From the IMG/VR virus record IMGVR_UViG_3300007515_000035, positions 1 through 26,378 of that record: a stretch of DNA of 26,378 nt, one strand, 5' to 3'. The translations under genes and the position numbers were made by a program. The stretch is from a virus. Positions 1-26,378 of this stretch are shown here, in pieces (within the stretch, counting starts at the first letter, position 1; the number at the start of each line of letters is the position of its first letter). Below the pieces are notes generated by a model. That model saw only the letters and a program-made list of their open reading frames with translations, was not told the DNA's origin and made no database searches.

Positions 1-175
1 CGCCAGCATTGTATGGAGCGTTTCCATCCACCAGACCTTTCACCTTCGCTCTAGTCCTGCTGCGGGTTTCGTCCGCGCTGATCATTTTGTTAACCATCTC
101 CATGACCTCCTTGGCGTCATTGAGGCGAGTCTCCGGTGCGGTTCCACCTTCACTGATGTTTTTTAGTTCGTTCAT
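1..175 (-). CDS. Probable portal protein, N-terminal fragment (cut by window edge)
   Basis: The minus-strand reading frame opens with ATG at 173-175 and stays open for 58 codons to the left edge, so only the N-terminus is visible. Its ATG overlaps the TGA of the upstream zinc-ribbon gene in a 4-base ATGA arrangement, which suggests translational coupling. The visible part is a charged helical stretch (NDAKEVMEMVNKMI) followed by RTRAKVKGLVDGNAPYNAG. A short helix followed by a VDGNxPY-type motif is what I recall from the start of portal proteins in several marine podoviruses. A portal gene two places downstream of TerL also fits phage head-module order. The portal would form the dodecameric DNA-entry ring at the capsid vertex. 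The call rests on one motif plus position, because the body of the protein lies outside the window. Confidence 0.5.
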   Translation of the reverse strand, partial: MNELKNISEGGTAPETRLNDAKEVMEMVNKMISADETRSRTRAKVKGLVDGNAPYNAG

Positions 176-756
176 TTTTTCCAGCAGTTTTGCGGCAAGG
201 CGGCTTGAACCTCGTCGCGTTGGTTGTTCTGTAAAATATCCAGCGGGAACCAGACCTGTGCCCGGTTAAAGCAGCCGCAGTGGCGGCAGACCTTGAGGCG
301 TTGATCGGCCTTGGTCTGGCGACTCCCCGACAGGGTGTTCACCAGCTTCTCCACATTCCCCGTGGCGCAGGTTTTGCAGCCATGGGCGTCGATGTTGTCT
401 GGGCAGTTGGCACAGACGACGCTGCGCCGGTCAGCCTCCTTTTGATCCACTCGCTCATTGCCGCGAAGAAACGTATGAACCCACGTTTTCGTGAAGGACA
501 CAACTTCAGACAGACCGATTTTTCGTTCCGGCCTATCCGCCACCTCTTCGCAGCCATCGGGAATCTCATCACACATGAACGCCTCGATCTCGTCTTCCAA
601 CCCCGGATCAATGGCCAGTTCGTTGGCCTCGCGGTGGCGGTAAACTGCGTTGATCAAGGCGTTCCAATGCGGCGCGGTGATTAGCTGGCCGGTTTCTTTT
701 TGAAAGTAACGCCAGCCACCCAAAGGGGTGCGCGTCTTATTCTTCCACTGCCGCAT
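172..756 (-). CDS. Cysteine-rich zinc-ribbon-like protein next to TerL
   Basis: This 194-aa protein starts at ATG 756 with a good GAGGA ribosome site and overlaps the TerL 3' end by 20 bases. Its stop overlaps the portal-like start. The N-terminus carries GGWRYFQKETG and a WNALINAVYRHREANEL helix. The middle is acidic. The C-terminal half holds paired cysteines: Cys115/118, Cys127/130 and Cys157/160/162, with a further Cys191, the pattern of two zinc knuckles. There is no signal peptide or membrane segment. I do not recognise a named family. Its place between terminase and portal suggests a packaging or head-assembly accessory role, possibly DNA or terminase binding in place of a classical small terminase, which I do not see here. 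That role is inference. The gene itself is well supported by length, ribosome site and overlap with both neighbours. Confidence 0.75.
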   Translation of the reverse strand: MRQWKNKTRTPLGGWRYFQKETGQLITAPHWNALINAVYRHREANELAIDPGLEDEIEAFMCDEIPDGCEEVADRPERKIGLSEVVSFTKTWVHTFLRGNERVDQKEADRRSVVCANCPDNIDAHGCKTCATGNVEKLVNTLSGSRQTKADQRLKVCRHCGCFNRAQVWFPLDILQNNQRDEVQAALPQNCWKK

Positions 757-2398
757 ATAAATTTTCCTCGTTGTAAATCGAATCGTACTTTAGCGATAAA
801 GTTAGCCAATCTTTATCAGTTTTTGCCTCACCTTTCAAGCGGCCCGCGCCAAGAGTGCGGGCGACCTCGATAATTAGTGCGGCGGCGTCGGCTAAATCAG
901 GCGATTGGCCGGTGCGCGATTTCATCTCCACCTTGCGCTCGACCACGATCTTGCGCCTTTGGTCGTCGAACATACGCTGGCAAAACTCCACGATGGTGTC
1001 GCGATCCATGCCGCGCACTTGCTCGCGGATCACCCATTCGCGCACAGAAAACCACAACTCGGTGACGCGGTTCATGTACGCTTCATGGCTGGGGCGTCCA
1101 TCCTCGGCGGATACCGGGAGATTGCTGGCCTTACCGCCGAACTCAACCCGCATGATGTCTGGCGACCATTCTTTGCTGATGATGTCGCACAAGCCACCGC
1201 CTTCGCCCGTGGCGTCAATGGCGAGGTGGCGCGGCTCGACGCCACGGCTGATGCATTCCTGTTTCACGGCCTTGGCGATTTGAAAGTGGATGGGTTCGCT
1301 TGATTGAGCGTCCAGCTTAATGGTGATGGTTTCGGTGAACTCCACACCCATGAGGCCACCCTCAAGATCGCCGTATTTGGCAAAGCGCAAGATACAGCGG
1401 TCGCCGCCGAAGGCGGGGTCGAGGCCCGCGATCATATCCACCTTCGACATAAAAGTGTGGGATGAAGCTACGCGGTACTTGTGGCACATGGTTTCGGACA
1501 GGACGGTGGAGACGACACCTTCCCGTGGCCAGAACCCGCGTGAGTATTTCCAGTAGCGCGGGGAGTTTTCGCCCTCATATTTACGAGAGGAATCGACCTG
1601 ATCTTGAGTAATCAGAAACTCCCATTTGGTCTTACCGGCCTTAATATTTGGCGACTGGAGGCCATCGAACCGGATGCACACGCCGCGTTTAGTGCGCCAT
1701 TCCTGCGTGTCGATGTTCACGGTTTCCCAGCCGTCCAGCGGCTCGGAGAAACGGCCATGCTCGTCCAGCGTGGAATGGGGGTTGCCGATTGCGAGGAACT
1801 GGAACTCGCGACAACCCTTGGACAAGTTGGAGGTGGCCTCGAACGCAGCCTCTGGCGTGTCCGTCGCCTCATCCACGATGGCGAGAATGCGCTCGGAGTG
1901 GATGCCTTGGATGTTTGCGACAGCCTTGGAGGTGGAGCCGTCCAGCACGGCGACGGCGAACACGGCGTTCTTGTCATCGCCTTTAACAGACTGGAGCGTG
2001 GTTTTGGAATCCACCATGTTGCCGGGGAACTGGCCTTGGGCAGTGCGGAATAGATGCTGGATGTTTGCCCATGCGCGTTTGCGGATCATCTTTGCGGTTG
2101 TGGACGTTAGGATGACGCTAGAGTGTTGCGGGTCAGCCATCCACCACAGCATCGCATACAGCGAGGAGCCGAAGGTTTTGCCGCTGGCAGCGCAGCCTGT
2201 CCATGACACCCAGCTTTCTTCGCATAAGGACTCGACCTGACGTTCCAGCCACGGGTTCCAGATTAGGTCTGGCCAGATCAAGTTGGCCGCGTTCTGGAAA
2301 TGGCCGAACTTGCCTAATCCACCCTCATCCGGGGTGAGGCCAATGCGGAATGCGTACAACTCCGCTTCCAGATCGGAAACGGGGTGGTCAAAATTCAT
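737..2398 (-). CDS. terL: Phage terminase large subunit (ATPase + nuclease)
   Basis: This 553-aa protein is the DNA-packaging motor that docks on the portal, translocates DNA with ATP and cuts the concatemer. Numbered from the ATG at 2398, it shows a Walker A loop (GCAASGKT, residues 68-75) and a Walker B strand (ILAIVDEA, Asp176-Glu177). An RNase-H-fold nuclease domain follows, with acidic residues in GLDPAFGGD (Asp327), AIDATGEGGG (Asp395) and SPDLADAA (Asp501/504). Both TerL domains are therefore complete. The reading frame is open 64 codons further upstream to 2590, but that stretch is antisense to the start of the divergent spike gene and looks non-family-like. MNFDHPVSDLEAELYAFRIG is the more natural N-terminus. 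No strong ribosome site precedes it, so the start is the uncertain part. It is the first gene of the leftward packaging operon. Confidence 0.93.
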   Translation of the reverse strand: MNFDHPVSDLEAELYAFRIGLTPDEGGLGKFGHFQNAANLIWPDLIWNPWLERQVESLCEESWVSWTGCAASGKTFGSSLYAMLWWMADPQHSSVILTSTTAKMIRKRAWANIQHLFRTAQGQFPGNMVDSKTTLQSVKGDDKNAVFAVAVLDGSTSKAVANIQGIHSERILAIVDEATDTPEAAFEATSNLSKGCREFQFLAIGNPHSTLDEHGRFSEPLDGWETVNIDTQEWRTKRGVCIRFDGLQSPNIKAGKTKWEFLITQDQVDSSRKYEGENSPRYWKYSRGFWPREGVVSTVLSETMCHKYRVASSHTFMSKVDMIAGLDPAFGGDRCILRFAKYGDLEGGLMGVEFTETITIKLDAQSSEPIHFQIAKAVKQECISRGVEPRHLAIDATGEGGGLCDIISKEWSPDIMRVEFGGKASNLPVSAEDGRPSHEAYMNRVTELWFSVREWVIREQVRGMDRDTIVEFCQRMFDDQRRKIVVERKVEMKSRTGQSPDLADAAALIIEVARTLGAGRLKGEAKTDKDWLTLSLKYDSIYNEENLYAAVEE

Positions 2399-2450
2399 AC
2401 CATATTTTGTGTCAGCCAACTTGACTGTATCGTTAAAGGATACTATATCT
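2399..2450. promoter_or_regulatory. Divergent intergenic region with nested dyads
   Basis: This 52-bp gap separates the leftward packaging genes from the rightward virion operon. It holds nested inverted repeats: TTGAC (2421-2425) pairs with GTCAA (2454-2458, just inside the spike gene), and inside them GTATC (2427-2431) pairs with GATAC (2439-2443). Each TTGAC resembles a -35 hexamer, one facing each way. A TATATC at 2444-2449 sits 17 bases after TTGACT 2421-2426. A start there would fall after the ATG at 2451, so these hexamers may instead be an operator. The AAAGGA ribosome site (2435-2440) for the spike lies within the inner dyad, so a short hairpin could mask it. The dyads are visible; promoter or operator function is inferred and weak. 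Confidence 0.3.
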
Positions 2451-5012
2451 ATGGTCAAGCGGTTGTTGCACACGGTTATGTCGAAGATACTTCCTAAATC
2501 GGATTCAGACGGTTCAAAATTTTCAGGGTCAGTTGCACGGGCAGCTACAACTAGCGTCCATACCGGCCCCAAAGGTGATAAGGGTGACACCGGAGCGGAC
2601 GGAGCGGACGGTGCGACTGGCGCAACCGGCCCAGTGGGGGCAGATGGAAAGACGGTTCTAAACGGAACGGCGGCCCCAACTACTCAAGGAGTGGTTGGGG
2701 ACTTCTTCATAGACACGACTAACGATAATATCTATGGCCCCAAAACCAGTGGGGGATGGGGGTCTGCCACAAGTTTAATTGGGCCACAGGGTGCAACAGG
2801 CCCATCGGGTGCAGACGGAAGCGATGGCGCACAAGGCCCAGCGGGTGCAGACGGAAGCAATGGTGCAGACGGCGCACAAGGCCCAGCGGGAAGCGATGGT
2901 GCTGATGGTGTAGATGCGGCAAATGCCACGTTATATGTTCAAAATTTTTCTGGCACTGGAAGTGCAACGCAGTTCACACTCAGCCAGACTCCTGCCAGTG
3001 AGAACAATACGCAGGTCTACATTTCGGGAGTTTACCAGCAGAAAGATACCTACAGCCTTTCTGGCACGACTTTGACCTTCAGCGAGGCTCCCAGTTCGGG
3101 AGCGGATAACATTGAAGTCGTTACCGTCGCCACCAGTTCTGTCGGGTCAACCACATCTGATCTGGTCACGTTTTCACCAAGCGGCACAGGCGCGACTAAC
3201 CGGACTACTCAGGCGAAGTTAAGGGATGTAGTGTCCGTAAAGGATTTCGGCGCACAGGGCGACGGAACTACAGATGACAGTAGTGCGATTATTGCTGCGA
3301 TGGCAGCACTAGCTTCGGCTGGTGGAGGGACGCTCGTGTTCCCGGCGGGCACATACATTGTTGAATCGGAGTGCGATCAGGGTTCGTGCAGCGCGGCCTT
3401 CATGTACCGTGGCGAGGGCGCGACGATTAAATGCGCTGCATCATCTTTGATTTACAGGATGTTTGATATTCGGCCTAACGGGCATAACTTTTCGATGGAA
3501 GGTCTGGAGTTCGATGCGGACAGCAAAGCGCGTGAGTGCGTTCGAGTGACTGAAGCGAATCAGGATAGCAGCACACTATTGGTTAGGGACTGCGGATTCC
3601 ACAACACAACGATGTCTGGATCGTCTTCTGGCAACAGCGGACTGGTTAGTCTAGGCGGCTGGGATAAGGTCGTAGTTGATAATTGCTCTTTCACAGGCCA
3701 CACGCGCCCGCAGGGATCGGGAAATCCGGGTTCCGCTGGAACTAGCGGCTGCATAATCTCGGCGTCCGGGTCTGTTTATCCCCGCTATGTTAGTGTTCAA
3801 AATTCTATTTTCGAGGACATCACCAACGGCGACTCTGGGACATCAACGTACAATTGTGATGCTGATGGCTTAAAAATTATGGGCGCGACCACAACCGGTT
3901 CGTCGTATTTGTATTCCTCTGCAACGGTTTCAAATAACATTTTCCGAAACTGCAAAGGCCGATCCGTCAAAGTGCAAAACGATGAAACTGCGGTTATCGG
4001 GAATACGTTTTACCGTAACATTTTACCTAAAAAAGGCGGGTCATCAGAGGTTAACTTGCAGGTAGGCTCTGGTGAAGTTTCCAGCAATAAGTTCCATTAT
4101 GATGAAACTTCAGGAAGTGAAAGTCCATTCGACGACGGAGGATCGACGGATGCTGGTTCATGGCCGATTTCATTTTACAACTCAGAAGAGGATTCTCGTC
4201 CAGCAATGTGTACTGCGGCCAACAACACCGTTTACAATAATGTCACCGCGAGCGTGGGTGCATTGCGCTCAATTGTCGATTTCACGGGCGCAGTGGGGGA
4301 TCATTCACGAGTGCTAACGGTGTCTGGCAATAAGGCAACTGGCAAGACGGACAGCTTTATCACGGCCACACCCGAACCAAGCACAGGCGGCGCAGTTCAT
4401 GTCCATGCGACAGATAATTTTGCGAACGAAATCGGCACCGCGTTCCTAGACCTAAATGGCTCTGGCGGGTACGATAAGAATTTCGTCACGTTGACCGGGA
4501 ATGTAAATGCTGGCACAGCAAAACCAGCGGCGTGGTATCCGGGTGGGTCAACGGTTCCTAATGCTAATTACTCCGTCACTAATTGCGTAAACTTGACGGA
4601 GGACTCGGAAAGCACTGGGTACTTAAAGAATCGCGCCCCCACCACGTTTGCAAGCCGAATCCCTGCAATCGCACCCGACTCGTCAGTCGGTGGATTGCTT
4701 TCGATTCAAGCGGCAACCGTCGCAGACGATGCGACTTGGAACACCAGTCCTCGCGGCTATTATGGAGCATTCGCAGTTAGAGTTTTAAGTGTCGGTTATA
4801 GTTCCGCCACCACGGCGATCTTCGTCGATGGGAGTTCAACCGCCGCTCCTACGGATTTAGGAAATAGCGGCTCAAGTGTCGTTTTTATTTCGGAAGGCGG
4901 TACGGAGACGGACGGCAAAGTAAACGTGTGGCGAAATACAACAACTGGTGGAGTCTCTATAAAAAATAGGCTCGGATCGAACAGAGTTTTCACGCTGGTG
5001 ACGATGGGATAG
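2451..5012 (+). CDS. Tail spike: collagen-like stalk + pectate-lyase-type beta-helix
   Basis: This 853-aa tail spike or fibre protein probably binds or degrades a surface polysaccharide. I chose ATG 2451 because AAAGGA lies 10 bases upstream; the frame is open from 2283, but that part is antisense to TerL. In order it shows a short basic N-terminus; a collagen-like block of 9 Gly-X-Y triplets (from residue 39); a spacer with GDFFIDTTNDNIYGPKT; a second block of 15 triplets; a fibre module with SENNTQVYISGVYQQKDTYS; and DVVSVKDFGAQGDGTTDD (from residue 259), the entry motif of the pectate-lyase/right-handed beta-helix superfamily. About 430 residues of Ser/Thr/Asn/Gly-rich beta-helix-type sequence follow, then a shorter C-terminal beta region. 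No intramolecular chaperone domain is recognisable. Base composition looks more A/T-rich than in the core genes downstream, as is usual for exchanged spikes. Substrate unknown. Confidence 0.85.
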   Translation: MVKRLLHTVMSKILPKSDSDGSKFSGSVARAATTSVHTGPKGDKGDTGADGADGATGATGPVGADGKTVLNGTAAPTTQGVVGDFFIDTTNDNIYGPKTSGGWGSATSLIGPQGATGPSGADGSDGAQGPAGADGSNGADGAQGPAGSDGADGVDAANATLYVQNFSGTGSATQFTLSQTPASENNTQVYISGVYQQKDTYSLSGTTLTFSEAPSSGADNIEVVTVATSSVGSTTSDLVTFSPSGTGATNRTTQAKLRDVVSVKDFGAQGDGTTDDSSAIIAAMAALASAGGGTLVFPAGTYIVESECDQGSCSAAFMYRGEGATIKCAASSLIYRMFDIRPNGHNFSMEGLEFDADSKARECVRVTEANQDSSTLLVRDCGFHNTTMSGSSSGNSGLVSLGGWDKVVVDNCSFTGHTRPQGSGNPGSAGTSGCIISASGSVYPRYVSVQNSIFEDITNGDSGTSTYNCDADGLKIMGATTTGSSYLYSSATVSNNIFRNCKGRSVKVQNDETAVIGNTFYRNILPKKGGSSEVNLQVGSGEVSSNKFHYDETSGSESPFDDGGSTDAGSWPISFYNSEEDSRPAMCTAANNTVYNNVTASVGALRSIVDFTGAVGDHSRVLTVSGNKATGKTDSFITATPEPSTGGAVHVHATDNFANEIGTAFLDLNGSGGYDKNFVTLTGNVNAGTAKPAAWYPGGSTVPNANYSVTNCVNLTEDSESTGYLKNRAPTTFASRIPAIAPDSSVGGLLSIQAATVADDATWNTSPRGYYGAFAVRVLSVGYSSATTAIFVDGSSTAAPTDLGNSGSSVVFISEGGTETDGKVNVWRNTTTGGVSIKNRLGSNRVFTLVTMG
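2565..2645 (+). repeat. Collagen-like Gly-X-Y repeat, block 1
   Basis: Nine in-frame Gly-X-Y triplets (GPK GDK GDT GAD GAD GAT GAT GPV GAD) are expected to form a trimeric collagen-like rod in the spike stalk. The DNA repeats the GGA-CGG-A theme, which makes it prone to expansion or contraction. Confidence 0.9.
2781..2915 (+). repeat. Collagen-like Gly-X-Y repeat, block 2
   Basis: Fifteen in-frame Gly-X-Y triplets, starting at GPQ and ending at GVD, lie after a 45-residue spacer. Sub-repeats such as GAQGPAGAD/GAQGPAGSD recur nearly identically at DNA level, which suggests growth by local duplication. Confidence 0.9.
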
Positions 5013-5016
5013 CACA

Positions 5017-5175
5017 ATGAAACCAGAAAAAATAAGCGAAAATCACTACAAATATGACGGAATGCTGATCGTTTTAGCAGAAGGTGAGTACGATCCGAGC
5101 GATGACGCTTCGGTCGAAGCGGCCCTTCAATCTGTGAAAAATGATGTTGTGCGAGATGCAATCGCGGGAGAATAA
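5017..5175 (+). CDS. Small 52-aa ORF between the two tail spikes
   Basis: An ATG at 5017, four bases after the stop of the first spike, opens a 52-aa frame that ends two bases before the next spike's ATG. It therefore fills the space between the two genes exactly, and a GGGA lies upstream. The product (MKPEKISENHYKYDGMLIVL, then AEGEYDPSDDASVEAALQSV and an acidic tail) is small, soluble and acidic, without cysteines or membrane segments. I do not recognise a family. Small ORFs at such places between fibre genes sometimes encode fibre chaperones or assembly factors, but nothing in this sequence proves that. The exact fit in an otherwise 165-base gap is the main argument that it is real. Confidence 0.6.
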   Translation: MKPEKISENHYKYDGMLIVLAEGEYDPSDDASVEAALQSVKNDVVRDAIAGE

Positions 5176-5177
5176 AA

Positions 5178-8100
5178 ATGGCCAAAACAATCGTAACAAT
5201 CGATCAAGGTGGAACCGGAGCCAAGACTGCATCCGACGCAGCCGAGGCGTTGCTTGAAAGTGCGGGCGGAAGCGCAGATCAAGTTTTAATTACTGATGGT
5301 GCGGGCAATGTTTCGTGGGGCGGATTTACGCAAACCGGAACCGGAGCGACGGCTAGAACAATAACCGATAAACTAAAAGATGTAGTTTCTGTAAAAGATT
5401 TCGGTGCAGCGGGGGATAATTCTACCGATGATTCATCAGCGATTCAGGCCGCCATTGACGCTGTTGACGGCGGCCTGAGCGACCTCGGTGAAATTGAAGT
5501 TTTCACGGGCGCAGTTTTCCTGCCGTCAGGTCGCTACAAAATCGACAGTTCGATCACGCTCAAGAAGGGCGTTCACTTAATTGGCGAATCGCAGTCATCC
5601 GTATTGATTCGATATACGGGTTCCGGCAAGGCACTTGCAACGTCCACTGGGGCCAGCGACGAAAATCAGTTCATATGGATTCGTGACCTAACGATAGAAG
5701 GCGCGGGCAAGTCCACGACTACTCATGGATTGCATTTTAATGGCTCGTATTTTGATTCGGGCATTGAGCGCGTTTCGGTGACAAAGTGCGCCAAAGGGAT
5801 CGAGTTGGAACGTAGCTGGACGTTCGCAATCCTCAAGTCCCACTTTTACGAGTGCGCCGATGGGGGCGTGTGGGATAACGGCACGGCAGGACTGGTTTCT
5901 CATACGCGATTTGACCAATGCGATAATATTGGACTAACCGTCACATCCACGGCCAACAATACTCACCACCTTAATATTACCGACTCGGTGTTTCAGCGTT
6001 GCGGCCAAAACGGACTGAAGGTCGAGGCTGTAAACTGGTCGGGGCGGGGTTTATATTTTGAATACAATAACGCCGATGACGGAAATCACGCAGACCTACA
6101 CCTCAGCGGCGGTTCATTGCCGAAGCAAGCATCGGTTCGCGATAGCACCTTCATCGGGCATACAGCAAATGCAAACGATGCAATTTACTCCGATACTAGA
6201 GAGTTGCAGTTGATCGGCTGCTTCGTCAGCGGCTCGAATTACGACTCAAGTTTGAACGGCACGGCTAATCAAAACTCCGTTACCGTCATCGGAGGCCAAC
6301 ACTCTCTACCGCTGGACGTTGATTCTGGAACAGCCGTAAATATTGAGTCATCGGACAGCGTTGCGAGGCTTCGGTCAACCGGCACGGGCGGCATCGGCAT
6401 CTATGGCAACCCCGCTGCGACGGAATCATTCGCGGTTTCCACCGCTCAAGGCCGCGAGTATATCAATTTTGAGGGAGCGACCAATCAGTATGTCGTGCTA
6501 GACACTCCTGCGGGTCGTCGCAATAACATCATTTTTAAGTCGGACGGAGTTGCTAAATTTTATGTGGGGCGCGGCGACAGCGACGATGTGGGAGACGATT
6601 GGTTTTATGTAGATGGAACCGACAACGACACATCACCATCGTTCGGGGTCAAAACGGATGGCCGGATAAGGTTCGCTGAATTACCGACGAGTGCCAGCGG
6701 CCTCAATGATGGAGAAATTTGGAATGACGATGGAGTTGTGCAACTTGTTGGTGGGTCGAATAGTTCGGCTGCGGACTCATTCACACAAACCGGAACCGGG
6801 GCCAGCGCACGCACAATAACCGATAAACTAAAAGATGTAGTTTCAGTAAAAGATTTTGGCGCGACGGGGGACGGCAGCACGGACGATACGACAGAGATTG
6901 AAGCGGCCATAGCCCACTGTCAGGATTCTGGCGAGAATTTGTATTTCCCTCCGGGCGAGTACAAGATTACTACAACTATAAGTTTATCGTCGTCCGGAAA
7001 TTCGATTTCCTTAATCGGCCAAAGCGACGGGGCGTGGCAGAACGCCACTGCTGGCACCAGCCTACTGTGGGCGGGGGGTGCTAACCCGATGTTTGAGGTG
7101 TCCACTTCAGACTACGGATTCGTTGGCTTCCATGTACGGAATGAAGGGACTGCAACAGACTTCGTTGAGTTAACGAGCGGAGCAATTCGCACCTACATGA
7201 AGGACATGACCTTCTATGTGAATTCCGGCGCATCAGCATTTTCGAGATCGGTGGTGAGGTCAAGTGGCAACCGGCTCGGCTACTCACGGTTTGAGCATAT
7301 CGAATGCTACGGTGCGGCCCCTAAATTCGTGGACATTGACGGACAGAGTTCTTCAAACGGAATTACTCCATTCTATTTCGGTGGACGCTCAATTTTTGAA
7401 TCTACTTCAACGCAAGCAATGACCGTCCTCTACGTTAAGGACGAAACGGTTGACAATGTAGTAATCGAGAACTGCACTTTTAACCAGCAGGGCAGTGAAT
7501 TAACCATCATCGACACAACCGACACCGCTGCAACTGTCACGATCAATAGCCTGTCCATTCGGGATATTGAATGGGATTACTCGGTCGCAGGTGCGACCTC
7601 TGACAGAGCGTTGAAACTTAAAAATGTTAAAAACTTTACAGTGACCGGCGGGCACTGGAACTGCGGGGGAACAGTGACTGCGGTTGCTGAACTCGAAAAC
7701 ACAAACCTAGTCAACTGCGAGGGTCTTTACATCAGGAGTGCTGCATTGTTTTTCGACGTAGACTCTGACAGCACGATAAATTTAGGCAGAAATTATACAG
7801 ATACCAGTAATGTTACACGAATCGTAAACGACAGTGCGCCGGGAGTAATTCCAGTGACATGGACTGCTGGAAATGTACTGATCCTCGGCCACACTGGTGC
7901 GGGCAATGGCCATACGATTTACGAGATTTCGCCAACGAGCGGTTCAGGCTGGACGCTCTCGTACAGGCACGGTTCGGCAGGGTATCTCGTTCCGGGCCAG
8001 ATGATAACCATCCGCATAAAGAACGCCAGTGGGGGAGCCATCAGTGCCGGGACTCCGGTCAGCACGTTCCGCACCACCGCAGCACTTGTCGCGCCAGAGG

Positions 8101-8939
8101 ACGGGTATTCGCGATATTATACATTCATCTGGGATGGCTCCGCTTGGAACGAAGTGTCGCGATCCGAGAAAGATGTAAGCAATAGTGGTACAAACACAGC
8201 TACGGGCGTTATTATCGATAATTCTCAACGACTCGGCATCGGCACTGCTCCCAGCGATCTCCTGCATTTATCCAGTTCGTCTCCCGTGATCCGTGGCGAT
8301 GATAGCGATGGTGGTTCTGCGAAGATTAACTTCGGGTCTGGGAACATTACCTTGGACGCCGACCACGGCTCCGCTCAGGGCAGTTCCATAATCAACTTCA
8401 AGGTCGATGGCACTGAGGCTGGACGTTTTACTGATGACGGCACGCTCGACCTTAAATCTGAAAAGCTGAAGTTGAATGGTTCCGGCGGCAGCGCGGATCA
8501 AGTTTTAAAAACGGATGGGAGTGGCAATGTTTCGTGGTCGGGCGGCCCAGCAGAGATCGGCATAGCGTGCAGTGACGAGACTTCGGCATTGACTGAGGGT
8601 GAATGCGCCACGGTGATGGTGCCCAAGGGGCTGACGATCAAGGAAGTCAAAGCCAGCCTCACCGAGGCGGGAAGCAGCGGCGGGGTGCAGGTGAACGTGA
8701 AGTATCACGCGAGCAATCCGAATAGTGCGGCGAGCATTTTCACGACTTCTTCGGCCCTGACGATTGCGACCAGCGATTACAAAAATAACATCACCACCTT
8801 CACGGACGGCAGTGGTGGATCGCAGAGCACTTACACGGCTGCCGAGGATGGATTCTTGGTGGTTGACATTCCGAGCAGTTCATCGCCTGACAGCGCGGCT
8901 CGCGGCTTGAAAGTTTGGGTACTCGGTGAGTGGAGTTAA
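5178..8939 (+). CDS. Giant tail spike with two tandem pectate-lyase-type modules
   Basis: This 1253-aa spike starts at ATG 5178 behind a GGGAG ribosome site. Residues 30-48 hold a fibre linker (GGSADQVLITDGAGNVSWG). Residues 50-80 hold the entry motif DVVSVKDFGAAGDNSTDD of a pectate-lyase-like beta-helix with a long parallel-beta section to about residue 400. A fibre segment follows (RIRFAELPTSASGLNDGEIW), then at residue 535 the same entry cassette recurs (DVVSVKDFGATGDGSTDD) with a second beta-helix to about 880. The C-terminal third contains SQRLGIGTAPSDLLHL, a motif common in fibre tips, a second GGSADQVLKTDGSGNVSW linker at residue 1103, and a short beta domain ending in LKVWVLGEWS. Two enzyme-like helices in one chain suggest a fused pair of spikes, or recognition of two glycans. 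Active-site residues cannot be assigned by eye. Confidence 0.85.
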   Translation: MAKTIVTIDQGGTGAKTASDAAEALLESAGGSADQVLITDGAGNVSWGGFTQTGTGATARTITDKLKDVVSVKDFGAAGDNSTDDSSAIQAAIDAVDGGLSDLGEIEVFTGAVFLPSGRYKIDSSITLKKGVHLIGESQSSVLIRYTGSGKALATSTGASDENQFIWIRDLTIEGAGKSTTTHGLHFNGSYFDSGIERVSVTKCAKGIELERSWTFAILKSHFYECADGGVWDNGTAGLVSHTRFDQCDNIGLTVTSTANNTHHLNITDSVFQRCGQNGLKVEAVNWSGRGLYFEYNNADDGNHADLHLSGGSLPKQASVRDSTFIGHTANANDAIYSDTRELQLIGCFVSGSNYDSSLNGTANQNSVTVIGGQHSLPLDVDSGTAVNIESSDSVARLRSTGTGGIGIYGNPAATESFAVSTAQGREYINFEGATNQYVVLDTPAGRRNNIIFKSDGVAKFYVGRGDSDDVGDDWFYVDGTDNDTSPSFGVKTDGRIRFAELPTSASGLNDGEIWNDDGVVQLVGGSNSSAADSFTQTGTGASARTITDKLKDVVSVKDFGATGDGSTDDTTEIEAAIAHCQDSGENLYFPPGEYKITTTISLSSSGNSISLIGQSDGAWQNATAGTSLLWAGGANPMFEVSTSDYGFVGFHVRNEGTATDFVELTSGAIRTYMKDMTFYVNSGASAFSRSVVRSSGNRLGYSRFEHIECYGAAPKFVDIDGQSSSNGITPFYFGGRSIFESTSTQAMTVLYVKDETVDNVVIENCTFNQQGSELTIIDTTDTAATVTINSLSIRDIEWDYSVAGATSDRALKLKNVKNFTVTGGHWNCGGTVTAVAELENTNLVNCEGLYIRSAALFFDVDSDSTINLGRNYTDTSNVTRIVNDSAPGVIPVTWTAGNVLILGHTGAGNGHTIYEISPTSGSGWTLSYRHGSAGYLVPGQMITIRIKNASGGAISAGTPVSTFRTTAALVAPEDGYSRYYTFIWDGSAWNEVSRSEKDVSNSGTNTATGVIIDNSQRLGIGTAPSDLLHLSSSSPVIRGDDSDGGSAKINFGSGNITLDADHGSAQGSSIINFKVDGTEAGRFTDDGTLDLKSEKLKLNGSGGSADQVLKTDGSGNVSWSGGPAEIGIACSDETSALTEGECATVMVPKGLTIKEVKASLTEAGSSGGVQVNVKYHASNPNSAASIFTTSSALTIATSDYKNNITTFTDGSGGSQSTYTAAEDGFLVVDIPSSSSPDSAARGLKVWVLGEWS
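5265..5321 (+). repeat. QVL-TDG-GNVSW fibre linker, copy 1
   Basis: Encodes GGSADQVLITDGAGNVSWG. A closely similar DNA segment, sharing GATCAAGTTTTAA and GGCAATGTTTCGTGG, recurs at 8484-8540. This linker is common in phage fibres and prophage adhesins. Here it brackets almost the whole double beta-helix section. Confidence 0.8.
5358..5388 (+). repeat. 31-bp direct repeat at spike-module entry, copy 1
   Basis: This stretch, from ACAATAACC to GATGTAGTTT, is identical to 6813-6843. The flanks are also similar in both directions (upstream CAAACCGGAACCGG, downstream GTAAAAGATTT). It encodes TITDKLKDVV, the hinge just before the beta-helix. It marks the joint of the duplicated or exchangeable module. 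Confidence 0.9.
6813..6843 (+). repeat. 31-bp direct repeat at spike-module entry, copy 2
   Basis: Exact second copy of 5358-5388, 1455 bases downstream in the same reading frame. Recombination between the two copies would delete or swap the first beta-helix while keeping the frame. Confidence 0.9.
8484..8540 (+). repeat. QVL-TDG-GNVSW fibre linker, copy 2
   Basis: Encodes GGSADQVLKTDGSGNVSWS. It is the partner of 5265-5321 and lies before the C-terminal beta domain of the same spike. Confidence 0.8.
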
Positions 8940-8941
8940 AG

Positions 8942-9715
8942 ATGTCGCAAATCATAAATCCATATCGGTTTGGTAGCGGGGCGAGCGGCGCGGAATATAT
9001 TGCGGCTACGGGCGGCTCAGTGACGACCAGCGGAGACTACAAAATACACACATTTACCGCAGACGGTAGCTTTGTAATCACTGACGCCGGAAATGCCAGC
9101 GGCAGTAATACTGTGGAGTTGTTAGTGGTTGGCGGCGGCGGCAGCAGTGGACAGGCATATTATGGCTTCGCAAATGGCGCGGGCGGCGGGGCTGGAGGAT
9201 ACCGATCCATTAGCGCCCACTCCCCCACATCCGGCGCAGCCACCTATGCCGTGGTCGTTGGCGGGTGGGGAACCGGGGGTGATGAAAATGGCGAGGCATC
9301 ATCAATCGACGGCGTTAGCGCATCCGGTGGTGGGGCTGGCGGTGGCTATAACAATGATCCTTCGAGCGGTGCCAGCGGCGGCGGCGGCTGGATTAACAGT
9401 GCCAGCGGCGGCAGCGGCAATTCCGGCAGCTATTCGCCTGTTGAGGGATATGCGGGTGCAGATCACGACGGCTCCAGTGACACGCGCGGTGCCGGCGGTG
9501 GCGGATCATCAGGAACACCCTCCACTTGGTATGAGGCTGGCCCCGGCACCAGTAACAGCATCACTGGTAGCTCCGTAACGTATGCAGCGGGCGGTGCGGG
9601 GTATGGCGGTGGGAACGGCGCAGCAAACACCGGCAATGGCGGATCAGGCACAACCAGTGGCTACCACGGCGGGGGTAGCGGAATCGTCATCGCTAAATAT
9701 AAATATCAAAACTAA
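8942..9715 (+). CDS. Glycine-rich tail adhesin (NPYRFG-type)
   Basis: This 257-aa protein starts at ATG 8942, two bases after the spike stop, with GGAG 6 bases upstream; a GTG at 8930 in the same frame overlaps the spike gene and is less likely. The N-terminal IINPYRFG motif is one I associate with short phage tail-tip proteins. A segment of FTADGSFVITDAGNA type leads into VELLVVGGGGSSG. About 130 residues of Gly-rich loops follow (GGGAGG, SGGGG, GGAGYGGGNG), and the end is GGGSGIVIAKYKY. This layout matches the glycine-rich domain in phage tail proteins; in phage S16 gp38 a comparable glycine-rich sandwich presents receptor-binding loops. It is probably a receptor-binding tip protein. Its place between spikes and collar protein supports this. 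The receptor is unknown. Confidence 0.75.
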   Translation: MSQIINPYRFGSGASGAEYIAATGGSVTTSGDYKIHTFTADGSFVITDAGNASGSNTVELLVVGGGGSSGQAYYGFANGAGGGAGGYRSISAHSPTSGAATYAVVVGGWGTGGDENGEASSIDGVSASGGGAGGGYNNDPSSGASGGGGWINSASGGSGNSGSYSPVEGYAGADHDGSSDTRGAGGGGSSGTPSTWYEAGPGTSNSITGSSVTYAAGGAGYGGGNGAANTGNGGSGTTSGYHGGGSGIVIAKYKYQN

Positions 9716-9750
9716 TCAATAAAATTTTGGACAACACGGGTGGAGAATAG

Positions 9751-10692
9751 ATGCTAGTACGACGAGTCAGCGTGACCAACCTGAACGCCTCGCATGATGT
9801 GGGGCCGACAGGCAGCAATCAGGCGCAAATCTTTGCCAAGGATGGCAAGTTGTACGCTCAGTTGCAGGGACAGAACGCTGTTGAGTTAGCGGATTTAGCT
9901 GGAGAAAACGCAGGGAGTCCGGTTGGAACCGTCATCAGCTATGGCGGGGCCAGCCTCCCGGCGGGGTGGCTTGAATGCAATGGAGATGAAGTGGATGCAA
10001 GTTACTCAGACCTGAATACGGTACTCAACGGCTTGTACGGCACGGGCAGCAACGGGCGCAGCCTGTTGCCTGACCTGCGTGGGCGTATGCCGTTGGGTGC
10101 GGGCACGGGCAGCAACCTCACGGCAAGATCGCAGGGCAACACGGGCGGCGTTGAGGGGGTGGAACTGACAACGGCGCAGTTACCGGCGCATGGCCACACG
10201 GCGACTGACAGTGGGCACAGTCATTCATTGAGCGACAGCGGGCATAGCCACACCTTAAACGACAGCGGGCACACGCATGACGTTACTGACTCCAGCGGGC
10301 ACACACATTCTATCAACGGACACACCCATAGCATAAGTAATTCAAACCACCAGCACTCCACGAATGAGTATTCGGTCGATGATACTACGATCTATTTCGA
10401 GGGTGGGTCTTCATCGCAGACCGTCCTAACTGCGTTAAATGAAAATAGCTGGGGAAACACAGGCTACTACGACATTGGCGACACTAATTCAACAAGTTTA
10501 ACTACGGAGAGTCAGGATGTTGAAGACATCATAATTGACAGCGGAACAACGGGGATAAGCCTAGACAGCAATACGACAGGCATCACGATCAGCAACGGCT
10601 TTTCCAATATAACTATTAACAACACTGGCGACGGCGACTCGCATGACAACATGAGTCCGTGGCTGGCCCTGAAATTTTTAATCAAAACATGA
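9751..10692 (+). CDS. Tail-collar-domain protein with His-rich repeat tip
   Basis: This 313-aa protein starts at ATG 9751 after a strong GGTGGAG ribosome site. The N-terminus (residues 1-50) looks like a fibre attachment segment (AKDGKLYAQLQGQNAVELAD). Residues 57-118 form a phage tail-collar domain (PVGTVISYGG, LPAGWLECNG, LPDLRGRMPLG). Residues 147-202 hold repeated His-x-His units (SGHSH, SGHTH, NGHTH), which in T4 gp37 and similar tips bind metal ions along a trimer axis. The protein ends in a Thr/Ser-rich beta region and DNMSPWLALKFLIK, the usual collar C-terminus. It is probably a trimeric tail tip or fibre tip. A second, shorter collar protein lies at 13396-14145. The gene overlaps the protease by ATGA. 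Confidence 0.85.
   Translation: MLVRRVSVTNLNASHDVGPTGSNQAQIFAKDGKLYAQLQGQNAVELADLAGENAGSPVGTVISYGGASLPAGWLECNGDEVDASYSDLNTVLNGLYGTGSNGRSLLPDLRGRMPLGAGTGSNLTARSQGNTGGVEGVELTTAQLPAHGHTATDSGHSHSLSDSGHSHTLNDSGHTHDVTDSSGHTHSINGHTHSISNSNHQHSTNEYSVDDTTIYFEGGSSSQTVLTALNENSWGNTGYYDIGDTNSTSLTTESQDVEDIIIDSGTTGISLDSNTTGITISNGFSNITINNTGDGDSHDNMSPWLALKFLIKT
10189..10356 (+). repeat. His-x-His repeat region in collar protein
   Basis: Degenerate 24- to 27-base units encode DSGHSHSLS, DSGHSHTLN, DSGHTHDVT, SSGHTHSIN, GHTHSISN. Such units are known from fibre tips that hold iron or zinc. The DNA units are imperfect, so the array looks old or selected at protein level. Confidence 0.85.
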
Positions 10693-11570
10693 AAGCCATA
10701 CTTGCATCCATCGTGCTGCTTGGGGGAATGGCCCTTGAAGCGGCGGAACGGTACGTTCCCGAGTACCTTAACAAGATTAGCGTCACTGTCCGGGCGGAAC
10801 TGGGATACCAGAAGGCCGAGGGGAGCGGCAACCTGTACGTTCGCAAGGTGGACGGGAAGGATGTGTGGTTCTGCTGGAGTGCCGGTCATGTAGTGGAGCA
10901 TCTTCGCAAAGTGGAGGAACGCATCGTGAGCGGCAAGCCGACCAAGCAGATCACCTTTGAAGACCCGAAGCTGGTGCGCGAACTGCGGAACAAGGATGGC
11001 CGTCGCACGGGTGAGGTGGTGGTGGATGCGAAGATCATCCGCTACTCCCCTGCCAACAAGCATGACCTGTGCCTGATGCTGGTCTTGAGTGAGGATTTCA
11101 AGGCGGACGCGACCACGGAGTTCTATCCGAAGGACGGCAAGTTGCCGCGCATCGGGACGCATATCCATCATTGCGGCAGCTTCCTTGGCGGGGATGGCAG
11201 CAACTCATACAGCGAGGGGGTGTTGTCCGCGCACGGGCGCATTCTGTTCAAGGTTCCGTTCATGCAGACCACGGCCCCGGCTTATCCGGGCAGCAGTGGC
11301 GGCGTCATGGCCAATGATGCGGGAAAATATATTGGCATGATCGTGCGTGGTGCTGGCAGTGACTACAACTTATGTGTGCCGGTGGCTCGGATGTGGAAGT
11401 GGAGCGAAGACAACAAGGTGGAGTGGGCGATGAATCCTAATCTGCCTGTAACAATGAAAGAAATTGAAAACCTCCCGATTGAGGGGCCGAGCGAGGGGGA
11501 TGGTAAGGGCAGCGGCGAAAGCAAACTGTACCCGTTCCTCATCAAGACTGAAAAGAAAGCAACGAAGTAA
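10689..11570 (+). CDS. Secreted trypsin-like serine protease in the tail operon
   Basis: This 293-aa protein starts at ATG 10689, overlapping the previous stop (ATGA) and touching the next gene by TAATG, so it is translated with its neighbours. Residues 1-19 form a signal-peptide-like segment (MKAILASIVLLGGMALEA). A chymotrypsin/trypsin-fold catalytic triad is visible: His67 in WSAGHVVE, Asp126 in NKHDLCLML, Ser203 in PGSSGGVM, with the S1-type GxSGG loop. The C-terminus is a Lys/Glu/Gly-rich tail without a PDZ domain. The family cleaves proteins outside the cytoplasm. In a virion operon it could process spike or collar proteins, act on a host surface protein during entry, or be secreted late in infection. 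A signal peptide on a tail-operon protease is unusual. Protease identity is strong; the role is open. Confidence 0.85.
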   Translation: MKAILASIVLLGGMALEAAERYVPEYLNKISVTVRAELGYQKAEGSGNLYVRKVDGKDVWFCWSAGHVVEHLRKVEERIVSGKPTKQITFEDPKLVRELRNKDGRRTGEVVVDAKIIRYSPANKHDLCLMLVLSEDFKADATTEFYPKDGKLPRIGTHIHHCGSFLGGDGSNSYSEGVLSAHGRILFKVPFMQTTAPAYPGSSGGVMANDAGKYIGMIVRGAGSDYNLCVPVARMWKWSEDNKVEWAMNPNLPVTMKEIENLPIEGPSEGDGKGSGESKLYPFLIKTEKKATK

Positions 11571-13387
11571 TGGCGATAGTTGATCGAGGTCGAATGGTGG
11601 ATGGCATTACGTCCCTCTCAGGGGGGATGGATAGTGGCCGCTCGCCATCGACCATCGGGCGCAACCAGTGCGCGTACTCGCAGAACGTGACCTTCCGTGG
11701 TGGCTACGCCAAGACCCGACCGGGATTCAAGCGCATTTCATTAGCGACTGGCTCGGCCACCACTGCCCTCACGACCAACCGCTTTCAGGGGGCCGGTTAC
11801 TTTGACTATAGTGACGGTCAACTGGTGGCGGTGGTCGCAGGGAGGACTTACACGCTGACTCCCCCAAGCACCGGGACAGACTGGGCGGTAAGCGACATCA
11901 CCTACAACGACGGCAGCAGCGACACCACGATGAGTGTGAGCCGGGAGCGGGTTCACATGGTACAGGCCGAGCAGTACCTCATAGTTCAAGACGGTAGCAC
12001 GGCTCCGTTTATTTGGGACGGCAGCAGCAGTCGTCATGCGAGCAGCAGTGCTAACGAGGTGCCGGTTGGCACTGGCCCGATGGCCTACGGGCAGGGCCGG
12101 TTATGGGTGGCGCAGGGCCGAAACTTCATTGCCGGTGACATTGTGGGCGGCAGCAACGGGGTTCTGAAGTTCACGGAAAACAATTATCTGGCTGGCGGCG
12201 GTGCGTTCACTGTTCCGACCGCCAGCGGAAACATTACGGCGATGCGATTCGTAGCCTCACCGAACACGGCGATGGGGCAGGGCGAACTGATGGTGATGAC
12301 CAGTGACGCGGCCTATAGCGTGGTGGTTCCAGCGGATCGTTATGACTGGTTTGCAGTGAGCGACCCGCAGCAACGGGTGGTGTTGATTCATAACGGGGCG
12401 ATGGGCCATTTCAGCACAGAACTGGTTAACGGCGATATTTATATGCGGAGCCGTGACGGGGTGCGGTCTATCATACAGGCTGTTCGTGACTTCCAAAGCC
12501 TTGGGAATACTCCCATGAGCCGAGAGATGCACCGGATCATTAAGTATGATGAACCGAAATATCTTCAGTACACCAGCGGTGTTCTATTCGACAACCGCTA
12601 CCTGCTGACGGCGCAGAGCAGCCACAACAGCAGCACTGGAATTGGCTACAAGGGGTTGATGGCACTGGACTTTGATTTAATCAGCGGGTTAAGCGGCAAC
12701 GCGCCACCTGCCTATGACGGATTCTGGACGCTAGATATTACTCGCGGCAGCACCACGCATAACATGGAGTTCCTGCAACTGGTTAAAGGTAGGTTTGATG
12801 GCGTGGAACGATGCTTTGCCTTTGTTCGCAACGCCGACGGAGATACAGAGATATGGGAACTAACCAATGAAGGCGACGAGATTGAGGACATCGACGGGAC
12901 TACCGAGTATAAGATTACATCTGAACTGGAGACTCCCTCCTTTGACTTCGGGACTGCCGGTGCGGCGAAGGTGCTGGAGAGCGGCGATTTGTGGATGGAT
13001 CAAGTGACCGGCGGCACAGTCACCTTCCATGCGGACTTTCATCCTGACCAGTACCCCTGCTGGATTAGCTGGCAGGACTGGAGCGTGATTGCTGAGTACC
13101 AAGCCTCGGACTGCGAGAGTCTAGTAGACTACCAGAAGCAGTACCGCCCACGGATGCGACTAGGTAAGCCTTCGCAGTCGGAGGAACCGGCCACGGGCAA
13201 GCCGTTCAATTACGGATGGGAATTTGCGGCGCGTCTCAAGTGGACGGGACACGCACGGGTGAAGTTATTTCGGCTGAACGCAAGGGAGACACAGGAAGAA
13301 CCTTACGCCAACGTCGATATGGACAGCACCTCCAAGGCGATTGCGTGTGACTGCCTCAGTGGTGTATCGTCAACAACAAATCAATAG
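11570..13387 (+). CDS. Tail nozzle-like protein (T7 gp12-type)
   Basis: This 605-aa protein has its start codon overlapping the protease stop (TAATG). The N-terminus (SLSGGMDSGRSPSTIGRNQC followed by AYSQNVTFRGGYAKTRPGF) matches a pattern I associate with podovirus tail-tube proteins in which GG(M)xxxRxPxxxxxNQxAxxxNVxxRGG opens the chain. The body is beta-rich with many short strands and turns (SGDLWMDQVTGG, TVTFHADFHP), as expected of a propeller-like nozzle. The C-terminus ends in FAARLKWTGHARVKLFRLNA. T7 gp12 has 794 residues, so this is shorter but in range. It would form the distal tail tube below the adaptor encoded at 14142-15110. No catalytic motif is seen. Assignment is by pattern memory and position, not by a decisive domain. 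Confidence 0.6.
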   Translation: MAIVDRGRMVDGITSLSGGMDSGRSPSTIGRNQCAYSQNVTFRGGYAKTRPGFKRISLATGSATTALTTNRFQGAGYFDYSDGQLVAVVAGRTYTLTPPSTGTDWAVSDITYNDGSSDTTMSVSRERVHMVQAEQYLIVQDGSTAPFIWDGSSSRHASSSANEVPVGTGPMAYGQGRLWVAQGRNFIAGDIVGGSNGVLKFTENNYLAGGGAFTVPTASGNITAMRFVASPNTAMGQGELMVMTSDAAYSVVVPADRYDWFAVSDPQQRVVLIHNGAMGHFSTELVNGDIYMRSRDGVRSIIQAVRDFQSLGNTPMSREMHRIIKYDEPKYLQYTSGVLFDNRYLLTAQSSHNSSTGIGYKGLMALDFDLISGLSGNAPPAYDGFWTLDITRGSTTHNMEFLQLVKGRFDGVERCFAFVRNADGDTEIWELTNEGDEIEDIDGTTEYKITSELETPSFDFGTAGAAKVLESGDLWMDQVTGGTVTFHADFHPDQYPCWISWQDWSVIAEYQASDCESLVDYQKQYRPRMRLGKPSQSEEPATGKPFNYGWEFAARLKWTGHARVKLFRLNARETQEEPYANVDMDSTSKAIACDCLSGVSSTTNQ

Positions 13388-13395
13388 GATTTAAC

Positions 13396-14145
13396 ATGGG
13401 TAATTGTAGCAACATTAACAACAGCCAAACGGTAACGCTGTCATCGGGAACATTGACCAGCGGATTCTGCCATAACTCTCTGCAAACGACTTACGAAGAG
13501 TTTATCAGTCAAACTACAGGAAGCCTGACCGGGAACATGGCAGCGTTTACCGCTGGCGATGACACTCCTGCGGCTGGCGACCAGAATAAGTTGTGGCTCA
13601 AGCAGAACGCATCGACCTGCGTACCTGAAGGCTGGCACTGGTACAACGGGTCGAACACGGCTTGGGAAGATGTGCCCGTGCCTGAGACGGCACTGCCCTC
13701 CAGCCTTACTCCGGTGGGGGCCATCATCATGTACGGAGGCGGCACGGCCCCAACGAACTGGTTGCTCTGCAATGGCGGCACCTTTGACACCTCGACTTAC
13801 CCGGCACTGGACACGGTGCTGGGCAGCACCTACGGCGCGGCTGGGCAGTTGCCTGACCTGCGGAGCCGTGTGCCGGTAGGAATGGGCGATGGCGGAACCG
13901 GCCTGACGAACCGTTCACTGAATGACACGGGCGGCGAAGAGTCAGTGACCTTAACCACGGCTCAGATACCCGAGCACAACCATGAAATACGTTCCTCCAC
14001 TTGGGAGACAGGTGGCGGCAGCGGCGGCATGGGCAATTCAACGGATCAGCAAAGCTGGGGGTACACCGAAGACACTGGCGGCGGGGGTAGCCATGAGAAT
14101 ATGCCGCCCTTTATCGTGGTGAACTTTATTATTAAAGCGAAATGA
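13396..14145 (+). CDS. Second tail-collar-domain protein
   Basis: This 249-aa protein starts at ATG 13396 behind AGGA. Residues 1-100 are an N-terminal attachment region with Cys4, Cys25 and Cys75 and a segment (KLWLKQNASTCVPEGWHWYN) that resembles a small fibre module. Residues 106-163 are a tail-collar domain (PVGAIIMYGG, APTNWLLCNGGTF, LPDLRSRVPVG). The chain ends in SHENMPPFIVVNFIIKAK. It lacks the His-x-His array of the paralogue at 9751-10692 and has a short Gly-rich insert instead. It lies between nozzle and adaptor genes and its stop overlaps the adaptor start by ATGA. It may be a second tip protein or a minor fibre. Confidence 0.85.
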   Translation: MGNCSNINNSQTVTLSSGTLTSGFCHNSLQTTYEEFISQTTGSLTGNMAAFTAGDDTPAAGDQNKLWLKQNASTCVPEGWHWYNGSNTAWEDVPVPETALPSSLTPVGAIIMYGGGTAPTNWLLCNGGTFDTSTYPALDTVLGSTYGAAGQLPDLRSRVPVGMGDGGTGLTNRSLNDTGGEESVTLTTAQIPEHNHEIRSSTWETGGGSGGMGNSTDQQSWGYTEDTGGGGSHENMPPFIVVNFIIKAK

Positions 14146-15110
14146 AACTCACGCTAGGCGACATCAGGAAGAACATCGCGACGGTGCTTTCAATGGGCAG
14201 CACTGATGCGCGGGTAGTTGGTTATGTGAACGAGGCTCAAGAGCGACTTCTTTACAAAGGCAAGTGGGTGGGCACTTACGCCAAGTATGCGGTAGCCACA
14301 AGCAACGGCACAATCACATGGCCACGCCAGCTTGAGACGATTGAGGCGGTGGCGGTTAGTGACACGCCGGGAATCGTTCGGAACGAGTGGTATGAGTTTC
14401 TTGAGAACGGGCCGGGGTTGCGCGACAGCGCGGATGGCGATGATTTAACTCTGATTGACCGTGGTGAAGCGGCGGTGTTTAGCGACATTGACGGCAGCAA
14501 CAAGCGGCTTCGATTGCACACGGCGGTGTCGGCGGATGCTGGCAAGAAAGTGTTGTTGCAGGGGTACGATCAGAACGGCGATTGGGTTCGCACGCTGGAG
14601 GATGGCAGCTATATCGACGGTGAATACGTCACGTTGACGAGCAGCTACGGTGAGACGCTAAATATATTTACGGAACTTGTAGCGGCGCAGAAACCCAAGA
14701 CCGAGGGAAACATAACCGTCAAGGAATACGACACTAGCACCACCACGGAGCGGGCCATTGCAACCTATGAACCGAGTGAGACGCGGCCATCGTACCGGCG
14801 CAGTTTAATCCCCGGACTGCCCGACACTTCCACGAAGACTGTCACTGTTGTTGGCAAGATGCGCTTCATCCCGGTAGCCAACGACACGGACTGGCTCATT
14901 ATCAGCCATGAGGCCGCGATCAAGGAGATGGTGATGAGCATTGATAAGGCTGAAAAGAATCTGCCGCAAGAGGCTGCGATGTATGAAGGTCGAGCAGTGA
15001 AGCTGCTTGAGGAGCAGCTAATGCACTACTTGGGTGATGGGGCAGCGGCGATTCCGCGCTTCCAGAACACATCCACCTTCGGTGGCGGCGGTGTGGCTAA
15101 CTTGATTTAA
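14142..15110 (+). CDS. Head-tail adaptor-like protein (T7 gp11-type), enlarged
   Basis: This 322-aa protein starts inside the previous stop codon (ATGA at 14142). The N-terminal 70 residues (MKLTLGDIRKNIATVLSMGS, followed by VVGYVNEAQERLLYKGKWVG) form a helical start like tail tubular protein A/adaptor proteins. Next come beta-rich segments and a C-terminal helical part (EAAIKEMVMSIDKAEKNLPQ, then EAAMYEGRAVKLLEEQLMHY) that would return to the helical bundle. T7 gp11 has 196 residues, so an inserted beta domain of about 120 residues between the two helical parts would explain the larger size. The protein would form the ring between portal and nozzle. The nozzle-like gene precedes it. Family assignment is by layout and order, not by a catalytic motif. 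Confidence 0.55.
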   Translation: MKLTLGDIRKNIATVLSMGSTDARVVGYVNEAQERLLYKGKWVGTYAKYAVATSNGTITWPRQLETIEAVAVSDTPGIVRNEWYEFLENGPGLRDSADGDDLTLIDRGEAAVFSDIDGSNKRLRLHTAVSADAGKKVLLQGYDQNGDWVRTLEDGSYIDGEYVTLTSSYGETLNIFTELVAAQKPKTEGNITVKEYDTSTTTERAIATYEPSETRPSYRRSLIPGLPDTSTKTVTVVGKMRFIPVANDTDWLIISHEAAIKEMVMSIDKAEKNLPQEAAMYEGRAVKLLEEQLMHYLGDGAAAIPRFQNTSTFGGGGVANLI

Positions 15111-15119
15111 GGATACGTT

Positions 15120-16148
15120 ATGGGACTACTCAGTAAATTATTCGGCAAGAAGGTTAACGTACCAGCCTTTGTTGGCGTGGACATCGACAAGGAGCAGGAA
15201 GGCGCAATCGACGCGAACACCCGTGTTGTCGGTAAGGCGAAGTCTCTGGCACTGGCGCAACAGGCGGCAGATCAGGAAGCATTGGAGCAAGGGTTGCGGC
15301 GGGCGATCAGCGGGTATGACAGTCTTGTGGGGAGTCAGCGCAATGTGGTTGATGACTTCCTTGGAGGGCGCGTGCCCGGTGATGTGGCGGACAAGATCGC
15401 GGATCGGGCAGCAGCGCGTGGTATTCGTACCGGCACAACTGGCAGTCAGGCGGTGAAGTTTAATGAGTTAAGGAACTATGGACTCACCAGCCTCGACATG
15501 AAGCAGCGCGGCCTCGGCATGGCGCGGGACTTCATCAACCAGCAAGTCGGCACAGCCATGGCAAGGCCGATGAGCGTAACAGATATGTTCTTCTCCCCGA
15601 CCCAACGCCTCGCGCACAAGACCCAAGAGCGCGACACCAAATGGACACGCGATTATCTGGCGGCGAAGGTGGCGGCTGCGCCTGATCCGAGGTTTAGCGG
15701 ATTGCTTAATACCGGGATGCAAGCGGCGGGCATTGGCTTTGGCTACGCAGGAACGATGGCGATGGCCAATGCGATTGGTGGCAGACAGCAAGCTGCTGTG
15801 CCGCAAGTCGCTGCGCCGGGGCCGGTGGTTGCTCCCTTCGGCATGAGTTACCCGCAAAACTTTGGCACTTCATACTCCGTGCCTTACTCTGCTCCTGCTG
15901 CTCCTGCGCCAGCCATGATGATGAACGACCCGTGGTGGGGTACACCAGCGCAGTCAGGGCCAGCCGCTCAACCATCCATCCCTGATTTGTCTTGGTATTC
16001 TCAGCCAGCCGTTGCGCCACGCACAGACATTAGCGGTGCGCCTAGTGGCCCCAGCGGTTTTGACATGAGTTACCCGTTCCGGCCTCTGACTAATTGGGGA
16101 AATGAGGGCCGCACACTGAACATCAGGGAAGCAGACTACTCAATGTAA
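15120..16148 (+). CDS. Putative internal virion protein (T7 gp14-like position)
   Basis: This 342-aa protein starts at ATG 15120 after TAAGGA. The first ~190 residues are helical and charged (MGLLSKLFGKKVNVPAF, then an EQEGAIDANTRVVG stretch and MKQRGLGMARDFINQQVGTA). A small Ala/Gly/Met segment of membrane-inserting type follows (GMQAAGIGFGYAGTMAMANAIGG, about residues 195-217). The C-terminal third is Pro/Ala/Tyr-rich and low in complexity. A helical body plus a glycine-alanine membrane segment is what small ejected core proteins show: T7 gp14 inserts in the outer membrane as a channel. The gene is the first of three in the order expected for such proteins. I recognise no named domain. The function is inferred from order and composition. 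Confidence 0.5.
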   Translation: MGLLSKLFGKKVNVPAFVGVDIDKEQEGAIDANTRVVGKAKSLALAQQAADQEALEQGLRRAISGYDSLVGSQRNVVDDFLGGRVPGDVADKIADRAAARGIRTGTTGSQAVKFNELRNYGLTSLDMKQRGLGMARDFINQQVGTAMARPMSVTDMFFSPTQRLAHKTQERDTKWTRDYLAAKVAAAPDPRFSGLLNTGMQAAGIGFGYAGTMAMANAIGGRQQAAVPQVAAPGPVVAPFGMSYPQNFGTSYSVPYSAPAAPAPAMMMNDPWWGTPAQSGPAAQPSIPDLSWYSQPAVAPRTDISGAPSGPSGFDMSYPFRPLTNWGNEGRTLNIREADYSM

Positions 16149-16159
16149 GGATTAATAAT

Positions 16160-18292
16160 ATGGCACTTGGAAACATTTCATTAAGCGATATGCCGTGGCT
16201 GGGCAAACCGGCTGATCCGGCTGAATCTTTTGCTAGAGGCATGGCGCAGGGACAAAGTTTTGCCTCGCGGAAGCAGGACGCTGCGGCGAAACAGCAAGGG
16301 ATGGAGGCGAGGCAGCAAGCGATGAGTCAAAGTGCAGATATGCACCCGCTGAAGATGGCGGATATGGCGAGCAACACGGCGTATCGGGATGCGATCACGG
16401 ACTACAACGTAAGCTCAAAAGACGCAAGGATTGAGGGCATCAATCTAGTGAATCGCGCCCGTGAACTGCAAAACAATTACAACGATCAAACGATGGAAGA
16501 TCGTGTAAACCTTATGGATTTGAGAGTTAGGCAGGGCGAGGATGACCTTGAGCATTTCCGCAAGCTGCGCCCACTGCAACGCGAAGCGCAGTCGCTGATG
16601 AACACGGCAAGGGGTTACGATATTTCTAGGGCTGCGATTCAGCAGACTGAGGCGGCTCAATCCCTAGCATCACAAGCCAGAGATCAAGAGAAGTATCAAA
16701 GTGAGCAGGGCGCAGTGACTGAACAACTCACCCTATTGCAAGACCTTACCGAAGAACAACTGGCCAACTATGTGCCGCCGGTTTCCATTACGCACCCAGC
16801 GCAGCGAGCCAAGCTAACTCGGTATGTGGCTGAACGGCGCGGGACGAAGCAGTATGGGGATTATACTTTTGGTGCAACGCAGGAACGCCTCAATGAAACA
16901 GCTAGAAACAATCAATACCGCAAGGAAGATGTCGCGCTGGGCCAAGCCTACACCGGCATATTGAATATCCGCGATCCACAAAGTGGGTTGTACTTGCTCC
17001 GCGAAAACAATGGAGAACTAACCCATGCTGGATACCAGTTGCGCCAAGAGATGATAAAGTCTAAACCGCTATGGGATCAGCTTACACCCGCCGAGCAGCG
17101 CGAGATTCGTGAGAACAGGCACGGCAGCATCTACAAGCCTTCCGCTGGGGCTACGTCTCACGGGCGATACTTTAGCGACTACAATGGACAAACCATCCTG
17201 AACCCGGACGGGCGCGAGGTTGCCAAGCAGATGCTTCAGCGGCGTGCCGCAGCAGTTAAGGCGGCAAAGGTGGATGAAGCTGCTGACTTTGGCTTGATAC
17301 CGCGTTCCCAAAAGGATGGCAAACTTGAGTTCATGGCTGATCCGTATCAGGAAAAACGAGCAGTTCGTTTGCATGAGATAGCGAAACAACGCATCGACCT
17401 CGGCCATGCACCTAATAAGGCGTATGAATATGCTCTATCCGCAGTGGGGATGGAAGATGTAGCGATTCTTTCCCCGTTCATCAATGAACAGCAAGCCAGA
17501 GAACTTGGCGTTAGCGAGGGGCAACGTGTTTTCGGGCAAGACGCCAATAGTGGTGAATGGAAGTTTGCCACTGTGAGGAATGGTAAATTATTGTTTGATG
17601 CTGCCAGTGGCTCATCACGCAACACGGGCGCGAACACGGGTGATCCAGCTAACTTTACTGGCGATCAAACAAACGCCCGCCACGGTAATGAGGGAGAAAT
17701 AAATCCGTTCACTGGGCAGCCCAACCCTCCGGGGGGGCCAGCCGAGCATGAGGTGCTAAATAACGCCCAAGCACTTCATAAGAGAATGAACGCACAGGGG
17801 GCCAGCTTGAGATTAAGGCAGCAAATTATTCGTATCTCCACAGACCCCGTTAATGGCTTGGGCTGGAATGCGGATGACAGTGAGGACGCAATGGCGGATG
17901 ATGTGATGGAAAAATCTATTGATGCCATCGAGGAATATCAGGACGCCATCTTCGACATCACTGGTGAGACGAGGGAGTACGGCTTCAAAACGAACCGTTT
18001 CACGGAGTACAGTGTGAACCAGTTTGCTGCCGAGCTAGTTAATAAGCCAATCGAAAACTGGCCAGACCGGCTATGGTACAAGAGTGAAACCGGCGACACC
18101 AAGACGCAATCATATACCGATTTGCCAAAGTCTTTAGGGGATAAGAAAAAATTGCTTGCCTACCTAACACGACACAGGGACTGGGTTGCCCTACGCAACC
18201 GGATGGGCGAAGAGATGAAGGGGCATAAGGGCGTTCAAAGTAAATGGAAGGCCGCGCAATCGTTGTATTCCAGAGAATCTAAAAATAAATAA
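16160..18292 (+). CDS. Putative internal virion protein (T7 gp15-like position)
   Basis: This 710-aa protein starts at ATG 16160 behind AAGGATTAATAAT. It is strongly helical, Gln/Arg/Glu/Ala-rich and has several likely coiled-coil parts in residues 30-240 (ASRKQDAAAKQQGMEARQQA; TEAAQSLASQARDQEKYQSE). No signal peptide or membrane segment is evident. A low-complexity link (SGSSRNTGANTGDPANFTGD; NPPGGPAEHE) at about residues 490-535 divides it from a C-terminal helical domain. T7 gp15, the middle core protein ejected into the periplasm, has 747 residues, close to this length. The gene precedes the giant gp16-like gene. No sequence motif proves the family; size, helix content and order are the evidence. 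Confidence 0.5.
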   Translation: MALGNISLSDMPWLGKPADPAESFARGMAQGQSFASRKQDAAAKQQGMEARQQAMSQSADMHPLKMADMASNTAYRDAITDYNVSSKDARIEGINLVNRARELQNNYNDQTMEDRVNLMDLRVRQGEDDLEHFRKLRPLQREAQSLMNTARGYDISRAAIQQTEAAQSLASQARDQEKYQSEQGAVTEQLTLLQDLTEEQLANYVPPVSITHPAQRAKLTRYVAERRGTKQYGDYTFGATQERLNETARNNQYRKEDVALGQAYTGILNIRDPQSGLYLLRENNGELTHAGYQLRQEMIKSKPLWDQLTPAEQREIRENRHGSIYKPSAGATSHGRYFSDYNGQTILNPDGREVAKQMLQRRAAAVKAAKVDEAADFGLIPRSQKDGKLEFMADPYQEKRAVRLHEIAKQRIDLGHAPNKAYEYALSAVGMEDVAILSPFINEQQARELGVSEGQRVFGQDANSGEWKFATVRNGKLLFDAASGSSRNTGANTGDPANFTGDQTNARHGNEGEINPFTGQPNPPGGPAEHEVLNNAQALHKRMNAQGASLRLRQQIIRISTDPVNGLGWNADDSEDAMADDVMEKSIDAIEEYQDAIFDITGETREYGFKTNRFTEYSVNQFAAELVNKPIENWPDRLWYKSETGDTKTQSYTDLPKSLGDKKKLLAYLTRHRDWVALRNRMGEEMKGHKGVQSKWKAAQSLYSRESKNK

Positions 18293-18325
18293 GGCACGCA
18301 ACGAATAAATTAAACTGACTAGCTC

Positions 18326-21300
18326 ATGCCTTCCCCAGCCGATAAAGTCATTGCGGAACTAGACACCCTTCCTGACCCGATGGCGGACTTGTCGCCCGCT
18401 GATCGGGTGTTGGCTGAGAAAGGGCTTTATTTAGATTATGACACTCCCGCCCCGCGCCAAGCCTACCACTACGATGAGGCCAATGATACGGGATTGATCG
18501 GTGAAATGTATGGCCGGTTCACTAGGGATGCGGCAGGGGCAGCAGCCTCACTGCCAGAACTATTAGGAACTTGGGCGTTTAACCTTGAACGCAAGCTACA
18601 GCTGGGCGGTGGCTTCAAGGAGTTGGAAACTCCAGAAGATACTTTCCTGCACGGGATTGTCGGCAAGAGCATACGCGATGCGGCAGATTACATAACCCCA
18701 ACGCCCAGTGTGCGGTATCGGGATCACTGGCTGGCAGACTTTGCCGGTGGCGTGGGCACAGTGGGCGGGTATCTAGTTGGATCAAAGGGTGCTGGGGCGG
18801 GAGCGCGGTCAGCGTTGGGTGGCTCAAAGGCAATCGCGGCGCGTCATGCGGCGAAGGTGGCTCAATCTCCAGCAATCTCAAAAGCTGGGCTGGGATACCG
18901 AATCACACCCGCGCAAGCTGCTGCGGCCAACCAGTCCGCAGTGGCGCAAGGGGTGGCCAAGACGATGCACCGAACGGCGTTGGCGGGCGGTGCAGCACAA
19001 GGCATGGCGATGTCTGGCATGGAGGGTTGGAACGATGCATACCTAACCCTGCTGGCCAAGGCCAAGGCCGAGGGGCGAGACAAGCTGACCGAAGAGGAAC
19101 TGGATCAGGCATGGTTGAGCATGGCCCACAATATGCCCGCCGGTTTAACGGAAAGTTTAGGCGCAACGGCTATGGCGGCAAGGTTATTTAGCCGCATTGA
19201 TCGGAGTACCAAGGGGGCATGGGGCCGAGGCTGGCGGCACATTACCAAGACGACCGCGCAGGGCGCACTCACCGAGGCAGCGCAGGAATCTTTCCAGACG
19301 GCATGGCTGAACCTTGGCGCAGCACACGTTGCAAAGTATCAAGAAGATCGAGACGCATTTGAGAATCTGATGCACTCGGCTACCTTGGGCGCGAGTGTGG
19401 GTGGTTTCTTTGGGCTACTGGTTGGGGTAGTGGGCCGCAAGGGGCGGCTGCAACAGCAGATCACCGATCTCGAAAACTCTGAGCAACGGCTGCGGGAGTC
19501 TGGCAATGATTCCACAGCGGATGTGGTGGCGCGGCAAGCAGAGCGGATGCGGCAACAATTAGCGGAGGGCACAGAGCCAGACGCTGCCGAAGCACTAGAT
19601 GCCGAGCGCGAAGCGCATGAAGCAGAGGCGGCAGAGGCGGGGATTGATTTATCGGACGCCTTCCCAGTGGTTCAAGAGGCCGAAGGGGAAACGGATTCAG
19701 CCGTGGAAACCGCTCTGGCTGGTGACACACGCACGGTCGAACCAGTTGCTGAACCGATAACCGATCCGATTGCTGGCCCGATTGCTGACCCAATGGATGA
19801 TTTTGCCGAGGCGGCTGATGCGGAACTGGACGCACTTGAGGATGCCGAGGCAACAACTGAGACGGCGAGTGAAGTAGCGGCAGAAGAGGACGCGAAGGCT
19901 ACCCAACCCAAGCGCAAACCGATGACGCCAGAACAACGCAGACGGCAGGAGCAGGGGCCGGATGTTTTGGATTGGATTGAGGACACCGGCAGTCCGATCC
20001 CGGTTCCGCCGCGCAGTGTTCGCGTCAAGGGTGGCGGGCGGCGACCGGGCAAGCTGGCCACAGGGCACGCGCACGACCAGATTGAATCCACCTTGGGGGT
20101 TAAAGACCCCGGCAAGTCCAAGTGGGGCACACGGGTTCAGGACGGCAAGGGCAATCTTGACCAAGTGGTTGACCTTTACAATCGGCAACACGGTACTGAA
20201 CTGGACGAGGATGGATTCCTAGATTTAGTGAGCGAAGCGATCACGCGCCGCCGCAACTTTTCCGCTGAAAGCAAAGCGCGACGGGAGCAGCAGGAAACGG
20301 ATATTCAGTTTGAGCAGGAGATACGGGAGGGTGACGGGCCAGCAGCCAAGGACACCATACCCACACAGGAGCTAGTGGTTGGCGATGAGTTCACCTTGAA
20401 CGGCGAAAAGTTTGAGGTGGTGGGTTTTGACCCGGACACGGACACCATCACGGTGCAGGATGGGCGCAAGTTTGGGCGGCAACAACTGCGCGATGAAGGC
20501 GTGGTGAAGGTGGACAAGGGTTCGCTGGAGAGTGACGGCGAAGTGGACGGCATCGGCGCGGACTGGGATGCGGCATTGCCAGACGCACAAGCGCAACAGG
20601 AAGCCCAAGAGGAAACCCAAGAGGCCGCGCAGGGAGAAGCTGAAACCACTGCCGAAACGGAAGTAGGCGGTGTCCGTTTCATCAATGGTGGAGTAGACAT
20701 GGACTCCGACTTGGTTGCCTTGGTGCAGGACAAGGTGAGCAAGGGCATGGCCAAGGCCATGAATAAGCTGGGGCTATCTGAGGGCGCAATGCACATTGAG
20801 TTACGCCCCGGCGGCGATCCCAATACCAGTGGCATCTTTGCTGAACCGGATGAGGCTGGGAATCTTGATAAGATTGTTATCCATCCTGAAGTGTTCGGGG
20901 CACATTTGCAGCGCATCAAGGCATTGAATGTGCCGTTCATTCTGAACGAAGAAATCTTTCACCAGATACAGAACCGCGCCATCCATAAGGAGTGGTTAGA
21001 GTCTGGCCAAACGGTTCCATTCCTTGAGTTCCGCCAGCAATACCTTCGCAACGTGGAAGCGGAGATGGACGCGGACGAAAAGAAGCGCATCGAACTGGTT
21101 TACATGGGGCAAGCGAAGATGGATGGCGTGGCGATGAAGCCGGAATCCATTGTCATGGAAGGCACGCGGATGGCGTTTCAAGGCAAATTGTTTGGGGCCA
21201 TTACTGAGGCCACGGCAGGGGTGCGCCCGAAACTCACGGCGTTCATCGAATTATTGGTGCGCTATATTCGCGGCATCGGGCCGAGCAAGGCGTTGCAAGC

Positions 21301-24300
21301 GGAACTTGATAAGGCGGTGAAGGTGTTGGGGCAGATGCGGAAGGCACAGAAGGCGGCGGATGGCAGGGCACAAAGGAAACAGAAAGCCAAGGCCGCTCCC
21401 GAAGCTGCACCGGCAACGGATTACACAGCTGAACAGGAAGCGGCGATTGAGGAGGCTATCAATAAGGCGGTTAACAGCGTGGCTGCTGATCCGCAGATGC
21501 GGGATGATTTGAAGGGGCCAGCCGCCGAACGAGTGGCCAAGGATTTGCGCGAAGGCAAAGTGGATGTGGATAAGCCCGCGCAGTTATTTAACTCGGCCAA
21601 GGCTGGGGCAGTGGATGCAATCCGCAAAAGCACCGCGCAGAAGCGGGGCGGCGGCGCAGTGGATGCTTCACTGGAAGCGGAGAGCGACGAAGGCACGACA
21701 CTGGGCGAGCGCACGGAGGATGCGACTGCCGAGGGCGCAGACATGGGCGCACGGCGCAGCGTGTTGCGGGAGCAGTTGGGCGAAGTGTTCGACCAGTTGA
21801 CGGCAGAGGAGCAGCAGGTGTTGGAGGTGGCAGCGGAAGGGGCAAGCACCCGTGAAGGAGCCAAGCGCATTGGGGTGAAGAGCGCACAAACCTATAGCGC
21901 ACGCTTGCGGGCGGCACAAGCAAAGGCGCAGGATTTACTGGCGGACAAAGACATTACGGGGGCGCAGGACTTTGCCGCTGCGCCGGAGGGGGAAGGGGTT
22001 GACGCCGATGTTAAGCTGGACAAACAGATCATACGGGAGAATTTAGAGAAAGGATTATACAATGCCGAAGTCTTACCTGAACGAATCGCACAGGAAATTA
22101 GTGGAAGCGGGGAGGGAAGCACAATCCTCGCAGCCGAGAATGTCGCACGAAGAAGTCACCGATCAATACAACAAGATCATGAAGAGTTCGCGGACGGGCC
22201 AAGGGGAACCGCAATCTCAGCCGCGCAATCAATCGGAAAGCAAGCCCGCCCGCTAGAGGATGCAGCATTGGCAGAGTGGGCCGAGCAGCAAGGAATACTT
22301 TACAGCGATGCCAACAAGAAAGAGTTCATTGACGAGTGGGGCACGCAGGGCGAGCGAGGAGGGGTTGAGTCCATTGTTATATTTAATGATGACACCCAGC
22401 GGTGGACAAAGATTAACAATCTTTTAATGCATTCCAGCCAAACCGAATTTCTGCATCGGTTGGCAATTCACAACTACCTGTTCCCCAACGAATCCTACAA
22501 GCTGGAAGGATACGTTTGGCAGGATAATAAATCGTGGAGATCAGACACTCCACTGGGGGTGATGACTGATGGCGGCAAGCCGCAGTTGCTTCCCGTTATA
22601 TCGCAACCGAATGTTAAGCACGTTGGGGATGAGGTAAGTATTCTTGAATCCACTGCTGTACTGGAGGCACTGGGAGGCAAGTGGGACAGCGTTGAGGGTG
22701 GGTTCGTGTTTGAGGATGGCGGGTTCTTAATCGGTGACGCGCATGAAGAAAATGTTTTGCGCCGCGAGAACGACAGCCTTGCGTTCATCGACACTGACAT
22801 TCGACTTTTACTCAGCCAAAAGAATGACCGGCTGAGAGCATTCGCAGAGGGAGAGAGTGAGGTGGAAGGTGACGCCGCCCCTGCCCCGGATTCAGACTTC
22901 GAGACGGACACTGACCCAACTTCCGAGCAGGAACAGATGGTGTTGGGTTTGAAGGATGGCGAAGAGGCAATCCCGCCAGACATTAACGTGCCCGTTTGGG
23001 AGAAGTTCAAGGCATTGATGCGCGGTGAGTGGAGCGGGACGGACAAGCTGCGCCGTGTGGGGCTAGGCGGTCTGGCTGATCGTATCGAATTGTACGAGGC
23101 CAAGCGCGGCGAGTTCAGCGGTAAGTTGCTGGAGACGATGCGGCAATGGGCCAAGCCTTTGAGCCGAGAGCAGATTGTGGAAGCGCATCGGGAGGCGTTG
23201 GAATACTTTGCAGTGCGGGAAGATTACGGCGGCAGCTTGGAGTCGAACACGCTGCGCCGCAAGTTGGAAGAGGCCAAACGGGATCGGGACAAGGCGCGGC
23301 GGAAGCGGGATGAGAGTGACGCCGCCCAACGGGACGCCCTTGATCCGACTGAACTAGAGGCACGGCAACAGGCGGTGGCGGATGCTGACGCCAAGGTGCA
23401 AAGGCTCAAGCGTGAACTGGATCAGCGCGTGGCTCAAGAGCAGCGGGATGCGGAGTCTAGGGCTAACGCTGTACTTGCAGAGTTAAGCGATACCGCAACG
23501 GACTTGGTGCGGATCATGGGCGATACCTCTGAGCAGACGGGTGCAATGGCGGACAGCCTCGGCATCAAGGTTCAGCTACCCAATGGCGCGTGGCGCAGGA
23601 TGGTGAACTTGGGCCGCAAACATTTCCCTCGCGTGTTCAGTGATGAAGTGGTTGACGCTATCAATAATCCGGCCAAGTTTCCTGAGTTGTACGCCAAGTT
23701 GCAGGGCGCACTGGTGGATGGCGGCTACGCACTGGATGCGAAAGAGGCGGAAAAGATGCTGCTGGATATGCAGCACGAGGGCGAGATGGCCGGGGCTTCA
23801 TTCCTTGCCAATGCCGAAATGGCGCGTGGCATGAGGCTCCCCGCTGAGTTCTATTCCACCAGCCCTGACACCTACTTTAATTTTGTGAACCGTTTCGCTG
23901 ATCGGGCGGCACAGATTCATGCGTTCGGCCAAAGCACCAACACCAGCAATGATGCCTTTGACACGGCCCTGAAGGCGTCCAAGCGCAGCGATCAAGAGAC
24001 ACGGGATTTCATAAAGCTGGTGCGCGGTGCGGTGTATCGCATTCGGCCCAAGGGTAATAATAAATTTTACCAACGATTGCAGACTTTTACTACGGGCGGA
24101 TTCCTGAGTGGCCCATTTACTGCCATCCGCGATGTGGCCAGTGGCGTGGCCTTGAGTGCGGAAACCTTTGGCGCACTGAACACGGCCCGCGCCATGTGGC
24201 AAACCTTTGGCGGGCACACCAAGGCGGCAGGGCGCAACCTGTTGCGGATTAAGGACGGCGATTTCAAGTGGTATCAGTTCCAGAACTTTGAAAGCTCTCC

Positions 24301-25675
24301 AGATATTGAGGCGGCATTAAGGCTGGGCGCAGTGCGCGAAGATTTCGTTGAAGCAATGCTGCTGGACGAGCGAATCAATGATCCTAACGCCACTGATAAG
24401 TTGTTATTGGAGGGAACCAACAAGGCGTTGGCCTTCAAGCGAAGCATGGACAGCCTCGCCCGCGTCACCACACTGGTTGCCAGTGTGCATTGGCTGCGTA
24501 CCACGCAATCCTTGAGCCGCAACAACCCGGAGGGACGCCGATTCAAGCAGCGCGTGGCAGCATTGAAACGGCTGGGCATTAAGGGTGACGCCGTGGCTGG
24601 GTTGTTGGCTGGGGATGTGAAGGCCGAGGAAGATTTCGCCCGCAAAGCGGTGGCCGAAAAGCAATACACTTACAGCATCACCCAACACCCACTGTTCCTT
24701 GCCTCACCGGATAGCACGACAAAGATTTTCTTCCAGTTCCAACGCTGGACATTCCAACGCGGACGCGACCTGTTAAAGAACGTGATCCTTCCCGCCACGC
24801 ACGGCACGAAAGTGGGCGGGGAACGGGTGCGCGACTTTGCCCCTGTGCTGCGCTTCGCAGCAGCGGCAGCATTGACCGGCGAGTTGCTTTCCCTGCTCCG
24901 CGAATGGTTGACGGATAAGGAGCGGCGCGAGGCACTGAATGAAGAGATCGCCAACGCCGATGACACCAAGGCTGCGCTCATTGTGGATCGGGTATGGAAA
25001 GATATGGTGATGAGTGGCGGACTGGGCTTGCTCGGCGACTACGGCACAATGGCTTACGAGTTAACGGATCGTGGGCCACGCTGGCGCGATCCGTTGGCCC
25101 CGCCCGCCGTGAATCTGCTGAAACAATTGCGCGACACTGTGACCAGCATCGCACAACAGGGATTAAACGGAGACGCAGCGGTGCGTGAGCTTGGCAAATG
25201 GATTAACACCCTGCCGCCGGTCAATCAGCTTTACGGATTTAGCAAGGGCATGACGCGCCGCGTTATGCCTGACCTTGTGCCGGTTCATGCCGCCACACGC
25301 GACCGCAACTTTGTGCGGACACTGGCCCGCCGCTTTGGCGAGGAACACGACCTTGATGTTGAAGGCAGCGGCGGCAGCTTTGCCAAGGATGAGTTTACGG
25401 AACAAAAGAAGCAGCTTGAAGAAGCTTTACTGACTGGTGACATTGCCGAGGCGCGGGAGATTAAGCAGAGTTTGCTGGATGACGGCATGGAATTGACTGC
25501 CATCCGCAGCAGTGTGCGGATGCGTCACCCGATCCGCATCGGGATGGTGACGAAGCCAGAGTTAAGGCGCAAGTTCATGCGCTGGGCAAAGCAGCGTGTG
25601 CCCAGCAGTGTTGAGCGCATTGAGCGCACACAAAAAACCTACGAGCTTACGGCCCGTAGGTTGGGGTTATTTTAG
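18326..25675 (+). CDS. Giant polyvalent ejection-type virion protein with sigma-like and kinase-like modules
   Basis: This 2449-aa protein is the last gene of the virion operon, in T7 gp16 position (gp16 has 1318 residues). The N-terminal ~370 residues contain Gly/Ala membrane-like segments (for example 353-370) and an LTEAAQESFQ motif common in polyvalent phage proteins. An acidic linker follows. Residues ~682-735 (VVGDEFTLNGEKFEVVGFD...KFGRQQL) form a small beta domain. Residues 860-900 hold EEIFHQ (875-880), a metallopeptidase-like motif lacking the first zinc His. Residues 1032-1205 resemble a sigma-70/ECF factor. Residues 1310-1500 resemble a kinase (Lys1362, GDAHEEN 1470-1476, IDTD 1488-1491). 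Residues 1643-1720 are coiled coil. The C-terminal ~700 residues are helical with FFQFQRWTFQRGRD (2135 on) and a hydrophobic stretch at 2176-2195. No clear ribosome site precedes ATG 18326. Ejection is inferred from order and membrane segments. Confidence 0.8.
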   Translation: MPSPADKVIAELDTLPDPMADLSPADRVLAEKGLYLDYDTPAPRQAYHYDEANDTGLIGEMYGRFTRDAAGAAASLPELLGTWAFNLERKLQLGGGFKELETPEDTFLHGIVGKSIRDAADYITPTPSVRYRDHWLADFAGGVGTVGGYLVGSKGAGAGARSALGGSKAIAARHAAKVAQSPAISKAGLGYRITPAQAAAANQSAVAQGVAKTMHRTALAGGAAQGMAMSGMEGWNDAYLTLLAKAKAEGRDKLTEEELDQAWLSMAHNMPAGLTESLGATAMAARLFSRIDRSTKGAWGRGWRHITKTTAQGALTEAAQESFQTAWLNLGAAHVAKYQEDRDAFENLMHSATLGASVGGFFGLLVGVVGRKGRLQQQITDLENSEQRLRESGNDSTADVVARQAERMRQQLAEGTEPDAAEALDAEREAHEAEAAEAGIDLSDAFPVVQEAEGETDSAVETALAGDTRTVEPVAEPITDPIAGPIADPMDDFAEAADAELDALEDAEATTETASEVAAEEDAKATQPKRKPMTPEQRRRQEQGPDVLDWIEDTGSPIPVPPRSVRVKGGGRRPGKLATGHAHDQIESTLGVKDPGKSKWGTRVQDGKGNLDQVVDLYNRQHGTELDEDGFLDLVSEAITRRRNFSAESKARREQQETDIQFEQEIREGDGPAAKDTIPTQELVVGDEFTLNGEKFEVVGFDPDTDTITVQDGRKFGRQQLRDEGVVKVDKGSLESDGEVDGIGADWDAALPDAQAQQEAQEETQEAAQGEAETTAETEVGGVRFINGGVDMDSDLVALVQDKVSKGMAKAMNKLGLSEGAMHIELRPGGDPNTSGIFAEPDEAGNLDKIVIHPEVFGAHLQRIKALNVPFILNEEIFHQIQNRAIHKEWLESGQTVPFLEFRQQYLRNVEAEMDADEKKRIELVYMGQAKMDGVAMKPESIVMEGTRMAFQGKLFGAITEATAGVRPKLTAFIELLVRYIRGIGPSKALQAELDKAVKVLGQMRKAQKAADGRAQRKQKAKAAPEAAPATDYTAEQEAAIEEAINKAVNSVAADPQMRDDLKGPAAERVAKDLREGKVDVDKPAQLFNSAKAGAVDAIRKSTAQKRGGGAVDASLEAESDEGTTLGERTEDATAEGADMGARRSVLREQLGEVFDQLTAEEQQVLEVAAEGASTREGAKRIGVKSAQTYSARLRAAQAKAQDLLADKDITGAQDFAAAPEGEGVDADVKLDKQIIRENLEKGLYNAEVLPERIAQEISGSGEGSTILAAENVARRSHRSIQQDHEEFADGPRGTAISAAQSIGKQARPLEDAALAEWAEQQGILYSDANKKEFIDEWGTQGERGGVESIVIFNDDTQRWTKINNLLMHSSQTEFLHRLAIHNYLFPNESYKLEGYVWQDNKSWRSDTPLGVMTDGGKPQLLPVISQPNVKHVGDEVSILESTAVLEALGGKWDSVEGGFVFEDGGFLIGDAHEENVLRRENDSLAFIDTDIRLLLSQKNDRLRAFAEGESEVEGDAAPAPDSDFETDTDPTSEQEQMVLGLKDGEEAIPPDINVPVWEKFKALMRGEWSGTDKLRRVGLGGLADRIELYEAKRGEFSGKLLETMRQWAKPLSREQIVEAHREALEYFAVREDYGGSLESNTLRRKLEEAKRDRDKARRKRDESDAAQRDALDPTELEARQQAVADADAKVQRLKRELDQRVAQEQRDAESRANAVLAELSDTATDLVRIMGDTSEQTGAMADSLGIKVQLPNGAWRRMVNLGRKHFPRVFSDEVVDAINNPAKFPELYAKLQGALVDGGYALDAKEAEKMLLDMQHEGEMAGASFLANAEMARGMRLPAEFYSTSPDTYFNFVNRFADRAAQIHAFGQSTNTSNDAFDTALKASKRSDQETRDFIKLVRGAVYRIRPKGNNKFYQRLQTFTTGGFLSGPFTAIRDVASGVALSAETFGALNTARAMWQTFGGHTKAAGRNLLRIKDGDFKWYQFQNFESSPDIEAALRLGAVREDFVEAMLLDERINDPNATDKLLLEGTNKALAFKRSMDSLARVTTLVASVHWLRTTQSLSRNNPEGRRFKQRVAALKRLGIKGDAVAGLLAGDVKAEEDFARKAVAEKQYTYSITQHPLFLASPDSTTKIFFQFQRWTFQRGRDLLKNVILPATHGTKVGGERVRDFAPVLRFAAAAALTGELLSLLREWLTDKERREALNEEIANADDTKAALIVDRVWKDMVMSGGLGLLGDYGTMAYELTDRGPRWRDPLAPPAVNLLKQLRDTVTSIAQQGLNGDAAVRELGKWINTLPPVNQLYGFSKGMTRRVMPDLVPVHAATRDRNFVRTLARRFGEEHDLDVEGSGGSFAKDEFTEQKKQLEEALLTGDIAEAREIKQSLLDDGMELTAIRSSVRMRHPIRIGMVTKPELRRKFMRWAKQRVPSSVERIERTQKTYELTARRLGLF
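21419..21940 (+). other. Sigma-70/ECF-like module inside the giant virion protein
   Basis: Residues 1032-1205 follow the layout of a small sigma factor. Part one (to about 1105) has helices with DDLKGPAAERVAKDL and FNSAKAGAVDAIRKS, which align by pattern with region 2 (DLVQ-EVFLRAW; FRAWLFRIARNLAIDLLRR). A linker follows with DEGTTLGERTED (1121-1132), like the DxxTLGDxxED stretch of sigma-70 proteins. Part two (1146-1205) is region-4-like: QLTAEEQQVLEVAAEGAST, then REGAKRIGVKSAQTYSARLR with helix-turn-helix spacing intact. The order and spacing of all three blocks argue against a chance helix-turn-helix. Confidence 0.65.
22062..22256 (+). CDS. Candidate nested 64-aa ORF with strong ribosome site
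   Basis: Within the giant gene, in a different plus frame, ATG 22062 follows AGAAAGGA with 7 bases spacing, a better ribosome site than that of the giant gene itself. It encodes 64 aa (MPKSYLNESHRKLVEAGREA, SQPRMSHEEVTDQYNKIMKS, then a Gln/Ser/Arg-rich tail). The HEEV helix recalls the C-terminal part of some antitoxins, but this is only a resemblance. It lies exactly in the low-complexity linker between the sigma-like and kinase-like modules. It may be a real overlapping gene, a relic of a fusion event, or chance. Confidence 0.25.
   Translation: MPKSYLNESHRKLVEAGREAQSSQPRMSHEEVTDQYNKIMKSSRTGQGEPQSQPRNQSESKPAR
22253..22822 (+). other. Protein-kinase-like module inside the giant virion protein
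   Basis: Residues 1310-1499 show kinase hallmarks in order: LEDAALAEWAEQQGILYSD at the front; GGVESIVIFN followed by Lys1362 in RWTKINN (beta-3 lysine position); EFLHRLAIHNYLFP; LEGYVW (hinge-like); then IGDAHEENVL (Asp1471, Asn1476) as catalytic loop and FIDTDIRLLL (Asp1489) as metal-binding strand. The GDxHxxN...IDxD form is that of phosphotransferase-type kinases and the Ser/Thr kinase-like domains reported in phage polyvalent proteins. Whether it phosphorylates protein is unknown. Confidence 0.6.
25636..25662 (-). terminator. Rho-independent terminator for the minus-strand genes, inside the virion gene end
   Basis: AACCTACG (25636-25643) and CGTAGGTT (25655-25662) form a perfect 8-bp stem with an 11-base loop. 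Read on the minus strand, the stem is followed directly by a T run (complement of A 25632-25635 and neighbours). This is the form of an intrinsic terminator for the two genes at 25677-26341. It lies within the last codons of the 2449-aa gene. On the plus strand the hairpin is followed by GGGGTTATTTT, a poorer tail that may act weakly. Confidence 0.75.
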
Positions 25676-25676
25676 A

Positions 25677-26063
25677 TTAGTTGTTTTCAGGATCAACAGG
25701 CGGCACAAACTTGGCGTATTCATGCGGCTTCGGTGGCTGTGTCTTGGCCCATTTCAGTAGGTCATCCAAGCTCATGGTGTAGTCCTCTCGATACCGCTCG
25801 TCATCATCGCCCATCTTGAACAGGTAGGAGACTTCGACGGATTCATCTGCGTTGCAGAAGAAAACCCATTCATCATTCTCCGTGCCCATAGCCTCGACAT
25901 AGATTTGCTGCGCCTTGTCGGGGTCATAATCCTTGGCTTGCTGCTGGTTGGTTGCGCCAATGCCATCCCATAGCCCATCAAAGGCCGCGAGCTTTCCCGC
26001 AATGAACAGGAATGTCTCCCGATTGCTGTCGTGTAGGTGGTCTTTCAAATATTTTAGGCTCAT
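25677..26063 (-). CDS. Hypothetical acidic protein, 128 aa
   Basis: The minus-strand gene starts at ATG 26063, which overlaps the TGA of the upstream 93-aa gene (ATGA). It ends one base from the convergent virion gene. The product is acidic and soluble (MSLKYLKDHLHDSNRETFLF; DPDKAQQIYVEAMGTENDEW; MGDDDERYREDYTMSLDDLL) with a Pro-rich C-terminus (TQPPKPHEYAKFVPPVDPEN). There is one Cys and no membrane segment or signal peptide. I do not recognise a family. Its orientation, opposite to the virion operon, and its small size suggest an early or regulatory phage gene, which is inference. A terminator at 25636-25662 follows. Confidence 0.75.
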   Translation of the reverse strand: MSLKYLKDHLHDSNRETFLFIAGKLAAFDGLWDGIGATNQQQAKDYDPDKAQQIYVEAMGTENDEWVFFCNADESVEVSYLFKMGDDDERYREDYTMSLDDLLKWAKTQPPKPHEYAKFVPPVDPENN

Positions 26064-26341
26064 TTCATTGCCTCCTGTTCACGCTGCGTTTCTTCCGCTT
26101 CAAGCTCGTCACCGTACTTTGATGCCGCAAACGCAGCGTAGTTAAGCTGGCCTAGCGCGTACTGGATTGAGTGGTACACATCGTAAGGCTCGTCTGCTCT
26201 CTCGATGGCATCTCGCAGGAACAGGGACAGGAAATCATCCTTGTCCAGCAGGACGGTGAGTGGCCGTGTGAATCCCTTTTCCCCGCCCTCTTGACTGGCT
26301 CCGATACGCTTGGTTAGTTCTGCTTTGGTTGTTTCGTTCAT
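26060..26341 (-). CDS. Hypothetical protein, 93 aa
   Basis: The minus-strand gene starts at ATG 26341 with a GGGA ribosome site about 7 bases upstream, and its stop overlaps the 128-aa gene by four bases. The product begins MNETTKAELTKRIGASQEGG, continues with a helical segment (LLDKDDFLSLFLRDAIERAD) and a YHSIQYALGQLNYAAFAASK helix, and ends in a Glu/Gln-rich tail. It looks soluble and helical. I do not recognise a family. It is co-transcribed with the 128-aa gene. The remaining 37 bases to the window end hold no start, promoter or hairpin that I can support. Confidence 0.75.
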   Translation of the reverse strand: MNETTKAELTKRIGASQEGGEKGFTRPLTVLLDKDDFLSLFLRDAIERADEPYDVYHSIQYALGQLNYAAFAASKYGDELEAEETQREQEAMK

Positions 26342-26378
26342 AACTGTTCCCTATTCGTTAAACTTTGTTGGCTTGCTC

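What the first reader, a model, noticed from the sequence alone, without database searches (positions are those of the whole stretch)
21419..21940. Sigma-factor-like module built into a virion ejection-type protein
Residues 1032-1205 of the 2449-aa protein show region-2-like helices (FNSAKAGAVDAIRKS), a DEGTTLGERTED linker and a region-4-like helix-turn-helix (QLTAEEQQVLEV...REGAKRIGVKS...SARLR) in the right order and spacing. Phages encode sigma factors as separate early or middle genes, and N4 ejects a whole RNA polymerase. A sigma factor carried inside an ejected core protein would redirect host RNA polymerase as DNA enters. I know of no described case, though I cannot search.
Basis: partly seen in the sequence, partly recalled or inferred. 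Interest (0 to 1): 0.9.

Follow-up and report, generated by a model that had tools for sequence, protein, structure and literature searches.

The report
Sigma-factor domain inside giant phage protein
A giant phage protein that is probably injected into the host cell together with the phage DNA carries a built-in module related to bacterial sigma factors, the parts of the transcription machinery that tell RNA polymerase where to start, which suggests that the phage may bring its own transcription switch with it.

Summary
Residues 1030-1212 of the 2449-aa protein (window 21413-21961) form a sigma-70-type module. NCBIfam sigma70-ECF aligns along almost its whole length (E 1.9e-7, though under its curated cut-off); Pfam Sigma70_ECF passes its cut-off for the isolated module. 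AlphaFold models of this module and of one relative give two helical domains and a floppy linker, and their best Foldseek matches in the PDB are sigma factors.

Relatives found through the terminase reveal giant proteins of 2449-3687 residues with exchangeable middle cargo. Three of the seven that I read carry the module in the same slot, after a zincin-like and before a kinase-like part; for two of them sigma hits are independent. Over seven related contigs TIGR02937 rings only at two of these modules.

Best reading: a new cargo domain of a phage 'polyvalent' protein, a sigma factor delivered with the DNA to steer host RNA polymerase. Identity is well supported. Virion delivery is inferred from gene position and polyvalent domains. 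Promoter use is not shown: repeated elements before early-type genes occur in two module-bearing phages but also in one without a detected module. The papers searched gave no such case.

The parts
18326..25675 (+). 2449-aa giant protein, last gene of the plus-strand tail/unknown-gene run; N- and C-terminal parts shared with relatives, middle variable
18473..19615 (+). conserved N-terminal region (about residues 50-430) with a glycine-rich hydrophobic stretch near residue 349, ejection-protein-like (inference)
   Evidence: blastp to relatives, alignment, hydropathy
20609..21412 (+). zincin-like region (about residues 762-1029), motif EEIFH at residues 875-879 where canonical zincins have HExxH
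   Evidence: aligned with relatives d and e, motif scan; by motif and position only, no Pfam peptidase hit
21413..21961 (+). sigma-70-type module, residues 1030-1212
21416..21646 (+). region-2-like helical domain (module residues 2-78)
   Evidence: model; T4 gp55 aligned at rmsd 2.1 over 70 residues; TIGR02937 from module residue 13; no PDB sequence hit for this half alone
21647..21724 (+). linker resembling sigma region 3.2 (module residues 79-104), low model confidence but six letters invariant in three modules
21725..21955 (+). region-4-like helix-turn-helix domain (module residues 105-181)
22256..22807 (+). Kinase-PolyVal domain (residues 1311-1494)
   Evidence: Pfam E 9e-16, 58.7 bits against 27
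22997..25672 (+). conserved C-terminal region (about residues 1558-2449)
16160..18292 (+). 710-aa protein directly upstream, no family match; same position as the 'structural lysozyme' gene before the giant gene of Pseudomonas phage AF
26345..26378 (-). part of one copy of the repeated element TGAGCAA-N10-TTTAACGAATA before a small ORF; link to the sigma module not shown

Best explanation
The 2449-aa product is a phage polyvalent protein: conserved ends (probably for packaging and ejection) frame exchangeable effector domains. One effector is a two-domain sigma factor (region 2, region-3.2-like linker, region 4), followed by a kinase. Shown: the module's family resemblance in sequence and predicted fold, its place, and modules of the same kind in two relatives. 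Inferred: the protein travels in the virion, enters the cell with the DNA, and the sigma part, tethered or released by proteolysis, binds host core RNA polymerase and directs it to phage promoters before any phage gene has been expressed. For a phage in which I saw no polymerase gene it would do what the N4 virion polymerase does for N4.
For: Window module: TIGR02937 1.9e-7 over nearly its whole length; Sigma70_ECF over cut-off for the isolated module. Relative e (L035), 23% identical to it, hits sigma models on its own: 9 of 10 NCBIfam rows are sigma factors, best 8.7e-5, none over its curated cut-off, and 12 of 12 PDB rows at E up to 1 are sigma factors, best 0.068. Joint profile of the three modules: 41 of 43 PDB rows at E up to 1 are sigma factors, best SigA 2.3e-6. 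Fold: for the window module Foldseek ranks 1-30 are sigma chains as I read the titles; for e all 50 rows shown of 209 (same three-row alignment, so not fully independent). Region 4 aligns at 1.1-3.0 A over 56-67 residues to sigma region 4, region 2 with T4 gp55 at 2.1 A over 70. The module sits in one slot in a, d and e; d and e align through it at 34% over 614 aa. hhalign of d+e against the window module is collinear over module residues 11-142, pairwise E 5.2e-5, probability 67%. TIGR02937 over seven contigs matches only at the modules of G002 and G013, so no separate sigma gene was seen. Kinase-PolyVal in the same chain, ART-PolyVal in relative c. Position at the end of the tail-gene run, like the 2213-aa gene of podovirus AF. 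PMC5512222 lists the N4 virion polymerase among polyvalent domains and names starting transcription as the phages' primary challenge (passages and sections).
Against: No virion proteomics and no isolate. For the window module alone the best PDB sequence hit is a response regulator, and 2 of 9 rows are sigma factors; LuxR-type and UPF0122 helix-turn-helices fit region 4 with Z tied to sigma factors. Region 2 alone has no PDB sequence hit. Scores are under the cut-off for the whole protein in Pfam and for all NCBIfam models. The sigma models also ring at E up to 1 in all 14 control genomes, archaea included (over cut-off in 9 and 10), so the under-cut-off G013 match (14.6 bits, starting about 38 residues before my module border) is weak by itself. 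A profile of d+e does not find the window module in hmmsearch, and with d+e alone only three PDB rows appear, all SigA, best 0.15. d has no sigma hit of its own. Foldseek E-values are modest (6e-4 and 1.4e-2), TM-scores low, and VIA Z (8-11) is in the range where helical bundles can match by arrangement. Four of the seven giant proteins show no module. Repeated upstream elements are not confined to module-bearing phages.
Confidence: 0.58

Rival explanations
1. Sigma mimic or decoy: the module binds host core polymerase, a host sigma or an anti-sigma factor but starts no transcription. It shuts down or retunes host genes, in the way the sigma-like domain of PhyR titrates NepR (recalled) or as phage polymerase inhibitors do.
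For: Region 2 is the most diverged part; no promoter motif could be tied to the module. That PhyR holds a sigma factor domain is in the start of the abstract of PMC5830050 (listing). The neighbouring kinase also points to host-directed effectors.
Against: The region-3.2-like linker, of use mainly inside an initiating holoenzyme (general knowledge), holds six of the 18 letters invariant in the three modules though it is modelled with low confidence. Both ends of a sigma factor are kept.
Confidence: 0.2
2. A DNA-binding relic: a former sigma gene captured into the giant protein and kept only as a DNA-binding or spacer part.
For: Low identity between modules (20-35%); hits under curated NCBIfam cut-offs; other helix-turn-helix families fit region 4 about as well.
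Against: Region 2, linker and the start of region 4 stay collinear between diverged phages, with conserved linker letters.
Confidence: 0.12
3. The giant protein is not injected but acts late, inside the producing cell, for example as a late sigma factor or in assembly.
For: Its gene lies in the structural run and would be expressed late; no virion data were found for this group.
Against: Polyvalent kinase and ART cargo, the zincin-like part and the position shared with the giant gene of podovirus AF fit delivery better; a late sigma factor would not need to sit inside a chain of 2449-3687 residues.
Confidence: 0.07
4. Chance resemblance of an alanine- and glutamate-rich helical stretch to sigma profiles.
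For: The stretch is compositionally biased (bias 29.6 bits); sigma models ring weakly in archaeal control genomes too.
Against: Sigma hits from two modules only 23% identical, region order, fold matches, and no other TIGR02937 match in seven related contigs.
Confidence: 0.03

Closest known systems
Phage polyvalent proteins (Iyer et al. 2017, PMC5512222: abstract, sections 10 and 33 and found passages read)
   Same: Large late-gene chain with disparate effector domains, Kinase-PolyVal here and ART-PolyVal in relative c, zincin-like region, predicted delivery with the DNA
   Different: The word sigma does not occur in that paper's main text, though it mentions unspecified 'other HTH domains'; a sigma factor as cargo is not described in what I read
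N4 virion RNA polymerase
   Same: Transcription function built into a giant ejected protein so that early genes can be read at once (logic only)
   Different: N4 injects a whole single-subunit polymerase; here only a sigma-type module, which would need host core enzyme; no T7-type polymerase found in seven contigs (whose controls did not ring)
T4 gp55 and other phage sigma factors
   Same: Sigma-70-type region 2 fold (7d7c); use of host core enzyme (inferred)
   Different: Separate genes made after infection (general knowledge), not a domain of a virion-type protein
ECF and group 1 sigma factors
   Same: Two-domain layout of ECF factors; linker resembling region 3.2 of SigA/RpoD (region names recalled)
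   Different: Fused within a 2449-aa phage protein; below NCBIfam's curated cut-offs
Pseudomonas phage AF gp16 (AF_016, 2213 aa)
   Same: Giant gene directly after a 700-aa 'structural lysozyme' gene in a podovirus
   Different: No detectable sequence relation at the ends and no module found with my profiles

Membership tests
Sigma-70 family | Region 4 helix-turn-helix | tested here: met
   Sigma70_ECF 7.1e-6, over its 21.1 bits, Sigma70_r4_2 0.02 below cut-off; 1.1-3.0 A over 56-67 residues to sigma region 4, with LuxR-type domains close behind
Sigma-70 family | Region 2 (core-binding and -10-reading helices) | tested here: inconclusive
   TIGR02937 aligned from position 11 and gp55 at 2.1 A over 70, but no PDB sequence hit for this half alone
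Sigma-70 family | Region 3.2 linker of primary sigma factors | tested here: met
   Three-module profile to SigA 264-353, E 2.3e-6; six invariant letters in the linker; d+e alone only 0.15
Sigma-70 family | NCBIfam curated score for the superfamily (TIGR02937, 42.9 bits) | tested here: not met
   30.9 bits for the module, 30.3 in the contig search
Sigma-70 family | Binds core RNA polymerase and starts transcription at defined promoters | not testable with these tools
   Needs biochemistry; a repeated upstream element was found but not tied to the module
Phage polyvalent proteins | Several unlike effector domains in one large chain | tested here: met
   Kinase-PolyVal 58.7 bits against 27 plus sigma module; ART-PolyVal 39.7 bits against 31.2 in relative c
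Phage polyvalent proteins | Zincin-like metallopeptidase domain with HExxH | tested here: inconclusive
   EExxH in a-e in place of HExxH, canonical HExxH in f and g and twice elsewhere in e; no Pfam peptidase hit in the window protein
Phage polyvalent proteins | Late-gene context next to virion genes | tested here: met
   Follows tail-spike, tail-type and unknown genes on one strand
Phage polyvalent proteins | Delivered into the host with the DNA | not testable with these tools
   Needs virion proteomics and infection tests
N4-type virion RNA polymerase | T7-type single-subunit RNA polymerase domain | tested here: inconclusive
   PF00940: 0 of 7 contigs, but no control genome rang; no such hit in the protein

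The most novel reading that the evidence does not exclude
The phage packages a sigma factor as one domain of a giant ejected protein; it is set free at recurring boundary peptides (seen in relatives d and e as [FYW]A[FY][DN]P[LM]) and, together with the injected kinase, reprogrammes host RNA polymerase for phage promoters such as the bipartite elements before the early-type gene cluster, at the moment of DNA entry and without any prior phage gene expression.
Probability: 0.35. Interest if true: 0.88.

Novelty: new variant of a known kind. Interest (0 to 1): 0.74.

Why it matters
How a phage without its own polymerase gets its first genes read in a hostile cell is a central step of infection. 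A sigma factor shipped inside the particle would be a further solution beside relying on host promoters and injecting a polymerase. It would also add transcription initiation through host polymerase to the effector activities of polyvalent proteins, and it gives a small, 183-aa, directly testable module.

Tried and rejected
Close relatives by protein search in the phage collection: none for the whole protein, the module, the 745-aa protein, the e module or the d C-terminus. Genome contigs: nothing with the C-terminal or the terminase alignment. The module alignments A3 and A7 found in viral contigs only phages already known. AF giant protein as a homologue: not supported.

Promoter link: sigma-70-type promoter-like sites are not enriched in the two early-strand stretches, rather fewer (2 against 3.7, sd 1.8; 2 against 6.7, sd 2.1). 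A repeated element was found before four ORFs of G002 (17 dyads in 3 or more of 14 intergenic stretches against none in 60 shuffles) and another before six ORFs of G013. But relative g (G011), without a detected module, has a palindromic repeat in the same place (21 pairs over the shuffle maximum); c has one pair barely over its shuffles, d none in 3.5 kb, b none in 1.1 kb, f was not examined. I therefore do not use these elements as evidence. Part of the G013 element can pair with itself (by eye), so it may be an RNA element.

Homology of the window module to the d/e modules: hmmsearch failed; hhalign gave moderate support up to the start of region 4. The high A3 scores for a, d and e are circular and not used. 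A3 hit an L041 ORF at 0.0069 (6.8 bits), and the d+e profile hit g at 0.00046 (8.3 bits), in databases of a few sequences: taken as noise.

Kinase in d and e: by alignment only; Pfam gives no Kinase-PolyVal hit there, only RIO1 0.12 and PK_Tyr_Ser-Thr 0.093 in e. f, g and the window's zincin-like piece alone were not scanned against Pfam.

Odds: on re-check the best explanation was lowered from 0.60 to 0.58, because (response regulators matching about as well) had been left out, and the rivals were set so that the odds add up to one.

Full report
What is there. The window is a 26,378-base virus record. The ORF 18326-25675 encodes 2449 aa and closes a run of plus-strand genes that includes a 909-aa and a 1253-aa protein of tail-spike/tail-fibre type, tail-fibre-type proteins and several unknowns. 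Two other IMG/VR contigs carry the same protein at 100% identity, one of 43,690 bases. That contig also has a terminase, an integrase-type protein, DnaB-type helicase, single-strand-binding protein, exonuclease, replication initiator and an ArdC-type antirestriction protein. I saw no RNA polymerase, but not every small ORF was scanned and the polymerase search had no ringing control.

The module. Pfam finds Kinase-PolyVal at residues 1311-1494 and Sigma70_ECF at 1095-1203; the sigma hit is just under the cut-off in the whole protein and over it in the isolated stretch. NCBIfam TIGR02937 aligns module residues 13-174 with 11-163 of its 165 positions, E 1.9e-7, below the curated cut-off. Against that, a single-sequence search of PDB chains puts a response regulator first (0.024) and SigA second (0.06), with 2 of 9 rows sigma factors, and the region-2 half alone finds nothing.

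Relatives. Two terminase searches led to eleven other contigs, several of them fragments. Seven giant proteins could be read: a (window), b (3201 aa, L017), c (2863 aa, L018), d (2583 aa, L034), e (3687 aa, L035), f (3275 aa read, L038, cut by the fetched piece) and g (3235 aa stop to stop, L042). In a-e parts of the N-terminal 450 or so and the C-terminal 750 or so residues are related. f and g share the N-terminal pattern in my alignment but do not match the C-terminal profiles. The middle differs: c has ART-PolyVal, a the kinase, e two extra HExxH motifs.

The module in relatives. By eye, then by alignment, d (residues 808-1016) and e (886-1066) carry a similar module in the same slot. e alone hits sigma models (9 of 10 NCBIfam rows) and sigma chains (12 of 12 PDB rows at E up to 1, best 0.068). 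d has no sigma hit of its own and rests on 35% identity to e. TIGR02937 over seven contigs matches only G002 at 6.8e-9 and G013 at 3.2e-4, at the modules, both under the cut-off; PF07638 over twelve records matched only G002, over its cut-off. Both models ring at E up to 1 in all 14 control genomes, so weak rings alone mean little. Thus 3 of 7 giant proteins have the module, two shown independently; the other four are 'not detected', not proven absent. Direct comparison of d+e with a: hmmsearch negative, hhalign collinear over module residues 11-142, pairwise E 5.2e-5, probability 67%.

Fold. AlphaFold2 on alignments of the same three modules gives mean pLDDT 73 and 74, pTM 0.41 and 0.39, with two confident helical parts and an undetermined linker. 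Foldseek against the PDB: for the window module rank 1 is an ECF SigL complex at 6e-4, the only row under 0.001, and ranks 1-30 are sigma chains as I read titles and chain letters; some unrelated proteins and LuxR-type regulators appear among ranks 31-50. For e the best is 1.4e-2 and all 50 rows shown of 209 are sigma chains as I read them. VIA-align Z is 8-11, a level at which helical bundles may match by arrangement alone, and a LuxR-type helix-turn-helix reaches Z 7.8. The weight therefore lies on the consistency of the family named and on the sequence hits.

Function. The linker keeps six of the eighteen letters invariant in the three modules and is what aligns with SigA. That this part of SigA is region 3.2, which acts near the polymerase active site during initiation, is general knowledge; it favours a working sigma over a mere DNA binder. 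Delivery is inferred. Iyer et al. (PMC5512222; abstract, sections 10 and 33 and passages) describe injected polyvalent proteins, name the N4 virion polymerase among their domains, state that establishing transcription is the phages' primary challenge, mention unspecified 'other HTH domains', and do not use the word sigma in the main text.

Promoters. In G002 a bipartite element TGAGCAA-N10-TTTAACGAATA stands directly before four ORFs next to the giant gene's 3' end; G013 has another element before its own cluster. But g has palindromic repeats there without a detected module. No link is claimed.

Novelty. Full-text searches for sigma factors together with polyvalent proteins, virion or ejection proteins, packaged or injected sigma factors, and virion polymerase listed no report that I recognised of a sigma factor within a virion protein. 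I judged them by listing (20 of 35 papers shown), apart from passages of PMC7824862, PMC3974807 and PMC5512222. The library lacks most subscription papers. I therefore call it a new variant of a known kind: a new cargo domain of polyvalent proteins.

Noticed in passing
L034 giant protein residues 1020, 1372, 1680; L035 giant protein residues 1070, 1401, 1710, 2083, 2777: A peptide [FYW]A[FY][DN]P[LM] recurs 3 and 5 times at what look like borders between cargo domains, including right after the sigma module and after the kinase-like part (shuffled means 0.002 and 0.004). Possible processing sites or linkers; not matched in the window protein.
   Followed up: partly
L018 giant protein residues 1262, 1496, 1974: LRSGT recurs three times in the middle of relative c, perhaps the same role with another sequence.
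   Followed up: no
G002 + 24234, 25503, 26017, 26885 (last copy partly at window 26345-26378, - strand): Bipartite element TGAGCAA-N10-TTTAACGAATA-rGGAACA (up to 2 mismatches) ending 2-3 bases before the start codon of four small ORFs.
   Followed up: partly
L045 10433, 10797, 11071, 11485, 11813, 13340 (+): Another repeated element, AGGGCCA ... ACCTACGACATA, before small ORFs of G013; its first part can form a hairpin with changes on both sides (by eye).
   Followed up: partly
end of L041 and start of L042 (G011): Repeated palindrome CTTAAGACgagtGTCTTAAG before several small genes.
   Followed up: no
L006 about 11880-11920, next to the integrase-type gene 12075-13292: Sequence like the 3' end of a tRNA gene ending in CCA (by eye), a likely phage attachment site, so the phage is probably temperate.
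   Followed up: no
G002 24134-24214: A 27-base unit is repeated three times in tandem just before the first copy of the bipartite element (by eye; also seen in the hairpin rows).
   Followed up: no
window protein residues 875-879; relatives b-g: The zincin-like motif is EExxH in a-e but canonical HExxH in f and g; whether a-e are active peptidases is open.
   Followed up: partly
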